Positions 1 through 64,000 of a stretch of DNA of 64,000 nucleotides are shown piece after piece. Origin of the DNA: Ignavibacteriales bacterium. Its GTDB lineage: Bacteria > Bacteroidota > Ignavibacteria > Ignavibacteriales > Melioribacteraceae. The stretch's first letter is position 1, and each line of letters starts with the position of its first letter. Where the stretch lies: NCBI GenBank assembly GCA_016177735.1, contig JACOUS010000029.1, forward strand, positions 1 through 64,000, read 5' to 3'. The position numbers and the translations under genes are program-made. The notes beneath the pieces are model-generated. The model was not told where the DNA came from, did not search any database, and saw only the letters and a list, made by a program, of their open reading frames with translations.

Positions 1-127
1 AACTCTATACAGTTTTCTTATTGCCAATTTTGGAATGGTTGGAAAATCGAATTACAGAAAAATATTTTCTCTTATTGATAGAACTAAATGCTAAATCTCT
101 TCTCTTTGTCCAAAAAAAACGACTTAT

Positions 128-487
128 TCAGTAACGACTATCAAGTTTTTGGAATTGTAATGAATCGATTGCACTTTGTTCCCATGTGAAAGGAGGATTA
201 CCGTTTGTTGGTCTGCCGGCTGGAACATGAACTGTTCTCGTTGTAAGCGGATCGCCGTTGTGCAAATGACTGTTAAAATTTTGTGATGATTCCATATTGT
301 GTATTGCCGCAATGAAATACCACGGAATGTTCAGTTGAGATGAAACTAATTCGTATCTGTTTTTGCCGGCGATTATCCGGTTAACTACTTTTTCTGCTTC
401 ATGAAGTCTTTCATTGCGGATAATGCAAGCGTTGAACAAATTATTGTACTCTGTTTTTAGTGCTTCGGTTAAATTAATTGCGGGCAT
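128..487 (-). pseudogene. Truncated lysozyme-like (peptidoglycan hydrolase) gene
   Basis: The reading frame encodes 119 residues starting at an ATG with an AAGGTGAA Shine-Dalgarno. The central part (WYFIAAIHNMESSQNF, HLHNGDPL, VPAGRP, PFTWEQSAIDSL) is the catalytic-side signature of a bacterial/phage lysozyme-like family whose members are usually about 180 residues or longer; the Glu of NMES is the likely acid. The frame stops at a TGA at 128-130, just after the PFTWEQSA block. Beyond the stop the same frame stays open to about base 5 and contains FSNH at roughly the spacing where relatives carry a similar motif, which suggests decay by a point nonsense mutation rather than a short functional protein. 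No signal peptide is visible. An alternative is a genuine short variant. Family assignment is from recall of motifs; moderate confidence. Confidence 0.5.
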
Positions 488-520
488 AACTTCACCTTGT
501 TAATGTTGTGAAAATTTGTA

Positions 521-541
521 GGTCGAATCGTAGATTCGACC
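521..541. repeat. Intergenic 9-3-9 hairpin
   Basis: Perfect inverted repeat: arm GGTCGAATC, loop GTA, complementary arm. It lies downstream of the convergent prolyl oligopeptidase and upstream of the lysozyme-like fragment. It has the same 9-3-9 geometry as hairpins at 42333, 47048, 47099 and 55095 but a different arm sequence. Confidence 0.75.
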
Positions 542-576
542 CAAAAGAGTTGAGAATGCTGATGAAGATTAATTAT

Positions 577-621
577 GGGCGAAGCTTGCGTCCGTCTGAC
601 AGATGCCGCACAAGCTTCGTC
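577..621. repeat. Intergenic inverted repeat with long loop
   Basis: CGAAGCTTG at 580-588 is exactly complementary to CAAGCTTCG at 611-619, separated by 22 bases that hold a weaker nested palindrome around GTCTGACAGAT. There is no poly-T tract, so a terminator role is not supported. It looks like a dispersed extragenic palindrome. Confidence 0.6.
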
Positions 622-649
622 CTACAAAAATCAAAACAAGTTTTCCTAA

Positions 650-2761
650 TCAATAAATCGGGTTTACGTTCAAGTTATAAAACATGAAAGACCAGAGATC
701 GGTGTAAAGTTCAATTGATTTAGAAGTACTCGTTCCGGCGCCGTGACCGACCTTTGTTTCAATTCTTATAAGAGACGGATTTTTTTTACCGTTCATTTCT
801 TGAAGTGCTGCGGCATATTTAAATGAGTGTGCCGGAAAAACACGGTCATCATGATCGGCTGTTGTTACCATTGTAGCCGGATAATTTATTCCGCTCTTCA
901 AATTGTGAAGCGGCGAATATGCGTACAAATATTTGAACTGATCTGCATTGTCGCTCGAACCAAATTCAGGTACCCACGCCCAGCCGATTGTAAATTTATG
1001 AAAGCGCAGCATATCCATTACGCCGACCATTGGAAATGCAACTTTGAATAATTCCGGTTTTTGATTCATCACCGCGCCAATTAATAAACCACCGTTCGAA
1101 CCACCTTGAATTGCAAGCTTATCCGGTGAAGTATATTTATTGTTGATCAGCCATTCAGCCGCAGAAATAAAATCATCAAAAACATTTTGCTTTTTTTCGA
1201 GCATGCCGGCTTTGTGCCATTCTTCGCCATATTCATTGCCGCCGCGCAGACATGCCATTGCATAAACAGCACCGTTTTCCAAAAGCGGAATTCGTGTAAC
1301 AGAGAATGAAGGCTGCATCGAAATGTTGAATCCTCCGTACGCGTAAAGAAGAGTGGGATTATTTCCATCGAGTTTCAATCCTTTTTTGTGAACAATGAAG
1401 AGAGGAACTTTTGTGCCGCCTTTGCTTGTGTAGAAAATTTGTTTGGTTTCGTAACCGGTCATATCAAATTTTACGCTCGATTTTCTGAACAACTCCGATT
1501 TATTGTTTGCAGCATCGTACTTATAAATTGTGGGTGGATATGTAAATGAAGTGAACGTGTAGAAAGTTTCTGTGTCTTCGTTCTTTCCTGAAAATCCGCC
1601 AACTGTACCGAGTGCCGGAAGTTGAACATCGTGCAGATATTTTCCGGCTTCGTCAAAAATTTTTACAACATTGTTGGCATCTTTCAAATAAACGGCAATC
1701 AATTTACCACCGAGGTGCGAAACATCTTGAAGTACTTCTTTAGATTCGGGAATAATAGTAACCCAGTTTTCGTTTGCCGGGTTTTTTAGATCGATCAAAA
1801 CAAGTTTTTTGTTCGGTGCATCAAGATTTGTGAGCATCAAAAATTTACCGCCGATGTTATCAACTATTGTATATTCGGCATCAAAAACATTGAGTAGTTT
1901 TACAATCGGTCCGTCGCCCGGCAAATCTTTGTACCATATCAAATTATTTGTTGCAGAGCCTTCCCACACATTTATGATCAAATAATTTTGGTCGTCGGTA
2001 ATTCCGGCGCCGAAGCCGTACTTCGGATTTTCTTTATCTTCAATTACAAGTTTATCTTCGGATTGCAGTGTGCCCAGTTTGTGATAATAAAGTTTTTGAA
2101 ATTCGTTCGATTGCTTTAATTCTTCGCCGGCTTTAGGTTCATCGTAACGTGAATAAAAGAAACCGCCTTTGTACCATGCGTTGCCGGTAAACTTTGCCCA
2201 TTTGATGTGATCATCGAAAAGTTTTTTTGATTGGACATCCATTGCAAAAAATTCTTGCCAATCGGAACCGCCGCGTGAAATTCCGTAACTCAAATATTTA
2301 TTGTCTTTGGAAAAATATAATCCGCTCAAACTCACAGAGCCGTCTTCGGATAATTTATTTGGATCGAGCAGAACTTCCGGCGTGCCGTTCAATCCTTTTT
2401 GAATATAAACAACGCTCTGTTCTTGAAGCCCGTCATTCTTATAGAAAATGTAATACTCGCCTTTTTTTGATGGGGCAGAGTATCGTTCGTAATTCCAGAG
2501 TTCAGTTAACCGTTCTTTGATTTTTTCCCGGAAAGGAATTTTAGATAAATAATCATTCGTGATTTTATTTTCTTCTTCGACCCATTTTTTTGTTTCTTCG
2601 GAATTATTGTCTTCGAGCCAGCGGTACGGGTCTGCTACTTTTGTACCTTGGTAATCGTCAACATGGTCGACTTTTTTTGCCGACGGATATTTAATTTCTT
2701 GTGCTGAAATAAAAGTGTAGATGAAGAATAAAAGTAAGAAAGTAGAAGCGTGGAATTTCAT
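650..2761 (-). CDS. Secreted prolyl oligopeptidase (S9A family)
   Basis: A 703-residue serine peptidase that cleaves short peptides on the carboxyl side of proline, predicted to act outside the cytoplasm. Residues 1-20 form a signal peptide ending ISA before QEIKYP. The N-terminal half is a beta-propeller domain beginning with the family block DPYRWLED. The C-terminal alpha/beta-hydrolase carries GGSNGG with Ser555, DHDDRV with Asp638 and Arg640, and GHGAG with His673; the spacing closely matches the pig enzyme (554, 641, 680). The length is normal for S9A. A GGAGGGGG ribosome site sits just upstream of the ATG. The gene is monocistronic, with its 3' end facing two intergenic palindromes. Family identification is very secure; the cellular substrate is unknown. 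Confidence 0.95.
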   Translation of the reverse strand: MKFHASTFLLLFFIYTFISAQEIKYPSAKKVDHVDDYQGTKVADPYRWLEDNNSEETKKWVEEENKITNDYLSKIPFREKIKERLTELWNYERYSAPSKKGEYYIFYKNDGLQEQSVVYIQKGLNGTPEVLLDPNKLSEDGSVSLSGLYFSKDNKYLSYGISRGGSDWQEFFAMDVQSKKLFDDHIKWAKFTGNAWYKGGFFYSRYDEPKAGEELKQSNEFQKLYYHKLGTLQSEDKLVIEDKENPKYGFGAGITDDQNYLIINVWEGSATNNLIWYKDLPGDGPIVKLLNVFDAEYTIVDNIGGKFLMLTNLDAPNKKLVLIDLKNPANENWVTIIPESKEVLQDVSHLGGKLIAVYLKDANNVVKIFDEAGKYLHDVQLPALGTVGGFSGKNEDTETFYTFTSFTYPPTIYKYDAANNKSELFRKSSVKFDMTGYETKQIFYTSKGGTKVPLFIVHKKGLKLDGNNPTLLYAYGGFNISMQPSFSVTRIPLLENGAVYAMACLRGGNEYGEEWHKAGMLEKKQNVFDDFISAAEWLINNKYTSPDKLAIQGGSNGGLLIGAVMNQKPELFKVAFPMVGVMDMLRFHKFTIGWAWVPEFGSSDNADQFKYLYAYSPLHNLKSGINYPATMVTTADHDDRVFPAHSFKYAAALQEMNGKKNPSLIRIETKVGHGAGTSTSKSIELYTDLWSFMFYNLNVNPIY

Positions 2762-3138
2762 TTCCCCCTCCGATTGGTAGTTAATAATTTTGGTCGTTTT
2801 TAAAATAGAACTCGTTCGTTTTAAAACAAAATTTATATTTTTATAAAAATTTTTCGAATGGAGAAATTCCTAAATAAATCAGAGCATATGTTTTATTGCC
2901 TAACATTATTAAGAAAGTCGGAAGTGCTGCGTTAGTAATTAATGTGATTCGAAGAATAATCATAAATCATGTGCTGATGAATGTGCAATTGAGTTGTTTG
3001 TGTAATAAGGCGAGACTGTCTATTTTTCATAAGCAAATTTTAGGACTTGGATAGGAAACGAGCCAAGAAAGTACACACAATGTTCTTTTGATTGGTTCTC
3101 CAGGTTGAATTGAAAAACTAAATTCACTTAGAGGAAAC
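2762..3138. other. Divergent intergenic region, no gene seen
   Basis: This AT-rich stretch separates the divergent prolyl oligopeptidase and glutamate dehydrogenase genes and must hold promoters for both. I see the ribosome sites at each edge (GGAGGGGG and AGAGGAAAC) but no exact TAnnTTTG element, no strong hairpin and no coding signal. Confidence 0.6.
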
Positions 3139-4425
3139 ATGGCTAGTAAAGAATTCAACCCTTTCGAAATGGCACAAGCACAATTCGACAAAGTTGCCGA
3201 AATATTAAACCTTGATCAGGCAACACGAGACCTTTTAAGAAATCCATTACGCGAATATCATTTCAGTATTCCCGTAAAAATGGACGACGGCACTACGAAA
3301 GTATTTAGAGGATTCAGAGTTCAACATAATGATTCACGCGGACCGTGCAAAGGCGGTATCCGCTTCCATCCGCAAGAAACTGTTGATACCGTTAAAGCAC
3401 TTTCAATGTGGATGACATGGAAATGTTCTGTTGTTAATATTCCGCTCGGCGGCGGCAAAGGAGGAGTTATTTGCGATCCGCATCATCTCAGCATGAAAGA
3501 ACAAGAACAAATCTGCCGCGGATGGGTTCGGCAAATGGCAAGAAATGTCGGACCGATAAACGATGTTCCGGCACCGGATGTAATGACAAACTCGCAGCAC
3601 ATGTTGTGGATGCTTGATGAGTACGAAGCAATTCACGGTGCAAAATATCCCGGCTTCATTACCGGCAAGCCGGTTGGAATGGGCGGTTCGCTCGGAAGAA
3701 CTGAAGCTACCGGTTACGGTGTAATTTTCACTGTGCGTGAAGCATTGAAAGAATTGGGCATTCGTCCCGAAGATACAATTGCAGCTGTTCAAGGATTTGG
3801 CAACGTTGCACAGTACGCAATCGAGTTGTATCAGAAACTCGGCGGAAAAGTAATCTGCGTTTCGAGCTGGGATCAAAAAGATCAATGCTCGTACACATTC
3901 CAAAGAAACAGCGGAATTAATCTTGAAGAGTTATTGAAAATTACAGACAAGTTTGGCGGCATCGATAAAACAAAAGCAAAAGAACTTGGCTATGAAGTTC
4001 TTGACGGCGATGCATGGATTGAACAAGACGTAGATATTCTTCTTCCGTGCGCTCTCGAAAATCAAGTTCGCGGAGATAATGTTGAAAAAATTTCGAAGCG
4101 CGTAAAAATTATTGCCGAAGGCGCAAATGGTCCAACAACACCGGAAGCCGATAAAGTAATTCAGGAGAGAGGAATTTTTGTTATACCTGATTTTCTTGCA
4201 AATGCCGGCGGTGTTACGTGCAGTTATTTCGAACAAGTGCAGTCCAATATGAATTATTTCTGGGAACGCGATGAAGTGCTGGGCAAACTCGATGTGAAAA
4301 TGACATCTGCATTCCTTGCTGTAAGTGAACTTGCAAAGAAGAAAAATCTTTACATGAGAGATGCGGCTTATGTTATTTCTGTCAGCCGTGTTGCGCAAGC
4401 TTGTAAAGACAGAGGATGGGTATAA
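3139..4425 (+). CDS. gdhA: Glutamate dehydrogenase
   Basis: Catalyses reversible oxidative deamination of glutamate to 2-oxoglutarate and ammonia with NAD(P), linking nitrogen and carbon metabolism in the cytoplasm. The 428-residue length is that of the short hexameric class. Substrate-binding lysines lie in GPCKGGIRFHP (Lys71) and WKCSVVN (Lys95), and catalytic Lys107 lies in PLGGGKGGV. The Rossmann domain starts around residue 215 with GFGNVA at 219-224, and NAGGVTCSYFE near residue 350 is the conserved C-terminal block. The ATG follows AGAGGAAAC. It stands alone, with a heptamer repeat array and a terminator-like hairpin downstream. Cofactor preference cannot be read with confidence. The symbol is a family name. 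Confidence 0.95.
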   Translation: MASKEFNPFEMAQAQFDKVAEILNLDQATRDLLRNPLREYHFSIPVKMDDGTTKVFRGFRVQHNDSRGPCKGGIRFHPQETVDTVKALSMWMTWKCSVVNIPLGGGKGGVICDPHHLSMKEQEQICRGWVRQMARNVGPINDVPAPDVMTNSQHMLWMLDEYEAIHGAKYPGFITGKPVGMGGSLGRTEATGYGVIFTVREALKELGIRPEDTIAAVQGFGNVAQYAIELYQKLGGKVICVSSWDQKDQCSYTFQRNSGINLEELLKITDKFGGIDKTKAKELGYEVLDGDAWIEQDVDILLPCALENQVRGDNVEKISKRVKIIAEGANGPTTPEADKVIQERGIFVIPDFLANAGGVTCSYFEQVQSNMNYFWERDEVLGKLDVKMTSAFLAVSELAKKKNLYMRDAAYVISVSRVAQACKDRGWV

Positions 4426-4433
4426 AAAATAAG

Positions 4434-4508
4434 TACGAGGTACGAAGAAAGATACGAAGTACGAAGTTGGAAATACTAAGTATGAGGGTAAAAAGACGAA
4501 GTAAGAAC
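4434..4508 (+). repeat. Solo heptamer array (word TACGAAG)
   Basis: From eight bases after the gdhA stop, copies and variants of the 7-base word TACGAAG follow one another, mostly in phase: TACGAGG, TACGAAG, a 5-base slip, TACGAAG twice, then degenerate units such as TACTAAG, TATGAGG and GACGAAG. The same word flanks the S23 gene at 50597-50944. No S23 gene is present here. Confidence 0.8.
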
Positions 4509-4546
4509 AAAATTACCTTTGACAATTGTGATGGTTCTTTTAAATT

Positions 4547-4581
4547 AAACCGGGAATTGGTTTGAAATCAGTTTCCGGTTT
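4547..4581 (+). terminator. Terminator-like hairpin after gdhA
   Basis: AAACCGG at 4547-4553 pairs with CCGGTTT at 4575-4581, followed by CTTTATATA. The loop is long (21 bases) and the T-tract is weak, so this is a tentative terminator for gdhA. Confidence 0.45.
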
Positions 4582-4625
4582 CTTTATATATGGAAAAGAA
4601 ATGAGCAACTTCCTCAAACCGCATT

Positions 4626-6380
4626 ATGCAAATAAAAAATTCTGAGACAGCAAATAATTTCATCCCTCGATTCGACAGAAAATTTTTTCAATCCACGGAA
4701 GATTTTTACTGGATTGGCGAAGGTTCTTTTGGCGGCAAAGCAAGCGGTTTGGCTTTTATTAAACATATCATTAGGGATAAAATTAACCACGAAGAGTTTC
4801 CGAATATTGAAATAAAAATTCCGAGAATGATTGTTCTTCGCACGGAAGTTTTTGATTCGTTCATGGAACGGAATAACCTTTATCAATCTGCACTCAACGA
4901 AACTTCCGATATCAGAATTATAAATGAATTTCTGAATGCCGATCTTCCGGTTGAAATACTCGGTGATTTGTGGACGTTAATTGAAAACATAAATTCGCCG
5001 CTGGCAATCCGCTCATCAAGCATGCTTGAAGACGCAAAGTTCGAGCCGTTTGCCGGAATCTACGCAACCAAAATGATTCCGAATAATCAGCCAAGTATTG
5101 AGATGCGCTATCATAAATTGATTGAAGCGATTAAGTTTATTTATGCATCAACATTTTTCAAAGCATCAAAAGATTATTTCAAAGCTTCGTCTCATAAAAT
5201 TGAAGAAGAGAAAATGGCTGTTATCATTCAGGAAATTGTTGGGCAGAATCACAATTTCAGGTTTTATCCGAATTTTTCCGGCGTAGCCAAATCGTACAAT
5301 TATTATCCGACCGGCAGATCAAAGCCTGAACACGGAGTTGTAAACTTGGCATTGGGGCTCGGCAAAACTATTGTCGATGGTGGAGTAGTGTGGAGTTATT
5401 CGCCGCTCTTTCCAAAATCGCCGCCGCCGTTTGCAGATCCGCAAGCGATGCTCGATCTTACTCAAAAATATTTTTGGGCTGTCGATTTGAATCCGGTTGT
5501 TGAGTTCGATCCAACAAAAGAAACAGAATACATGAAACAGTTTCAGCTGAATAATGCTGAGTATGATAACACTTTAAAATTGGTCGCATCAACGTACGAT
5601 TCTCATTCAAACAAAATTATTATTGGAGTTGGTGCCGACGGAGCGCGTGTTCTAAACTTCTCACCTCTGTTGAGCTTTGATGATTACACCTACAATTTGT
5701 TGATAAAAAAAATATTGAAAGTCTGCGAAGAGGCTTTTAATAATCCGGTTGAAATAGAATTTGCAGTCACAATCGATAAAGAAACAAACAAAATGCATTT
5801 CGGTTTTCTGCAAGTTCGACCGATGGTTGTATCGAATGAAGTAGTTGAAATAAATGAAAACGAAATGAGCGGCGAAGAAATTTTAGTTTCGTCGGACCAC
5901 GTAATGGGAAACGGTTCATTGGATTTTATAACGGATATTGTTTTCGTTAAACCTGAAATGTTCGATAAAAAGAATACGAAACTAATTGCCGGTGAAATCG
6001 ATTTAATAAATAAGAAATTGGTAATTGCACGGAAACCGTATTTATTAATCGGCTTCGGGCGATGGGGTAGCAGCGATCCGTGGCTTGGCATTCCGGTTGA
6101 GTGGGGAGAAATTTCCGGCGCAAAAGTAATTGTCGAATCCACTTTGTTTGAAATTAATGTTGAACTCAGTCAGGGTTCGCACTTTTTCCACAACCTCACG
6201 AGTTTTAACGTTTGTTATTTTTCTATAAATTATGACGGGATGTTTAAAATAGATTGGCAATGGCTGAACGAACAAAACACAGTAACTGAAAAAGATTTTG
6301 TTAAACACATTAGTTTGTCAAAGCCTCTCAAAATAAAAGTTGACGGCAGAACCGGAAGGGGAGTAATCAAAAAATGGTAA
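4626..6380 (+). CDS. PEP/pyruvate-binding domain protein (PPDK N-terminal type)
   Basis: A 584-residue protein built around the ATP-grasp-like nucleotide-binding domain of PEP synthase and pyruvate phosphate dikinase. FGGKASGLAF is at residues 35-44, LAIRSSSMLED around 126-136 (the Arg-Ser-Ser stretch contacts nucleotide phosphate in the family), and FLQVRPM near 395 closes that domain. A conserved tail with GFGRWGSSDPWLG follows. The swivelling phosphohistidine domain and the PEP/pyruvate barrel of complete PPDK are absent, so the classical reaction is not expected. An ATG eight bases into an upstream mini-frame is closed by a stop, leaving ATG 4626 as start; no strong ribosome site. The gene overlaps the next, a paralogue, by 7 bases, implying co-expression. 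Function unknown. Confidence 0.8.
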   Translation: MQIKNSETANNFIPRFDRKFFQSTEDFYWIGEGSFGGKASGLAFIKHIIRDKINHEEFPNIEIKIPRMIVLRTEVFDSFMERNNLYQSALNETSDIRIINEFLNADLPVEILGDLWTLIENINSPLAIRSSSMLEDAKFEPFAGIYATKMIPNNQPSIEMRYHKLIEAIKFIYASTFFKASKDYFKASSHKIEEEKMAVIIQEIVGQNHNFRFYPNFSGVAKSYNYYPTGRSKPEHGVVNLALGLGKTIVDGGVVWSYSPLFPKSPPPFADPQAMLDLTQKYFWAVDLNPVVEFDPTKETEYMKQFQLNNAEYDNTLKLVASTYDSHSNKIIIGVGADGARVLNFSPLLSFDDYTYNLLIKKILKVCEEAFNNPVEIEFAVTIDKETNKMHFGFLQVRPMVVSNEVVEINENEMSGEEILVSSDHVMGNGSLDFITDIVFVKPEMFDKKNTKLIAGEIDLINKKLVIARKPYLLIGFGRWGSSDPWLGIPVEWGEISGAKVIVESTLFEINVELSQGSHFFHNLTSFNVCYFSINYDGMFKIDWQWLNEQNTVTEKDFVKHISLSKPLKIKVDGRTGRGVIKKW

Positions 6381-9300
6381 ACGAAAACAAACCGATTGAT
6401 AATCTTGTATTGGAACTTCAGGAAAGAGCGAAGGAATTAAATTGTCTTTACACAATTGAAGACAATTTAAACCGGTCGGATATTTCTTTGCGGCAAGCAT
6501 TTCACACGGTTATAAATGCAATTCCTCCGGCGTGGCAATTTCCCAATGTCTGCAAAGCAAAATTGGTTTACGGAGATATCGTTTATCAAACAAGTGATTT
6601 TGAAGAAACAAAATGGCAGTTAACTTCCGATATAGTTGTACAGGATAAAAAAGTAGGTGCTATTTCAGTTTTCTATCTGGAAGAAGTGCCGCAAGCGGAT
6701 CTCGGTCCATTTTTAAAAGAAGAAAAGAAATTACTCGATACAATTGCAGAACGTCTCGGGCATTTTATCCTTCATCAAAAACTTAAAAATGTTTTTAACG
6801 AATTGAAGTCCGTACGCGAAACAGTTCAAGGAAAAAATAAAGGCGAGTGGCGGATTGTGCTGGACATGATCAGAAAAACCGATCCGAATCTTTTCATGAG
6901 TTTGATGCGGAAGATGCTTCATCTGCTTTGCTGGAAAGGTGTTGAAGAAGCAGAGATGCTGATGAAACATGCAAGCAGTGCGCGGCGTGGATTTGAAGAA
7001 GAAAGCACTGCCGATGAAAACAAACCGATGAAAGTAAAAAAGATTGTCGATTATGACCATTATGTCGATACAATTCAACAGCTTGCCGATGAAAATCTGC
7101 CCGATGATATTATACTAACGAGGATACAGAAATGGATTCAAGAAGATAAATCGAGTGCACTTATTAAAGTTGTTGAAAGTCAGGACACATCATTAACCGA
7201 TATTGCCGAAGCGATACGAAAATATTATCACATCGCACCGGAGAAATTTGAACTGCCGCCTTCAACTGTAAAAGGTTTGCGCGTTTCACTTCTCCGAAGA
7301 TTTTTTACCGAGGAACTCGATTTCATCAGCATCACAAAAGAATATGTTAAGCTTACTGATTTTTACAAACTAATCGACAAAATGATTTTTCCTCCCGGCA
7401 GTCACGGTAAACTTGGCGGCAAAAGTGCCGGACTGTTTCTCGCTTATCATATTTTGAGCAAAGAAGCCGAGCATAACGAGCTGATTAAAGACATCAAAAT
7501 TCCGAAGACGTGGTATCTAACTTCGGACGGTGTTTTGTATTTCATGCAGCACAACAATCTTGAAGAAGTACTCGAACAAAAATATAAAGAGATTGATGAA
7601 GTACGAATTGAGTATCCGCATGTGGTTCAGCTTTTTAAGAATTCCGAATTTCCGCCCGACATTGTAAAAGGACTTTCCGTAGCACTCGATGACCTCGGAG
7701 AGAATCCGCTTGTTGTCCGCAGTTCAAGCTTGCTCGAAGATCAAATTGGTGCCGCATTTTCCGGCAAGTACAAAAGTTTGTTCCTCGCAAATCAAGGAAC
7801 AAAACAGCAGAGGATGATTGCACTGATGGACGCGATTGCAGAAGTTTATGCATCAACATTTAGCCCCGATCCGATTGAATACCGCGCAGAAAGAGGTCTT
7901 CTCGATTTTCATGAAGAGATGGGTGTGATGATTCAAGAAGTAATCGGGAAAAAAGTCGGTGATTATTTCTTCCCTTCATTTGCCGGTGTCGCATTCAGCA
8001 ATAACGAATTCAGGTGGTCTCCGAGAATTAAAAGGGAAGACGGACTTGTGCGTCTCGTTGCCGGATTGGGAACGCGTGCAGTAGATCGATTGAGCGATGA
8101 TTATCCCGTGCTTGTTTCGCCGGGTCAGCCGAATTTAAAAGTAAATGTTTCGCCCGATGAAATGATCAGATACTCTCCCAAAAAAGTTGATGTGATAAAT
8201 CTGAAAACGAATGAGTTCGAATCAATTTCAATTGAAGAACTTTTCGAACATATCGGTCATGATTATCCCGGCTTCGAATTGGTTTTTTCGGCACTGCAAG
8301 GAACAATGGTTCGACCGGTATCGCGCTTCGAGATTGATGATAAAAATAAAGATTACATAGTTACGTTTGATGGATTAATCTCCAACACAAACTTTCTAAA
8401 AAAGATTGATGCGATTTTGAAAGTTGTGCAGATGCGCATGAAAACTCCGATTGATATAGAATTCGTTTGCGACGGAACTGATTTTTATTTATTGCAATGC
8501 CGCCCGCAAAGTTTTGCAAGCGAATCCGTTGCAGATATGATACCAAAAGATGTTCCCGATGATCGAATTCTTTTCACAGCCGGCAAATATGTTTCAAACG
8601 GAAAAGTGCCGGAACTGACTCACATTGTTTATGTCGATCCGCTGAAGTATGCTGAGATTTCCGATAGAAATAAATTATTGCAAGTGGGAAGAGCTGTGAG
8701 CAAGTTGAATAAGATGCTGCCCAAAAGAAAATTTGTTTTGATGGGACCGGGCAGATGGGGAAGCCGCGGCGATATTAAACTTGGTGTCAGTGTAACATAT
8801 TCGGATATCAACAACACTGCGCTATTGATAGAAATTGCACGGAAGAAAGGAAATTATGTGCCCGATCTTTCTTTCGGAACACACTTCTTCCAAGATTTGG
8901 TTGAAGCAAACATCAGGTATCTGCCGCTTTATCCGGACGACAAAGGCATACATTTTTATGAAGAATTTTTTTCCGGATCGAGAAATATATTTTCAGAACT
9001 TGCGCCCGATTTTGTCTCTTTGGAAGATACGGTAAAAGTAATTGATGTAACCGAATCGACCGGCGGAATGATTTTGAAAGTTTTGATGAACGCCGAACTC
9101 GATGAATCAATTGGAATGTTCGCACAGCCTACGGCGGAAGTGGCTTCTGAAAAAGAGGTCCGCGAAGTTATCGATTACAACAGCGGCGATCATTGGCGTT
9201 GGAGAATGAAGATGGCTGAAAAAATTGCCGGTGAACTTGACGGCAAACGATTCGGTGTAAACGGTTTGTATGTTTTCGGCAGTACGAAAAATGCTGTCTC

Positions 9301-9565
9301 CGGTCCGGGCAGTGATATCGATCTGCTTGTTCACATCGATAACGATAAATGCAATATCAATGAATTGAATATTTGGTTCGAAGGATGGAGTTTGTGTTTG
9401 AGCGAGATTAATTATTTGCGCACCGGCTACAAATCTCAAGGTCTGCTCGATGTTCATTATGTTACCGATGAAGACATGAAAAACAAAACAAGCTACGCCG
9501 CAAAAATTGGTGCAGTTAGCGATGCGGCACGACCGCTGAAATTAAAGAGTAAATTTGTAAGCTAA
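6374..9565 (+). CDS. PEP/pyruvate-binding domain protein with C-terminal nucleotidyltransferase
   Basis: A 1063-residue multidomain protein. Residues 1-150 begin with ELQERAKELNCLYTIEDNL, a start typical of GAF-like sensory modules. A helical linker follows, then a PPDK N-terminal nucleotide-binding domain: GGKSAG near 347, VVRSSSLLED near 446, LLQCRPQS near 705. A block with GPGRWGSRGDIKLG parallels the upstream paralogue. The C-terminus holds VFGSTKN and, near 980, SGPGSDIDLLVHI, the metal-binding Asp-x-Asp pattern of polymerase-beta-type nucleotidyltransferases. No phosphohistidine swivel domain is seen. It overlaps the previous gene by 7 bases and its stop overlaps that of the convergent phosphoesterase by 2-3 bases. 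A regulatory or nucleotide-modifying role is inference only. Confidence 0.8.
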   Translation: MVNENKPIDNLVLELQERAKELNCLYTIEDNLNRSDISLRQAFHTVINAIPPAWQFPNVCKAKLVYGDIVYQTSDFEETKWQLTSDIVVQDKKVGAISVFYLEEVPQADLGPFLKEEKKLLDTIAERLGHFILHQKLKNVFNELKSVRETVQGKNKGEWRIVLDMIRKTDPNLFMSLMRKMLHLLCWKGVEEAEMLMKHASSARRGFEEESTADENKPMKVKKIVDYDHYVDTIQQLADENLPDDIILTRIQKWIQEDKSSALIKVVESQDTSLTDIAEAIRKYYHIAPEKFELPPSTVKGLRVSLLRRFFTEELDFISITKEYVKLTDFYKLIDKMIFPPGSHGKLGGKSAGLFLAYHILSKEAEHNELIKDIKIPKTWYLTSDGVLYFMQHNNLEEVLEQKYKEIDEVRIEYPHVVQLFKNSEFPPDIVKGLSVALDDLGENPLVVRSSSLLEDQIGAAFSGKYKSLFLANQGTKQQRMIALMDAIAEVYASTFSPDPIEYRAERGLLDFHEEMGVMIQEVIGKKVGDYFFPSFAGVAFSNNEFRWSPRIKREDGLVRLVAGLGTRAVDRLSDDYPVLVSPGQPNLKVNVSPDEMIRYSPKKVDVINLKTNEFESISIEELFEHIGHDYPGFELVFSALQGTMVRPVSRFEIDDKNKDYIVTFDGLISNTNFLKKIDAILKVVQMRMKTPIDIEFVCDGTDFYLLQCRPQSFASESVADMIPKDVPDDRILFTAGKYVSNGKVPELTHIVYVDPLKYAEISDRNKLLQVGRAVSKLNKMLPKRKFVLMGPGRWGSRGDIKLGVSVTYSDINNTALLIEIARKKGNYVPDLSFGTHFFQDLVEANIRYLPLYPDDKGIHFYEEFFSGSRNIFSELAPDFVSLEDTVKVIDVTESTGGMILKVLMNAELDESIGMFAQPTAEVASEKEVREVIDYNSGDHWRWRMKMAEKIAGELDGKRFGVNGLYVFGSTKNAVSGPGSDIDLLVHIDNDKCNINELNIWFEGWSLCLSEINYLRTGYKSQGLLDVHYVTDEDMKNKTSYAAKIGAVSDAARPLKLKSKFVS

Positions 9566-10398
9566 ATTAAAATTCGTTCGGCTTTTTCCAAATTATCGAG
9601 ATCAAATTTCACAAGTGCAAATTCTTTTCCGTCGTGTGCGGCGCTGAAACAAAATGTCTTTCCGATTTTATCTTTCCAACTGCCGGTTAATCCAGGCGAT
9701 TCGTGAATATGCCCGTGAAGCGTTAACATCGGCTGTTTTGTTTCGATAAACTTTTTTATTGCAATACTGCCAACATGCGGATCGAGGGGAGCGTGATCAA
9801 TCATTTTACCGTCAAGTGCGGCTCTATCCAAATTTGTTTTGTACGGCGGACCGTGGAAAAGAAAAACTGCATTGTTCAAATCATCAGTACCGGCAAGCTT
9901 TTCGAGATCATCTTTAATTGTTGAAAATCTTTTTTGAATCTGCGGTATCTCGATTGTTCTTTTACCGTCTTCGGGTGAAATAGAACCTGGATCAACGTAA
10001 CGAGAGATATCATATTTTTCCCAATCCTTCAAAAGAAAAGGGGAAGGCGGCGTAAAAGAATATCCGTAAAAATTTGTTGTGCTTACTGTTGTTTTTCTGA
10101 AATGAATGTACTGGATTAATCCGCTGTCGTGTAATTCGTAAATATATTTTTCGTCCCGCGCCGCGTCATCATTGCCAAGTATTAAAAGGATTCTCGGAAA
10201 ATTATTCCCCAACTTATTTTTGATTTCTTCAAGTAAGGGCTTGATAAAATCGAGTACAAAATTTTGCTCACCGTACGAATGAGGCAGAAGATCACCGCCA
10301 AGCAGAACAACCTCAGGCTTTCCGCTCACGATTTCAGAAAATAATTTTTCATACCGCCCGGTTTTACCGTGCAAATCAGAAGCAAAATAACAGTGCAT
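9562..10398 (-). CDS. Calcineurin-like metallophosphoesterase
   Basis: A cytoplasmic dimetal phosphoesterase of about 278 residues. The start is placed at the internal ATG that gives MHCYFASDLHG, because the frame upstream (to 10479) has no family similarity and runs into the his leader region. Motifs in order are DLHG (8-11), GGDLL (34-38), GNDD (75-78), FHGPP and, near the end, GHIHESPG, which supply the usual Asp, His and Asn metal ligands. Related proteins act on nucleotide or phosphodiester substrates; the substrate here cannot be told. It is convergent with the nucleotidyltransferase gene and divergent from the his operon, so it is not part of it. There is no evident Shine-Dalgarno. Confidence 0.85.
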   Translation of the reverse strand: MHCYFASDLHGKTGRYEKLFSEIVSGKPEVVLLGGDLLPHSYGEQNFVLDFIKPLLEEIKNKLGNNFPRILLILGNDDAARDEKYIYELHDSGLIQYIHFRKTTVSTTNFYGYSFTPPSPFLLKDWEKYDISRYVDPGSISPEDGKRTIEIPQIQKRFSTIKDDLEKLAGTDDLNNAVFLFHGPPYKTNLDRAALDGKMIDHAPLDPHVGSIAIKKFIETKQPMLTLHGHIHESPGLTGSWKDKIGKTFCFSAAHDGKEFALVKFDLDNLEKAERILI

Positions 10399-10413
10399 AA
10401 TTAAATCGAAAAA

Positions 10414-10447
10414 TTTGTTGATAATTAGAAAAACTTTTTTACATTTG
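10414..10447 (+). promoter_or_regulatory. Candidate his operon promoter
   Basis: TACATTTG at 10440-10447 matches the Bacteroidetes -7 consensus TAnnTTTG. TTG at 10418-10420 lies 19 bases upstream and TTTG at 10414-10417 lies 22 bases upstream. Transcription would begin near 10453, a few bases before the ribosome site of the leader peptide. Inferred from consensus only. Confidence 0.5.
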
Positions 10448-10469
10448 GAATCAAAATTAGGAAATTTCT

Positions 10470-10547
10470 GTGAATACAATAGTGTACACGGCTCATCATC
10501 ATAATCATCATTGGATAATTCCTTACAAAGGCGCCGGTATACTTTAA
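10470..10547 (+). CDS. hisL: His leader peptide (attenuator)
   Basis: A 25-codon frame starting at GTG 10470, five bases after AGGAAA (10459-10464), and ending in TAA at 10545-10547. It contains the run HHHNHH: five CAT codons within six codons at 10494-10511. Such a His-codon run directly before hisG is the hallmark of ribosome-mediated attenuation. Codons 20-23 overlap the 5' arm of the antiterminator (10529-10537), so a ribosome that reaches the stop masks it, while one stalled on the His codons leaves it free. A second in-frame GTG at 10482 is an alternative start. No in-frame ATG exists. The frame is too short for routine gene calling. Confidence 0.85.
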   Translation: MNTIVYTAHHHNHHWIIPYKGAGIL

Positions 10548-10597
10548 ATAAAAGAATATTTGAAAAAATCTAACCCCGGCGCTTGTCGGGGTTTTTT
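10529..10597 (+). promoter_or_regulatory. His operon attenuator: antiterminator and terminator
   Basis: Terminator: AACCCCG at 10572-10578 pairs with CGGGGTT at 10587-10593 (the stem can extend inward by G-U and C-G pairs to a GCTT loop), followed by six T. Antiterminator: AGGCGCCGG at 10529-10537 pairs with CCGGCGCTT at 10576-10584, nine pairs with one G-U, which uses up the left arm of the terminator. The two folds are mutually exclusive. Read with the His-rich leader, starvation for charged tRNA-His would favour the antiterminator and read-through into hisG. Confidence 0.85.
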
Positions 10598-10613
10598 GTT
10601 TATAGGAGTATTT

Positions 10614-11483
10614 ATGTTAAACGGTAATTTAAAACTCGCCGTTCAAAAGAAAGGCAGATTGACTGATAAATCTTTGCAGTTGTTAAAAAACTGCGGATTG
10701 GATTTCGAAGATTATTCCGACCGGCTGATTATTTCTGCCCGCAATTTTGAACTTGATATTTTATTTCTTCGAGACGATGATATACCCGAATATGTTAACG
10801 ACGGAGTTGCAGACATCGGCATCGTTGGTGAAGATGTAATTTATGAAAAGAAAGCTGATGTGGAAATTGTTCGGAAACTCGGATTTGGAAGATGTAATCT
10901 TTCCCTTGCGGTGCCGGAAGGGAGAGAATTGAAAAGTATTTCCGAGCTGAACGGTTTGCGTGTTGCTACTTCATTTCCAGTTTTACTGAAAAATTTTCTT
11001 GATAAGAATAAAATACAAGCTTCGATAATAGAAATAAGCGGATCGGTGGAAATTACGCCGTCGCTTGGAGTTGCAGATGTTATATGCGATCTCGTTTCAA
11101 CCGGCAATACACTAAAGCTGAACAAACTCAAAAAGTCGTTCGATGTTTTTTCTTCGGAAGCAGCACTGATTACGAGCAAGAATCTAAAAGAGAATATTGA
11201 AAAGCTGGCAATATTGGAACAACTGCTCGTGCGGATTGATTCAGCGCTCAGTGCAAAGAAATCCAAATATCTGATGATGAATGCACCGAAATCAAATCTC
11301 GAAAAAGTAGAATCTATTGTTCCTTCGCTCAGCAGTCCAACAATTTTATCTCTCGCAGATGAAAGTATGGTTGCCGTTCATGCAGTTATTCCATCGGATA
11401 AGTTTTGGGAAATCTACAAGGATTTAAAAGATGCCGGTGCATCCGGAATTTTATTACTTCCAATTGAGAACATGATTGTATGA
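10614..11483 (+). CDS. hisG: ATP phosphoribosyltransferase (long form)
   Basis: First enzyme of histidine synthesis: joins ATP and PRPP to give phosphoribosyl-ATP. The ATG at 10614 follows AGGAG by five bases. An earlier in-frame TTG (10560) would begin inside the attenuator and is rejected, giving 289 residues. The protein starts LKLAVQKKGRL, contains DIGIVGEDV near residue 70 and the PRPP/product-binding region around DLVSTGNTLK near 160-170. About 80 residues at the end (MVAVHAVIPSDKFWEI, GASGILLLPIENMI) form the ACT-like regulatory domain of the long, HisZ-independent form, which is normally inhibited by histidine. hisD begins inside its stop codon (ATGA overlap). Confidence 0.95.
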   Translation: MLNGNLKLAVQKKGRLTDKSLQLLKNCGLDFEDYSDRLIISARNFELDILFLRDDDIPEYVNDGVADIGIVGEDVIYEKKADVEIVRKLGFGRCNLSLAVPEGRELKSISELNGLRVATSFPVLLKNFLDKNKIQASIIEISGSVEITPSLGVADVICDLVSTGNTLKLNKLKKSFDVFSSEAALITSKNLKENIEKLAILEQLLVRIDSALSAKKSKYLMMNAPKSNLEKVESIVPSLSSPTILSLADESMVAVHAVIPSDKFWEIYKDLKDAGASGILLLPIENMIV

Positions 11484-12772
11484 AAACTTATTACTACAAA
11501 AAATTATCAGCGCAAAAAATCAATGAGCTTTTGAAACGCCCGGCAATTGATCTTGAAAGTAAAATGAAGCAAGTAAAGCCGATAATTGAAGATGTTAAAA
11601 AGAACGGCATACATGCTGTGATTAAATATGCTAAAAAATTTGACGGACTAAAATCCGGCGCATTAAAAGTAACTGCTGATGAAATTAATAACTCAGAAAA
11701 ATTTTTAGCACCGGAAATTAAATCGGCAATAGACAAAGCGGCAAAAAATATTTACAAGTTTCACCTTCAACAAAAACCGCAAAGTTATTCTATTGAAACA
11801 CTTCCCGGTGTTGTTTGCACAAGAAAACATATTCCAATTGATAGTGTTGGCTTGTACATACCGGGAGGAAGTGCCGTACTTGTTTCAACAATGTTGATGC
11901 TCGGTATCCCAGCAAAGATAGCCGGATGTCAAAAAGTTGTAGTTTGCTCGCCGGCAAAAGATGAAGAGATCAGCGCAGAACTTTTATACGCGGCAAAAGT
12001 TTGCGGCATAAAAGAATTTTATAAAGTAGGCGGCTCACAAGCAATTGCGTTAATGGCTTACGGAACCGGGTCAATTGAAAAAGTTAATAAAATTTTCGGT
12101 CCAGGGAATCAATATGTTACAGCCGCTAAAGCCGTTGTGAGCACTGATCCGGATTCTGCCGGATGTACGATTGATATGCTTGCCGGTCCAAGTGAAGTGT
12201 TAATTATCGCTGATGAAACAGCTTCGCCGGAGTTTGCTGCCGCAGATTTGTTATCACAAGCCGAACATGGTACTGACTCACAATCGATTTTATTAACTAC
12301 AAGCGAAACGTTTGCGAAAAAAGTTATTGCAGAAGTGGATAAACAATTGAAAGTTCTTCCCCGAAAAGAGCTTGCAAAAAAATCGCTCCAAAATTCTTTC
12401 ATTCTTGTTTTCGAAAACGTTAATGATGCTGTCGAGTTCAGCAACAAATACGCTCCGGAACATTTGATATTGAACATAAAAAATTCTTCCGGTTATCTTA
12501 AAAAAATTAGAAATGCCGGATCGGTTTTTATTGGCGAATATTCGCCTGAAAGTGCCGGAGATTATGCATCGGGTACAAACCATTCTTTGCCAACTTACGG
12601 CTACGCAAAATCAATCGGCGGCGTAACTGTTGAATCTTTTATGAAGACAACTACTTTTCAAAAACTTACAAAGAGCGGTCTGAAAAAACTTTCTCCGGTT
12701 ATTACAAAACTTGCCGAAGTTGAAAAATTAGATGCACATGCAAACGCAGTTAAAATCAGGATGAACAAATGA
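11480..12772 (+). CDS. hisD: Histidinol dehydrogenase
   Basis: Oxidises histidinol through histidinal to histidine with two NAD+, the last two steps of the pathway. The 430-residue length is standard. Zinc ligands are recognisable: Gln260 and His263 in LLSQAEHGTDSQ, and the Asp and His of ESAGDYASGTNHSLPT (around 355-370). VGGSQAIALMAYGTGS marks the NAD-binding region. The start ATG overlaps the hisG stop by four bases, and the stop overlaps the hisC start in the same way, so translational coupling is likely. Nothing odd in sequence. Confidence 0.96.
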   Translation: MKTYYYKKLSAQKINELLKRPAIDLESKMKQVKPIIEDVKKNGIHAVIKYAKKFDGLKSGALKVTADEINNSEKFLAPEIKSAIDKAAKNIYKFHLQQKPQSYSIETLPGVVCTRKHIPIDSVGLYIPGGSAVLVSTMLMLGIPAKIAGCQKVVVCSPAKDEEISAELLYAAKVCGIKEFYKVGGSQAIALMAYGTGSIEKVNKIFGPGNQYVTAAKAVVSTDPDSAGCTIDMLAGPSEVLIIADETASPEFAAADLLSQAEHGTDSQSILLTTSETFAKKVIAEVDKQLKVLPRKELAKKSLQNSFILVFENVNDAVEFSNKYAPEHLILNIKNSSGYLKKIRNAGSVFIGEYSPESAGDYASGTNHSLPTYGYAKSIGGVTVESFMKTTTFQKLTKSGLKKLSPVITKLAEVEKLDAHANAVKIRMNK

Positions 12773-13815
12773 AAATAGAAAATCTCGTTCGAAAAAATAT
12801 TTTGGAGTTGAAGCCGTACACTGCAGCGCGTCACTCGCACTTTGAAGGAATACTGCTCGATGCAAATGAAAATCCGTTTGGAGCAGTTATTGAGAACGGC
12901 GGGTTACATCTCAACCGTTACCCCGATCCGTATCAAACGGAAATACGAAAAGCACTGAGCAAATATTTGAATGTTCATTTAGATAAATTATTCTTTGGTG
13001 TTGGCTCAGATGAAATTATCGATCTGCTGATAAGAATTTTCTGCGAACCGCGAGAAGACAACGTTATAATTTGCGAGCCAACTTACGGAATGTACAAAGT
13101 CTGTTGCGATATCAACAACGTAGAAGTGAAATCCGTACCGCTAAACAGCAGTTATAATCTTGATTATGAAAAGATTGTGGCTGCGATAAACAACAAAACG
13201 AAAATTATTTTTGTCTGCTCGCCGAATAATCCAACATCAAACTTGTTGGACAAAAATATTATCATAAAAATTGCGCGCGAAAACAATGTAATAGTTGCCG
13301 TTGATGAAGCTTATGCAGATTTTGCCGGCGACTCAAGTTTGATAAATGATATCACTGATGTTCCGAACATTGTGCTGATGCGGACGTTCTCAAAAGCATG
13401 GGGCTTGGCTGCAATCAGATGCGGTTACTGCATCTCTTCGGAAGAAATAATTCGATTACTATTTAAAGTGAAATTTCCATACAATATGAATGCTTTGACA
13501 GCCAACGCAGTTTTGAAAGCACTCTCAAACGTCGAGAAGAAAAACGATTATGTGCAGATAATTTTGAGTGAAAGAGAAAGAGTGTACAACAAACTGCTCG
13601 GTTATAAAAAAATAATTAACGTGATAAAATCCGATTCGAATTTCATTTCCTTCAGAGTAGAAAAGCCCAAAGAAGTTTTTTCATCTTTGGAAAAGAGCGG
13701 GATAATTATTCGCGATAGAAGTAACCAGCTAAACTTTGGCGGCTATCTGCGTGTTACAATCGGCACCACGGAAGAAAACGAACTGTTCCTTTCAAAGCTG
13801 GAAGAGGTGTTATGA
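12769..13815 (+). CDS. hisC: Histidinol-phosphate aminotransferase
   Basis: PLP enzyme converting imidazole-acetol phosphate to histidinol phosphate with glutamate as amino donor. It has 348 residues. The substrate-arm motif LDANENPFG is near residue 29, the PLP lysine is Lys209 in RTFSKAWGLAAIRCG, and FVCSPNNPTSN and VDEAYADF mark the cofactor pocket. A C-terminal Arg in the block GGYLRVTIGTTEEN should bind the substrate phosphate. Starts and stops overlap hisD and hisB by four bases each. Confidence 0.95.
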   Translation: MKIENLVRKNILELKPYTAARHSHFEGILLDANENPFGAVIENGGLHLNRYPDPYQTEIRKALSKYLNVHLDKLFFGVGSDEIIDLLIRIFCEPREDNVIICEPTYGMYKVCCDINNVEVKSVPLNSSYNLDYEKIVAAINNKTKIIFVCSPNNPTSNLLDKNIIIKIARENNVIVAVDEAYADFAGDSSLINDITDVPNIVLMRTFSKAWGLAAIRCGYCISSEEIIRLLFKVKFPYNMNALTANAVLKALSNVEKKNDYVQIILSERERVYNKLLGYKKIINVIKSDSNFISFRVEKPKEVFSSLEKSGIIIRDRSNQLNFGGYLRVTIGTTEENELFLSKLEEVL

Positions 13816-14702
13816 AAAAAATATTTATCGACAGCAGATTTTTCTCGTACGGTTCAAAAGAATCTGCCGGACTAATTTCCGCATTGAAAAATTTATCGAA
13901 CGGCGGTTACAGTTTGTTTACTAGCAATGCGAGGACTATCGGGAAAGATTTACAAAAAATTTTATCAGTGGAAGTAATCGATATTAAGGAATCTGGCAAA
14001 GACGTTGATTATGAAAAATGTTTCGTGATGCACGGAAAAGGGAGCGAACGCGATTTAGTAATCAATGCGAAAAGCAAAATCAAAAATATTGAAGAAGCTG
14101 TTTCATTAGTTCTTAAAAAAAATAGAACAGCCGAACACAAAAGAACGACAAAAGAAACAGCTATAAAAATTGAAGTGAACCTCGATGGAACCGGCAAAGC
14201 TAAAATCAAAACCGGCATCGGATTTTTTGATCACATGCTTGAACAGATAGCACGTCACGGCAATATCGATTTGGCAATAATTACGAAAGGCGATCTTCAC
14301 GTTGATGAACACCACACTGTTGAAGACACCGGCATTGCATTGGGCGAAGCAATCAAAAAAGCTTTGGGCGAAAAAACCGGTATTAAACGTTACGGTTTCT
14401 TTTTGCCGATGGACGATTCGATTGCTCGGTGCTCGATTGATCTCGGCGGCAGAAATTATCTCAACTTTAATTGTAAATTTGAAAGAGAAAAAGTAGGAGA
14501 GTTTCCCACGGAATTGACCGCAGAATTTTTCAAAGGTCTCTCGATGGGATTGGGCGCAAATATTTATCTGAAAGCCACCGGCAAAAATGATCATCACAAA
14601 ATTGAAGCGATGTTCAAAGCATTTGCAAAATCTTTGAACGAAGCGTTGAGAATAGATGAGCGAGCAAAAGGCAAACTGCCAACAACAAAAGGATTAATAT
14701 GA
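13812..14702 (+). CDS. hisB: HisB: imidazoleglycerol-phosphate dehydratase with eroded N-terminal HAD domain
   Basis: Residues 105-296 are a complete imidazoleglycerol-phosphate dehydratase: GIGFFDHMLEQ (136-145), HHTVED (167-172), LPMDDS and GKNDHHKIEAMFK supply the two manganese sites. Residues 1-104 resemble a shortened HAD phosphatase of the kind fused in bifunctional HisB: FID at 5-7, then ALKNLSNGGYSLFTSNAR (24-41), which parallels motif II, and GKGSERDLVINAK, which parallels the motif IV region. The second catalytic Asp of the DxD nucleophile motif is missing (IDSRFFS) and the domain is about 60 residues short, so histidinol-phosphatase activity is unlikely. ATGA overlaps join it to hisC and hisH. 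The dehydratase assignment is secure; the HAD reading is inference. Confidence 0.92.
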   Translation: MKKIFIDSRFFSYGSKESAGLISALKNLSNGGYSLFTSNARTIGKDLQKILSVEVIDIKESGKDVDYEKCFVMHGKGSERDLVINAKSKIKNIEEAVSLVLKKNRTAEHKRTTKETAIKIEVNLDGTGKAKIKTGIGFFDHMLEQIARHGNIDLAIITKGDLHVDEHHTVEDTGIALGEAIKKALGEKTGIKRYGFFLPMDDSIARCSIDLGGRNYLNFNCKFEREKVGEFPTELTAEFFKGLSMGLGANIYLKATGKNDHHKIEAMFKAFAKSLNEALRIDERAKGKLPTTKGLI

Positions 14703-15286
14703 TAGCAGTTATTGATTACGGTTCGGGCAACATTCAATCGGTGAGCAACGCACTTAATGATATCGGTGCGGAGTATGTAATCACTTGCCGCGAGAAAGAG
14801 ATGTGCGATGCAGACAAAATTATTTTTCCGGGAGTCGGTGAAGCATCGTACGCAGTAAAAAGATTGCACATGCTGAATCTTTTCACGATGCTTCGAGTAG
14901 TGAAAAAACCTCTGCTCGGAATTTGCCTCGGTATGCATCTGCTTTGCGAAAAATCTGCCGAAGGGAATGCATCGTGCCTCGGTGTTTTCCCGGTGAACAC
15001 TGAAATGTTCAACGACTCAAAAATAAAAGTGCCGCACATGGGGTGGAACAAAGTGCAGATAACGAAAGAGAGTAAACTTTTTGAAGATATTCCCGACGGA
15101 TCGTTTTTTTATTTTGCTCATTCTTTTTATGTGCCGGATAATGATTATTCATCAGCAATTGCACAGTACGATATAAATTTTGCTGCTGCCGTAGAAAAAG
15201 AAAATTATTACGGCGTGCAGTTTCATCCCGAGAAATCCGGTGAAGCCGGAATTAGATTGTTAAAAAACTTTGTGGAAAAATGTTAA
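14699..15286 (+). CDS. hisH: Imidazole glycerol phosphate synthase, glutaminase subunit
   Basis: Class I glutamine amidotransferase that releases ammonia from glutamine and channels it to HisF. It has 195 residues. The nucleophile is Cys76 in LLGICLGMHLL, and the other members of the triad are His176 and Glu178 in VQFHPEKSGE. DYGSGN at residues 6-11 is the usual N-terminal signature. It overlaps hisB by four and hisA by seven bases, and its partner hisF is two genes downstream in the same operon. Confidence 0.96.
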   Translation: MIAVIDYGSGNIQSVSNALNDIGAEYVITCREKEMCDADKIIFPGVGEASYAVKRLHMLNLFTMLRVVKKPLLGICLGMHLLCEKSAEGNASCLGVFPVNTEMFNDSKIKVPHMGWNKVQITKESKLFEDIPDGSFFYFAHSFYVPDNDYSSAIAQYDINFAAAVEKENYYGVQFHPEKSGEAGIRLLKNFVEKC

Positions 15287-15999
15287 TTATACCGGCGATA
15301 GATATACTTGGCGGAAAGGTGGTTCGATTAAGCAAAGGAGATTTTAATCAATCTACTTTTTATGATTTTTCCCCTCTCGAACTTGCGGTAAAATATTTCT
15401 CGGCCGGTTTTGAATGGATTCATATTGTAGATTTGCTCGGTTCGAAGGAAGGGAAGATCGGCATTCAAAATTTGCTCGGAGAAATAAAAGCGTCTGTAAA
15501 TATTAAAATAGAATTCGGCGGCGGAATCAGAAACGAAACTCAAATTGAAGAACTCATTTCGTTGGGAGTTGACCGAATCGTTGTCGGCTCGCTTTCAATC
15601 ACAAATAAAAAATTATTTGAAAATGTCGTCTCTAAATTTTCTCCCGAAAAATTTATCGCGGCAATAGATGTTATGAATGAAAAAGTTTTTATAAAAGGGT
15701 GGACGGAAGATAGCCACGTTGGCTTATATCAGCATATCGAGTATTGTTCGTTACTCGGGATGAAAACATTTCTTTGCACAGATATCAGCAAAGACGGAAC
15801 ATTGAAAGGTCCGAATAACGATATGTACAAAAACATAATGACTCGTTTCCCGAAAATTAATGTTATCGCTTCGGGTGGAATAAGCTCGATTGAGGATATC
15901 AAAAAATTGAATGAGCATAATTTATATGCCGCAGTTGTCGGCAAAGCTATTTATGAAAACAAAATCAATCTTGAGGAGTTGGTAAAAATTGGTTGCTAA
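15280..15999 (+). CDS. hisA: ProFAR isomerase
   Basis: Phosphoribosylformimino-5-aminoimidazole carboxamide ribotide isomerase, a 239-residue TIM barrel. Both catalytic aspartates are present: Asp8 in IPAIDIL and Asp172 in TDISKDGTLKGPN. Phosphate-binding loops IEFGGGIR (78-84) and VIASGGISS are intact. This is the functional copy; compare the divergent paralogue at 32266-33018. It overlaps hisH by seven bases and hisF by eleven. Confidence 0.95.
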   Translation: MLIIPAIDILGGKVVRLSKGDFNQSTFYDFSPLELAVKYFSAGFEWIHIVDLLGSKEGKIGIQNLLGEIKASVNIKIEFGGGIRNETQIEELISLGVDRIVVGSLSITNKKLFENVVSKFSPEKFIAAIDVMNEKVFIKGWTEDSHVGLYQHIEYCSLLGMKTFLCTDISKDGTLKGPNNDMYKNIMTRFPKINVIASGGISSIEDIKKLNEHNLYAAVVGKAIYENKINLEELVKIGC

Positions 16000-16744
16000 A
16001 AGAATTATTCCTTGTCTCGATGTGAAAGACGGAAGAGTGGTGAAGGGAACAAACTTCGTTAATCTGCGCGATGCCGGTTCTGCAGTTGAATTATCGCAGC
16101 GCTACTACGAAGAAGGCGCGGACGAATTGGTTTTTCTCGATATCACAGCGACAGAAGAGAGACGAAAAACATTAGTTGAATTAGTGAAAGATGTTGCTTC
16201 GGTTTTACGAATTCCGTTCACGGTAGGCGGCGGCATTTCTGCATTAAATGATATTGAAATGTTGTTGAAAGCCGGTGCGGATAAAGTTTCTCTCAACAGT
16301 TCTATTGTTAGAAATCCAAACTTGATTACGGAAGCCGCACACAGATTCGGCAGTCAAGCAGTAGTTGCGGCAATCGATGTGAAAAAAGAAAACGGGACTC
16401 ACATTGTTTACATCAAAGGTGGAAGGGAAAGAACGGAAAGAATCGGTTTGGATTGGTGTAAACAAGTAAACGAACTCGGAGCCGGAGAAATTTTATTAAC
16501 TTCGATGGACCGTGACGGAACAAAAGACGGCTACGAAGTTGATTTTCTGAAAGAAGTTGTATCTGCTGTTTCAATCCCGGTAATTGCAAGCGGCGGCGCC
16601 GGAAGGAAAGAAGATTTTCTCGATGCTTTCCAAAACTCAAATGTTGATGCTTGTCTCGCCGCAAGTTTATTCCACTATCAAGAGTTAGCAATAAAAGATT
16701 TAAAAAATTTTTTACTCAACAATAATATTTTGGTGCGGACGTGA
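15989..16744 (+). CDS. hisF: Imidazole glycerol phosphate synthase, cyclase subunit
   Basis: Uses ammonia from HisH to close the imidazole ring, yielding imidazole glycerol phosphate and AICAR. It is a 251-residue TIM barrel. Catalytic Asp11 is in IPCLDVKDGRVVKG and Asp130 in VAAIDVKK; FTVGGGIS and IASGGAGR are the phosphate loops. The start is TTG at 15989, chosen because it is preceded by GAGGAG ten bases upstream and gives the canonical N-terminus VAKRIIPCLDV; no ATG or GTG is available nearby. It overlaps hisA by eleven bases and ends in a GTGA overlap with hisIE. Confidence 0.95.
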   Translation: MVAKRIIPCLDVKDGRVVKGTNFVNLRDAGSAVELSQRYYEEGADELVFLDITATEERRKTLVELVKDVASVLRIPFTVGGGISALNDIEMLLKAGADKVSLNSSIVRNPNLITEAAHRFGSQAVVAAIDVKKENGTHIVYIKGGRERTERIGLDWCKQVNELGAGEILLTSMDRDGTKDGYEVDFLKEVVSAVSIPVIASGGAGRKEDFLDAFQNSNVDACLAASLFHYQELAIKDLKNFLLNNNILVRT

Positions 16745-17346
16745 TTGATCAAAACAAAATAGATTTCACAAAACTAAACGGACTGATTCCCGCAGTTGTT
16801 ATTGATAACACAACTCAACAAGTGCTTATGATTGGCTTTATGAATAAAGAAGCACTTGATAAAACTATCGAAACAAAACTTGTTACTTTTTTCAGCCGTA
16901 CAAGAAATAATCTTTGGGTAAAAGGAGAGACATCCGGAAATTTTTTGGAACTTGTTGATATCGTTACCGATTGTGATAATGATTCGGTTCTCGTTTATGC
17001 AAATCCAAAAGGGAACACATGTCACACCGGCAGCTATTCATGTTTCGGATATGAAAAAGATGAATTGTTTTTTCTAAATGATTTATTTGAGTTGATCAAA
17101 AAAAGGAAAACCGAACTGCCGGAAGGTTCGTACACAACCTCATTGTTTAAATCGGGTGCCGATCGCATCATTCAAAAAGTTGGTGAAGAAGCAATCGAAA
17201 CAGTTATTGCCGCAAAAAATAGAAACCGGACGGATGTGATAAATGAAGTATCGGATTTCATTTATCATTTGTTCGTGATGCTTGCCGAGCAAGACATAGA
17301 ACTGAAAGAAATTGCCGCCAACTTATCCAAACGTCACAGAAAATAA
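16741..17346 (+). CDS. hisI: Bifunctional phosphoribosyl-AMP cyclohydrolase / phosphoribosyl-ATP diphosphatase
   Basis: Carries steps two and three of the pathway on one 201-residue chain (HisIE architecture). Residues 1-110 are the cyclohydrolase, with SRTRNNLWVKGETSGN, the metal-binding DCDND and NTCHTG. Residues 115-201 are the all-helical diphosphatase, with EGSYTTSLF, GADRIIQKVGEEAIE and NEVSDFIYHL. The start is GTG, overlapping the hisF stop as GTGA. It is the last gene of the operon; the convergent aminotransferase stop is one base away and I see no hairpin terminator between them. Confidence 0.95.
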   Translation: MIDQNKIDFTKLNGLIPAVVIDNTTQQVLMIGFMNKEALDKTIETKLVTFFSRTRNNLWVKGETSGNFLELVDIVTDCDNDSVLVYANPKGNTCHTGSYSCFGYEKDELFFLNDLFELIKKRKTELPEGSYTTSLFKSGADRIIQKVGEEAIETVIAAKNRNRTDVINEVSDFIYHLFVMLAEQDIELKEIAANLSKRHRK

Positions 17347-17347
17347 A

Positions 17348-18829
17348 TTATTCAGCCAAAGATTTGTTAAACCATTCTTCGATTATTTGGTACTGATCGC
17401 CGTTTGCAATAGTGTTGTAGTATTCATTTGTTTTGGGTGAGTAGGTATAATCTTTTTTCCATTCGTCAATATTTTTAATCACGGCTTCGATAGCATCAAG
17501 AACTTGATTTAATTCTTCATTAGTCATTATCGGGTGGACAGAAAATCTAACCCATCCCGGTTTTTCGGAAAGATCACCGTGATTAATTTTATCCGTGATT
17601 CTTTTTGAGCGTGTCGGATCAACATGCAGCAAATAATGTCCGTAAGTTCCGGCGCACGAGCATCCGCCGCGTACTTGAATTCCAAAACGATCGTTGAGAA
17701 GTTTCACCATCAAATTGTAATGAATATCTTCTACATAGAAAGAAATTATGCCAAGACGATCTTTAATTTCTTGTGCCAAGATATGTACGGAAGGGATTTT
17801 ATCTAATCTATCGAAAACAATTTCGAGTAATTCGTGTTCGCGTTCAAGAATGTTAGCAGTGCCCATTTCTTCTTTTAATTTTATCGCAAGTGCAGTTTTA
17901 ATTGCCTGAAGGAAACCGGGTGTGCCGCCGTCTTCACGCGCTTCAATATCTTCGATGTATTTATGTCCGCCCCATGGATTAGTCCAATCAACCGTACCTC
18001 CGCCGGGATGATCAGGTATTTTCCTTTTATATAATTTCGAATCGAATATCAAAACGCCGGATGTACCGGGTCCGCCAAGAAATTTGTGCGGCGATAAAAA
18101 TATTGCATCAAGTTTTTCCATCGGGTCAACCGGATGCATATTGATATCAACATACGGCGCTGCTGCGGCAAAATCTACAAAACAAATTCCGCCGTGCTCG
18201 TGTATCAATTTTGCCATCTGATGATATTGAGGCTCTATGCCGGTAACATTTGATGCGGCAGTGAATGATCCGATTTTTATTTCACGGTGCTGGTACAATT
18301 CAAGCAAATGCGAAAGATGATCTAAGTTGACCAAGCCCTGTTCGTCCGGTTCGATTATCACTACTTCGCATATAGTTTCAAGCCACGAAGTTTGATTTGA
18401 ATGATGTTCCATGTGTGTGATAAACACAAGAGGCTTATCTTCTTTCGGTATGTTTGTATATTTTTGAAGCTGCTCACAAATTCGCAGACCGAGTAAACGT
18501 TGAAATTTATTTACAGCCGCGGTCATTCCGAATCCGGCAAAGATTAAAACATCATTCTGGTTTGCATGAACATGTTTTTTGATTATCTGTTTAGCATGTT
18601 GATATGCTTTTGTCATCGAAGTTCCGGTTACGGATGACTCCGAATGTGTGTTACCGACAAGAGGACCAAACTTTTCTATCAGTGTCATTTCTATAGGATT
18701 ATAAAGCCTTCCGCTTGCAACCCAATCAGCATACACAATTTTTTTCTTTCCGTAAGGACTAACGAACGATTGATCGATACCGATTGTATTTTCCCTGAAC
18801 TTGTTGAAATATTTTTCTAATGATCTCAT
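17348..18829 (-). CDS. Class V aminotransferase (cysteine desulfurase-like)
   Basis: A PLP-dependent fold-type I enzyme of 493 residues. The Schiff-base lysine is Lys249 in LSPHKFLGGPGTSG, HMEHHSNQTSW provides the cofactor-stacking His, and RGGCSCAGTYGH (Cys390, Cys392) sits where the persulfide loop of cysteine desulfurases lies. It is longer than IscS or SufS (about 400) because of insertions and a C-terminal extension, so the exact reaction is uncertain: desulfurase, selenocysteine lyase or another class V activity. It is convergent with the his operon and not obviously part of any operon. Starts at ATG 18829 without a clear ribosome site. Confidence 0.85.
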   Translation of the reverse strand: MRSLEKYFNKFRENTIGIDQSFVSPYGKKKIVYADWVASGRLYNPIEMTLIEKFGPLVGNTHSESSVTGTSMTKAYQHAKQIIKKHVHANQNDVLIFAGFGMTAAVNKFQRLLGLRICEQLQKYTNIPKEDKPLVFITHMEHHSNQTSWLETICEVVIIEPDEQGLVNLDHLSHLLELYQHREIKIGSFTAASNVTGIEPQYHQMAKLIHEHGGICFVDFAAAAPYVDINMHPVDPMEKLDAIFLSPHKFLGGPGTSGVLIFDSKLYKRKIPDHPGGGTVDWTNPWGGHKYIEDIEAREDGGTPGFLQAIKTALAIKLKEEMGTANILEREHELLEIVFDRLDKIPSVHILAQEIKDRLGIISFYVEDIHYNLMVKLLNDRFGIQVRGGCSCAGTYGHYLLHVDPTRSKRITDKINHGDLSEKPGWVRFSVHPIMTNEELNQVLDAIEAVIKNIDEWKKDYTYSPKTNEYYNTIANGDQYQIIEEWFNKSLAE

Positions 18830-18929
18830 AAATTGATCCGAATTGTCGCAAGAAAAATAAAATAAATTTTCTTCTCGTTCATATTAAATGATATACAATT
18901 GTTCCGAAGGGGAAAGTCAAGGGAATAAA

Positions 18930-18952
18930 AAAGCCGTCAAAAAGACGGCTTT
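18930..18952 (-). terminator. rpoD terminator
   Basis: AAAGCCGTC at 18930-18938 and GACGGCTTT at 18944-18952 form a nine-pair stem with a five-base loop. On the minus strand it is followed by TTTTTTATTCC, a good intrinsic terminator directly after rpoD. Confidence 0.88.
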
Positions 18953-18967
18953 GCATAATTTTATTTG

Positions 18968-19828
18968 TTAACCTAAATAGGCTTTCAGGTTTTTGCTTCG
19001 TGTAGAATGGCGCAGTCTTATTAATGCTTTTTCTTTAATCTGGCGGACACGTTCGCGTGTAAGATTTAATTTCTCGCCAATCTCTTCGAGTGTTAAAGAA
19101 TGTTCTTTGCCGAGACCAAAATATAGCCTAATTACTTCAGCTTCTCTGTCGGTTAATGTAGAAAGTGATCTTTCAATTTCTGCTTTGAGAGATTCTTTCA
19201 TAAGTGTATTGTCCGGTGCGGGCTGATCTTCGTTCGGCATAACATCAAGCAAACTATTGTTACTGTCTTCGCTGTGTGCGAACGGTGCATCCATCGAAAT
19301 ATGGCGCCCGGCAATCTGCATTGCGTAAGTAACATCTTGAACATCCATATCGAGTTGTTCGGCAATCTCTTCCGGGCTCGGTCTTCTTTCATATTCTTGT
19401 TCCAACTGGCTGAGCGCTTTGCCCATTTTGTTGAGAGCACCGACACGATTAAGAGGAAGACGTACCATTCTCGATTGTTCTGCAATCGCTTGCATAATTG
19501 ATTGGCGAATCCACCAAACGGCGTAAGAGATGAATTTGAATCCACGAGTTTCATCAAATCTAAGACCGGCTTTAATCAAGCCAAGATTACCTTCGTTGAT
19601 TAAGTCGCCTAACGGCAGTCCCTGATTTTGATATTGTTTTGCAACACTGACTACGAATCTTAAGTTGGCTTTTGTCAAACGGTCAAGTGCATGTTTATCG
19701 CCTTTCTTGATTCTGATTGCCAGTTCTATTTCTTCATCAGGTGTTAGAAGGTCAACTTTACCTATTTCTTGAAGATATTGATCTAATGACTTACTCTCAC
19801 GATTCGTGAATTGCTTCGTTATCTTCAA
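18968..19828 (-). CDS. rpoD: Primary sigma factor RpoD/SigA
   Basis: The housekeeping sigma-70, 286 residues, of the short Bacteroidetes/Chlorobi form without region 1.1. Region 1.2 is [15 protein letters not shown] (15-29), region 2 includes [20 protein letters not shown] and [15 protein letters not shown], region 3 follows, and region 4 ends with [19 protein letters not shown], the -35-recognition helix-turn-helix. The frame can begin only at TTG 19828. Relatives usually start MRQLKITK; here an ATG five bases upstream of the TTG (19836-19834), close to AGGAG, is out of frame by one base, so either the TTG is used or one base has been lost. A strong terminator follows. Confidence 0.93.
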
Positions 19829-20163
19829 CTTTGCATCACTCCTTGATTTATTTTTCTTTGTTTTAACTTAATTAATACAAAAATGTTCCTTAGCGAGACA
19901 TTTTTGCTCACTATCATTTTCTAATATTAACTTTCTCTACCTTTTAAGTAAACTATAAATGAAATGGTAAATGTTTGGTCTATAAGCAGTTATCTGATAT
20001 GTTTTTAGAAAAATCATCGTCCAAATATATGCAAATGATTATAGATTGTCTATATAAATTTTCAAGCAGAATTTAGAGTACTTTTAACAAAACTGACTTG
20101 GAAAGTTATTCATATATATAGTTCTTTATTAGAATCCAATTCGTTCATAGCGCTTAATACACA
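19829..20163. other. Intergenic region upstream of rpoD
   Basis: An AT-rich gap between the two sigma-factor genes. It holds the ribosome site of rpoD (AGGAG) and a hairpin AAAAATGT/ACATTTTT at 19879-19886 and 19898-19905, located in the rpoD leader. No gene or clear promoter consensus is seen. Confidence 0.55.
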
Positions 20164-20763
20164 TCAATCATCAATGGTTAGATCGATCAGCCTTCTTTCT
20201 TGAGCATAAGTGTACAAAAGAGCATACAGCATCTTCCTAGCTCGATGCAGCCTTGATCTCACTGTACCAAGCGGCACATCAATAAAGTCAGCAATTTCTT
20301 CGTATGAATAACCTTCAATATCAGAAAGAAAAACCACGGTTCTGAAATCATCCGGCAGTGCCGAGAGGGCATTAGCAATCTCGTCATCAAGTATGTCGTG
20401 GAAAGCGTCGGTTTCAAAATGAACAGTTTTTATTTCCTCGGCTTGAATGTTATCGTAGAAATTCTGAACATCTTCGTAATCAATTTTATCCGGTTCTTTT
20501 GAGTTTTTTCTGTAATTGTTTATGAATGAGTTTTTCATGATTTGAAAAAGCCATGCTTTGCTGTTTGTACCTCGTTCAAATTGATCAAAGAAACGAAATG
20601 CTTTCAACATTGTATCCTGAACCAAGTCATCCGCCTCTTCGGGATCGCTGGTTAATTTCAGCGCAAATGATTTAAGAGCCGGCAAGTGGGGAAGCGCTTC
20701 GTTTTCAAATTCATGATATTTTTTCTTTATCTCGCTGTCACTGATAAGATCGGACTTATTCAT
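20164..20763 (-). CDS. ECF-family RNA polymerase sigma factor
   Basis: A 199-residue alternative sigma factor. Region 2 spans about residues 25-95, with DPEEADDLVQDTMLKAFRFF and SKAWLFQIMKNSFINNYRK. Region 4 spans about 130-185, with LPDDFRTVVFLSDIEGYSYEEIADF and the recognition helix VPLGTVRSRLHRARKML. Regions 1.1 and 3 are missing, as in all ECF factors. There is no adjacent anti-sigma gene on either side, so its control is not visible here. Targets unknown. The ATG at 20763 has only a weak upstream purine stretch. Confidence 0.92.
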   Translation of the reverse strand: MNKSDLISDSEIKKKYHEFENEALPHLPALKSFALKLTSDPEEADDLVQDTMLKAFRFFDQFERGTNSKAWLFQIMKNSFINNYRKNSKEPDKIDYEDVQNFYDNIQAEEIKTVHFETDAFHDILDDEIANALSALPDDFRTVVFLSDIEGYSYEEIADFIDVPLGTVRSRLHRARKMLYALLYTYAQERRLIDLTIDD

Positions 20764-20854
20764 TTTTTCTCATTTCATATTAAGTTATTATATCTTCTTA
20801 ACTATAATGAATGAGATAAAGTTCAAAAAAATATTTTAACAATTGCATATAAAA

Positions 20855-20874
20855 AAACCGGCAAGAGCCGGTTT
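20855..20874 (-). terminator. Terminator of the metal-efflux operon
   Basis: AAACCGGC at 20855-20862 pairs with GCCGGTTT at 20867-20874 around a four-base loop. Reading on the minus strand it runs into seven T. It ends just past the stop of the YHS-like gene. Confidence 0.9.
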
Positions 20875-20878
20875 CAAA

Positions 20879-21337
20879 TTATTTTTCAGCGATGTATTTC
20901 GTACCGTCATCGCTAAGATTTTTGAGATACCGCTCCGGATCCTTTTTGAATTTATTGATACAGCTCGGACAGCAGAAGCCGATTTTTTTGCCATCGTAAT
21001 TAACTGTATCGGTTTCGGGGTCAACTTCGTTGCCGAACACCGGACAATATTTATTCCAAATAAGTGAAGCTTCTTCAGTTTTTGTGCTGTCGGAACTGTG
21101 ATCATGTTTCATCGATCCTGGCATGCATTTCATCATTTTGTGTTGATGTGATTCGGTGCTGTCGGAATCGTGTTCGTGTTTTGCCGACTCCATTTTGGAT
21201 TTCATCATTTTATGCTGGTGCGTTTTTGTTGTATCAGCCGTTGATGAACAACAACTTTGTGCAGAAATATTTTCTGAAAAAATAAGCATGAAAAAGAGAA
21301 TGGCAGCAAGTGAGAATAGTGATTTTACAAATGACAT
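20879..21337 (-). CDS. Secreted His/Met-rich protein with YHS-like metal-binding domain
   Basis: A 152-residue exported protein. Residues 1-26 are a signal peptide ending NISA before QSCCSS. Residues about 38-88 contain two tandem copies of a unit built on HQHKMMK...HDSDST (first HQHKMMKSKMESAKHEHD, second HQHKMMKCMPGSMKHDH), rich in potential metal ligands. Residues about 97-145 read YCPVFGNEVDP and FCCPSCINKFKKDPERYL, a YHS/TRASH-like module with the cysteines used to hold metal. It is the last gene of the minus-strand efflux operon, with GGAG before the ATG. A periplasmic Cu/Ag-binding role is inferred from content and context. Confidence 0.8.
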   Translation of the reverse strand: MSFVKSLFSLAAILFFMLIFSENISAQSCCSSTADTTKTHQHKMMKSKMESAKHEHDSDSTESHQHKMMKCMPGSMKHDHSSDSTKTEEASLIWNKYCPVFGNEVDPETDTVNYDGKKIGFCCPSCINKFKKDPERYLKNLSDDGTKYIAEK

Positions 21338-21385
21338 TTTAACTCCGTTATTTTTTTGTGATTATTAAAAGTGTTTTCCTAATTC

Positions 21386-21979
21386 TTAATGTGCAATTAC
21401 TCCACCAAGAAAACCGGCAAGAGTGATTAATGATATTGTTAACAATCCGATTATCCACGAGAATTTTTTTAAGCGTTGAACCGATGTGAATACAAACCAA
21501 CAAATGTACGATGCCAGCAAAGCAATTCCGGTGTTGCGGTGAAACTCAACAAGCCATTGTTTGCCGGTTCCGTTAAACGGTTCTGTTTGATTTAATCCGG
21601 TAACAACTGTTCCGATTGTGAAAAGTATTCCGGCTATTATCAATACGAGAATTACACGCTCGTAATTTTTTGTTTTGATGTTCGCAAGCGTGAGCAGAAA
21701 TGCAACAATTCCAATTACAATAGGGAAGTGAACAAGTTTATTGTGCATGTGCACAAAAATTTGTTCGGCCGGATTTAATTCGAACGGTTCTTCTTTTTCT
21801 GCTTCAACAGACTTTTGTTTTGCCGCTTCAACCGGAATTCCGTTAACAGCGATTGTATCCCCATTAACAACAGTAAAAGTATCAGCTTTGGTTTTATGAT
21901 CTTTGTTATGCTTTTCATCGCCGTGCGCAAAAATTGCCATAGATAAAATGAAAAACAAAATTGTTATTGATAGTTTCAT
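21386..21979 (-). CDS. DUF2231-like membrane protein
   Basis: About 197 residues. The start is placed at the internal ATG giving MKLSITILFF, which yields a clean signal peptide (ending FAHG) and follows AGAGAA; the longer frame to 22078 has no supporting signal. After a polar spacer with His and Glu, four hydrophobic segments begin at FVHMHNKLVHFPIVIGIVAFLL, with FHRNTGIALLASYICWFVF and WIIGLLTISLITLAGFLGG further on. The arrangement matches predicted membrane proteins of the DUF2231 type, found often beside metal-efflux genes in this phylum. Its function is not known. Confidence 0.7.
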   Translation of the reverse strand: MKLSITILFFILSMAIFAHGDEKHNKDHKTKADTFTVVNGDTIAVNGIPVEAAKQKSVEAEKEEPFELNPAEQIFVHMHNKLVHFPIVIGIVAFLLTLANIKTKNYERVILVLIIAGILFTIGTVVTGLNQTEPFNGTGKQWLVEFHRNTGIALLASYICWFVFTSVQRLKKFSWIIGLLTISLITLAGFLGGVIAH

Positions 21980-22081
21980 TATTCTCTTTCTATGAAATTT
22001 ACTGGAACTCAATAATGAACAAGGAATTTTAGCGAGACAATATCGTAATCCCTTGTCCATTATTAGAAACTTTAGCATAGC

Positions 22082-22411
22082 TTATTTTACTTTGAAGTTG
22101 TGCTTCTCCAGATTTGCTTTGGCTTCTTTAATCGTTACTTCTTTTAAAACCATTTTGCACAACGGGCATTTGCCGGCTTTATCGGAAATTACATTCCAGT
22201 CCATTTGATCTTGAAAAACTTTGCCGTCTTTATTTTTATCGATTGCTTGCAGATCAATCACACCTTTGCGAACAATATCATCAACTTTGGTTGTATCTTT
22301 TTTCATTCCCATTTTGGAATGATCTTTATGATCATGTTCTTGTGCAAAAGTTATTGATGAAGAAATTATGATTAATGAAAAAACCACAAGCAACACTTTG
22401 ATTGATTTCAT
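22082..22411 (-). CDS. Exported heavy-metal-binding domain protein
   Basis: A 109-residue exported protein with a signal peptide ending ITFAQ at about residue 24, a His-rich stretch EHDHKDHSKMGMKK, and near residue 82 the motif KCPLCKMVLKEV of the small heavy-metal-binding domain. The same domain occurs at the N-terminus of the CusB-like adaptor encoded just upstream. AGGAGA precedes the ATG. It probably binds Cu or Ag in the periplasm and passes it to the RND pump; this is inferred from context. Confidence 0.78.
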   Translation of the reverse strand: MKSIKVLLVVFSLIIISSSITFAQEHDHKDHSKMGMKKDTTKVDDIVRKGVIDLQAIDKNKDGKVFQDQMDWNVISDKAGKCPLCKMVLKEVTIKEAKANLEKHNFKVK

Positions 22412-22433
22412 TTTTACGTCTCCTATTAATTTG

Positions 22434-23759
22434 TTAATGATTTTTATGTTCGGTTGATTGTTCCATAGAATTAGACTTTGACTGCACAGAACTTTCTCCG
22501 TGCTGATGCCCTGAAGGCATTCCGCTTTTCAATTGGCTTTCTGAATCAATTAAGAATCCGCCGGTAGCTGCAATTTGATCGCCTTCGTTCAAGCCTGAAA
22601 GTATTTGATATTTATTGCCGAACTTTTCGCCCACTTTAACATTGCGTGCTTCGAACATTCCGTCTCCGGCTTTTGCCCACACAACAGTCCGCTTGCCGGT
22701 AAACAAAACTGCATCAGCCGGCACGAGCAGCCCGCTTCCTTTATTTATTTGATAAGTTGTTTCTCCGTACATCTGCGGTTTTAATTTTCCACCGCGGCTT
22801 GCAAATTCACTTCGCACTTTTACTGTTCGTGTCTGTTGATTTACAACCGGATAAATGAATGTAACTTTGCCGTTGAATTCTTCGCCGGGATATGCCTTTA
22901 AACTAAGTTTTACCGGGCTTCCGATTTTTACATCACCCAAATTATCTTCGTACACTTCGGAGATATTCCAGAGTGTTGACAGATCGGCTATTTCATAAAT
23001 CGCAGTCCCTTCGCTTACATACATTCCTTCTTGTGTTTTTTTCTCGATGACAGTTCCGTTAATAGGTGAATAGTAAGTAAGTGTAAATTGAATATCACGG
23101 CTCTTGCCGAGTTCACTAATTTGATTTTGAGTCAATCCGAACAATTCCAATTTCTTTTTAGCGGCTTTCAATAATGGCGTTGCACTGCTGCCGGGATTTT
23201 GTGCTTCGATGATATTACCGGCTCGCAAGCTGTTATCGAGTGCAATTAAATATTCGTTTTGTGCTTGCACAATATCCGGACTGTAAATTTCAAAGAGCGG
23301 TTCGCCTTTCGAAACATGGTCGCCGGTTTTATCAACAAAAAGTTTTTCAATTCTTCCGTTGAAGCGTGCAGAAATTGTTTTTCTGTTTTGTTCAACAAAT
23401 TCGAGGTAGCTGTAAGCGGTAAATTCTTTGTAAAGTTTTTCTTCTTTCACATCGTAAAGAGAAACATTTGCAAGAACTTGTTTATTGCCGCCGAGCGTCA
23501 CCATTTCAGCCATGTCTTTATCTGTAATTTCTGCCGGAGTTTCATCGACAACTTTTTTGATAAGCTCCATCTGGCAGATAGGGCAGACACCGGGTTTATC
23601 CGAAATAATTTGCGGATGCATCGTGCAAGTCCAATATTCTTTTTTCTGTGATGCCTCATTTTTGTGCTCATCGTTGTGTGAACCGTCGCTGCCGCATGCC
23701 GGCAATATGACTGCCATAACTATAACCATGAATACAATAAATATTTTTTTGATTAACAT
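22434..23759 (-). CDS. CusB-like periplasmic adaptor lipoprotein of RND efflux
   Basis: A membrane-fusion protein of about 441 residues linking the CusA-like pump to the outer-membrane channel. The start is the ATG at 23759, preceded by AAGGAG; the longer frame to 23834 would be translated from repeat DNA. It is a lipoprotein: the lipobox ends at Cys22 (ILPAC). Residues 42-66 are a heavy-metal-binding module (YWTCTMHP, CPICQMELIKK). Barrel-sandwich and hairpin regions follow (ARFNGRIEKLFVDKTGDHV, TYYSPINGTVIEKKTQEGMYV). The C-terminal tail is His-rich (HQHGES, EHKNH). It is separated from its TolC and CusA partners by the S23 element. CusB-type Cu/Ag specificity is likely but inferred. Confidence 0.88.
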   Translation of the reverse strand: MLIKKIFIVFMVIVMAVILPACGSDGSHNDEHKNEASQKKEYWTCTMHPQIISDKPGVCPICQMELIKKVVDETPAEITDKDMAEMVTLGGNKQVLANVSLYDVKEEKLYKEFTAYSYLEFVEQNRKTISARFNGRIEKLFVDKTGDHVSKGEPLFEIYSPDIVQAQNEYLIALDNSLRAGNIIEAQNPGSSATPLLKAAKKKLELFGLTQNQISELGKSRDIQFTLTYYSPINGTVIEKKTQEGMYVSEGTAIYEIADLSTLWNISEVYEDNLGDVKIGSPVKLSLKAYPGEEFNGKVTFIYPVVNQQTRTVKVRSEFASRGGKLKPQMYGETTYQINKGSGLLVPADAVLFTGKRTVVWAKAGDGMFEARNVKVGEKFGNKYQILSGLNEGDQIAATGGFLIDSESQLKSGMPSGHQHGESSVQSKSNSMEQSTEHKNH

Positions 23760-23772
23760 GTTAACTCCTTCG

Positions 23773-23805
23773 AAATGGTAAATGGAAAATGGAAGATGGA
23801 AAATG
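23773..23805 (+). repeat. Heptamer array (word AAATGGN), left flank of S23 gene
   Basis: Nearly five in-phase units: AAATGGT, AAATGGA, AAATGGA, AGATGGA, AAATG. It lies between the S23 stop and the cusB ribosome site. The reverse-complement word lies on the other side of the S23 gene at 24228-24262. Confidence 0.85.
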
Positions 23806-23823
23806 TACATCAAGAAATATTCT

Positions 23824-24186
23824 CTATTTACCACTTGCTGTTATCTTTATTCTTGAAAAAATTGATTTTAGTTCTTTGCTTTCATTTGTTAGTCTATCTA
23901 ACGGGTTCTGATAAACCTCTTCTTTTAAGATTGCCTTGAACACTCTCAGCCAGTAATTCGATTCTCTTGCTTCTTTTAGAACGATTGATATTTTGTGCAC
24001 AAAATCATTTTTAGATTCAGCCGCTTGAGCTTCCTCGTAATTAGCACCGACTGAGGTGGCAGCTTTTGCTAATTGATAAGTTAAAACATCATTCACTTTG
24101 GATTTAGGAAGTGTGGATAAGAAAGTGAGAACATCAACACCAAATTGAAAAGTTCTTTCAAGTAATTCTTCGGTTTTGGGATCCAT
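23824..24186 (-). CDS. Four-helix-bundle protein (S23 / Avd-like family)
   Basis: A 120-residue all-helical protein. The diagnostic core is AKAATSVGANYEEAQAAESKNDF followed by ISIVLKEARESNYWLRVF, the signature of the pentameric four-helix-bundle family first met in 23S rRNA intervening sequences and related to the Avd protein of diversity-generating retroelements. The ATG at 24186 follows AGAGGTAAA; upstream in-frame codons reach into repeat DNA and are rejected. The gene sits inside the metal-efflux operon between tolC and cusB, on the same strand, but has no metal-related features. It is bracketed by inverted heptamer arrays, an arrangement repeated with a different word around 50597-50944. 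Function unknown; nucleic-acid binding is known for relatives. Confidence 0.88.
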   Translation of the reverse strand: MDPKTEELLERTFQFGVDVLTFLSTLPKSKVNDVLTYQLAKAATSVGANYEEAQAAESKNDFVHKISIVLKEARESNYWLRVFKAILKEEVYQNPLDRLTNESKELKSIFSRIKITASGK

Positions 24187-24227
24187 TGTTTTACCTCTGA
24201 TTTTTTTATACATGTTTTTCAATTTGT

Positions 24228-24262
24228 TCCTTTTCCCATTTCCCATTTACCATATTCCATTA
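24228..24262 (-). repeat. Heptamer array (word AAATGGN on minus), right flank of S23 gene
   Basis: Five contiguous 7-base units, on the minus strand TAATGGA, ATATGGT, AAATGGG, AAATGGG, AAAAGGA. They are inverted relative to 23773-23805, so a transcript of the S23 gene carries complementary arrays at its two ends. The array overlaps the last codon and stop of the tolC-like gene. Confidence 0.85.
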
Positions 24263-25648
24263 CTTGTTCTCAAGCCGCTGCCCAACCATCATTTCCATTT
24301 CTGCAACTGCCATTTGTATATCGGCTTTTGCCATGTAATAATTCATCTGCTGCATCAACAGCATTCTGTAGGAATCTATTACTGTGTTGATGTTTGTCCT
24401 TCCGTTTTGATAAGCGGAAACTTGTGCTTCTGCAGCTTTACCGTAAAGCGGAAGTACATTATTCGTGTACAAACGGACAAGATTATTTGCCGTGTTATAT
24501 TTTAAATATGCCTCGTTGAATTTTGCAGTCATATCTCTTGCCATATCGTTTCTTTCATATTCGATGCTGCTGATGCCGGCATACAATTCTTCTTCCTTTG
24601 CTTTTATTTTGTTGATTGACCACGGTGCAAAGGGAAGTGTAATCGATGCCATCAACGAATACATGTAATCTGTTTTTGCATCGAGCATTGTTAAATCAGC
24701 TTTTGATGTTAGTATCATTCCACGGGGCATTCTCATTATCATTCCTTGCAGCATTAAATCGGGAATCAATTCTTTGTTGTTTGCTGTTATCATCGAGCGG
24801 TTCATTTCTATCATGCTGTTCATTCTGTTGAGCGATGGATTTGTTTTCTGCAGCAGCTCAACTAATTCCGGCTGAGAGTATTTAATTGTATCTGCCGGCG
24901 TATCTTGAAGTGTGTAAACGTTTCTTGAATCCAGCACTCTGCCGAGAAGTTTGTTCAGTTTATAAATCTCCGCTTCTTTTTGATTGTTGAGAATTAACAG
25001 TAGTGTTTCATTAGCGGCTATCTCGCTTTGTATTGTCAGCAAATCGGCTTGATTGATACGATTGACTGCGTAGGAAACCTCAATTGATTTTATTAGATCA
25101 TTGAGAAGAAAAATATTTTTGTTCTGTACTTCAATTTTTTTTTCGATCGTCCACAATGTGAAATATGTCATCCGTATTTGTGCAATTAAATTGATTTTGT
25201 ACACTTCCAAAGTATTTTTTTCAACATTGATGTTTCTCTTTTCTACTTCTGCCATCGCACCAATTTTACCGCCGAGTGGAAACATTTGAGAAAGCGAAAG
25301 ATTATTCGAAATAGATTCATTGAAAATGTTTGTCTCGCTCACCGGCGTTTGGGAAAATTCCAACGAGAGACTCGGCGCCGGATAATTATTAACAGACTCC
25401 GCTCTAAATTCCGATGCACTGATTTTGTACTGTTGTGATTTCAACTGCGGATTGTTGAGCAAAGCTTCGTTGATTAGTGAATCCACGGATTGAGCATTTA
25501 TGTTTTGAAAAGATAGAAAAAGAAATAACACAGAGGACACCGAGCGTACGGAGTTCCACAGAGCAGCTCTCATTTTCCATTTACCGTTTTCCATTTCCCA
25601 TTTCCCATTTTTTAATTCTGCATTCTTCATTCTGCATTCTACACTCAT
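24260..25648 (-). CDS. TolC-family outer-membrane efflux protein
   Basis: The outer-membrane channel of the Cu/Ag RND system, 462 residues from ATG 25648, which follows GGAGGG at the end of cusA. The body has the duplicated TolC pattern: NPQLKSQQYKISASEFRAESV, PSLSLEFSQ, SQMFPLGGKIGAMAEVEKRN, then the second half with LPFAPWSINKIKAKEEELYA and QNGRTNINTVIDSYRMLL. The first 40 or so codons are unusual: they are written in repeat DNA (ATTCTNC and CCATTTN heptamers, then a CACAGAG-type repeat), giving a lysine-rich tail before the hydrophobic stretch VSSVLFLFLSF and the cleavage site at NINAQS. Translation from internal ATG 25573 would give a conventional signal peptide. Both starts are open. Confidence 0.88.
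   Translation of the reverse strand: MSVECRMKNAELKNGKWEMENGKWKMRAALWNSVRSVSSVLFLFLSFQNINAQSVDSLINEALLNNPQLKSQQYKISASEFRAESVNNYPAPSLSLEFSQTPVSETNIFNESISNNLSLSQMFPLGGKIGAMAEVEKRNINVEKNTLEVYKINLIAQIRMTYFTLWTIEKKIEVQNKNIFLLNDLIKSIEVSYAVNRINQADLLTIQSEIAANETLLLILNNQKEAEIYKLNKLLGRVLDSRNVYTLQDTPADTIKYSQPELVELLQKTNPSLNRMNSMIEMNRSMITANNKELIPDLMLQGMIMRMPRGMILTSKADLTMLDAKTDYMYSLMASITLPFAPWSINKIKAKEEELYAGISSIEYERNDMARDMTAKFNEAYLKYNTANNLVRLYTNNVLPLYGKAAEAQVSAYQNGRTNINTVIDSYRMLLMQQMNYYMAKADIQMAVAEMEMMVGQRLENK
25528..25567 (+). repeat. CACAGAG-type dispersed repeat within tolC
   Basis: Four GAG words at nine- to ten-base spacing (ACACAGAG, ACACCGAG, GTACGGAG, TTCCACAGAG) resemble the repeat at 45294-45356. 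Here the DNA is translated on the minus strand as the hydrophobic core of the TolC signal peptide. Confidence 0.6.
25570..25642 (-). repeat. Two stacked heptamer arrays at the 5' end of tolC
   Basis: 25577-25611 holds five units of CCATTTN (complement of the AAATGGN word at the nearby S23 gene); 25615-25642 holds four perfect-phase units of ATTCTNC (ATTCTGC, ATTCTTC, ATTCTGC, ATTCTAC). Both are inside the reading frame of the TolC-like protein. No S23 gene is attached to this pair directly. Confidence 0.85.
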
Positions 25649-25649
25649 T

Positions 25650-28600
25650 TTATTCTCCCTCCTTCATCCAGTCAGCCATTTTGGATAACTCAAGTTTGCC
25701 TTTTTTGAGAGCATGTTCTTTCATAATTGCAAAAAGAATAGGTGTAACAACAAGAACGTGAATTGCTGAAGTGAGCAAGCCGCCGATCATCGGCGCTGTT
25801 AACGGTTTCATAACATCGGCGCCGGTTCCGGTTGCCCACATTACTGGAATTAAACCAACCATCGAAGTTCCGACCGTCATAAGTTTTGGGCGCAGACGCA
25901 AAACCGAGCCTTCAACAGTTGCGTGATAAATATCTTCCTTTGTAATTGGTCCGCGTTTGCCTGAATGAAATGCCCGCAATCTTTTATCGAGTGCTTCGTG
26001 CAGATAAACAACCATCACTACGCCGGTTTCAACTGCAACGCCGTAAAGCGCAATGAAGCCGACCCACACCGCAACGGAAAAATTGTAACCGAGAATGTAA
26101 ATCATATACATGCCGCCGATGAGCGCAAATGGAACAGAAAGCATTACAACTGCAGATTCCAAATAATCTTTTAACGTGAAGAAAAGAAGTACAAAGATGA
26201 TCAGAAAAACAACCGGCATAATTATTTGAATTGTTCTTTGTGCGCGGATTTTACTTTCGTACTGCCCGCTCCATGTGTATGAATAACCGGACGGCAGATT
26301 TAATTTATCTGAAATAATTTCTTTAGCATCTTCCATAACACTTCCCATATCTCTTCCGCGCGTGTTCATAAAAACTATCGAACGAAGCATTCCGTTTTCA
26401 CTGCTTATCATCGGCGGACCGGAAAGAATTTTTACATCTGCCAATTCTGTTAACGGAAGATATGTTGTTGAATTATTTCCGGTTGATGTTAGAGAATAAT
26501 TTGTTGAAGTTGTTGCAGCCGCAGCCGGAAGAATATTTGCTTGCATGCTTCCAGACGATGACATTGAAGAGCCGCTGTTCATTCCGGTTGAGGAATTCAT
26601 TCCACCGGCTGTATTCATTGCAGATGCAGTCTGCATTCCACCACTTGCCGGAACGGGTACCCACAAGTTTTTCATATCTTCAACGTTATTTCTGTAATCG
26701 CGGTTGTAACGCATCCGTATCGGGAATCTCATTCTTCCTTCTAGAACGATTCCAAGATTTTGTCCGCCGATTGCCGTTTCAATAATATCCTGAAGATTCC
26801 GAATGTTAACTCCGAAACGAGCAGCGGCTTCACGTTTAATTTGAATATCGAGATAGTAACCGTTTTGAACTCTTTCGGCAACAACATCAGCAGCGCCGTT
26901 AACGGTCTTTAATAATTGTTCTGCTTTAATTGCGAATGCTTCGAGTGTATCGAGATTCGGTCCGAAAATTTTGAAACCGATATCGGTACGCACACCGGTT
27001 GCAAGCATATTAATTCTATTGATGATCGGCTGAGTCCATCCGTTACGCACGCCGGGTATCTGCAATTTTTGATCGAGTTCGGAAATGATATCTTGTTTCG
27101 TAATTCCTTTGCGCCATTCACTTTTTGGTTTTAGAAGTATAATTGTTTCGATCATACTGAGCGGCGCATTATCAGTTGCAGTCTCCGCTCTTCCGGTTTT
27201 GCCGAGTACGTGATGAACTTCCGGTATCGATCTGATAATTTTATCTTGCTCTTGCAATATGCGGTTCACTTCGCCGATTGATGCACCGGGAAGTGTTACC
27301 GGCATGTACAAAATTGAACCTTCATCCAGCGGCGGCATAAACTCACTGCCCGTATTCATTATCATCGGAACTGTTATTGCAAGTGCGATAACATTTATTG
27401 CAATTGTTGTCTTTCTATGTTTGAGTACCCAATGAATTAGCGGCTCATAGAGGCGGATGAAAAATCTTGTAGTCGGATTTTTTTCTTCAGGCCTGAATTG
27501 ACCGCGCATCAACATTGTCATTAATACCGGAATTAAAGAGATCACTACAATAGCGGCACCGAGCATCGTAAATGATTTTGTAAATGCAAGCGGCGTGAAA
27601 AGTTTTCCTTCTTGACCGGTTAATAAAAATACCGGTATGAACGAAACAAGAATTATCAATTCTGAAAAGAAGATTGCTCTGCCGACTTGCTTTGCAGAAT
27701 CAATCGAAATTTTTTGGTACTCTTGTTTTGTGAGATGTCCTTTCACTTCGAGTGCGCGAGCTAAATTTCTGTACGCGTTTTCAACAAGCACAATCGAAGA
27801 ATCCACAATTACACCAATAGCAAGAATTATTCCGCCCAAACTCATGATGTTTGATGTAATATTGAAAATGTACATGAGTATGAATGCGATCAGAACAGCC
27901 ATCGGTATTTCGATCAATATTCTGATAATGCTTCTGAAGTGGAGAAGGAAAATCATAACCATTATTGAAACAGTTATTGCAGCTTCAATCAAAGCACGTT
28001 CGAGTGTACCGACTGCTTCGCGTATTAACGTACTGCGGTCGTATGATGTAACAATGTTTACACCTTCTGGCAGACCCGGTGTAATCTCTTTTATTTTTTC
28101 TTTAACACGGTCAATCACTTGCTGTGCATTTTGACCGGTACGCATCACAACAATTCCGCCTACAACCTGACCTTCGCCGTTCTTTTCGAGAGCACCTCTG
28201 CGGATATCACCGCCAAGTTGAACGGCGGCAACATTTTTAATTAGTATCGGCACTCCGTTAGCACCGGTTTTTATTACTGTGTTTTCAACATCTTCTTTTG
28301 ATGTAATGTAACCTTGTCCGCGCACAAATAATTCTGCATCGCTTACTTCCAAAATTTTTCCGCCGACTTCATTGTTGCTTCTTTGAACAGCATTCACAAC
28401 GTCCGAAACGGAAAGATTATAACCGCGCAAACTAACCGGGTCAACATCAACTTGATATTGTTTAACATATCCGCCGATGCTTGCAACTTCTGCAACGCCG
28501 TCAACGGCAGTTAGTTTGTAACGAATATACCAATCCTGAACTGCTCTTAATGTTCCGAGGTCGTAACCTTTGCCTTCAACTGTGTACCAGTAAACGTGTC

Positions 28601-29009
28601 CAACACCAGTCCCATCCGGTCCCAGCGAAGGAACAACGCCGGAAGGAAGTTGTGCTTGTATTGTATTCATTCGTTCGAGAACACGCGTGCGTGCAAAGTA
28701 TGTGTCGACATTATCTTCGAAGATGACAAACACGAAAGACATTCCGAACATCGAAGCTGCGCGCACAGCTTTTACATTCGGCAAACCTTGCAGACCCGAT
28801 ACAATCGGGAAGGTTACCTGATTTTCTATAATTTCCGGCGATCTGCCCATCCATTCCGTAAAGATGATTACTTGATTTTCCGATAAATCCGGTATTGCAT
28901 CTACCGGAAGATTTGCTACACTGTAAATTCCAAATCCAGCTATTATCAGATAAAGAAGTATCACCAAAAAACGATTGTTCGCAGACCAATCAATAATTTT
29001 CTCTATCAT
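25650..29009 (-). CDS. CusA/CzcA-type heavy-metal RND efflux pump
   Basis: The inner-membrane proton-driven transporter, 1119 residues, longer than usual (about 1040). TM1 begins at residue 13. The TM4 segment GVIVDSSIVLVENA matches the Cu/Ag (CusA) type more than CzcA. Two of the three Cu-binding methionines of CusA appear kept (ILYMPVTLPG and RINMLATG); the third position reads RFGVNIRN, with Val. Residues about 785-848 form an insertion absent from CusA, made of Met, Ser, Gly, Asn and Thr, with a Met about every five residues (for example GGMNSSTGMNSG), between the FPIRMRYNRDYRNNVEDM block and YLPLTELADVKI. It precedes tolC by one base. Exact metal specificity is inferred. Confidence 0.92.
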   Translation of the reverse strand: MIEKIIDWSANNRFLVILLYLIIAGFGIYSVANLPVDAIPDLSENQVIIFTEWMGRSPEIIENQVTFPIVSGLQGLPNVKAVRAASMFGMSFVFVIFEDNVDTYFARTRVLERMNTIQAQLPSGVVPSLGPDGTGVGHVYWYTVEGKGYDLGTLRAVQDWYIRYKLTAVDGVAEVASIGGYVKQYQVDVDPVSLRGYNLSVSDVVNAVQRSNNEVGGKILEVSDAELFVRGQGYITSKEDVENTVIKTGANGVPILIKNVAAVQLGGDIRRGALEKNGEGQVVGGIVVMRTGQNAQQVIDRVKEKIKEITPGLPEGVNIVTSYDRSTLIREAVGTLERALIEAAITVSIMVMIFLLHFRSIIRILIEIPMAVLIAFILMYIFNITSNIMSLGGIILAIGVIVDSSIVLVENAYRNLARALEVKGHLTKQEYQKISIDSAKQVGRAIFFSELIILVSFIPVFLLTGQEGKLFTPLAFTKSFTMLGAAIVVISLIPVLMTMLMRGQFRPEEKNPTTRFFIRLYEPLIHWVLKHRKTTIAINVIALAITVPMIMNTGSEFMPPLDEGSILYMPVTLPGASIGEVNRILQEQDKIIRSIPEVHHVLGKTGRAETATDNAPLSMIETIILLKPKSEWRKGITKQDIISELDQKLQIPGVRNGWTQPIINRINMLATGVRTDIGFKIFGPNLDTLEAFAIKAEQLLKTVNGAADVVAERVQNGYYLDIQIKREAAARFGVNIRNLQDIIETAIGGQNLGIVLEGRMRFPIRMRYNRDYRNNVEDMKNLWVPVPASGGMQTASAMNTAGGMNSSTGMNSGSSMSSSGSMQANILPAAAATTSTNYSLTSTGNNSTTYLPLTELADVKILSGPPMISSENGMLRSIVFMNTRGRDMGSVMEDAKEIISDKLNLPSGYSYTWSGQYESKIRAQRTIQIIMPVVFLIIFVLLFFTLKDYLESAVVMLSVPFALIGGMYMIYILGYNFSVAVWVGFIALYGVAVETGVVMVVYLHEALDKRLRAFHSGKRGPITKEDIYHATVEGSVLRLRPKLMTVGTSMVGLIPVMWATGTGADVMKPLTAPMIGGLLTSAIHVLVVTPILFAIMKEHALKKGKLELSKMADWMKEGE

Positions 29010-29113
29010 TCTTGATCTCTGTTTGTTGTTAGTTAATAATTTTTGAGAGTAAAGGTATAAGCGCGGCTGGACGAATCCATCTACACGCTAATGTATTAAG
29101 AAAGGTTTGGCGA

Positions 29114-29575
29114 TCAGATTAAAAAGGTAGAGCCGATTAAATAAATTGGGGGACTATGAGTTTTATATGAAATATCATTTACAGCTTGATAAATAATTCC
29201 GTTGTTAACGTGAACGAAATAATCGACAAACTCAACGGCAGTAATTTTTGTTAACTCAAAATTTTTGAGGGAAGTTTGATCGTTATTTACCGTAAAATTT
29301 TTATGAATGCAGTTGCACTGCGATATTTTTTGCAAAAGGGAAGTGTAATCTAAACTGCAATTTTCAATTATCTGCGGTGTTTCCGCTTCCGCACAGCAAT
29401 GATGTTTTACTATCTCTTGTTTCGGGTGGCAGCACTTATCGAAAGAATTTTGTGCAAACGAAAATCCAAAAGTAAATACGAGCTGAATCAGAAGTACGGC
29501 AGCTTTCAAACTCTTCGGGATTATATGTTCACGTTTCTTATTCAATTTTTTCTTCTGAATATTGTTAATTGACAC
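29114..29575 (-). CDS. Secreted Cys-rich protein, first gene of the efflux operon
   Basis: A 153-residue frame from GTG 29575; an in-frame TTG at 29509 gives a more usual signal peptide (KAAVLLIQLVFTFGFSFAQ) and may be the true start. The mature part has clustered cysteines and histidines: DKCCHPKQ, KHHCCAEAE, ENCSLDY, QCNCIHKN. The C-terminus SPPIYLIGSTFLI resembles small proteins often found beside metal-efflux genes in this phylum, but I do not recognise a named family. It precedes cusA by about 100 bases on the same strand. A metal-sensing or metal-binding role is plausible from composition only. Confidence 0.65.
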   Translation of the reverse strand: MSINNIQKKKLNKKREHIIPKSLKAAVLLIQLVFTFGFSFAQNSFDKCCHPKQEIVKHHCCAEAETPQIIENCSLDYTSLLQKISQCNCIHKNFTVNNDQTSLKNFELTKITAVEFVDYFVHVNNGIIYQAVNDISYKTHSPPIYLIGSTFLI

Positions 29576-29636
29576 GTGTAAAAATAGTATTTACGAAAAA
29601 TTATCCGTTACATAATTTTGAAAATTTGTTACAGAA

Positions 29637-29657
29637 TATTTGGTTAGACCAAATATC
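29637..29657. promoter_or_regulatory. Perfect palindrome upstream of the efflux operon (candidate operator)
   Basis: Arm ATATTTGGT, three-base centre TAG, complementary arm ACCAAATAT. It lies 62-82 bases before the first codon of the minus-strand efflux operon and about 200 bases before the TPR gene on the plus strand, where an operator for a metal-responsive regulator would be expected. No regulator gene is adjacent and the site matches no family I can name. Confidence 0.5.
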
Positions 29658-29855
29658 TGATACGAACTTAAAAAAACTTTTTTGCGAAAACAAACACTCT
29701 TGAGTTTAATCCCAAAATCAAGCTTATATACAGAGGCAGTCGAATTTTTGTTTCATAAAATTTTTTGTGAGTATGATTTTTAATCTCGCGGTCGTGCCTA
29801 TTTGCCGGAAAAAACTTAAGTTAGCACCCGAATAAATTTTAGCTTTGGAGTTAAA

Positions 29856-30461
29856 ATGAAAGTTAAACCGATTTACATATACCTCGTAATTTTTGCGGCG
29901 TTTGTAATTGGAGTTGTTATTTTTTCCAGTACCGGCGGAAGTGAAAAAGAGGCAAGCGGAACGATGCCAAACGATGAAATTCACAAAGGAATTTCAGGAG
30001 ACGGTAGTGAGTCTCCTTCAAAAAGCAACGTGATGGAAACTGCAAAAAAGAAACTTGAGGAACTAAAAATTGCATACGAGAAAAATCCCGACGATACTTT
30101 GAAAGCACGCGAGTATGCGGACATGCTCACAATGGCACACAGATCCGACAAAGCAATTGAACTCTATCAAAAAATTCTGAAGGTTGATGCCAAAAGAATC
30201 GATGCAATGATTCAATTGACATTTTTGTTTTATAACAAAGGCGATCTCGATAAAGCAGAAGAGCACACAAATATGGTTTTGAAGATTGATAAAAATCATC
30301 AACTCGGTCTCTTCAATCTTGGTGCAGTAGCTCAAGCAAAAGGGGATAACGCAAAGGCAAAAAAAATTTGGCAGGATATTATTAAAAAATTTCCCCAAAG
30401 CGAAGTTGCTCGCATTGCGGAGGAATCTATAAAACAATTGGAAGCAGTTAACCAGAAATAA
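29856..30461 (+). CDS. Membrane-anchored TPR protein
   Basis: A 201-residue protein with one N-terminal membrane helix (about residues 6-24), a Ser/Gly-rich linker, and three or so tetratricopeptide repeats from about residue 75: KAREYADMLTMAHRSDKAIELYQKIL, IDAMIQLTFLFYNKGDLDKAEEHTNMVL and GLFNLGAVAQAKGDNAKAKKIWQ. The layout resembles the periplasmic part of CcmI-like or general TPR scaffolds; partners are unknown. GGAG lies before the ATG. Its 3' end overlaps that of the convergent eIF2B-like gene by 14 bases. Confidence 0.75.
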   Translation: MKVKPIYIYLVIFAAFVIGVVIFSSTGGSEKEASGTMPNDEIHKGISGDGSESPSKSNVMETAKKKLEELKIAYEKNPDDTLKAREYADMLTMAHRSDKAIELYQKILKVDAKRIDAMIQLTFLFYNKGDLDKAEEHTNMVLKIDKNHQLGLFNLGAVAQAKGDNAKAKKIWQDIIKKFPQSEVARIAEESIKQLEAVNQK

Positions 30462-31236
30462 TTTGAGTGATCAGCTCTTTATCAATTTTTTCGAAGTAGT
30501 AATTTTTGATAAGAATATTTTTGTGATGATGCCGCCAAATTTCTTCGGGCGGCATTTCTTTTTGCGAATCTGAATTGTTGTACCTGAATTTTTCTTTTGA
30601 GGCAATTACATAAAAAGGTTTGCTGAAATTTTTGCAAGCAAGCGCAAGCAGAGAACTACCGGTTTTATTTATTACACCGCCGTTTTTTAGAACAGCATCC
30701 GCACCTATCATCGCACAATCTACACTTTGCACTTTTTCGTAAATCATCGCTTCGGTAATCAATTCTGTCGGAATTCCTTCCTCCGTCAATTTCTTTGCGA
30801 GAATCCTCCCCTCAAACTTTGGGCGCGATTCGCAAACGATAACAGAGAGCTTCCTATTTATTTTGTTCAGCCGCAACAATATTTCGAGCACCGTTCTGCT
30901 GTTTGAAAGTGTGATGATCTTATCATGCTTTTTCAAACCGGGGAGAATGTTATTGAAAATTTTGTCGTAAACATTTTCGAATAATGAATCGTACTTGCTG
31001 AAAAATTTATCGAGTTTTCTTTCTTTAATAAGCGTGTGTTCCAATTCGCCGATATAATTCTGCACATTCTGAAACGATTTGAATTGTTCTTTGATATCGT
31101 AAACGAGCATGGGGAGAGCTTCGATAATTTTTTGTTCTCGTTTCAAATGTTCGTGCAGCTCGGATAAAATATCGGCACTGCCGGAAGTTTTATCCGAAAA
31201 AATTTTGCGAAGGGGAGAGGCGTTTCCTTTTTTCAT
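30448..31236 (-). CDS. eIF-2B alpha/beta/delta-like (sugar-phosphate isomerase family) protein
   Basis: About 262 residues. The C-terminal half shows the family signature: LSNSRTVLEIL, VCESRPKFEGRILAKKL, then CAMIGADAVLKNGGVINKTGSSLLAL with the conserved Asp of GADAV. Bacterial and archaeal members include methylthioribose-1-phosphate isomerase and ribose-1,5-bisphosphate isomerase, but this copy is shorter than MtnA and its substrate cannot be read. The frame has a TTG one codon earlier; ATG 31236 is preferred. It ends a minus-strand cluster with uspA nine bases upstream, and its 3' end overlaps the TPR gene. Confidence 0.75.
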   Translation of the reverse strand: MKKGNASPLRKIFSDKTSGSADILSELHEHLKREQKIIEALPMLVYDIKEQFKSFQNVQNYIGELEHTLIKERKLDKFFSKYDSLFENVYDKIFNNILPGLKKHDKIITLSNSRTVLEILLRLNKINRKLSVIVCESRPKFEGRILAKKLTEEGIPTELITEAMIYEKVQSVDCAMIGADAVLKNGGVINKTGSSLLALACKNFSKPFYVIASKEKFRYNNSDSQKEMPPEEIWRHHHKNILIKNYYFEKIDKELITQIISG

Positions 31237-31245
31237 CAAAAATTT

Positions 31246-31716
31246 TTACCGGTTGTTGAATTTGAATCCTTTAACCGGCTCGCGTAAAGTTAATACCGGG
31301 CACGGAGCTTTGCGGACAACTTTTTCTGCAGTACTGCCAAATAGAAGATGTTCAACGCCGGTATGCCCGTGTGATGCAATTATAATTAAGTCGATATCGT
31401 TTTCGCGAGCAGTGTCGTTAATTTCAACAAACGGCTTGCCGGTTTTAATCATTGTCTCGACTTCAACGGAAGGATCCATAAAATTTTTTGCGAGGCTGGT
31501 TAATTCTTCATCGGCACGTTTCTGCAAGTCGGCATCCATCGATGGAATTGCAACTTGCCCCATGCTGAAATCAGCCGGATAAATAGTCGGTTCAACAACA
31601 TAAACAAGAAAAATTTTTGCGTGGAAATGTTTGGCGAACTGCACGGCATATTTTAGCGCATTCTTCGAGTAATCGGAAAAATCGATCGGCACCAAGATGT
31701 TGTTGATCAAGTCCAT
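31246..31716 (-). CDS. Universal stress protein (UspA family)
   Basis: A single-domain 156-residue Usp. ILVPIDFSDYSKNAL is at the N-terminus, and the nucleotide-binding signature GHTGVEHLLFGSTAEKVVRKAPCPVL (G-2x-G-9x-G-S/T pattern) lies near residues 115-140, so ATP binding is predicted. GGAGGG precedes the ATG. It is flanked on the same strand by a cyclic-nucleotide-binding protein and the eIF2B-like protein, suggesting a shared energy- or stress-related transcript. Confidence 0.92.
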   Translation of the reverse strand: MDLINNILVPIDFSDYSKNALKYAVQFAKHFHAKIFLVYVVEPTIYPADFSMGQVAIPSMDADLQKRADEELTSLAKNFMDPSVEVETMIKTGKPFVEINDTARENDIDLIIIASHGHTGVEHLLFGSTAEKVVRKAPCPVLTLREPVKGFKFNNR

Positions 31717-31725
31717 ACACCCTCC

Positions 31726-32256
31726 TCATTTAGTTCTTGTTCTATTGTAGAGCATAAAATAATCTTGATTAAGATTTCTTAAACGCGTTGCAACTATTTG
31801 AGAAATACCGCGGAGAATTTTTATTCCTTCTTTCGGATATGTTTCAACAAATTCATCGAGATCCGGTTTGAAGATTACTGCAATTTGTGAATCTTTCATC
31901 GCAATTGCCGATGCTGAACGTTTCTCTTGGTCGAGCAGAGCAAGTTCTCCGAAGAAATCGCCGCGTGCAAGTGTGGCGAGATCAAACCGGTCGCCGTCTG
32001 TTTCTTCAGTTATTAAAATTTCTCCTTTGATAATCACATAAAGTGCAATGCCCGGATCGTTCTGATAAAAAACATATTCGTTGGCTGCGTAAGCTCTGTT
32101 ATGAATTAGTTTGATAAGTGTTCGGAATGGTTTGTTGCCGAGGTTTTTAAACGGCGGCATCGAAATTAAAACTTCTTCGAGTTCATCTCTCTTTGTCGGA
32201 GTTTTAAATAAATTAGCCCAGAAGCTGCTTTTGGTGTTGGAAGAATTATTTTCCAT
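31726..32256 (-). CDS. Cyclic-nucleotide-binding domain protein without DNA-binding domain
   Basis: A 176-residue protein with one cNMP-binding fold (about residues 35-155). The phosphate-binding cassette is GDFFGELALLDQEKRSASA; the Arg expected to contact the cyclic phosphate is present. It has no helix-turn-helix after the barrel, so unlike CRP it cannot act alone as a transcription factor. It ends in a helix (GISQIVATRLRNLNQDYF). GAGAGGG precedes the ATG. It probably regulates a partner, but none is evident. Confidence 0.85.
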   Translation of the reverse strand: MENNSSNTKSSFWANLFKTPTKRDELEEVLISMPPFKNLGNKPFRTLIKLIHNRAYAANEYVFYQNDPGIALYVIIKGEILITEETDGDRFDLATLARGDFFGELALLDQEKRSASAIAMKDSQIAVIFKPDLDEFVETYPKEGIKILRGISQIVATRLRNLNQDYFMLYNRTRTK

Positions 32257-32265
32257 TTTGCCCTC

Positions 32266-33018
32266 TCAATTAAAGATGCCGGCTTCAGCTACACGCCAAA
32301 TTTTTTGGCAAGGAAATTTATTTTCGTAAAGAGCGCGACCGATAATAACGGAATCAACATAACCATCGGCTTCCAGTTGAAGCTTTATTAAATCCGGGTA
32401 GCCGCCGATTCCGCCGGAGTGTGTAACTTTTCTCTCCGTAACTTCTGCAATTTGTTTTGAAAGTTCAATATTCGGACCCGATAACATTCCGTTAGTTTGC
32501 ACGTCGGTAACAATGTAGCGTTCGGCGCCAAGCTCTTTCAATCTTTTTGCAAACTCCGTTGCAGTAATTCCGGTACGGACTTTTCTGCCGCGCGTTACTA
32601 CTTCTTTATCAATTACATCAATTGCGGCAACAACTTTATTCGGTGTGAAATGTTCGAGAATTTTTATGAACTCACGCGGATTCATAAAAGCAAGTGTACC
32701 TATAACAATTCTCGCAACGCCCAGTTCGAATGCAAGTTTTGCATCTTCAAATGTGCTGATGCCGCCGCCGAGTTCAACCGGAATTATAACCGACTCGCAA
32801 ATGTTGTGTATAACATTATCGTTTGCGTGCGAGTGATGCCACGAGGCGTTGAAATCAACAACATGAATACACTTGGCATTCTCGGCTCTCCAAATCATAG
32901 CCATCTCAACCGGATCGCTCCCGTAATCTGCACAGTGTAATTCGGGAATACCTTGAACTATTCTAACAGTTCTTCCATCAATAATATCGATGGAAGGAAT
33001 AACTAACAGCTTAGCCAT
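32266..33018 (-). CDS. Divergent HisA paralogue (TIM barrel, catalytic Asp replaced)
   Basis: A 250-residue HisA-like (beta/alpha)8 barrel. The first catalytic Asp is kept (Asp11 in IPSIDIIDG), and both phosphate loops (VELGGGIS, VTHSGGIGG) are intact. The second catalytic Asp, in the KDGT motif of active HisA, is Asn176 here (DVQTNGMLSGPN). A longer, His-rich loop, NASWHHSHANDN, follows strand 2. A full hisA lies in the his operon, so this copy is not needed for histidine synthesis. The start overlaps the acyl-CoA dehydrogenase stop by eight bases, implying coupling. A changed substrate, or binding without catalysis, is inferred. Confidence 0.85.
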   Translation of the reverse strand: MAKLLVIPSIDIIDGRTVRIVQGIPELHCADYGSDPVEMAMIWRAENAKCIHVVDFNASWHHSHANDNVIHNICESVIIPVELGGGISTFEDAKLAFELGVARIVIGTLAFMNPREFIKILEHFTPNKVVAAIDVIDKEVVTRGRKVRTGITATEFAKRLKELGAERYIVTDVQTNGMLSGPNIELSKQIAEVTERKVTHSGGIGGYPDLIKLQLEADGYVDSVIIGRALYENKFPCQKIWRVAEAGIFN

Positions 33019-34162
33019 CTAACTTCCACTTCCCGTTATTCTTAATGGTTTTTCGACTGATAATTAATTTTTGTATTTCGCTCGTCCCTTCAAAGATACG
33101 AAGAATTCTTGCATCGCGGTAAACTCTTTCAATCGGAAGTTCGCGCGAGAAACCCATGCCGCCGTGTATTTGCAAAGCAGTATCGGCAACTTCGGAAACA
33201 GCTTCGGAACAATAAAGTTTTACAATTGCCGCATCTTGAGAAATATCGAGCCCCTTTTCATATTTATCTGCCGCGCGGTAGAGCATACTTTCCATCGCGT
33301 AAATTTTTGAAGTCATGTCGGAAATCATAAACTGAATTCCCTGAAACTTTGCAATCGGCTGATCGAACTGAATTCTTTGATTTGCATATTGAACTGAAAG
33401 TTCGAGCATTTCTTTTGCGGCACCAAGCGAGCAAGCACCGACAGTTAATCTTCCGGCATCAAGTGTGTTCATTGCAATTAAAAATCCGCGTCCGTCAGTT
33501 CCAATCATATTTTCTTCGGGTACTTCAACGTTATCGAAACTAATAGTATTTGTTACGCTTCCTTTTATGCCGAGTTTCTTTTCATTTGGACCAACAGAGA
33601 CGCCGGGGAAATTTTTTTCGATAACAAAACCGGTAATTCCTTTTTCTGTCCGTGCGAAGACGGAAAAAACATCTGCAATTTCGCCGTTGGTTATCCAAAG
33701 TTTTTCTCCGTTGATAATCCATTTGCCGTTTTTCTTTGCTGCAGAAGTTTTCAGATTGAACGAATCCGAGCCGGCTTGTGCTTCCGTTAAACAGAAAGCG
33801 GCTAATCTCTCTCCGCTGCAAAGTGAAGGAAGATATTTTTGTTTCAATTCTTCGGAACCGCCGATGAAGATTGCGTTCGTTCCAATTGACTGATGCGCAC
33901 CGATCATTGTAGCTGTTGAGCCGCAAGCACGCGAAACTTCTTCCTGAGCAATGCAGTAGCCAATTTCTCCGAAGCCGCCTCCGCCGTATTTTTCGGGGAA
34001 GTAAGTTCCGAACATTCCCATACCGGCAATTTTTTGAATCAGCTCTCGCGGAATTTTTTCTTCTTCATCTATTTTTCTTGCTATCGGGCGGATTTCGGAA
34101 TCTGTGAAATCACGGATTGTTTTGCGTAGTAGTTCCTGATCTTCAGTAAATGTTATCTGCAT
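33011..34162 (-). CDS. Acyl-CoA dehydrogenase
   Basis: An FAD enzyme of 383 residues that introduces a 2,3-double bond into an acyl-CoA. FAD-binding block AFCLTEAQAGSD is near residue 128, the C-terminal signature HGGMGFSRELPIERVYRDAR near 330, and the catalytic Glu358 lies in IFEGTSEIQ, the position used by short- and medium-chain enzymes. Chain-length specificity cannot be read. It is first in a minus-strand cluster and overlaps the HisA paralogue. The electron acceptor ETF is not in the window, but a membrane Fe-S oxidoreductase at 35886 could connect ETF to quinone. Confidence 0.93.
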   Translation of the reverse strand: MQITFTEDQELLRKTIRDFTDSEIRPIARKIDEEEKIPRELIQKIAGMGMFGTYFPEKYGGGGFGEIGYCIAQEEVSRACGSTATMIGAHQSIGTNAIFIGGSEELKQKYLPSLCSGERLAAFCLTEAQAGSDSFNLKTSAAKKNGKWIINGEKLWITNGEIADVFSVFARTEKGITGFVIEKNFPGVSVGPNEKKLGIKGSVTNTISFDNVEVPEENMIGTDGRGFLIAMNTLDAGRLTVGACSLGAAKEMLELSVQYANQRIQFDQPIAKFQGIQFMISDMTSKIYAMESMLYRAADKYEKGLDISQDAAIVKLYCSEAVSEVADTALQIHGGMGFSRELPIERVYRDARILRIFEGTSEIQKLIISRKTIKNNGKWKLDG

Positions 34163-34258
34163 TCGGTCTAATTTTTTTTATGAATAAATGAAAAATAACC
34201 AATCTGGTTTCCAAAAAAAATTTTGGCAGCTCAGAAAATTTCATGCAATAACATGTTT

Positions 34259-34347
34259 GCCCCAAACTTTTCTTCGGCATTCCAACATCAAGTTGTTTGA
34301 AGACCATTACTTGCAAGTTTTTTATTGATGTTAAAAAAGTTTGGTGC
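34259..34347. repeat. MITE-like element with 15-base terminal inverted repeats
   Basis: The left end GCCCCAAACTTTTCT (34259-34273) is inverted at the right end AAAAAAGTTTGGTGC (34333-34347), 13 of 15 matching. An inner pair AACATCAA/TTGATGTT (34284-34291, 34325-34332) extends the fold. The left end is identical to the complement of the right end of a second unit at 38205-38349. No coding content. Confidence 0.5.
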
Positions 34348-34434
34348 AGCTGCAGCAAAAAATTTTTGATAACTCTGCTCGATTGGCGAACAATTCTTGA
34401 CTTTCCCGCCCTTAATCCTCATATTTCGCAGCGT

Positions 34435-35268
34435 ATGATTAAAAATTTGACCTTCATTGCTTCCGATGGCGAGGAACTAAGAACATCTGTTTTTATCAAC
34501 GAAGAATTATTTTCCGGCAATTCGCTCATTTTGGTTCATGGATTCAAAGGTTTTAAAGATTGGGGATTTGGTCCGTACCTCGCCGATTATTTTGCGAAAA
34601 AGGGCTTTCTAGTTGTTACCTTTAATTTTTCGCATAACGGGATCGGGGAAAACACGGTTGAGTTTACGGAATTAGAAAAATTTGCGGAGAACACTTTTTC
34701 GAGGGAAGTACGGGAATTAAACGAAATAATTGATGCTCTTCGAAATAATTTTTTCGGATTCGGTTCGAAAGGGAAGTTGGGATTAGTTGGTCACAGCCGC
34801 GGCGGTGCAATTTCGCTTTTGACCGCTTCAAAAATAAATGATGTTGATGCTGCTGCAGTTTGGGCTTCAATCTCCAAACTTGACCGCTATTCCAAAAGAC
34901 AAAAAGAAGAGTGGCGCAAAAAAAGTTCGTTCGATGTTATGAATATGCGGACAAAACAAATTATGAAATTGAATTTGTGTCTGCTCGATGATATCGAAAA
35001 AAATTCAGCCGGTTCTTTGAATATTGAAAACGCAGTAAAAAATTTTAACAAACCATTACTGATTGTTCACGGCGATCAGGATCTGGCTGTTCCGATTGCC
35101 GAAGCAGAACAATTGTACGAATGGTCGGACAAATCTAAAACAGAGTTTTATAAACTTTTCGGAACGGGTCACACATTCGGGATTGTTCATCCGTTTGCCG
35201 GTACAAATCACAAGTTTGAAAAATTATTAGAAAAGACAACAGATTTTTTCACAAGCAGTTTTAATTAA
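34435..35268 (+). CDS. Alpha/beta-hydrolase (dienelactone hydrolase/esterase-like)
   Basis: About 277 residues from ATG 34435. The longer open frame back to a TTG at 34297 runs through the inverted-repeat element and is rejected. Features in order are the oxyanion-hole region LVHGFKGFKDWG (near residue 30), nucleophile elbow GLVGHSRGGA with its Ser, VHGDQDLAVP with the acid Asp, and GTGHTFG with the His. These make a complete Ser-Asp-His triad. The substrate is unknown; relatives are esterases or peptidase-like hydrolases. bioY follows by 14 bases. Confidence 0.85.
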   Translation: MIKNLTFIASDGEELRTSVFINEELFSGNSLILVHGFKGFKDWGFGPYLADYFAKKGFLVVTFNFSHNGIGENTVEFTELEKFAENTFSREVRELNEIIDALRNNFFGFGSKGKLGLVGHSRGGAISLLTASKINDVDAAAVWASISKLDRYSKRQKEEWRKKSSFDVMNMRTKQIMKLNLCLLDDIEKNSAGSLNIENAVKNFNKPLLIVHGDQDLAVPIAEAEQLYEWSDKSKTEFYKLFGTGHTFGIVHPFAGTNHKFEKLLEKTTDFFTSSFN

Positions 35269-35282
35269 TCACAGAGGAAATC

Positions 35283-35858
35283 ATGACAACAAAAGAAAAT
35301 GTAAAATCGAATTTACTGATTGATTTTTTGAGTAAAGCAAGATCATCACAATTATTTTGGATACTAACATTTGCGGTCTTCACATTTCTTGGTGCACAAG
35401 TTGCTGTACCGGCACAGCCGGTACCTTTCACATTACAAACAATGATAGTTCTTTTATCGGGTGCATTTTTAGGATCGAGAAACGGCGCACTCAGTCAAAT
35501 TGCATACGTACTTGGCGGTTCGCTCGGTCTTCCTATTTTTTCAGGATTCACATTTGGTTTCGCACGTTTGTTCGGACCGACCGGCGGATATTTGTTGGCG
35601 TTTCCGGTAGCTGCATTCATAGTAGGATTAATCATTGAAAAGAAAAGTAACGCATTAACAATTTCGCTTTCGATGATTGCCGGCTCGCTTGTAATTCTTC
35701 TTTCCGGTGCATCGTATCTTGCATTATTCCTCAACGGAAATTTCTCGCAAGCATTGTTTACCGGCGCATTCATCTTTTCAATTTGGGATGTTATTAAAAT
35801 TGCCGCGGCAGTTAGCATTTACAAAGCTTTCTCTGTCAAATATCCGAAACTTCCGTAA
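35283..35858 (+). CDS. bioY: Biotin transporter substrate-binding component BioY
   Basis: A 191-residue integral membrane protein, the S-component of an ECF-type vitamin transporter. Typical BioY features are FTLQTMIVLLSGAFLGSRNG, YVLGGSLGLPIF and GPTGGYLLAFPVAAFIVG, with about six membrane helices. GAGGAAA precedes the ATG. The energising BioM/BioN genes are not in the window, so it either uses a shared ECF module or works alone, as some BioY do. It lies just after the hydrolase gene on the same strand. Confidence 0.93.
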   Translation: MTTKENVKSNLLIDFLSKARSSQLFWILTFAVFTFLGAQVAVPAQPVPFTLQTMIVLLSGAFLGSRNGALSQIAYVLGGSLGLPIFSGFTFGFARLFGPTGGYLLAFPVAAFIVGLIIEKKSNALTISLSMIAGSLVILLSGASYLALFLNGNFSQALFTGAFIFSIWDVIKIAAAVSIYKAFSVKYPKLP

Positions 35859-35885
35859 ACTTGGTGCAAAGGTTAAATCTACGTC

Positions 35886-37895
35886 ATGACAATTAAAAAC
35901 CTGATCTTCATTCTAGTTTTTTTATCTGCATTCGGTCTGCTGTTTTATAATCTGCGAAGAATTTTATCATACATAAAACTCGGGCAGAAAGAGAACCGCT
36001 TCGATAACCCAAAAGAACGAATAAAAAATGTAATGAAGATCGCTTTCGGGCAGTCAAAACTATTACGCGATCCAATCGCCGGAACAATTCACTTCCTCAT
36101 TTTTTGGGGATTTATGCTTTTTCTTTTCGCAGTGATTGAAGCGATTCTGCAAGGATTTTATTCGCCATTCACGCTTCAATTTTTAGGTCCAGTTTACGGT
36201 GCAATTACATTTGTTCAGGATATTTTCGGGCTATTTGTAATTGCCGCAGTTCTGTGGGCTTTGTATAGAAGGTTCGTACAAAAAGTCCCGCGGCTTGATA
36301 TTGGCAAAGAAGGAAATTTTGATGCGTCATTAATTTTATTTCTGATTCTCGGCGTTATCCTTTCAATGTTCGGGCAGAATATTGCACACGTTGCCAATAA
36401 CAATTTTGTGCTATCGGAATTTGAAGTACGTCCGATCTCGTCTTTTTTAGCTCCGCAATTATTTAAAGAGGGCGGAAGTGAATCAATCATTCTTTTTGAA
36501 GTTTCTTGGTGGCTTCATATTCTAATCGTATTTGGTTTTATGAATTTTCTTCCGTTCTCGAAACATTCGCATGTAATTACATCAATTCCGAATGTTTATT
36601 TCTCCAAAATTGGCAGTGATAAATACGCACTGAAAAAAATTAATCTTGAAGATGAAAATGTAACACAGTACGGTGCGGCAGATTTTGAGCATCTTTCATG
36701 GAAACAGATATTTGATGGTTTTTCTTGTACCGAATGCGGAAGATGTACGGCGGCATGCCCGGCTTCAATAACCGGGAAAAAATTATCGCCGCGAGAAATA
36801 ATTGTAAATATCAGGCATCGAACGGAAGATAAAGCTCCGCTTGTGCTTGCCGGTGTTGGCGAAGATAACGAAGTTGTTCAGAAAACCTTGATTCATAATT
36901 ACATCAGCGATGAAGAACTTTGGGCTTGTACAACTTGCATGGCTTGCGTTTACGAATGCCCGGTAACAATTGAACATGTTGATTCTATTGTTGATATGCG
37001 AAGAAATTTGGTGTTGATGGAATCAAATTTCCCACCGGAATTAAATGTAGTTTTTAAAAATATCGAGACAAACTTTACACCGTGGGCTTTTAATGCGCAA
37101 GATCGAGCAAACTGGGCTGAAGGAATGAACATTAAAACTATGGCTGATGACCGAAACAGCGAATATTTGTTCTGGGTTGGCTGTGCCGGCTCTTTTGATG
37201 CACGCTATCAAAAAGTTACAAAAGCAATTGCAAAATTAATGCAAAATGCTAATATTGATTTTAGAATCCTTGGAATTGAAGAAAAATGCAATGGCGATAC
37301 GGCTCGAAGACTTGGAAACGAATATTTAGCGCAGACATTAATTCAAGAAAACGTTCAAACGCTGAATAATTACGGCGTAAAAAAGATTGTAACCGGATGT
37401 CCTCATTGCTATAATTCATTAAAAAATGAATATCCTCAATTCGGAGGAAAGTTTGAAGTTGTACATCATACCGAGTTAATAGAAAGACTGCTTGAAGAGG
37501 GCAAAATAAAATTAAAAGAGAGCGGAAGTGAATCAAAAATCACTTATCATGATTCATGTTATCTTGGAAGATATAACGATATTTATGACTCACCACGCAA
37601 ATCTTTACAAAACCTCAAAAATGTTAATTTGGTAGAAATGGAAAGAAGCAGAGACAAAGGTTTTTGCTGTGGTGCCGGCGGCGGAAGAATGTTCCTTGAA
37701 GAAAAAGAAGGTACGCGAATCAATATCAACAGAACAGAAGAAGCACTAAAGACAAATGCTGATACAATTGCTTCTGCTTGTCCTTTCTGCATGACTATGA
37801 TGAACGACGGCGTTAAAGCTTTTGAAAAACAAAATGATGTTTATGTTAAAGACGTTGCAGAAATTGTACTCGAAAATTCCATAATAAATAACTAA
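35886..37895 (+). CDS. Membrane Fe-S oxidoreductase (heterodisulfide reductase-related, ETF:quinone type)
   Basis: A 669-residue fusion. Residues 1-230 have five to six membrane helices, like the haem-b subunit NarI/HdrE. Two 4Fe-4S sets follow: CTECGRCTAACP near 282 and CTTCMACVYECP near 350. The C-terminal part carries two CCG domains (CNGD...GCPHCYNSL and DSCYLGRYN...GFCCGAGGGR). This is the architecture of FadF-like proteins proposed to move electrons from ETF and acyl-CoA dehydrogenases to menaquinone, which fits the nearby acyl-CoA dehydrogenase. The substrate link is inferred. AAGG lies upstream of the ATG. Confidence 0.85.
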   Translation: MTIKNLIFILVFLSAFGLLFYNLRRILSYIKLGQKENRFDNPKERIKNVMKIAFGQSKLLRDPIAGTIHFLIFWGFMLFLFAVIEAILQGFYSPFTLQFLGPVYGAITFVQDIFGLFVIAAVLWALYRRFVQKVPRLDIGKEGNFDASLILFLILGVILSMFGQNIAHVANNNFVLSEFEVRPISSFLAPQLFKEGGSESIILFEVSWWLHILIVFGFMNFLPFSKHSHVITSIPNVYFSKIGSDKYALKKINLEDENVTQYGAADFEHLSWKQIFDGFSCTECGRCTAACPASITGKKLSPREIIVNIRHRTEDKAPLVLAGVGEDNEVVQKTLIHNYISDEELWACTTCMACVYECPVTIEHVDSIVDMRRNLVLMESNFPPELNVVFKNIETNFTPWAFNAQDRANWAEGMNIKTMADDRNSEYLFWVGCAGSFDARYQKVTKAIAKLMQNANIDFRILGIEEKCNGDTARRLGNEYLAQTLIQENVQTLNNYGVKKIVTGCPHCYNSLKNEYPQFGGKFEVVHHTELIERLLEEGKIKLKESGSESKITYHDSCYLGRYNDIYDSPRKSLQNLKNVNLVEMERSRDKGFCCGAGGGRMFLEEKEGTRININRTEEALKTNADTIASACPFCMTMMNDGVKAFEKQNDVYVKDVAEIVLENSIINN

Positions 37896-37924
37896 CTAAG
37901 CAACACTATTTTAAGGAGGTATTC

Positions 37925-38131
37925 ATGCAGAAGTATCAAGAACTTATTGAGTTTGTTAAAAGTCTTGAGGGAGATGTAGTAAAGTTTTATGAAAAAGGTC
38001 AATCCGCTGCCGGTACAAGACTGCGTAAAGGATTGAGCGAGTTAAAACGTCTCGCACAAGATATTCGTAATGAAGTTCAGGACGTAAAAACACAAAGAAA
38101 AACTCCTACTAAAGAGGGCGGAGAAAATTAG
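37925..38131 (+). CDS. Small histone H1-like DNA-binding protein
   Basis: A 68-residue basic helical protein: FVKSLEGDVVKFYEKGQSAAGTRLRKGL and ELKRLAQDIRNEVQDVKTQRK. The GNSAAGTR-like core and size match the short H1-like proteins of Bacteroidetes, related to chlamydial Hc1, and suggest a nucleoid role. A perfect AAGGAGGT sits before the ATG, implying high expression. It has its own strong terminator. It follows the Fe-S oxidoreductase by 29 bases but is probably unrelated in function. Confidence 0.85.
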   Translation: MQKYQELIEFVKSLEGDVVKFYEKGQSAAGTRLRKGLSELKRLAQDIRNEVQDVKTQRKTPTKEGGEN

Positions 38132-38154
38132 TGTTGTAATTTTTTCTCGTATAT

Positions 38155-38183
38155 AGGCTGGGTTTTATAATCCAGCCTTTTTT
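38155..38183 (+). terminator. Terminator after the H1-like gene
   Basis: AGGCTGG at 38155-38161 pairs with CCAGCCT at 38172-38178 across a ten-base loop and runs into six T. A clear intrinsic terminator. Confidence 0.9.
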
Positions 38184-38204
38184 ATTATATGAAAATCACT
38201 GTAG

Positions 38205-38349
38205 TCCCAAACTTTTTTGATATGAATAAAAAAAATACAAAAACATTTTCCTCATGTATTTTCGAATTGAATCAACGGAATAATTTTTTCTTATCCTAAC
38301 TTTTGACTATTCAATAATTTGATTTGAACAAGTGAGAAAAGTTTGGGGC
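38205..38349. repeat. Second MITE-like unit with the same terminal motif
   Basis: The left motif TCCCAAACTTTTTT (38205-38218) faces the right motif AGAAAAGTTTGGGGC (ending at 38349), which is the exact complement of the left end of the 34259-34347 element. The interiors of the two units are not alike. The right end is eight bases from the capA-like start codon. Confidence 0.45.
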
Positions 38350-38356
38350 AGCAATA

Positions 38357-39490
38357 ATGAAAATTAAATTCAATTTTTTGATCATGCCTATCATTCTTTT
38401 GTTTATCCTTTTCGGAATTAATTCCACAACAATTAAAACAGCAGGCAAGCCGGAAGCAGATTCGCTTTCAGCAATTCGACTTGCATTTGCGGGTGATATA
38501 ATGTGTCACACTCCACAAATGGACTACGCTAAAGTTGGCAGAGATAGTTTTGATTTTAAACCGGTTTTCCGCGAAGTAAAAAATTTTCTCTCAATTCCGG
38601 ATTTCACATTCGGAAATTTGGAAACCGTAATTATTGGAAATGAAAAAGGTTTTTCCGGTTATCCTTTGTTCAGTTCGCCGGAAGAATTATTGAGTGCGTT
38701 AAAAGATACCGGATTCGATCTTTTGTTCACTTCGAATAATCACAGCATCGATAAAGGTGTGAATGGTGTATTAAAGACTCTCGAAAATCTTCGTGCGGAA
38801 AATTTGTTATCAACCGGAACTTTTGACTCTCAAAGAGATCGAGATTCAATCCGAATAATCGATATTAAAGGAATTAAACTTGGAATCCTTTCTTACACTT
38901 ACGGATTGAACGGGAATTATCTGCCGGAAGATTCGAAGTACATTGTAAATGTGATTGATACTAACTTGATTAAATCAGATATCGCAAAAATTAAAGAGCG
39001 CGATTACGATGCCATTATTGTTTATTATCACTTTGGGGATGAGTATTCTAGAAAGCCATCTTCGTTCCAAAAAGAAATAGCCGCAAAATCTTTTGAGTGG
39101 GGCGCAGATATAATTATTGCGAGTCATCCGCATGTAATTCAACCAATAGAATTTTTTGAAAAGAAAAACGGAAAACTGAAAAAAGGATTGATCGCCTATT
39201 CGATCGGAAATTTTATTTCGAATCAAAGACGCCGTTACACGGATTCGGGTGTAATTTTAAATCTGGATTTAATGAAGAACACGAAAAAAGATTCTTTGTG
39301 GATTAACGATGTTTCAATAATTCCAACATGGGTTTATAAAGGCAGAACAGAAAAAGAGAATGAGTTTGTGATTCTTCCTTCGGATACGGCAATGTTCGGC
39401 AAACTTCCCGAATATTTGACTCCGGCAGACAAACAAAAAATGATTCAAAGTTTCAACGATACAAAGAGCATGTTTAAAATTTCCCGGTAA
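38357..39490 (+). CDS. CapA-family metallophosphatase-like protein
   Basis: A 377-residue exported or membrane-anchored protein with an N-terminal hydrophobic segment (about residues 7-24). It belongs to the CapA/PgsA family named for poly-gamma-glutamate capsule synthesis: LAFAGDIMCH, FGNLETVI, LLFTSNNHSIDKG, VYYHFGDEYS, IIASHPHVIQPIEF and YSIGNFIS. These motifs give a calcineurin-like set of Asp, His and Asn ligands. No other capsule genes are nearby, so the role is unclear. No ribosome site is visible; the end of an inverted repeat lies directly upstream. Confidence 0.88.
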   Translation: MKIKFNFLIMPIILLFILFGINSTTIKTAGKPEADSLSAIRLAFAGDIMCHTPQMDYAKVGRDSFDFKPVFREVKNFLSIPDFTFGNLETVIIGNEKGFSGYPLFSSPEELLSALKDTGFDLLFTSNNHSIDKGVNGVLKTLENLRAENLLSTGTFDSQRDRDSIRIIDIKGIKLGILSYTYGLNGNYLPEDSKYIVNVIDTNLIKSDIAKIKERDYDAIIVYYHFGDEYSRKPSSFQKEIAAKSFEWGADIIIASHPHVIQPIEFFEKKNGKLKKGLIAYSIGNFISNQRRRYTDSGVILNLDLMKNTKKDSLWINDVSIIPTWVYKGRTEKENEFVILPSDTAMFGKLPEYLTPADKQKMIQSFNDTKSMFKISR

Positions 39491-39524
39491 CAGATTCCGT
39501 ATCTAAATTTCAATTCGGATTTCC

Positions 39525-39532
39525 TATCTTTG
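39525..39532 (+). promoter_or_regulatory. Candidate promoter -7 element before MFS gene
   Basis: TATCTTTG matches TAnnTTTG and lies 21 bases before the ATG. No clear TTG is found at the -33 position, so support is partial. Confidence 0.35.
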
Positions 39533-39553
39533 TGGCGTTAAATAAAAACTAAT

Positions 39554-40741
39554 ATGATGAAAAAGAAAGCCTCGCTCACAATAATTTTTATAACAATTTT
39601 TATAGATTTGATGGGCTTCGGAATTTTGATTCCGATACTTCCAACATTTGCAAGCAAAAGTCTCGGCATTTCGGATTTTGGCATCGGTGCTATTGTTGCC
39701 GTTTTTTCTTTGATGCAATTTTTTTTCAATCCGATGCTTGGAAATTTATCCGACCGTTTGGGAAGACGACCGATTATTCTTGTCACACAATTATTAACAG
39801 CCGCATCGTACATCATGTTCAGTTTCTCGAATTCGTTCATGATTTTGTTTTTATCGAGAATGCTTGCCGGTTTGGGCGGAAGTAATATCGGAGTTGCACA
39901 AGCTTACATTGCTGATATCACAACGAAAGAAGAAAGAGCAAAAGGAATGGGAATGATTGGTGCGGCGTTCGGACTCGGTTTTGTATTCGGTCCGATCATC
40001 GGTGCATTACTTTCGAAGTACGGATATCATGTTGCCGGATTTGCAAGCGCCGCTTTTTCATTTACGGCTTTCATCTTTGCATTATTTATGCTGCCCGAAT
40101 CAAATTTTAAAAAGGAGAGTACTGCGAAACGCCGGCTCAAAATTTTTGATGCGGCGTACACAAAAAAAATTCTTACACATCCGGAAATCGGATTGCTGAT
40201 TATTCTTTTTTTCATAATTGTTTTTTCGATGGCAAATATTTACGGAACATTTGCAATACTCGGTTATAAAGTTTATCATTTCTCCGATCAACAGAACGGG
40301 ATGCTTTTCGGCATTGTCGGAATTGTGAGCGCAATTATTCAAGGCGGTTTGATGAGATATTTATCGAACAAATTCAACGACCGCAGTTTAATTTTGACCG
40401 GTACAATTCTGATGACGCTGGGACTCGGATTCATTCCATACGGAATAAATTTTTCAGGAGTCTCGATGGTTATCTCGGTACTCGCAATCGGGACCGGAAT
40501 TTTACAGCCGACAATTCCGGGAATGATTTCAAAAGTTTCACCGGAAGATGAACAAGGTTCGATACTCGGAATCAATCAATCGTTCTCTGCGCTTGCACGA
40601 GTGCTCGGTCCGTTGTGGGGTGGTTTCTCGTATGATTTTATCGGCTACCAATTCCCATTTTTAACCGGTGCGTTTTTTACAATAGTAACATTTTTATTAT
40701 CGTATTATTTTTTAAAATCAGAAAGGCTTGTTGAAGTATAA
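39554..40741 (+). CDS. MFS transporter (TetA/DHA1-like)
   Basis: A 395-residue, 12-helix major facilitator. TM1 reads IIFITIFIDLMGFGILIPILP, typical of drug:H+ antiporters of the tetracycline-efflux type, and motif A is GNLSDRLGRRP (about residues 61-71). Motif C-like Gly-rich GMIGAAFGLGFVFGPIIGALL lies in TM5. The family is often named tetracycline resistance-like but the substrate is not predictable. The dus gene begins two bases after its stop, so the two are probably cotranscribed. Confidence 0.9.
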   Translation: MMKKKASLTIIFITIFIDLMGFGILIPILPTFASKSLGISDFGIGAIVAVFSLMQFFFNPMLGNLSDRLGRRPIILVTQLLTAASYIMFSFSNSFMILFLSRMLAGLGGSNIGVAQAYIADITTKEERAKGMGMIGAAFGLGFVFGPIIGALLSKYGYHVAGFASAAFSFTAFIFALFMLPESNFKKESTAKRRLKIFDAAYTKKILTHPEIGLLIILFFIIVFSMANIYGTFAILGYKVYHFSDQQNGMLFGIVGIVSAIIQGGLMRYLSNKFNDRSLILTGTILMTLGLGFIPYGINFSGVSMVISVLAIGTGILQPTIPGMISKVSPEDEQGSILGINQSFSALARVLGPLWGGFSYDFIGYQFPFLTGAFFTIVTFLLSYYFLKSERLVEV

Positions 40742-40743
40742 GC

Positions 40744-41751
40744 ATGTTTAAAATTGGTAAAATAGAAATAAAGAATGCGTTACTTCTCGCACCGATGGAA
40801 GATGTAACGGATATTGCTTTCAGAAAAATCTGTAAAGAGTTTGGTGCAGATGTAGTTTACACAGAGTTTGTTAATTCGGATGGATTGATTCGCGCAAATA
40901 AAAAAACACATCAAAAATTAGAGATCACTGAAGAAGAACGCCCGGTCGGAATCCAAATTTACGGCGGCAATCTTGAACCGATGATTGAAGCTGCGCGAAT
41001 TGCAGAAGAAAAAAATCCCAACTTGATTGATATTAATGCCGGCTGCTGGGTTAAAAAAATTGCCAATCGTGGTGCCGGTGCCGGTTTGTTAAAAGATCCG
41101 GATTATTTTCAAAAAATGGTTGAAGAAATTGTGAAAACTGTGAATGTTCCAGTAACGGTGAAAACAAGAATTGGCTGGGATGCAAACGCAATTAATATTT
41201 TGGAAATTGCAAAACGGGTAGAAGATGCCGGTGCTGCTGAATTGACGGTTCATTGCAGAACACGTCAGCAAGGACACAGCGGCGAACCGGATTGGGGCTG
41301 GATTGCAAAAGTAAAAGAGGTTATAAAAATCCCGGTTGCACTCAACGGCGGTGTTATGAATTCGGAAGATGCAGCTCGCGCATTCAATGAAACAAATGCA
41401 GATGCAGTGATGATTGCGCGCGGTGCGATTGGCAATCCGTGGATTTTTGAAGATGCGAAAGAATTGCTCGCCGGTAAAAAAATCAGCCGGCACATTTCAA
41501 TAAATGAACGTGTTGAAGTTATACTTCGTCATTTGCGCTATTCATTGCAAATCAGAGATGATCGCGGTGCAATAATTCCGTTTAGAAAATATTACTCGGG
41601 ATATCTCAAAGGATTTTTTAATGTATCGAAAGTTCGGCAAGACTTGATGAAGTTGACCGAGTATGCTCCAATTGAAGAACTGTTATTAAACTTTGCCGAA
41701 GAGATTAATAAATACAGCGAAACAGAAAATCTCAGTACAATTTCAAAATAG
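40744..41751 (+). CDS. dusB: tRNA-dihydrouridine synthase (DusB type)
   Basis: An FMN-dependent enzyme reducing uridine to dihydrouridine in the tRNA D-loop; 335 residues. N-terminal LLLAPMEDVTDIAFRKIC, catalytic Cys near residue 102 in DINAGCWVKKI (most DusB have GCP), TVKTRIGWD and the phosphate-binding ALNGGVMNSEDA and VMIARGAIGNPWIF are all present. A helical RNA-binding C-terminus follows. It is in an apparent operon with the MFS gene upstream and apt downstream (17 bases). Confidence 0.92.
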   Translation: MFKIGKIEIKNALLLAPMEDVTDIAFRKICKEFGADVVYTEFVNSDGLIRANKKTHQKLEITEEERPVGIQIYGGNLEPMIEAARIAEEKNPNLIDINAGCWVKKIANRGAGAGLLKDPDYFQKMVEEIVKTVNVPVTVKTRIGWDANAINILEIAKRVEDAGAAELTVHCRTRQQGHSGEPDWGWIAKVKEVIKIPVALNGGVMNSEDAARAFNETNADAVMIARGAIGNPWIFEDAKELLAGKKISRHISINERVEVILRHLRYSLQIRDDRGAIIPFRKYYSGYLKGFFNVSKVRQDLMKLTEYAPIEELLLNFAEEINKYSETENLSTISK

Positions 41752-41768
41752 AAAAAGAGGGACTATTG

Positions 41769-42290
41769 ATGGAACTTAAAGACCTAATTCGTACCGTGCC
41801 TGATTTTCCGAAAAAGGGAATTATGTTTCGTGATATTACTACGCTGTTGAAAAATCCGGACGGGATTACCGATGCATTAGAAAAATTATATAACTTATCT
41901 AAAAATAAAGGGATAACAAAAGTAGCTGGAATTGAATCTCGCGGATTTATACTTGGTGCCGGACTCGCATTAAAACTTGGCGTTGGTTTTGTCCCGATCA
42001 GAAAACCGGGTAAACTTCCGGCAGAAAAGATTTCAGAATCTTACACTCTGGAATACGGAATCGATTCAATTGAGATTCATAAAGATGCGCTGAAGCCCGG
42101 CGATAAAGTTTTATTACACGATGATTTACTTGCAACCGGCGGAACAATGCTTGCAGCTTGTAAACTTGTTGAACAACTCGGAGCAAAAGTAGAACAAATT
42201 TCTTTTTTGATCGAACTTGATTTCTTGAACGGCAGAGATAAACTGAAAGGCTACGAAGTATTTTCACTGATCAATTATGATTCGGAATAA
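41769..42290 (+). CDS. apt: Adenine phosphoribosyltransferase
   Basis: Purine salvage: converts adenine and PRPP to AMP. It has 173 residues from ATG 41769 (AGAGGGA upstream); the TTG one codon earlier is not preferred. FPKKGIMFRDITTLL is at the N-terminus, GIESRGFILGAGLA near 58, VPIRKPGKLP in the hood, and the PRPP motif VLLHDDLLATGGTM near 118-131. Complete and standard. The 9-3-9 hairpin at 42333 lies between it and the convergent rsmI gene. Confidence 0.96.
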   Translation: MELKDLIRTVPDFPKKGIMFRDITTLLKNPDGITDALEKLYNLSKNKGITKVAGIESRGFILGAGLALKLGVGFVPIRKPGKLPAEKISESYTLEYGIDSIEIHKDALKPGDKVLLHDDLLATGGTMLAACKLVEQLGAKVEQISFLIELDFLNGRDKLKGYEVFSLINYDSE

Positions 42291-42332
42291 AATATGCAGA
42301 TGCGTGTTTAAGTATAATTGATAAATTGTTTT

Positions 42333-42353
42333 GAGACGCATTCGATGCGTCTC
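42333..42353. repeat. Intergenic 9-3-9 hairpin
   Basis: Arm GAGACGCAT, loop TCG, perfect complementary arm. It sits between convergent apt and rsmI and overlaps the first base of the rsmI stop. There is no adjacent T-tract. Confidence 0.75.
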
Positions 42354-43036
42354 TACATTTTAAAACCAATTGGCGCTATCACAACAACAAACTCGCCTTT
42401 GATAATTTTGTTCGGCATTTCTGTTAATATTTCCTTCGGCAAGCCTCGCCAAACTTCTTCAAATTTTTTTGTCATTTCACGGCAAACTGCTACGTAACGT
42501 TCCGGCATGTAAGTTTCTAATTCTTCCAAAAGATTTTTTATTCTGTATATCGATTCATAAATGATGATTGTTCTTTCTTCGCCGGCGAGAGTTTGCAATA
42601 ATTTTTGTCTTCCTTTTTTTTGAGGGAGGAAGCCTTCAAATACGAATGAGTCGGTTGCAACGCCGCTGATGCTCAAAGCATTAATTGCCGCACTCGGTCC
42701 GGGGATTCCGATTACTTCAATATTTTTTTTAACGGCATGATTAACCAGTCGAACACCGGGATCTGAAATTGACGGTGTGCCGGCATCTGAAACCAGTGCA
42801 CAAGTTTCTCCAAATTCAATTCGTTCAATAATTGTTTCAATCTTCTTCGATTCGTTTTGTGCGTTGACAACAAAGAGCGGCTTTTGTATTTGATAATGAT
42901 CGAGCAGAATTTTTGTTACGCGCGTGTCTTCACAAATTATGAAATCGACGGCTTTCAATGTTTCAACTGCGCGGTAGGTAATATCTCCCAAATTTCCGAT
43001 TGGAGTAGCAACGATGTATAATTTTCCGTTATTCAT
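42353..43036 (-). CDS. rsmI: 16S rRNA (cytidine-1402-2'-O)-methyltransferase
   Basis: A SAM-dependent methylase of the tetrapyrrole-methylase fold that modifies C1402 in the ribosomal P site. It has 227 residues. LYIVATPIGNLGDIT at the N-terminus, FIICEDTRVTKILL, ALVSDAGTPSISDPG and VIGIPGPSAAINALSISG are the family blocks, followed by FEGFLPQKKGRQK. It is shorter at the C-terminus than E. coli RsmI (286), as in many Bacteroidota. The stop lies in an intergenic palindrome. Confidence 0.95.
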   Translation of the reverse strand: MNNGKLYIVATPIGNLGDITYRAVETLKAVDFIICEDTRVTKILLDHYQIQKPLFVVNAQNESKKIETIIERIEFGETCALVSDAGTPSISDPGVRLVNHAVKKNIEVIGIPGPSAAINALSISGVATDSFVFEGFLPQKKGRQKLLQTLAGEERTIIIYESIYRIKNLLEELETYMPERYVAVCREMTKKFEEVWRGLPKEILTEMPNKIIKGEFVVVIAPIGFKM

Positions 43037-43056
43037 AAAACCAATATAAAAAATAA

Positions 43057-43075
43057 AGGCTCCACTTTGGAGCCT
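43057..43075 (-). terminator. Terminator of the lysine aminotransferase gene
   Basis: AGGCTCCA at 43057-43064 pairs with TGGAGCCT at 43068-43075 around a three-base loop. On the minus strand it leads into TTATTTTTTATA. Confidence 0.85.
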
Positions 43076-43111
43076 CTATAAAAATATTAGTGCACGAAGT
43101 TTGCACACAAA

Positions 43112-44470
43112 TTAATAATTGATTTGTGTGAGTGTTTCTTTTATTACTTTCAAACCAAGATCAACTTCTTCTTTGCTTATTGTTAACGGCGGACGGAAGC
43201 GCACTGTGTTGACTCCACATCCGAGCATTATCATTTTATTATAATAAAGTTTTGTTAAAAATTCTTTTCTGATTTCCGGATCGGGCATGTTGAACGAACA
43301 CATCAATCCCAAACCGCGCGGTTGAGAAATTAATTTCGGGAATTCTTGTTCGAGTTCGTTAATTCCGGCAAGCAAATATTCGCCGGCAGTTTTTGCATTT
43401 TCAACAAGTTCATCTTCTTCGATTATCTCAAGGTATTTTGCTGCGCGAACCATATCGGTAAGATTTCCGCCCCAAGTAGAATTTATACGGCTCGATTTTT
43501 TGAACACATTATCTTCAACTTCGTCAATTCTATTGCTTACCATTATTCCGCAAACCTGAACTTTTTTGCCGAAGGAAATTATATCGGGTTGAACATAATA
43601 TTCGTGTGCCCATGTTTTGCCAGTCATTCCCAGTCCGGTTTGAACTTCATCGAGCATCAGCAGAATTTCATTCTCGTCGGCAATTTCGCGAAGCTTCATA
43701 AAAAATTCTTTTCTAAAAAAATTATCGCCGCCTTCGCCTTGAATCGGTTCGAGAATTATTGCGGCAATATCATCTTTGTTATTTTTTATCGCTTCATAAA
43801 TTTGATTGACCGCTTCGTTCTCGGCTTTTATAACTGCATCAAGATTTTTTTCGATCGGGAAAATCATTTTCGGATTTGTAATCCGGGGCCAATTAAATTT
43901 GGGGTAGTGCGCAATCTTCATCGGGTCGGTGTTTGTTAAAGACATTGTGTAGCCGGAGCGTCCGTGAAATGCTTCGCGGAAATGAATTACTTGTTGACCG
44001 CGTTCTTCTTTATAACCTTTTATGAAATTTTTTTTTACTTTCCAATCGAATGCAGTCTTCAAACCGTTTTCAACAGCGAGTGTTCCACCGTCAACAAAGA
44101 AAAGATGTTTGAAATACTCCGGCACTGCAACACGCACAAGCGTATCAACAAACTTTGCCATCTCTACAGTATAGATATCCGAATTGGAGGGTTTGTTCAT
44201 TGCGGCTTGTAATAATTCTTCACGGAATTCCGGCGTATTCATTTTAGGATGATTCATTCCAACCGGTGATGATGCAAAGAATGAAAAGAAGTCCAAATAT
44301 TTATCGCCGGTTTTTGCATCTGCAATTGTGAGTCCGTGACTGTTTTCAAGATCGAGCACCAAATCAAATCCGTCAACAAGCATTTTTCTGCGCAGAACAT
44401 CGTGAACATTTTCTGCTGTGATTTGAGATTTTGTAATTGTTTCGTTTTCAATAAATGATGTACCCACCAT
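43112..44470 (-). CDS. lat: L-lysine 6-aminotransferase
   Basis: Class III PLP aminotransferase of 452 residues moving the epsilon-amino group of lysine to 2-oxoglutarate, giving 2-aminoadipate 6-semialdehyde. SFFASSPVGMNHPKM near the N-terminus, FFVDGGTLAVENGLKTAFDWK, LMLDEVQTGLGMTGK and the PLP lysine Lys302 in ISFGKKVQVCG are characteristic of lysine 6-aminotransferase rather than ornithine or GABA enzymes. GAGGTGG precedes the ATG. The next metabolic enzyme, aminoadipate-semialdehyde dehydrogenase, is encoded divergently at 45510. Together they make 2-aminoadipate. Confidence 0.9.
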   Translation of the reverse strand: MVGTSFIENETITKSQITAENVHDVLRRKMLVDGFDLVLDLENSHGLTIADAKTGDKYLDFFSFFASSPVGMNHPKMNTPEFREELLQAAMNKPSNSDIYTVEMAKFVDTLVRVAVPEYFKHLFFVDGGTLAVENGLKTAFDWKVKKNFIKGYKEERGQQVIHFREAFHGRSGYTMSLTNTDPMKIAHYPKFNWPRITNPKMIFPIEKNLDAVIKAENEAVNQIYEAIKNNKDDIAAIILEPIQGEGGDNFFRKEFFMKLREIADENEILLMLDEVQTGLGMTGKTWAHEYYVQPDIISFGKKVQVCGIMVSNRIDEVEDNVFKKSSRINSTWGGNLTDMVRAAKYLEIIEEDELVENAKTAGEYLLAGINELEQEFPKLISQPRGLGLMCSFNMPDPEIRKEFLTKLYYNKMIMLGCGVNTVRFRPPLTISKEEVDLGLKVIKETLTQINY

Positions 44471-44652
44471 TATCCACCTCGGTAATTTGAGTTTACTGGT
44501 TAATTAATTAGTATGGCGAAAGGATGGGATGGGTATTAGAATACTTGCTCGAAGCGCGAGATTAAATAGTTGCGCAGATGTTTTCTGCCGGTGATACGAT
44601 GAAAATCTATGAATTTATGCATAGCTCATCAAATTTTCTGCTCAAAGATACT

Positions 44653-44660
44653 TATATTTG
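44653..44660 (+). promoter_or_regulatory. Candidate promoter -7 element before lipoprotein gene
   Basis: TATATTTG fits TAnnTTTG. It overlaps the first TTG of the lipoprotein frame, which argues for the later TTG at 44691 as start. The -33 element is not evident. Confidence 0.35.
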
Positions 44661-44690
44661 TTTCAGTTTCAAACCGGAATTTTACCACGC

Positions 44691-45287
44691 TTGAAAAAGA
44701 AATTTTACATAAGAATTTTTTCTCTTCTCGTGTTTTCTTTTTTTCTGAATTCGTGTTCGGATAAAAAAGATGCTGAAGATAGCAGCAGCTATTTCAGCTT
44801 TGATAAATCGAAAATCGGAATTGAAGTTGCAGATCAGGAGCTTGGCATAAAATTTAATCCGCCGGCTGGATGGGATTTAACGCCGGCATCAATATCTAAA
44901 AAAATTGAATCGCGCGGCTCTGCAAATGATTCTTTTATTTATAAACCCACTTATATTTTTTTCAACGGTACGACCGGCAGTTTGCTGAGCGTTGGAAAAG
45001 TTATCACCAATGATTCTACTTTATCGAAAAGTTCTGTTCTCAATTATTACAAAGGTCTGATTTCTTCCAAACATAAAAATGATAAACTTTCTATCGGCAA
45101 GTTTATTAATTCAAAGATAGCATTTACGCAATTTGAAATCAGGAAAGAAAATCTTCTCTCGTTCAAAATAATTTTTGAAAATAGAAATAGAGAAATTATT
45201 CAGTTCGATTACACAATCCGCCAAAATTCCTTCGACAAATCCGAATCTGTAATAAAAGCATCAATCGGTTCAATCCGAAATTTGTGA
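44691..45287 (+). CDS. Putative lipoprotein
   Basis: About 198 residues from TTG 44691, giving KKKFYIRIFSLLVFSFFLNSC: a lipoprotein signal with the lipid-modified Cys at about residue 22. The frame could begin at TTG 44658, but that codon lies in a likely promoter. The mature part is polar, with FNPPAGWDLTPASISKKI, the kind of opening seen in PsbP/DcrB-like small domains, though I cannot assign a family firmly. It lies between the two lysine-catabolism genes on the strand of the dehydrogenase; a functional link is not shown. Confidence 0.65.
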   Translation: MKKKFYIRIFSLLVFSFFLNSCSDKKDAEDSSSYFSFDKSKIGIEVADQELGIKFNPPAGWDLTPASISKKIESRGSANDSFIYKPTYIFFNGTTGSLLSVGKVITNDSTLSKSSVLNYYKGLISSKHKNDKLSIGKFINSKIAFTQFEIRKENLLSFKIIFENRNREIIQFDYTIRQNSFDKSESVIKASIGSIRNL

Positions 45288-45293
45288 GAACAA

Positions 45294-45356
45294 TTCTCTC
45301 TGTGAAATAAAATATTACACAGAGTTCCAAAGAGGCAGCACAGAGAGCCGCAGAGT
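45294..45356. repeat. CACAGAG-type dispersed repeat
   Basis: CTCTCTGTG at the left is inverted by CACAGAG at 45318 onward, followed by further words CCAAAGAG, GCACAGAG and CCGCAGAG at ten- to eleven-base spacing. A similar repeat is embedded in the tolC gene at 25528-25567. Non-coding here. Confidence 0.6.
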
Positions 45357-45509
45357 AATCGATGGCTGTTGATTATATTCAGCTGCATAAAATCGATATT
45401 GCAAATCGTAACTCAATCTCTTTAACTTGCATATGAAAATTTTTACTTCATTGGTATGATTTTACAAAACACAATTCGATTTATCCAACCAGAACACAAA
45501 GAGGTTATC

Positions 45510-47042
45510 ATGGAATTTTTAAAAACACTCGGCATCAAAGAAGAAAATTTCGGCGCTTCGAGCGGATTGAAATGGTATCAAACAAAAGATTGCGGAGTTA
45601 TTAATGTCGTTTCTCCAACCGATGGAAAGGCAATTGCAAAAGTTTATCAATGTTCCGAAAAAGATTATGAAGATATAGTTTCAAAAGCGCACGAAGCTTA
45701 TCAATATTGGAGAACAATTCCGGCACCGAAGCGCGGAGAAGTTGTCCGGCAAATCGGTCTCAAACTTCGCGAGTACAAACAACCGCTCGGCACGCTTGTA
45801 TCCTACGAAATGGGAAAATCTTTGCAAGAAGGTTTGGGCGAAGTTCAGGAAATGATTGACATCTGCGATTTTGCAGTCGGGCTTTCGCGCCAGCTTTACG
45901 GTTCTACAATGATGAGTGAGCGAGAGAAGCATAGAATGTACGATCAGTATCATCCGCTCGGTGTTGTTGGAATTATTACCGCGTTCAATTTCCCGGTTGC
46001 AGTGTGGGCATGGAATAGTGCGCTTGCAACTGTCTGCGGCGATTCGAATTTGTGGAAACCGTCTTCAAAAACTCCGCTTTGTGCAATTGCCGTGCAAAAT
46101 ATTTTGGCGGATGTAATAAAAGAAAATAATCTGCCGGAAGGTTTGTTCTCTTTGATTATCGGAAAAGGTTCTACAGTGGGCGAGATAATGTTGAATGATA
46201 AACGTGTGCCGCTGGTTTCGTTAACCGGGTCAACTGCAATCGGCAAACATGCAGCGGAAGTAATTTCAAAAAGATTTGGAAAAACAATTCTTGAACTCGG
46301 CGGAAATAATGCAATCATAATTACAAAGAATGCCGATTTAAAAATTGCCGTACCCGCTGTTGTATTCGGTGCAGCCGGTACTGCCGGTCAGCGATGTACA
46401 ACTACGCGCCGATTAATTGTTCACGAAGATGTTTACGAAAAAGTGAAAGAATCTTTATTGAAAGCGTATCAAAGTTTGAAAATCGGGAACCCGCTCGATG
46501 AAAAAAATCATGTTGGTCCGTTGATTGATAAAAGTTCAGTCGAAGAATTCAAGCATGCAGTTAAAAAAGTTCAGGAAGAAGGTGGCAAAATAATTTTCGG
46601 CGGTGGAGTTTTAAACGGTGCCGGTTACGAATCCGGTTGTTATGTTGTGCCGGCAATTGCCGAAGCAGAAAATCATTATCAAATAGTGCAAGAAGAAACA
46701 TTCGCACCGATACTATATTTGATCAAATACAAAGGCGAAGTACAGAACGCAATTGATCTACAAAATAACGTTGTGCAAGGATTGTCGTCATCAATTTTCA
46801 CAAATGATATGCGCGAAACGGAAGAATTCCTTTCGCATTGGGGAAGCGACTGCGGAATTGCAAATGTGAATATCGGTACATCGGGTGCGGAAATTGGCGG
46901 GGCATTCGGCGGTGAAAAAGAAACCGGCGGCGGACGCGAATCCGGTTCCGATGCTTGGAAACAATACATGCGCAGACAAACAAACACAATCAACTTCGGC
47001 ACTAAACTTCCTCTTGCTCAAGGAATAAAATTCGAGGTCTGA
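45510..47042 (+). CDS. amaB: L-aminoadipate-semialdehyde dehydrogenase (ALDH7 family)
   Basis: An NAD-dependent aldehyde dehydrogenase of 510 residues from ATG 45510 (GAGGTT upstream); the frame back to 45456 is not supported. It matches the antiquitin/ALDH7 group: WKPSSKTPLCA, VSLTGSTAIGKHAAE, the general base Glu in TILELGGNNAII, catalytic Cys296 in AGTAGQRCTTTRR, and GGAFGGEKETGGGRESGSDAWKQYMRR near the C-terminus. It oxidises 2-aminoadipate semialdehyde to 2-aminoadipate, the step after lysine 6-aminotransferase at 43112-44470. The symbol follows the Pseudomonas pathway usage. Confidence 0.9.
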   Translation: MEFLKTLGIKEENFGASSGLKWYQTKDCGVINVVSPTDGKAIAKVYQCSEKDYEDIVSKAHEAYQYWRTIPAPKRGEVVRQIGLKLREYKQPLGTLVSYEMGKSLQEGLGEVQEMIDICDFAVGLSRQLYGSTMMSEREKHRMYDQYHPLGVVGIITAFNFPVAVWAWNSALATVCGDSNLWKPSSKTPLCAIAVQNILADVIKENNLPEGLFSLIIGKGSTVGEIMLNDKRVPLVSLTGSTAIGKHAAEVISKRFGKTILELGGNNAIIITKNADLKIAVPAVVFGAAGTAGQRCTTTRRLIVHEDVYEKVKESLLKAYQSLKIGNPLDEKNHVGPLIDKSSVEEFKHAVKKVQEEGGKIIFGGGVLNGAGYESGCYVVPAIAEAENHYQIVQEETFAPILYLIKYKGEVQNAIDLQNNVVQGLSSSIFTNDMRETEEFLSHWGSDCGIANVNIGTSGAEIGGAFGGEKETGGGRESGSDAWKQYMRRQTNTINFGTKLPLAQGIKFEV

Positions 47043-47047
47043 ATGTT

Positions 47048-47068
47048 GAGACGCGCCGAGCGCGTCTC
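47048..47068. repeat. Intergenic 9-3-9 hairpin
   Basis: Arm GAGACGCGC, loop CGA, perfect complementary arm. It starts five bases after the dehydrogenase stop. It shares the GAGACGC start with 42333 but differs in the inner bases of both arms. Confidence 0.75.
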
Positions 47069-47098
47069 TCAATTAAAAATTGTGTACGAATTAATGTA

Positions 47099-47119
47099 GA
47101 GGCATTCGCAGAACGCCTC
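47099..47119. repeat. Intergenic 9-3-9 hairpin (one mismatch)
   Basis: Arm GAGGCATTC, loop GCA, arm GAACGCCTC; eight of nine pairs form. It lies 30 bases from the previous hairpin, in the gap before pdxJ. Confidence 0.65.
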
Positions 47120-47245
47120 CACTCTTTGTGCAAACTAAAAAAATGGTGCTGCTGAAATAACGACAAATGTCGGCATAGTAAATAGCCTTTGCATCGAAAT
47201 GATTTTTTTCTAATTTCACGCAACGAAAAATAATGAAGGGGAAAT

Positions 47246-47968
47246 ATGCGTTTCTCATTAAATATTGATCACATCGCTACATTACGCAACGCGCGCGGAG
47301 AAGTTACCCCCGATCCGGTTGCCTTTGCTTTGATGGCTGAACAATTCGGTGTTGATGGAATTGTTGTTCACCTGAGAGAAGACAGACGGCATATTAATGA
47401 AAGAGATGTGCGGCTGTTGAGAGAATTGATTACTACCAAACTCGATCTCGAAATGGCGGCAGTTGAAGAAATTATTGATATCGCTTGTGATGTTCAACCC
47501 GAACTTGCAACCATAGTTCCAGAACGCAGACAAGAACTTACTACCGAAGGCGGAATAAATGTTATCGATAACATAAGTCATCTGCGTAAAACAATTGAAA
47601 CTCTTCACGGTGCCGAAGTTCCGGTCTCACTTTTTATCGAACCGGATTTAAATCAAATAGATGCGGCGGCTGAAATTAATGCCGATTTTATTGAAATTCA
47701 TACCGGGCATTATGCAAACGCAGTTAGCGAAGAAGATATTTATGACGAACTCGAACGCGTTCGTGTTGCAGCCAAACATGCAAAGAAACTTGGACTTGGT
47801 GTTAATGCTGGACACGGATTGAACTACATCAACATGAAAGAATTTGTTGCCATCGATGATATAGATGAAGTAAGTATTGGTCACGCTGTGCTTGCACGTT
47901 CAATTTTTGTCGGACTCGAAAAAGCTGTTAAAGAAATGAAGGAGATTATCCGCTACCCAAACAAATAA
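47246..47968 (+). CDS. pdxJ: Pyridoxine 5'-phosphate synthase
   Basis: Last step of DXP-dependent vitamin B6 synthesis: condenses 1-deoxyxylulose 5-phosphate with 3-amino-2-oxopropyl phosphate. A 240-residue TIM barrel. SLNIDHIATLRNARG at the N-terminus, GIVVHLREDRRHI, TTEGGINV, FIEIHTGHYAN and GLGVNAGHGLN are the family blocks; catalytic His and Glu are in place. GAAGGGGAAA lies before the ATG. Single gene; the rest of the pathway is not in the window. Confidence 0.95.
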   Translation: MRFSLNIDHIATLRNARGEVTPDPVAFALMAEQFGVDGIVVHLREDRRHINERDVRLLRELITTKLDLEMAAVEEIIDIACDVQPELATIVPERRQELTTEGGINVIDNISHLRKTIETLHGAEVPVSLFIEPDLNQIDAAAEINADFIEIHTGHYANAVSEEDIYDELERVRVAAKHAKKLGLGVNAGHGLNYINMKEFVAIDDIDEVSIGHAVLARSIFVGLEKAVKEMKEIIRYPNK

Positions 47969-48006
47969 GTTGCGGTTTTAAACATAAACTCATCGGGGGG
48001 AGTATT

Positions 48007-49611
48007 ATGAAAAGAAATCAACTTAATTTTTTTCTTACTGGATTAATTTTATTTGCAAGTTACTTTCAACTTTTTCCGCAATTCAAAAATATAATGGTGA
48101 ACAATTCAACTACGTTCCTTCCGAACGAAGTTACAATTGCCGTTAATCCAACAAACACAAACTATGTAGCAGCCGGTTCTAACCTGAATTATTTTTATAT
48201 GTCGTCCGATGGCGGACAGACATGGGAAACATATTCAATGTCTTCAACTCTCGGTGTTATGGGTGATCCTTGTGTTGTGTATGATGCGCAAGGCAATTTA
48301 TATTATGCCCATTTGTCTAATCCCGGCAGCCCGGGTTACTGGATTGATAGAATTGTTGTGCAGAGATCAACTAACTATGGAATAAAATGGAACGATGGCA
48401 TTGGTGTTGGTTTCTCTCCGCCGGTAAAAAATCAAGATAAAGAATGGCTCGGCGTTGATATGACAAATTCTATCTATAAAAATAATCTTTATATGGCATG
48501 GACAGAATTTGATAAATATAACAGTGCCAAACAGAGTGATCGTACACGAATACTTTTTTCTCGTTCGACAAACAAAGGACTGATTTGGTCTTCTCCAATA
48601 AAAGTAAGTGATAATGAAGGCGATTGTATCGATTCCGATAGCACTGTTGAAGGTGCCGTACCGTGTACCGGTCCAAACGGTGAAGTTTATTTAAGCTGGT
48701 CGGGTCCCCAAGGAATTCAATTTGATAAATCTTTGGACGGCGGTGTTACATTCGGCAAAGATGTTCACGTTGCAGATCTTTCTGCCGGATGGGATTTTGA
48801 AATACCGGGTATTTACAGATGCAACGGTCTGCCGATAACTGCTTGCGATATAAGTAACTCACCATATAAGGGTTATATTTATATTAATTGGACCGATCAA
48901 AAAGATGGTGATACGGATGTTTACTTTGCCAAATCAAGTGACGGCGGTTCAACATGGAGTTCATCTAAAAAAGTTAACAATGATACAGTGAAACGTCATC
49001 AATTTTTTTGCTGGATGTGTACCGACCCGATTACCGGAATCATCTACATTATTTATTATGATAGAAGAGATAACGCCGATCCCAATAGTGTGCAGACTCA
49101 TGTTTATTTATCCCGTTCAACAGACGGCGGCGAAACTTTTAATGATTACAAAATATCTGATTCGCAATTCTCTCCACTAAACTATATTTTTTTTGGAGAT
49201 TACATAAATATTGCTGCGTTCGACGGTAAAATTTTCCCAATTTGGATGAGAATGGACGGGCAAACTATGAGTGTTTGGACTGTGCCAATTAACGATTCCG
49301 AGTTTGTTACCGCAGTGGATGAAAGCGAGAGTCAAATAATAACCCGGTACGAACTGTTCCAAAATTATCCGAATCCGTTTAATCCGCAAACAACAATTGC
49401 ATACAATTTACCGGTGAGAAGTTTCGTTTCATTAAAGATATACGATATTTCGGGAAAAGAAATAGCTTCGCTTGTAAATAAAGAACAAGAACCCGGCACT
49501 TACTATGTTGATTTTAATACACAAGATTTCAATCTGGTTTCCGGCGTTTATGTTTACAAAATATTTACGGAAAAATATTTTGAGGCTAAGAAAATGATAG
49601 TGCTCAAATAG
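48007..49611 (+). CDS. Secreted Asp-box (sialidase-like) protein with T9SS sorting domain
   Basis: A 534-residue exported protein. Signal peptide residues 1-25. The body is a beta-propeller with repeated Asp boxes of S-x-D-G-G-x-T-W/F form: SSDGGQTWE, SLDGGVTFG, SSDGGSTWS, STDGGETFN, plus the degenerate STNYGIKW and STNKGLIW. The last 80 residues (NYPNPFNPQTTIAYNLP, LKIYDISGKEIASL, SGVYVYKIF) are the type A C-terminal signal of the type IX secretion system. It is therefore probably surface-displayed or released. Sialidase catalytic residues (Arg triad, Tyr) could not be confirmed, so the activity is not assigned. Strong GGGGGGAG before the ATG. Confidence 0.88.
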   Translation: MKRNQLNFFLTGLILFASYFQLFPQFKNIMVNNSTTFLPNEVTIAVNPTNTNYVAAGSNLNYFYMSSDGGQTWETYSMSSTLGVMGDPCVVYDAQGNLYYAHLSNPGSPGYWIDRIVVQRSTNYGIKWNDGIGVGFSPPVKNQDKEWLGVDMTNSIYKNNLYMAWTEFDKYNSAKQSDRTRILFSRSTNKGLIWSSPIKVSDNEGDCIDSDSTVEGAVPCTGPNGEVYLSWSGPQGIQFDKSLDGGVTFGKDVHVADLSAGWDFEIPGIYRCNGLPITACDISNSPYKGYIYINWTDQKDGDTDVYFAKSSDGGSTWSSSKKVNNDTVKRHQFFCWMCTDPITGIIYIIYYDRRDNADPNSVQTHVYLSRSTDGGETFNDYKISDSQFSPLNYIFFGDYINIAAFDGKIFPIWMRMDGQTMSVWTVPINDSEFVTAVDESESQIITRYELFQNYPNPFNPQTTIAYNLPVRSFVSLKIYDISGKEIASLVNKEQEPGTYYVDFNTQDFNLVSGVYVYKIFTEKYFEAKKMIVLK

Positions 49612-49622
49612 AAAGGTTCCCG

Positions 49623-50408
49623 TTGATAAAAAATAATACTGCGCTCAAAAAAAAATTGGATTACCACTACAAGTTTTTCGACTGCTCGCAAATCTCGCCC
49701 GATCCTCTCGAATTTCTTCACAAGTATTCCGGCTTTCACGATATCGAGATTGCCGGAATACTTTCTGCTTTGTTTGCATACGGCAATGTAAAACAAATTA
49801 TCTCGACTCTCGAAAAAATTCATAATGTAATGAATCGGAAACCGTACGAGTTTGTGATGAATTATAATTATGTGCACAGCAAAAAAATATTTACGAATAT
49901 CAAACACAGATTTTTTACGCACGAAGACATTGCAAAACTTTTCCGTGCACTTCATTTGGTTTACAATAAAGAAGGTACACTTAAAAATATTTTCCAAAAA
50001 TTATATGGGAAAGAACAAAGCATAAAAAATTCCATTGCCGCATTTTCCAATTTAATGGTTGAACTTATTGCAAATAAACATGAAGTATCGCACGGAATAA
50101 AATTTATGTTTCCCGATCCCGAAAAGGGAAGTGCATGCAAAAGAATGAATTTGTTTCTTCGTTGGATGGTGCGGAAAGATGAACTTGATTTCGGGTTGTG
50201 GGATGGAATTCCTACTTCGCAATTAATTATTCCGGTTGATACGCATGTTGCAAAAATTTGCCGCATGCTAAAATTAACACACCGAAAAAATGTATCGTGG
50301 CAAATGGCAGAAGAAATTACAGAGGAACTAAAAATACTTGACCCCGATGATCCGGTGAAATATGATTTTGCAATCTGCCATATCGGGATGAGAAAAATAC
50401 CACTGTAG
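49623..50408 (+). CDS. TIGR02757/DUF2400-family protein
   Basis: A 261-residue protein of a conserved uncharacterised family. LLEFLHKYSGFHDIEIAG-like start (here DPLEFLHKYSGFHDIEIAGILSALFAYGN), GSACKRMNLFLRWMVRKDELDFGLW and IIPVDTHVAKICRMLKL are typical. The helical layout with VDTH and a helix-hairpin-helix-like region recalls the endonuclease III/DNA glycosylase fold, but no enzymatic role is established to my knowledge. The start is TTG 49623, shortly after AAAGG, and 11 bases beyond the T9SS protein stop; no ATG is available near it. Confidence 0.85.
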   Translation: MIKNNTALKKKLDYHYKFFDCSQISPDPLEFLHKYSGFHDIEIAGILSALFAYGNVKQIISTLEKIHNVMNRKPYEFVMNYNYVHSKKIFTNIKHRFFTHEDIAKLFRALHLVYNKEGTLKNIFQKLYGKEQSIKNSIAAFSNLMVELIANKHEVSHGIKFMFPDPEKGSACKRMNLFLRWMVRKDELDFGLWDGIPTSQLIIPVDTHVAKICRMLKLTHRKNVSWQMAEEITEELKILDPDDPVKYDFAICHIGMRKIPL

Positions 50409-50416
50409 GTCCGGGG

Positions 50417-50547
50417 TACGAGTAAGTAAAAAGTACGGGGTACGATCCGCCTTAGGCGGAACGAAGTACGAAAAAGAAAGGACGGAGAAAAGTACGAAGT
50501 ACGAAGTTAGAAGGACGAATGAAAAACAAAAAATACGAAGTTCGAAA
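50417..50547 (+). repeat. Heptamer array (word TACGAAG), left flank of second S23 gene
   Basis: Units and variants of TACGAAG (TACGAGT, TACGGGG, TACGAAA, GACGGAG, TACGAAG twice at 50493-50506, TTAGAAG, GACGAAT, TACGAAG at 50534, TTCGAAA), mostly in seven-base phase. A palindrome at 50446-50460 splits one unit. The inverted counterpart is at 51028-51081. Confidence 0.85.
50446..50460. repeat. Palindrome inserted in heptamer array
   Basis: TCCGCCT, one T, then AGGCGGA: seven-base arms around one base. It interrupts TACGA and ACGAAG, as if inserted into an existing array. Confidence 0.7.
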
Positions 50548-50596
50548 TGGGATTTATGAATAATGAGTTACAAAATTTTGCAATTTCTTCTAAAAA

Positions 50597-50944
50597 CTAT
50601 CTGTCAATTTTATTCTTGATCGAGATTGAAGAGAAAATTGCAGTCAACTCGTCCGCTTCTTTTAATAAAACCACCGATGAATTTGAATCAGCTAATCCTG
50701 ATTCAATAATTAATTCAAGCCAATAAATTGATTCATCAGATTCTTCTTCGACCACTTTTATTTTGTAATTGAAATCGGCTTTGGATTTCGCTCTTGATGC
50801 TGCGCGGTAATTAGCTCCGACAGATGTACCGGCTCTTAATAATTGATTACCAAGAGTATTGCAAACTGGATTTTTAGGGAGACTCAAAACAAATTTTATA
50901 ATATCCAGAGCAAATTTTTTTGTTCTTGATTTTAAATCTTGCAT
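50597..50944 (-). CDS. Four-helix-bundle protein (S23 / Avd-like family), second copy
   Basis: A 115-residue helical protein from ATG 50944 (GGAGAGG immediately upstream). It shares with the 23824-24186 protein the block RAGTSVGANYRAASRAKSKADF and KVVEEESDESIYWLELI, the family signature; the two are clearly homologous but far from identical, so this is not a recent duplication. It stands alone between the TIGR02757 gene and the OPT transporter, on the opposite strand to both. Inverted arrays of TACGAAG heptamers lie 50 bases beyond its stop and 83 bases before its start. Function unknown. Confidence 0.88.
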   Translation of the reverse strand: MQDLKSRTKKFALDIIKFVLSLPKNPVCNTLGNQLLRAGTSVGANYRAASRAKSKADFNYKIKVVEEESDESIYWLELIIESGLADSNSSVVLLKEADELTAIFSSISIKNKIDR

Positions 50945-51027
50945 AGCCTCTCCAAAATTTTTTATCAAAAAAAAATGTTACGCAAAATTCGAATTCCCAA
51001 TTTCATCCTTTGTAATTTTTCGTTCAT

Positions 51028-51081
51028 CTTCGTCCCTCGTACTTCGTACATATCTTCGTCCCTCGTACTTCGTATTTCGTA
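51028..51081 (-). repeat. Heptamer array (word TACGAAG on minus), right flank of second S23 gene
   Basis: Read on the minus strand: TACGAAA, TACGAAG, TACGAGG, GACGAAG, a five-base spacer, then TACGAAG, TACGAGG, GACGAAG. The three-unit block is an exact 21-base direct repeat (51028-51048 and 51054-51074). Orientation is opposite to the array at 50417-50547. Confidence 0.88.
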
Positions 51082-51191
51082 CTTTAAAAAAGGTGTTGCT
51101 CAGCTAACATTACATCTTTATATTAGCCGCACATTTAAATAATTTTTTGTTCATATAATCAAATAAACACACACCATTCTCAGGAGAACTT

Positions 51192-53156
51192 ATGGCGGAA
51201 CAAAAAAAGTTTGTCCCCTTTGTCTCATCCGAAACCAACATGGCAGAATTCACAATACGTGCATTGATCATCGGATTGGTCATGTCGGTAATCTTGGGTG
51301 CCGCAAATGCATACCTCGGTTTAAAAGCTGGAATGACTATTGCCGCAACATACCCGGCGGCAGTAATCGGTATGGCGTTAATCAGATTATTTAAAGGAAC
51401 AATATTAGAAGAAAATTTTGCAAGAACAGTCGGTTCGATAGGCGAATCAATTGCAGCCGGCGCAACATTTACTTTGCCGGCTTTTTTTATTGCCGGAATT
51501 TGGGTGCCGTTTTTCTCAACCGGAAATTATATGGTCTCTGCCGCAATTATGGCTGCCGGCGGCGTACTTGGAATTATGTTTGTTGCTTTGTTACGAAAGG
51601 TAATGGTTGAAGATGTTGATCTTCCGTTTCCGGAATCTGTTGCCGCGGCAGAAATTCATAAATCGGGAAGAAGCGGTGGTACCGGATCCAAATTTTTATT
51701 CTCTGCTATGGGCATCGGCGCCGTTGTAGAAATCTTAAAACAATTCAAACTGTTTGCACCGAATGCTGACGGATTGTTCTCGCTGAGCAAAGGAAATATT
51801 TTATTCAGATCACCAGATATTAGTCCCGCATACATGGGCGTTGGTTATATAATCGGTCCGCGGCTTGCCGCATTAAATTTTAGCGGTGGCGTTATTGCGT
51901 GGGGATTGTTAGCACCAATGATTGCGTATTTTAAATTTGGCGATACACCGATGGAAGGAAAAGATTGGGCTGGCACAATAATACAAGTTTGGAGAGATTA
52001 TGTTAGACCAATCGCAATCGGCGGAATGCTTGTTGGAGCGAGCTTCACACTTTGGAAAATGAGAAAAAATTTGATTGCCGGAATTTCGCGCTCAATCGGC
52101 GACGTTAAAAAAGCTGCTGCCGGCGAATCAAATCATGTTGAAAGAATTGAAAAAGATATTCCGTTCAAATGGATTTTAATCGGAATCGGATTAACCGGCG
52201 TAGCTACATTTTTCATTTATAATTATTTCGCACAAGATATTTTTGCCGCACTTGTTGCAACAGTTGTAATGATTATTGCCGGATTTTTCTTCGCCGCTGT
52301 TTCCGGCTATCTCGTAGGAATAATTGGTTCATCAAATAACCCGATAAGCGGATTGACACTTTCCACACTTGTTGTTGCCGCACTTTTAATGGTTGCACTC
52401 GGGATGAGCGGAAACACCGGTGTTGCTGCTGTGCTCGGTGTTGCTGCCGTTGTATGCGTTTCTGCCGCAGTAGCCGGAGAGATGCTGCAAGATTTGAAAG
52501 CCGGACATTTTCTCGGCGGTACTCCGTGGAAAATGCAAATTGGCGATCTTTTCGGAATTGCACTTTCATCCGTTGTAATGTTTTATCCTTTGATGGTTCT
52601 TCATGAAGGTGATATTAAAGCCGGTGGAACCGGATTTGGCGGTGATGCACTTGCCGCTCCGCAAGCAAGTTTGATGGCAATCCTTTCCAAAGGAATTGTT
52701 GCCGGCGATATGGAATGGATTTTAATTCTCGTTGGTATGTTGATGGGAGTAGGATTCATTTTGATGAACGTAAAAAGTCCGATGCTTGTAAGTGTTGGAA
52801 TGTATCTTCCGCTCGGAACAACCTTTGCAATTTTTGTCGGTGGTTTGATAAAAGGAATTGTGGAGAGATTTAACGAGAAACGCAAATTTAACGATGCACA
52901 AAAATCGAGAGTGGAAAATACCGGAATACTTATTTCTGCCGGATTGATTGCCGGCGAAGCGCTGGTAGGATTGTTGTTTGCAACGATAATGTTCTTTGCA
53001 GAAAAACGTCCGAGTGAAATATTCTCGTTCTTTGAAGAGCCGTCGTTCATTATAAGCATACTTGTTGTTGTTGCACTTGCTTACTTACTTGTTAGTGTGC
53101 CGTTGAAAAATGCGGGCAAACCCCAAGACCCGGCACCACCACAAGTTTCCATGTAA
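51192..53156 (+). CDS. OPT-family oligopeptide transporter
   Basis: A 654-residue integral membrane protein with about 14-16 hydrophobic segments. Its N-terminal region TIRALIIGLVMSVILGAANAYLGLKAGMTIAATYPAAVIGMALIR is the OPT/YSL signature, and a long cytoplasmic loop with charged residues lies near 300-325. The family imports peptides or metal chelates with protons; the substrate cannot be told. AGGAGAA precedes the ATG. A PqqD-like protein and the dipeptidase PepD follow on the same strand, which would fit peptide uptake and hydrolysis. Confidence 0.92.
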   Translation: MAEQKKFVPFVSSETNMAEFTIRALIIGLVMSVILGAANAYLGLKAGMTIAATYPAAVIGMALIRLFKGTILEENFARTVGSIGESIAAGATFTLPAFFIAGIWVPFFSTGNYMVSAAIMAAGGVLGIMFVALLRKVMVEDVDLPFPESVAAAEIHKSGRSGGTGSKFLFSAMGIGAVVEILKQFKLFAPNADGLFSLSKGNILFRSPDISPAYMGVGYIIGPRLAALNFSGGVIAWGLLAPMIAYFKFGDTPMEGKDWAGTIIQVWRDYVRPIAIGGMLVGASFTLWKMRKNLIAGISRSIGDVKKAAAGESNHVERIEKDIPFKWILIGIGLTGVATFFIYNYFAQDIFAALVATVVMIIAGFFFAAVSGYLVGIIGSSNNPISGLTLSTLVVAALLMVALGMSGNTGVAAVLGVAAVVCVSAAVAGEMLQDLKAGHFLGGTPWKMQIGDLFGIALSSVVMFYPLMVLHEGDIKAGGTGFGGDALAAPQASLMAILSKGIVAGDMEWILILVGMLMGVGFILMNVKSPMLVSVGMYLPLGTTFAIFVGGLIKGIVERFNEKRKFNDAQKSRVENTGILISAGLIAGEALVGLLFATIMFFAEKRPSEIFSFFEEPSFIISILVVVALAYLLVSVPLKNAGKPQDPAPPQVSM

Positions 53157-53167
53157 TTTTTTATGCA

Positions 53168-53206
53168 ATTGTCCCCGATGTTGTTTGTAAAAGCATCGGG
53201 GGCAAT
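53168..53206 (+). terminator. Strong hairpin between OPT and PqqD-like genes
   Basis: ATTGTCCCCGATG (53168-53180) pairs with CATCGGGGGCAAT (53194-53206): 13 pairs with one G-U and a 13-base loop. No T-tract follows, so it may attenuate, stabilise the upstream mRNA or end transcription by another route. Confidence 0.6.
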
Positions 53207-53223
53207 CATTTGAAGGAATTAAA

Positions 53224-53598
53224 ATGCCTCTTAGTTTTACCGAAAGAAGAAAAATTCTGAAGAAAGCAAATTACCTTGAACTCCATCCGGTACGTCTTCA
53301 CAATGAAGAAATTGATAATGATAGTCTCGTTACCGTTCTCATTCCAAAATTCAAAAATCCTTTTCTCGTAAAATATCTTGTACCGAAAATGAAATCGCCG
53401 GATATAAAATTGAAGCTCGATGAACTTGGTTCTGCCGCATGGATTTTAATGGACGGCAAAAGAAACGTTGCCGCAGTTGCTTCTCTTCTAACCGAAAAAT
53501 TCGGAGAAAAAATTCAACCGGTTAATGAAAGACTTACCAAATTTTTGACCGGTTTATATGAACAAAGATTAATTACATTTCAGGAAATAAATAAGTAA
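53224..53598 (+). CDS. PqqD-like protein
   Basis: A 124-residue protein whose second half follows the PqqD/RRE winged-helix pattern: IKLKLDELGSAAWILMDGKRNVAAVASLLTEKFGE then ERLTKFLTGLYEQRLITF. Such domains hold precursor peptides for RiPP enzymes, but many free-standing copies occur in Bacteroidota without a RiPP cluster. No radical SAM enzyme or precursor peptide is seen nearby. AAGGAATT precedes the ATG, and pepD follows by 12 bases, so the pair is probably cotranscribed. Confidence 0.8.
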   Translation: MPLSFTERRKILKKANYLELHPVRLHNEEIDNDSLVTVLIPKFKNPFLVKYLVPKMKSPDIKLKLDELGSAAWILMDGKRNVAAVASLLTEKFGEKIQPVNERLTKFLTGLYEQRLITFQEINK

Positions 53599-53610
53599 AG
53601 GAGTAATCCG

Positions 53611-55074
53611 ATGGGCGAAGTATTAGGAGCTTTAAAACCTGAATTGCTTTGGAAACATTTTGAAGCATTAACGCAAATTCCGAGACCTTCACGCAAGGAA
53701 GAAAAAGTTGCGAAGTATGTTACCGATTTTGCTAAAGCAAATAATCTCCAATTTGCAAAAGATAGTTTTGGAAATGTTGTAATCCGCAAACCGGCGTATC
53801 CCGGCAAAGAAAATTTAACCCCGGTTGTTTTGCAAGGGCATCTCGATATGGTTGCAGAAAAGAATGCTGATGTAAATCATGATTTCGAGAAAGACCCTCT
53901 CAAAATTTATGTTGACGGCGATTGGGTAAAAGCAAAAGGTACAACACTTGGAAGCGATAACGGTATCGGTGTTGCCGCAGCACTTGCTGTGCTCGAATCG
54001 AAAGATATTCAACACGGTCCGGTTGAAGCGCTCTTTACTCTCGATGAAGAAACGGGGCTCTTCGGCGCGCAAGCTTTGAAACCGGGATTTGTGAATGCAG
54101 ACATTTTAATGAATCTCGATTCCGAAGAAGATGGTGCACTTTACATCGGCTGCGCCGGCGGACAAAATACCTATGTGAAATTCAAATTCAATCAGAACGA
54201 TGTTCAGGCTAATACGGCTGCACTCGAAATCAAAGTGCTCGGTTTAAAAGGCGGGCACAGCGGACTCGATATTATTCAAGGAAAAGGAAATGCAATAAAA
54301 ATTATGGTGCGCTTGCTTCATGAACTGAGTTATAAATTCGGTTCGCGTCTTGTTACAATCAACGGCGGAAGCAAACACAATGCAATTCCCCGCGAATGCT
54401 TTGCTACAATTCGTGTTGCAAAAAAATCTGTTAATGATGTTACTGCATACATCGAAAATTATAATTCGATTGTGAAAGCAGAGATCTCAAACGTTGAACC
54501 GAATTTGAATATTTCTGCAGCCGGCACAAAATCAAAATCAAAAGTTATGGATAAAGCTTCCGCAAAAAATTTGATTGATTCTCTTTATTCTGTTCCGAAC
54601 GGTGTAATAAAAATGAGTGCAGATATTGAAGGATTGGTTGAAACATCTACAAACCTTGCCGTTGCTGTGGTAAAAGGAAAATCTGTTGATGTTATTTTGA
54701 GTCAGCGCAGTTCCGTTGAATCGGAAAAACATGATATATCTAATTCGATAACTGCACTTTTCAAATTAGCAAAAGCCGAAGTAAAACAGAGCGATGGTTA
54801 TCCCGGCTGGAAGCCAGATATTAGTTCCCCGGTACTCGGTGTTATGAAAAAAGTGTTTGAAAATAAATACGGAAAAGAACCGGAAGTAAAAGCGATTCAT
54901 GCCGGTCTCGAATGCGGAATTATCAAAGAACGTTATCCCAATATGGATATGATTTCATTCGGTCCAACAATTATGGGCGCTCACTCGCCTGATGAAAAAG
55001 TACAAATCAGCACTGTTCAAAAATTCTGGGACAATCTTGTTGCTGCACTAAAAAACATTCCTACTAAAAATTAA
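53611..55074 (+). CDS. pepD: Aminoacyl-histidine dipeptidase (M20 family, PepD)
   Basis: A dizinc cytoplasmic dipeptidase of 487 residues acting on Xaa-His and other dipeptides. Zinc and catalytic blocks: GHLDMVAEKN (His near 80), LGSDNGIGVAAALA (Asp near 115), FTLDEETGLFGA (Glu-Glu near 145), LNLDSEEDGALYIGCAGG, and IHAGLECGIIKERYP with the last ligands. A lid/dimerisation domain lies between about 210 and 400. AAGGAG precedes the ATG. It follows the PqqD-like gene and the OPT transporter, consistent with use of imported peptides. Confidence 0.94.
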   Translation: MGEVLGALKPELLWKHFEALTQIPRPSRKEEKVAKYVTDFAKANNLQFAKDSFGNVVIRKPAYPGKENLTPVVLQGHLDMVAEKNADVNHDFEKDPLKIYVDGDWVKAKGTTLGSDNGIGVAAALAVLESKDIQHGPVEALFTLDEETGLFGAQALKPGFVNADILMNLDSEEDGALYIGCAGGQNTYVKFKFNQNDVQANTAALEIKVLGLKGGHSGLDIIQGKGNAIKIMVRLLHELSYKFGSRLVTINGGSKHNAIPRECFATIRVAKKSVNDVTAYIENYNSIVKAEISNVEPNLNISAAGTKSKSKVMDKASAKNLIDSLYSVPNGVIKMSADIEGLVETSTNLAVAVVKGKSVDVILSQRSSVESEKHDISNSITALFKLAKAEVKQSDGYPGWKPDISSPVLGVMKKVFENKYGKEPEVKAIHAGLECGIIKERYPNMDMISFGPTIMGAHSPDEKVQISTVQKFWDNLVAALKNIPTKN

Positions 55075-55078
55075 ATCT

Positions 55079-55127
55079 AACCTCCCCTTTAAGTCCCCTC
55101 CTTTGTAAGGAGGGGATAGGGGCGGTT
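55079..55127. repeat. Nested intergenic palindrome with a 9-3-9 core
   Basis: The core arm CCCCTCCTT (55095-55103), loop TGT and complementary arm (55107-55115) form a perfect 9-3-9 hairpin. Outer arms AACCTCCCCT (55079-55088) and AGGGGCGGTT (55118-55127) pair with one mismatch, giving a long double hairpin. It fills the gap between pepD and the MFS gene. Confidence 0.78.
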
Positions 55128-55141
55128 TGTTTCGAGTATAT

Positions 55142-56404
55142 ATGGAGCAGACTATTAAATCCAAACCCGAACCGTCATCATTTTTCCGCTGGGCAATCCT
55201 TGTTGTAATTAGCCTTGCGATGTTCGGCAATTATTATATCTACGACAGCATCAGCCCGCTTGCGGATTTGCTTGTAAAGCAATTAAACTTTTCCGATTCG
55301 GATATCGGATTGCTTCAAGGAATTTACAGCGTGCCGAATATTATTATGGTTCTCATCGGCGGAATAATTATCGATAAGATTGGAACACGGATTTCAACAT
55401 TTGTTTTTACGATGTTATGTCTTGCCGGTGCTATGATAACGGCAGCATTTACCGATATCACAATGATGGCAGTTGGGCGGCTTGTATTTGGTCTCGGCGC
55501 AGAATCAATGATTGTAGCAATCACAACCGTGATTGGCAGATGGTTCAAAGGGAAGCAGCTTTCATTTGCATTCGGATTGAACTTAACATTGGCGCGTCTC
55601 GGATCTTTTGCCGCATTAAATTCGCCAACGTGGGCACGAGCATTTTATGATAATTATCAACATCCATTATTTATAGCTACTATTGCCGGTCTCATTGCAT
55701 TTGTTATGGCTGGCATTTATTGGATATTAGATTTGTATGCCGAAAATAATTATTCACTGCGTCCCGTTCCCAAACAAGATGAAATCAAGTTCAAAGAAAT
55801 TTTCAGCTTCTCCAGATCTTACTGGTTTGTGGTTCTGCTTTGTGTAACTTTTTATTCCGGCATTTTTCCTTTTCAAACATTTGCAGTAAAATTTTTTATT
55901 GATGTTCACGGAACAACGCGCGAAATGGGCGGCTTCCTTTCGAGCATGTTAACACTATCTGCAATGATTTTAACACCGTTGTTCGGCTTGCTTGCCGATT
56001 ACATAGGCAAAAGAAGTTTGTTGATGATGCTCGGTTCGTTGATTCTAATTCCGGTTTATCTTTTGATGGCATACACACAAGCATCGCTTTATATTCCAAT
56101 GGCAATGATGGGTTTGTCATTCTCACTTATCCCGGCAGTGATGTGGCCCTCGGTTGCAATAATTGTTGATGAAGCAAAACTCGGCACAGCATACGGATTG
56201 ATGACGATGATACAAAACATCGGGCTTGCCGGTTTTAATTTTTTGATCGGGTGGGCAAACGATACAAGCGGCGGTTACACGATGGGTATGTGGATTTTTT
56301 CATCGCTCGGTTTCTTCGGATTGCTCTTCGCGTTTTTATTGAGAAAAAGTGAAACCGGTTCAGGCGGTCATGGTTTGGAAAAAGGTATAAAACAATCCGC
56401 CTAA
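55142..56404 (+). CDS. MFS transporter
   Basis: A 420-residue, 12-helix major facilitator from ATG 55142; the frame reaches a TTG at 55127 inside the upstream palindrome, which is not preferred. TM1 is WAILVVISLAMFGNYYIYDSISPLADLL, motif A-like GGIIIDKIGTRIS lies in loop 2-3, and GRLVFGLGAESMIVAITTVIGRWFKGKQLSFAFGLNLTLARLG in TM4-5. The order resembles anion:cation or organic-acid symporters, but no substrate can be named. Transcribed in the same direction as pepD. Confidence 0.88.
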   Translation: MEQTIKSKPEPSSFFRWAILVVISLAMFGNYYIYDSISPLADLLVKQLNFSDSDIGLLQGIYSVPNIIMVLIGGIIIDKIGTRISTFVFTMLCLAGAMITAAFTDITMMAVGRLVFGLGAESMIVAITTVIGRWFKGKQLSFAFGLNLTLARLGSFAALNSPTWARAFYDNYQHPLFIATIAGLIAFVMAGIYWILDLYAENNYSLRPVPKQDEIKFKEIFSFSRSYWFVVLLCVTFYSGIFPFQTFAVKFFIDVHGTTREMGGFLSSMLTLSAMILTPLFGLLADYIGKRSLLMMLGSLILIPVYLLMAYTQASLYIPMAMMGLSFSLIPAVMWPSVAIIVDEAKLGTAYGLMTMIQNIGLAGFNFLIGWANDTSGGYTMGMWIFSSLGFFGLLFAFLLRKSETGSGGHGLEKGIKQSA

Positions 56405-56443
56405 GAACTTAGAAAATTTTTTTTGTAAATTGTTTTAAGAATC

Positions 56444-57205
56444 TTGTCACAAAAGTCTGTGTGTAACTTGAAGAATTCTGTAAAAATAATTTTAATAATA
56501 TTGATTCTGCCCTTTATTAAAACGGGTGCGCAGACATTCGGATTCGGCTGTCTCGGCTTAAGCGGATTTTACGCCGGCGTTACACAGCAGTATTATGATA
56601 CTCCCGGATTAACAGAATACTTAAACTCGCCGATATTATTTTCAAACAGTTCATCAACAATAGAATTCAAACGTGGAACCGGTTACAGAGTAGGTGCAAA
56701 TTTATTCCGCGCCAAGTTTGATTTTCTTTTTCTCACTGCAAAAGGTTACTACCAGTTTCTAAAAGAAACTCACGAAAGAGAAAATAATTTGGTTGATAAT
56801 TCCAAAGACAAATTTGAACTCTCGATGAATCATTGGGGTGTAGGCTTGGATTTCGGCGTGCCGCTCTTTTCAATTTTGGATTGGAAAGTTGTCGAAGGGG
56901 CGGTCACATTTTATAACTCCGATTTCACCGAAGAAAATATTGATGAAAACGGCGAACAAGTTTCCGAAAAAAAATATTCTCTCGATAAAACAAAATTGGG
57001 CTACTATGTCGGTTCGGGATTGATTTTACATCTCGTGCCGGACTACATCAGCGTTGAAGCAACCGCCGGTTTTAATTTTATAGATATTGAAAGATTCACG
57101 AGCAAAGATGGTTTATCAATTCCTGCATTGAGTTCAACTTCCAAAGCCGTTAACAAAGGCGGTTTTTCAGCGACTGTTCAATTAAATGTCGGTTTCCCTC
57201 TATAA
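56444..57205 (+). CDS. Exported outer-membrane-type protein of unknown function
   Basis: A 253-residue frame whose first codon is TTG; a second TTG at 56468 gives KNSVKIILIILILPFIKTGAQ, a more standard signal peptide, so the start is uncertain. After the signal, alternating hydrophobic/polar stretches rich in Gly, Tyr and Phe (GFGCLGLSGFYAGVTQQYY, GYRVGANLFRAKFDFLFLTAKGYYQF, GYYVGSGLILHL) and a final GGFSATVQLNVGFPL suggest an outer-membrane beta-barrel. I recognise no named family. Confidence 0.65.
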   Translation: MSQKSVCNLKNSVKIILIILILPFIKTGAQTFGFGCLGLSGFYAGVTQQYYDTPGLTEYLNSPILFSNSSSTIEFKRGTGYRVGANLFRAKFDFLFLTAKGYYQFLKETHERENNLVDNSKDKFELSMNHWGVGLDFGVPLFSILDWKVVEGAVTFYNSDFTEENIDENGEQVSEKKYSLDKTKLGYYVGSGLILHLVPDYISVEATAGFNFIDIERFTSKDGLSIPALSSTSKAVNKGGFSATVQLNVGFPL

Positions 57206-57220
57206 AAATTCGAGCACAAT

Positions 57221-58186
57221 ATGAAACTCTCCAAACTTGACAAAGCTTCAATCATTGCGATACGCGACTGCATGGGCACACAAACTAATGAATCTGTTCT
57301 GATCATTACCGATGAATACAAAAAGAAGATCGGGTACAACTTGTTCAAAAATGCAAAACAACTTGGTCATGAATCATTGTACGTTGAAATGAAATCACGA
57401 AGCATGCACGGCGAAGAACCGCAGAAACAAGTTGCTGAACTAATGAAAATGTTTGATGTGGTTTTGTGCCCCACTGCAAAATCTTTAACACACACAAACG
57501 CACGTAGAGAAGCTTCTGCACTCGGTGCAAGAATTGCAACGTTTCCGGGAATTACAGAAGAAATTATGATTCGCGGTTTAAATGCCGATTACAAGAAAAT
57601 TGCCTCACTCACAATTAAACTGACTGACATTTTAACGAAGACAAAAATTGTTCATGTAATTGCACCTAACGGAACGGACATTACGATGGATATTTCCGGC
57701 AGAAGCGGACACGCGAGCAAAGGTTTGTTTCATGCAAAAGGGGAAAGTGGAAATCTTCCAACCGGCGAAGCGTACATTGCACCGGTTGAAGGGAAATCAA
57801 ACGGAGTTTTTGTTGTTGACGGTTCAATGGCTGGTATCGGCATGATTAAAACCAAACCGATTTGCATCGAAGTTAAAGACGGACTTGCAGTTAATATTTC
57901 CGGCAGCGCTCAAGCCAAAAAACTAAATTCAATTTTGGAAAAATACGGCGAGCCCGGAAGAAATATTGCAGAGTTTGGAATAGGTACAAACGACAAAGCA
58001 AAACTTTCCGGCTTACTTTTGGAAGACGAAAAAGTGATGGGCACAATTCACATTGCTCTCGGCGATAACAAATCAATGGGCGGAAATGTAAATGTGCCGG
58101 TTCATCTCGACGGTGTAGTTAAAAAACCGACAGTATTTTTTGACGGCAATATGATAATGAAAAACGGCAAACTTTTAATCAAATAA
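57221..58186 (+). CDS. M29-family aminopeptidase
   Basis: A 321-residue metallo-aminopeptidase of the AmpS/aminopeptidase T group, shorter than the classical enzyme (about 410). SLTHTNARREASALGARIATFPGI is the N-terminal family block, NLPTGEAYIAPVEG carries a Glu ligand, and EFGIGTNDKAKLSG and GTIHIALGDNKSMGG with IHIALGDN supply further ligands. The C-terminal part VHLDGVVKKPTVFFDG is typical. It probably trims peptides in the cytoplasm. It starts 15 bases after the barrel protein with no clear ribosome site. Confidence 0.85.
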   Translation: MKLSKLDKASIIAIRDCMGTQTNESVLIITDEYKKKIGYNLFKNAKQLGHESLYVEMKSRSMHGEEPQKQVAELMKMFDVVLCPTAKSLTHTNARREASALGARIATFPGITEEIMIRGLNADYKKIASLTIKLTDILTKTKIVHVIAPNGTDITMDISGRSGHASKGLFHAKGESGNLPTGEAYIAPVEGKSNGVFVVDGSMAGIGMIKTKPICIEVKDGLAVNISGSAQAKKLNSILEKYGEPGRNIAEFGIGTNDKAKLSGLLLEDEKVMGTIHIALGDNKSMGGNVNVPVHLDGVVKKPTVFFDGNMIMKNGKLLIK

Positions 58187-58200
58187 AAAAATCTTTCAAT

Positions 58201-58923
58201 ATGCAATTCAGTAATGTTTACGAAGACAAATTTAGAGCAGATTCATACGCTCAATTAGAATTCCCCGGCACATATCATTTGGCTTACCGCGACCTTCCCG
58301 AAATTATTTCCGAGTTTGTTGCAAAAGGGAAAGCGATTGATTTCGGGTGCGGAACCGGAAGATCAACAAGATTTTTAAAGAAACTCGGCTTCGATACTCT
58401 CGGCGTTGATATATCTGCCGGCATGATAAAGAAAGCAGAAGAATTAGATCCGGACGGAACATACATTTTGAACGATAACAATCAATTAAGTGAAATGGCG
58501 GAGAGCCAATTTGATCTCATTCTCTCCGTGTTTACTTTTGATAACATTCCGGATAAAGAAGAAAGAATAAAATTATTTTCCGAACTCGGAAAGAGACTGA
58601 ATAAAAACGGAGTGATGGTACTTCTGGATTCAACACCGGAATTGTACGTAAATGATTGGGCATCTTTTACAACAACAATTTTTGAGGAGAATAAAAAAGC
58701 CGGTAGCGGCGATATTGTAAAAGTTCTCATGCTCGATGTTGAAGACAAAAGACCGGTTGATGATGTAATCTGGTTTGATAAAGATTACCGCGAACAATTT
58801 CTTAAAGCCAATTTGAATCTGATTAAAACTTACAAGCCTTTGGGCAGCGAGGAAGACGGCATAAATTGGGTGAATGAAGATATGATTGCACCGTGGATAA
58901 TTTATGTTTTGAAAAGGGCTTAA
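58201..58923 (+). CDS. SAM-dependent class I methyltransferase
   Basis: A 240-residue Rossmann-type methyltransferase. Motif I is GKAIDFGCGTGRSTRFL (about residues 43-59), the ribose-binding acidic residue is in LGVDISAGMI, motif III-like LNDNNQ and motif IV FDLILSVFTFDNIPD are clear. A substrate-recognition part follows. The acceptor is unknown; such genes in Bacteroidota are often annotated only generically. It lies 14 bases after the aminopeptidase on the same strand. Confidence 0.85.
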   Translation: MQFSNVYEDKFRADSYAQLEFPGTYHLAYRDLPEIISEFVAKGKAIDFGCGTGRSTRFLKKLGFDTLGVDISAGMIKKAEELDPDGTYILNDNNQLSEMAESQFDLILSVFTFDNIPDKEERIKLFSELGKRLNKNGVMVLLDSTPELYVNDWASFTTTIFEENKKAGSGDIVKVLMLDVEDKRPVDDVIWFDKDYREQFLKANLNLIKTYKPLGSEEDGINWVNEDMIAPWIIYVLKRA

Positions 58924-58954
58924 AGAACTTTCCGGCAAATCTCCGCAACAAAAA

Positions 58955-58985
58955 TTGAAAATCCCGCCATTATTTTGTAATTTTG
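58955..58985 (+). promoter_or_regulatory. Candidate promoter of the helicase gene
   Basis: TAATTTTG at 58978-58985 matches TAnnTTTG, with TTG at 58955-58957 twenty bases upstream. Transcription would start near 58991, leaving an 18-base leader with no Shine-Dalgarno. Confidence 0.5.
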
Positions 58986-59008
58986 CCGACTAAAAATTCA
59001 ACCATACC

Positions 59009-61183
59009 ATGAAAATACTCAACGATTTAAATCAGGAACAGCTCAAGGCTGTGGAATATAATGCCGGTCCGCATATGATTGTGGCTGGTGCCGGATCAGG
59101 GAAAACTCGTGTTTTAACCTATAAAATAGCATATTTAATAGAAAACGGTTTAGAACCGGAGGCTATTTTAGCTTTAACTTTTACCAACAAAGCCGCTAAA
59201 GAGATGAAAGATAGAATTAAATCTTTGGTCGGCAAAAAGGCTGAAGAAATCTGGATGGGGACATTCCATTCTATATTTGCCAGAATTCTTCGTGTTGAAG
59301 CTGCTAATCTTAAATACCGTTCAAATTTTTCTATTTACGACCGCGAAGATTCCGTTTCGCTTGTAAATAATATTTTGCAAAATCTGAACATAAATCTCGA
59401 AAATTTAACTCCGAACGGAGTTCAGCATAAAATCAGCAATCTCAAAAACCAGATGATTTATCCTGAAGATTTTGAAAAAACAATGACTGCAACTTTGGCT
59501 GATAAAAAATTTCTTGAGATTTACACAGAATACAACAAAAGATTGTTCGAAAATAACGCAATGGACTTTGATGATCTGCTGTTGAAACCGATAGAACTTT
59601 TTATGAACAATCCCAAAATTTTAGGGAAATACAAAAAACAGTTCAAGTACATACTTGTTGATGAATATCAGGATACAAATAAATCGCAGTACGAATTACT
59701 GAAGTTGCTGAGTCCGCTAAAAGACAAAGTATGCGTAGTTGGAGATGATGCACAAAGTATCTATAGCTGGCGCGGTGCAGAAATCAAAAATATGCTCAAC
59801 TTTAAAAAAGATTTTAAAGGCGCGAAAATTTTTAGGCTCGAACAAAACTACCGTTCTACAAAAATAATTCTTGCAGCGGCAGACTCGGTTATTAAAAATA
59901 ATACCGAGCAGATTGCAAAAACATTATGGACTGAAAATAACGACGGCGAAGAACTTTCTTTATTAAAAGCCTCCGATGAAAAAGACGAAGCATTCCAGAT
60001 TGCAAAGAGAATAAAAAAGGAAGTTGCCGCACGCAAAATTTCATTGAATGATATTGCACTTCTCTACAGATTAAATTCACAGTCACGCGCGTTGGAAGAT
60101 GCGTTACGCAGAGAAAAAATTCCGTACAAAATTTTAGGCGGAGTTGAATTCTATAGAAGAAAAGAAGTGAAAGATGTTCTTGCATATCTTCGTGTACTTA
60201 CAAATCAAAACGACGAAGAAAGTTTACTGCGCATAATGAACTTTCCGCAAAGGGGAATCGGTAACACTTCAATTACAAAGATGATTTCATTTGCGAGAAA
60301 GTTGAACATTACTTTGTTTGCAACAATGGTACGCGTATTCGAAGTTATTGAAGTGAAAGAAAGAATTCAAAAGAATGTAAAGCAGTTCAAACTTTTGCTC
60401 GATAAGTATATTGATCTAAAAGATAAACTTTCGATTGGTGAATTAACTTCAGCACTTGTTGATGAACTTGGAATACTCAGAATTTACAAAGAAGAAAACA
60501 CTCCAGAATCGATGGCGCGTTACGAAAATATTCAGGAATTGCTTTCAGCGGTTCAGCAACACAGCCATGAAAATCCCGATGCAAAACTTGATGACTTCCT
60601 CGCCGAAGTTTCTCTCGTAAGCAGTGTCGATCAATACGATGAAAAAACCAATTCTGTTACAATGATGACTGTTCACAGTGCAAAAGGTTTGGAATTTCCG
60701 CTTGTGTTTATTACCGGTTTGGAAGAAGATATTTTTCCGTTGAGCCCGAGATTTGATAACGATTCAAAAATTGAAGAAGAGAGAAGATTATTTTACGTTG
60801 CACTTACTCGTGCCGAACAAAAAGTATTTTTAACATTCGCGCGCTCCAGATATCGTTTCGGCGAAGTTGCGTATCAAAGCAAATCAAGGTTTCTTGATGA
60901 AATAGATGAAAGCACACTTGAGGAAACAAACGGCTCTGCCGCTCGTAAATCCGGCAGACGCAAAAAAGAATTTTATAATGAATTTTATCAGCAAAGTTAT
61001 GACGACTTTGATCAGGAAAGAAGATCACTCCGCGTTGGCAGCAGAGTAACGCACTCTGTTTTCGGGATGGGAAAAATTCTTCAAATAACCGGAACCGGAG
61101 ATTTGCAAAGAGTTACTATTGCTTTCGAAGATTTCGGCACGAAACAACTCCTTTCCAAGTTTGCAAATTTGAAATTGATTTAA
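59009..61183 (+). CDS. UvrD/PcrA-type ATP-dependent DNA helicase
   Basis: A superfamily 1A 3'-5' helicase of 724 residues for repair or replication. Q motif LNQEQLKAV (7-15), Walker A GAGSGKTR (27-34), motif Ia ALTFTNKAAKEM, Walker B VDEYQDTN near 220, motif III VGDDAQSIYSWRGA, motif IV LEQNYRST, motif V MMTVHSAKGLEFP near 552 and motif VI VALTRAEQKV near 595 are all intact. The C-terminal tail (SRVTHSVFGMGKILQI) is the RNA-polymerase-interacting type found in PcrA/UvrD. pfk follows 26 bases downstream. Confidence 0.95.
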   Translation: MKILNDLNQEQLKAVEYNAGPHMIVAGAGSGKTRVLTYKIAYLIENGLEPEAILALTFTNKAAKEMKDRIKSLVGKKAEEIWMGTFHSIFARILRVEAANLKYRSNFSIYDREDSVSLVNNILQNLNINLENLTPNGVQHKISNLKNQMIYPEDFEKTMTATLADKKFLEIYTEYNKRLFENNAMDFDDLLLKPIELFMNNPKILGKYKKQFKYILVDEYQDTNKSQYELLKLLSPLKDKVCVVGDDAQSIYSWRGAEIKNMLNFKKDFKGAKIFRLEQNYRSTKIILAAADSVIKNNTEQIAKTLWTENNDGEELSLLKASDEKDEAFQIAKRIKKEVAARKISLNDIALLYRLNSQSRALEDALRREKIPYKILGGVEFYRRKEVKDVLAYLRVLTNQNDEESLLRIMNFPQRGIGNTSITKMISFARKLNITLFATMVRVFEVIEVKERIQKNVKQFKLLLDKYIDLKDKLSIGELTSALVDELGILRIYKEENTPESMARYENIQELLSAVQQHSHENPDAKLDDFLAEVSLVSSVDQYDEKTNSVTMMTVHSAKGLEFPLVFITGLEEDIFPLSPRFDNDSKIEEERRLFYVALTRAEQKVFLTFARSRYRFGEVAYQSKSRFLDEIDESTLEETNGSAARKSGRRKKEFYNEFYQQSYDDFDQERRSLRVGSRVTHSVFGMGKILQITGTGDLQRVTIAFEDFGTKQLLSKFANLKLI

Positions 61184-61209
61184 TCCCTTTTAAAAATTAG
61201 GAGAACAAA

Positions 61210-62256
61210 ATGAAAATAGGTGTACTTACCGGTGGCGGTGACTGTCCGGGATTGAATGCTGTTATCAGAGCTGTTGTTAGAAAATCTCTTCAGAACGGAC
61301 ATGAAGTAATTGGTATTCGTGAGGGTTGGAGAGGAATTCTCGAAAAGAATTTCATGAAATTAGATCGCGATTCTATTTCAGGAATCTTACATAGAGGCGG
61401 TACAATCCTTGGCACATCAAGAACAAATATTTATAAAGAAAAAGACGGCGAAGCCAGAGTTAAAGCTAACATGGCTGAAAACGGAATTGATGCGATTGTT
61501 GCAATCGGCGGCGAAGATACACTCGGCATAGCTTCAAAACTTTCGAAAGCGGGTGTTAAAGTAGTCGGTGTTCCCAAAACTATTGATAATGATTTGAACG
61601 CAACAGATTATACTTTTGGATTTGACACTGCCGTTAATGTTGCAACAGAAGCAATCGACAGACTGCACACAACAGCGGAAGCCCACAACCGTGTTATTGT
61701 TGTTGAAGTAATGGGAAGACACGCCGGATGGATTGCTGTTCATTCCGGAATGGCTGGCGGCGCAGATATGATTCTTGTTCCTGAAAAACCGTTCAACATC
61801 GAAGAAGTTTGCGATGTTTTAACTAAAAGACATTCGAGCGGAAAAAATTTCAGCATAGTGGTTGTTTCCGAAGGTGCTAAATTACAGACAGATGATATTG
61901 CCGATAAAGACGGATCGTTTGTATTGAGCAGTATGAAAACAGATTCGTTCGGTCACGTTCGTCTCGGCGGTATCGGAAATATTCTGGCAGAAGAAATTGA
62001 AAAGAGAACCGGCTTCGAAACAAGAGCTACCGTACTCGGTCACATTCAAAGAGGCGGAAGCCCAACTGCATTTGATAGAGTGCTCGCAACAAGATTTGGT
62101 GTGTTTGCCGCAGAATTAGTTGAGAAAGGAAAATTCGGCTACATGGCTGCATTGAAAGGAAATGAAATTGTTGCAGTCAGCCTCGAACAAGCCGTCGGTG
62201 AATTAAAAACTATCGACATGGATCTTTACAAAGTTGCCGAAACATTTTTCGGTTGA
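61210..62256 (+). CDS. pfkA: 6-phosphofructokinase with PPi-type active-site signature
   Basis: Phosphorylates fructose 6-phosphate at C1. It has 348 residues. GGGDCPGLNAVIR at the N-terminus, fructose-phosphate site PKTIDNDL (122-129), MGRHAGWIA and GHIQRGGSPTAFDR are standard. Position 103 is Asp (GGEDT) where ATP enzymes have Gly, and position 123 is Lys (VPKTIDND) where ATP enzymes have Gly; this pair is the hallmark of pyrophosphate-dependent or mixed group III enzymes. The reaction may thus be PPi-driven and reversible, although some bacterial members with this signature use ATP. AGGAGAA precedes the ATG; a strong terminator follows. Confidence 0.92.
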   Translation: MKIGVLTGGGDCPGLNAVIRAVVRKSLQNGHEVIGIREGWRGILEKNFMKLDRDSISGILHRGGTILGTSRTNIYKEKDGEARVKANMAENGIDAIVAIGGEDTLGIASKLSKAGVKVVGVPKTIDNDLNATDYTFGFDTAVNVATEAIDRLHTTAEAHNRVIVVEVMGRHAGWIAVHSGMAGGADMILVPEKPFNIEEVCDVLTKRHSSGKNFSIVVVSEGAKLQTDDIADKDGSFVLSSMKTDSFGHVRLGGIGNILAEEIEKRTGFETRATVLGHIQRGGSPTAFDRVLATRFGVFAAELVEKGKFGYMAALKGNEIVAVSLEQAVGELKTIDMDLYKVAETFFG

Positions 62257-62260
62257 AAAA

Positions 62261-62290
62261 AAAGAGCCGCTTTACGCGGCTCTTTCTTTT
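62261..62290. terminator. Bidirectional terminator between pfk and transporter operon
   Basis: AAAGAGCCGC at 62261-62270 pairs with GCGGCTCTTT at 62276-62285 with a five-base loop. It is followed by T-rich sequence on the plus strand and by eight T on the minus strand, so it can end both convergent units. Confidence 0.92.
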
Positions 62291-62400
62291 TCTATACCAC
62301 TTTTTTTACCAAACAGTTTGAATAAACATACCGCAAGAAGCATAAATATACTTCCGTAAGCTAAAATCATAAATAAAATTCCTTCAGTGCTAATTCCCAT
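62272..62400 (-). CDS. Small NSS-transporter subunit (MetS-like)
   Basis: A 42-residue single-span membrane protein too short for ordinary gene calling. It reads GISTEGILFMILAYGSIFML, then a hydrophobic end of the helix and a basic tail (KLFGKKSGIEKER). The ATG at 62400 follows AGAGAGG, and the frame overlaps the 3' end of the NSS transporter by 11 bases, so translation is coupled. In Corynebacterium the NSS transporter MetP needs a small membrane partner, MetS, encoded directly downstream; size, topology and position match that role. Its last codons lie inside the terminator stem. Confidence 0.8.
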   Translation of the reverse strand: MGISTEGILFMILAYGSIFMLLAVCLFKLFGKKSGIEKERAA

Positions 62401-63952
62401 TTTCTGCCTCTCTCTTTTTCCATGCATATTTGATGAGATAGAAAGTTAAAAGTAAAATCACAATCATAAATATTCTTGCGCCCCAAATGTAGGGAACGTT
62501 TTCCGGTGTTACATTCGCTAAAAGTAAAATGGGAATTGCATCGTTAACAAACCACCAAGCCATAATAAAAAATAATGCGAGCGGAGTAACATACTTCATC
62601 ACGTAGTAAAATATTTTCGGGATTTTTATATCGCCGCCTTCATTCATTTCGAGCCATGCTTTATCAGCGCCGAAAACCCACATGAATAATATTGTTTCGA
62701 TCAAAGCGAAAACAGCCAGCCCAAATGTTCCAGCCCAGTAATCCATTTCATCAAGAAAACCGAACTTCAAAAAGAATACAACAAATTGAACCGCGATCAG
62801 GACAATAGTCGCTACCGCTGCAACTGCTTTTTTCTTATCCATGCCAAATTCATCTTGCAGAAATGCAACAACCGGCTGCCCCATTGCAACAGAAGAAGTG
62901 ATACCGGCAAAGAATAAAAGTAAGAACCACAAGAAACCAAAAATTTCTCCGAAGGGGATACGTTCAAAAACAAGCGGCATAGAGGCAAAACCGAGATCGA
63001 AAGAACCGCCAAGTGCCATTTGAGTTGCTGCTGTGACACCAAAAAATGCAACTGCAATCGGGATTGCAATTGAACCGCCAAGTACAACTTCGGCAAACTC
63101 GTTTGTAGCCGCAGTTGTTAAACCCGAAAGGGCAATATCGTCTTTCGGTTTCAAATAACTTGCGTAAGCTTGGATTGTCCCCATTCCAACAGAGAGCGTG
63201 AAGAAAATTTGTCCGGCGGCGGCAAGCCAAATTTTTGGATCGCTTAATTTTGAGAAGTCGGGATTCCAGATAAAACCAAATCCGTTGGCAACAGAATTAT
63301 TTGGAAGTGATGGATCCGGTGTACCCAAAGTAATTACGCGTATTGCAATTATTATTGCAAACAAAAAGAGAAGTGGCATTGCAATCTTTGCAAGTTTTTC
63401 AATGCCTTTTGAAACTCCTTTGTACAGAACCCAGAAATTTAATGTGAAGGTAATAATCATAAATAAATAAGCAGTTCCAATTCCATCAAAGTAAGGTCCG
63501 GTTTCTCTTCCTTGAAAATTATAAAGGAAAGTTTTCATTTCTTCAAAACTTCCCAAACCAAAGTAACTTTTGGTAATCGAGAAAAAACTGTAAGCCAAAG
63601 TCCATGATTCAATATAGGTGTAGTAAATTAATATTATGCTTGAGATGACTAAGCCGAGTGCGCCGAAATATTTTGCAAGTTTACTTTTCCAAAGCACATC
63701 AAACATGCCCGGTGCACTGCCATGATGAAATTTTCCGCCGTGTCTGCCGATACCCCATTCAATCCACATTAACGGAATACCGAGAATTAGAAAAAAGATA
63801 AAGTAAGGAATCATAAATGCACCGCCGCCGTTTTGTGCGGCTTGTACCGGGAAACGTAGGAAATTTCCTAAACCAACAGCATTGCCGGCAACAGCAAGAA
63901 TAAGTCCGATCCGGCTACCCCATTGTTCCCGTTCTGAATTGTGATTTGGCAT
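62390..63952 (-). CDS. Sodium-dependent neurotransmitter/amino-acid symporter (NSS family)
   Basis: A 520-residue, 12-helix sodium symporter of the SLC6/LeuT superfamily. TM1 has the sodium- and substrate-binding unwound stretch LAVAGNAVGLGNFLRFP (about residues 18-34). TM6 LAAAGQIFFTLSVGMGTIQAYASYL and TM8 FAGITSSVAMGQPVV complete the expected sites. The substrate is probably an amino acid such as methionine or alanine, judging from the linked MetS-like subunit; that is inference. GGAGAGA precedes the ATG, and a TATATTTG promoter element lies upstream near the window end. Confidence 0.93.
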   Translation of the reverse strand: MPNHNSEREQWGSRIGLILAVAGNAVGLGNFLRFPVQAAQNGGGAFMIPYFIFFLILGIPLMWIEWGIGRHGGKFHHGSAPGMFDVLWKSKLAKYFGALGLVISSIILIYYTYIESWTLAYSFFSITKSYFGLGSFEEMKTFLYNFQGRETGPYFDGIGTAYLFMIITFTLNFWVLYKGVSKGIEKLAKIAMPLLFLFAIIIAIRVITLGTPDPSLPNNSVANGFGFIWNPDFSKLSDPKIWLAAAGQIFFTLSVGMGTIQAYASYLKPKDDIALSGLTTAATNEFAEVVLGGSIAIPIAVAFFGVTAATQMALGGSFDLGFASMPLVFERIPFGEIFGFLWFLLLFFAGITSSVAMGQPVVAFLQDEFGMDKKKAVAAVATIVLIAVQFVVFFLKFGFLDEMDYWAGTFGLAVFALIETILFMWVFGADKAWLEMNEGGDIKIPKIFYYVMKYVTPLALFFIMAWWFVNDAIPILLLANVTPENVPYIWGARIFMIVILLLTFYLIKYAWKKREAENGN

Positions 63953-63989
63953 GATCTCTCCAGATTCTTTGGATTAGTGAATGATTTTA

Positions 63990-63997
63990 CAAATATA
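63990..63997 (-). promoter_or_regulatory. Candidate promoter -7 element of the NSS transporter operon
   Basis: On the minus strand the bases read TATATTTG, matching TAnnTTTG, 37 bases before the ATG. The -33 region falls outside the window. Confidence 0.4.
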
Positions 63998-64000
63998 TTT

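Follow-up and report, generated by a model that had tools for sequence, protein, structure and literature searches.

Proteins of the S23 family (TIGR02436) are common, but to our knowledge no function has been assigned to them. S23-encoding intervening sequences (IVS) occur in the 23S rRNA genes of Leptospira and Coxiella, and S23 shares a fold kinship with Avd of diversity-generating retroelements. Another system of relevance is the REPtron, in which a protein gene lies between inverted copies of its cognate repeat, and which is accompanied by many solo repeats. In Coxiella, the 23S IVS comprises an S23 ORF, preceded by tandem GACAGAT heptamers, and a 28-bp terminal stem, and is excised by RNase III; the authors judged the protein product expendable (PMC4990558). 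Tandem intergenic heptamers, the STRR and TAACTGA repeats, were described in Cyanobacteria, Beggiatoaceae and Bacteroidetes; they are direct repeats, may be present in one genome and missing at the equivalent site of a relative, and were reported with no mention of S23 genes (PMC4679880). An earlier note on this DNA knew of no description that connects short tandem heptamers with S23 genes. Apart from the Coxiella IVS, our search of the open-access literature gave no paper that connects S23 genes with heptamer arrays.

In this study, we analysed a window of 64,000 nucleotides from a bacterium of the Ignavibacteriales, family Melioribacteraceae (contig JACOUS010000029.1, assembly GCA_016177735.1), the features of which are collected in Table 1. 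The focal product belongs to the S23 family, with scores of 74.9 bits for TIGR02436 (curated cut-off 24) and 55.5 bits for PF05635 (cut-off 33.8). Its gene is located between two protein genes and not inside an rRNA gene, and is antisense to both neighbours, which we take to be a TIGR02757/DUF2400-like gene upstream and an OPT-family transporter gene downstream. The gene is enclosed by TACGAAG-type arrays in opposite orientation, as described in the earlier note: the arms of about 100 bp (50461-50563 against the reverse complement of 50978-51080) reach an inverted-repeat (IR) score of 38 in the best local alignment, compared with a mean of 11.4 and a maximum of 20 in 1000 dinucleotide shuffles. 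The exact duplication noted in the right array is real, but it measures 23 bases (copies at 51026-51048 and 51052-51074) and not 21. The left array is broken by the palindrome GATCCGCCTTAGGCGGAAC. Palindromes of the form GATCCGCC(G/T)TAGGCGGAAC were found repeatedly in TACGAAG arrays, both in the window (50447-50462) and at loci L050, L381, L382 and L392, and the arrays of L046 and L032 hold a similar one. Between the focal arms, PF05635 was the sole Pfam match, and neither Y1_Tnp (HUH) nor any other transposase was found there. The second S23 gene of the window, also a TIGR02436/PF05635 member, has a like layout with a different word, again in agreement with the earlier note (AATGGAA/TTTCCAT-type arms, IR score 19, p~0.002). 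Because its longest frame extends into the array, translation probably begins further in, at an ATG near 24186.

Table 1. Coordinates of the S23 elements, their neighbours and solo arrays in the window.
Feature	Position	Strand	Remarks
S23/four-helix-bundle gene (focal), 115 aa	50597..50944	-	TIGR02436 5.2e-21, PF05635 7.3e-15, PDB 2RLD 3.1e-13
Left heptamer array (3' side of focal S23 gene)	50417..50563	+	word GTACGAA/TACGAAG; best-aligned arm 50461-50563
Palindrome CCGCCTTAGGCGG breaking the focal left array	50447-50462
Right array (5' side of focal S23 gene), focal word inverted	50978..51084	-	exact 23-base duplication inside
Upstream neighbour of focal element	49623..50408	+	adjoins OPT gene in 20/30 genomes; one flank of orthologous insertion site
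Downstream neighbour of focal element	51192..53156	+	other flank of insertion site
Second S23 gene	23824..24246	-	TIGR02436 2.6e-20
Left array, second S23 element	23773..23805	+	word AAATGGA
Right array, second S23 element	24227..24261	-	inverted word TTTCCCA/TTTACCA
Solo array without S23, focal word TACGAAG	4427..4500	+	aligns to the host's S23 arrays with 26 vs 13.9 for foreign sets
Solo array without S23	25568..25649	.	second element's word and ATTCTGC word of the contig C15 S23 element

The association of S23 genes with inverted heptamer arrays is general. S23 is present in 77 of 79 Melioribacteraceae genomes, with up to 31 copies; ORF calling was simple and many of these genomes are metagenome assemblies. 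Arms were compared by aligning the 250 bases before each gene locally with the reverse-complemented 250 bases after it. The median IR score was 18 for 84 S23 genes and 11 both for 1064 other genes and for S23 flanks paired across loci, and scores of at least 20 were reached by 33/84 S23 genes, 15/1064 other genes and 17/830 cross-locus flank pairs. In an independent set of named contigs, mostly from Bacteroidota and searched with an alignment of three S23 sequences, 57 of 96 S23 genes but only 5 of 244 other genes scored 18 or more. Two expectations of the earlier note were borne out. Heptamers are commoner at S23 genes than elsewhere, as the best period was 7 or 14 in 172/438 S23 flanks (39%) and 15/410 control flanks (3.7%). 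Left and right words also agree in other genomes: in 142 of 219 S23 loci from Melioribacteraceae and the wider Bacteroidota, the inverted arms are specific to the locus at p<=0.05, where 11 would be expected. The significance values here and below take no account of relatedness. Read in the direction of the S23 gene, the array units share the core AGWNNNN, with a phase set by AG, which is also the most regular dinucleotide. An S23 subfamily without arrays (L008, L019, L235, L236) looks domesticated. Taken together, an S23 gene with cognate inverted arrays is supported as a recurrent unit.

This unit appears and disappears as a block at gene junctions, an observation that supports mobility and that answers the presence/absence check proposed in the earlier note, although gain is not polarised against loss at the junctions compared. 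The junctions include nuoC-nuoD, beta-oxidation genes and other enzyme pairs, names that we presume from reading the neighbour proteins. At nuoC-nuoD, the gap is at most 30 nt in 39 of 67 genomes, with neither S23 nor array, and exceeds 400 nt in 19, where one array directly follows the nuoC stop codon and an inverted array precedes nuoD. An S23 model match was obtained in 18 of these 19 occupied junctions, L168 being the exception; other nuoC-nuoD junctions hold remnants, among them that of the host genome itself (L115). The nuoC stop codon is TAG in 18/19 occupied and 7/39 empty sites; more generally, the gene upstream of S23 ends in TAG in 38% vs 17%. The S23 tree, based on few columns, requires six label changes at nuoC-nuoD and is compatible with a single origin. 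At the focal TIGR02757-OPT junction, synteny is kept in 20 of 30 loci, including that of the host; ten of these 20 are empty and lack arrays. Related S23 genes on the plus strand share the TACGAAG word in G065 and G069, a TACGAAG hairpin without S23 is found in G026, and further loci have a different word (TTGAGAATT) and no S23. Therefore, one and the same junction occurs in empty, full, inverted and S23-less states. A target-site duplication was not readable at either site, because the arrays abut the stop codon there. In the Bacteroidota loci L281, L288, L289, L308 and L310, S23 elements are located at successive junctions of one operon, presumably of beta-oxidation (hydroxyacyl-CoA dehydrogenase, thiolase, acyl-CoA dehydrogenase).

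The heptamer words track S23 lineage across unrelated sites. Words of elements from different sites (4947 pairs) show no trend in similarity as long as the S23 proteins are less than 50% identical, but reach a similarity of 18 at 60-70% identity and of 22 above 70%. This rise is confined to words compared in the same direction with respect to S23, whereas the opposite orientation stays flat. The observed mean of 16.99 lies above the maximum of 12.9 in 2000 permutations. In G074 and G078, a block of 86% identity that extends from array to array occupies two distinct junctions, with homology fading at the outer arrays. Left and right words also go together at one orthologous site: in nuoC-nuoD elements, arms match better within an element than between elements (17.9 vs 12.3, p<=0.0002), and therefore both arms change together. 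Near-identical recent copies at two sites of one genome were not found, the best different-site pair of whole units having about 86% DNA identity. Purifying selection acts on the S23 gene itself (median dN/dS of 0.075 in 32 pairs).

Arrays with the words of these elements also occur on their own. The host genome has eight S23 genes, seven of them with matching words on both sides as judged by eye (two of these weak), and only one S23 gene has the focal word. Allowing up to two mismatches, the focal word gave 124 matches in the host genome and the reversed-word control gave two; counted from the matches listed, they cover about 40 or more separate places. Solo arrays were surveyed over ~464 kb of the host genome, where strong S23-less arrays bear words of the host's own S23 elements and not foreign ones, and at 20 focal-word sites, of which none has S23, 16 have the word in one orientation only and three are compact inverted hairpins. 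Other genes are also found between arrays. At L050:14903-15584, two direct TACGAAG arrays enclose a small gene pair that by eye looks like BrnT/BrnA, and each array is followed by a similar sequence of ~60 bases. In the host genome, a gene for a SemiSWEET-like small membrane protein (by eye; L053:1340-1601) lies between inverted arrays without S23.

Because of the block behaviour, the coupling of word and lineage and the solo copies, we favour a mobile unit with the arrays as its ends. It appears reasonably probable that the focal copy is a REPtron-like, IVS-related mobile unit of about 0.4-0.7 kb, composed of the S23 gene and two inverted cognate-heptamer arrays and accompanied by solo copies, and the array-S23-array units as a whole suggest a small mobile element of a kind not yet described. 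Potentially, gene junctions gain and lose the unit as a whole, mostly within operons and in sense direction, while S23-less arrays, as solo arrays or short hairpins, would be left in the genome or spread through it. The arrays would be served by S23, which we infer to bind the array word and thereby to bring the ends together. Cutting and joining might be performed by a nuclease of the host or of another mobile element; such an outside enzyme is assumed because we know of no catalytic activity of S23. Against the mobile reading, the unit contains no catalytic gene.

Alternatively, the arms might act in RNA, much as in the rRNA IVS: they would form a stem in the operon transcript that is cut by RNase III or a similar enzyme, the S23 segment would thereby be taken out or processed with no harm to the neighbours, and spread would be secondary. 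The elements are indeed mostly co-directional within operons, with the upstream neighbour in the direction of S23 in 209 of 215 cases and the downstream neighbour in 202 of 215 (background 79%). Folding of the full focal transcript (50417-51084, minus strand), as proposed in the earlier note, predicts a strong structure (MFE -190.5 kcal/mol, z -9.5 against 20 shuffles) with paired arms and the ORF as the loop, and at least 12 arm-arm pairs are predicted in the MFE structures of 95/120 elements compared with 62/124 control ORFs. The Coxiella IVS, with its S23 ORF, 28-bp stem, RNase III excision and heptamers, offers a precedent (PMC4990558). However, the arm mismatches show no wobble excess (252 G-U, 279 A-C), and selection for an RNA stem is thus unsupported despite the strong fold. 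Moreover, the focal copy is an exception that runs antisense to both neighbours, and solo arrays, being mostly in one orientation, are unable to form a stem. We consider this RNA reading unlikely. Of the earlier proposal of a mobile or RNA-structured unit, the mobile part thus gains support from block-wise presence and absence, while the missing G-U excess speaks against a selected RNA stem.

The similarity of the two arms might also be maintained by hairpin-mediated template switching (quasi-palindrome correction), with S23 in the loop by chance. This would fit the orthologous nuoC-nuoD elements, in which the arms stay matched while the words drift. Template switching may act within the elements, but it leaves unexplained the words shared at unrelated sites with related S23, the rarity of such arms at other genes and the array-free empty sites, and as an explanation of the whole it is quite improbable. 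Very improbable is the idea that the arrays are ordinary STRR-like genome-wide repeats which chance or assembly bias has placed close to S23. Solo arrays do abound in the host genome, but the comparison with control genes already contradicts this idea, as do the inverted pairing and the lineage-specific words. A retroelement relative, in which S23 would work like Avd with a reverse transcriptase in trans, is scarcely credible. Fold kinship and sense orientation in operons would favour it, but a reverse transcriptase occurs in only 22 of 79 genomes, is lacking in 14 of the 20 that have ten or more S23 genes and does not correlate with S23 (rho 0.13), so that this reading is already largely contradicted. 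The host genome has one reverse transcriptase, on contig C22, whereas the focal locus is on C28 and showed no reverse transcriptase with template and variable repeats; the tie to diversity-generating retroelements drawn in the earlier note was thus not sustained, most S23-rich genomes lacking the enzyme.

The array layout is not exclusive to S23. In Melioribacteraceae, genes of the unrelated GxxExxY family (PDDEXK_3, PF13366; L347-L376) likewise lie in inverted arrays with other, longer words, e.g. CACAGAGAA or CGCAAAG, and 15/21 of them reached an IR score of at least 18, compared with 21/420 mismatched pairs. Stand-alone genes that resemble Cas4 by eye adjoin S23 genes and share array words at L104:9307-9802 and L073:10398-10917, possibly forming two-gene elements. 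RAYT was considered as the absent enzyme. Y1_Tnp counts correlate with S23 counts (rho 0.60, and 0.53 once genome size is allowed for). We take this as no more than a hint, as S23 occurs without Y1_Tnp in eight genomes and the correlation of GxxExxY counts is similar. RAYT-like genes (by eye) with inverted palindromic repeats in a REPtron layout occur in genomes shared with S23 (L103:14245, L080:12579, L107:18013).

More tentatively, the units might constitute a class of mobile elements whose sole gene encodes a non-enzymatic S23 protein recognising its own arrays, with the arrays as ends, S23-less arrays as non-autonomous copies and the rRNA IVS as a specialised rRNA branch; we regard this wider reading as possible, with some doubt. 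As each S23 lineage has its own cognate word, it becomes testable whether the protein binds that word and whether the unit moves; this bears on the origin of rRNA intervening sequences. If true, the mobile-unit reading would account for many heptamer repeats in Bacteroidota genomes.

With STRR, the element shares tandem intergenic 7-mers, which are inverted around S23 here and direct there. REP/RAYT systems, of which REPtron-like loci were recovered among our control genes, resemble it in having a gene between inverted copies of its repeat and dispersed cognate solo copies; however, the REPtron protein is a Y1 (HUH) transposase and not S23, and REPs are GC-rich palindromes whereas the repeats of the element are short, degenerate tandem heptamers. 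As in the 23S rRNA IVS, an S23 ORF is enclosed by complementary ends in a strong stem-loop, and the Coxiella IVS has heptamers as well. In contrast to the rRNA IVS, the element is located in protein-coding operons and intergenic regions and its ends are whole heptamer arrays, and it differs from the Coxiella IVS in the purifying selection on its S23 gene and in its dispersed solo arrays. Since an S23 ORF, a terminal stem and heptamers are found together in the Coxiella IVS too, the rRNA IVS and the array-S23-array element are probably kin.
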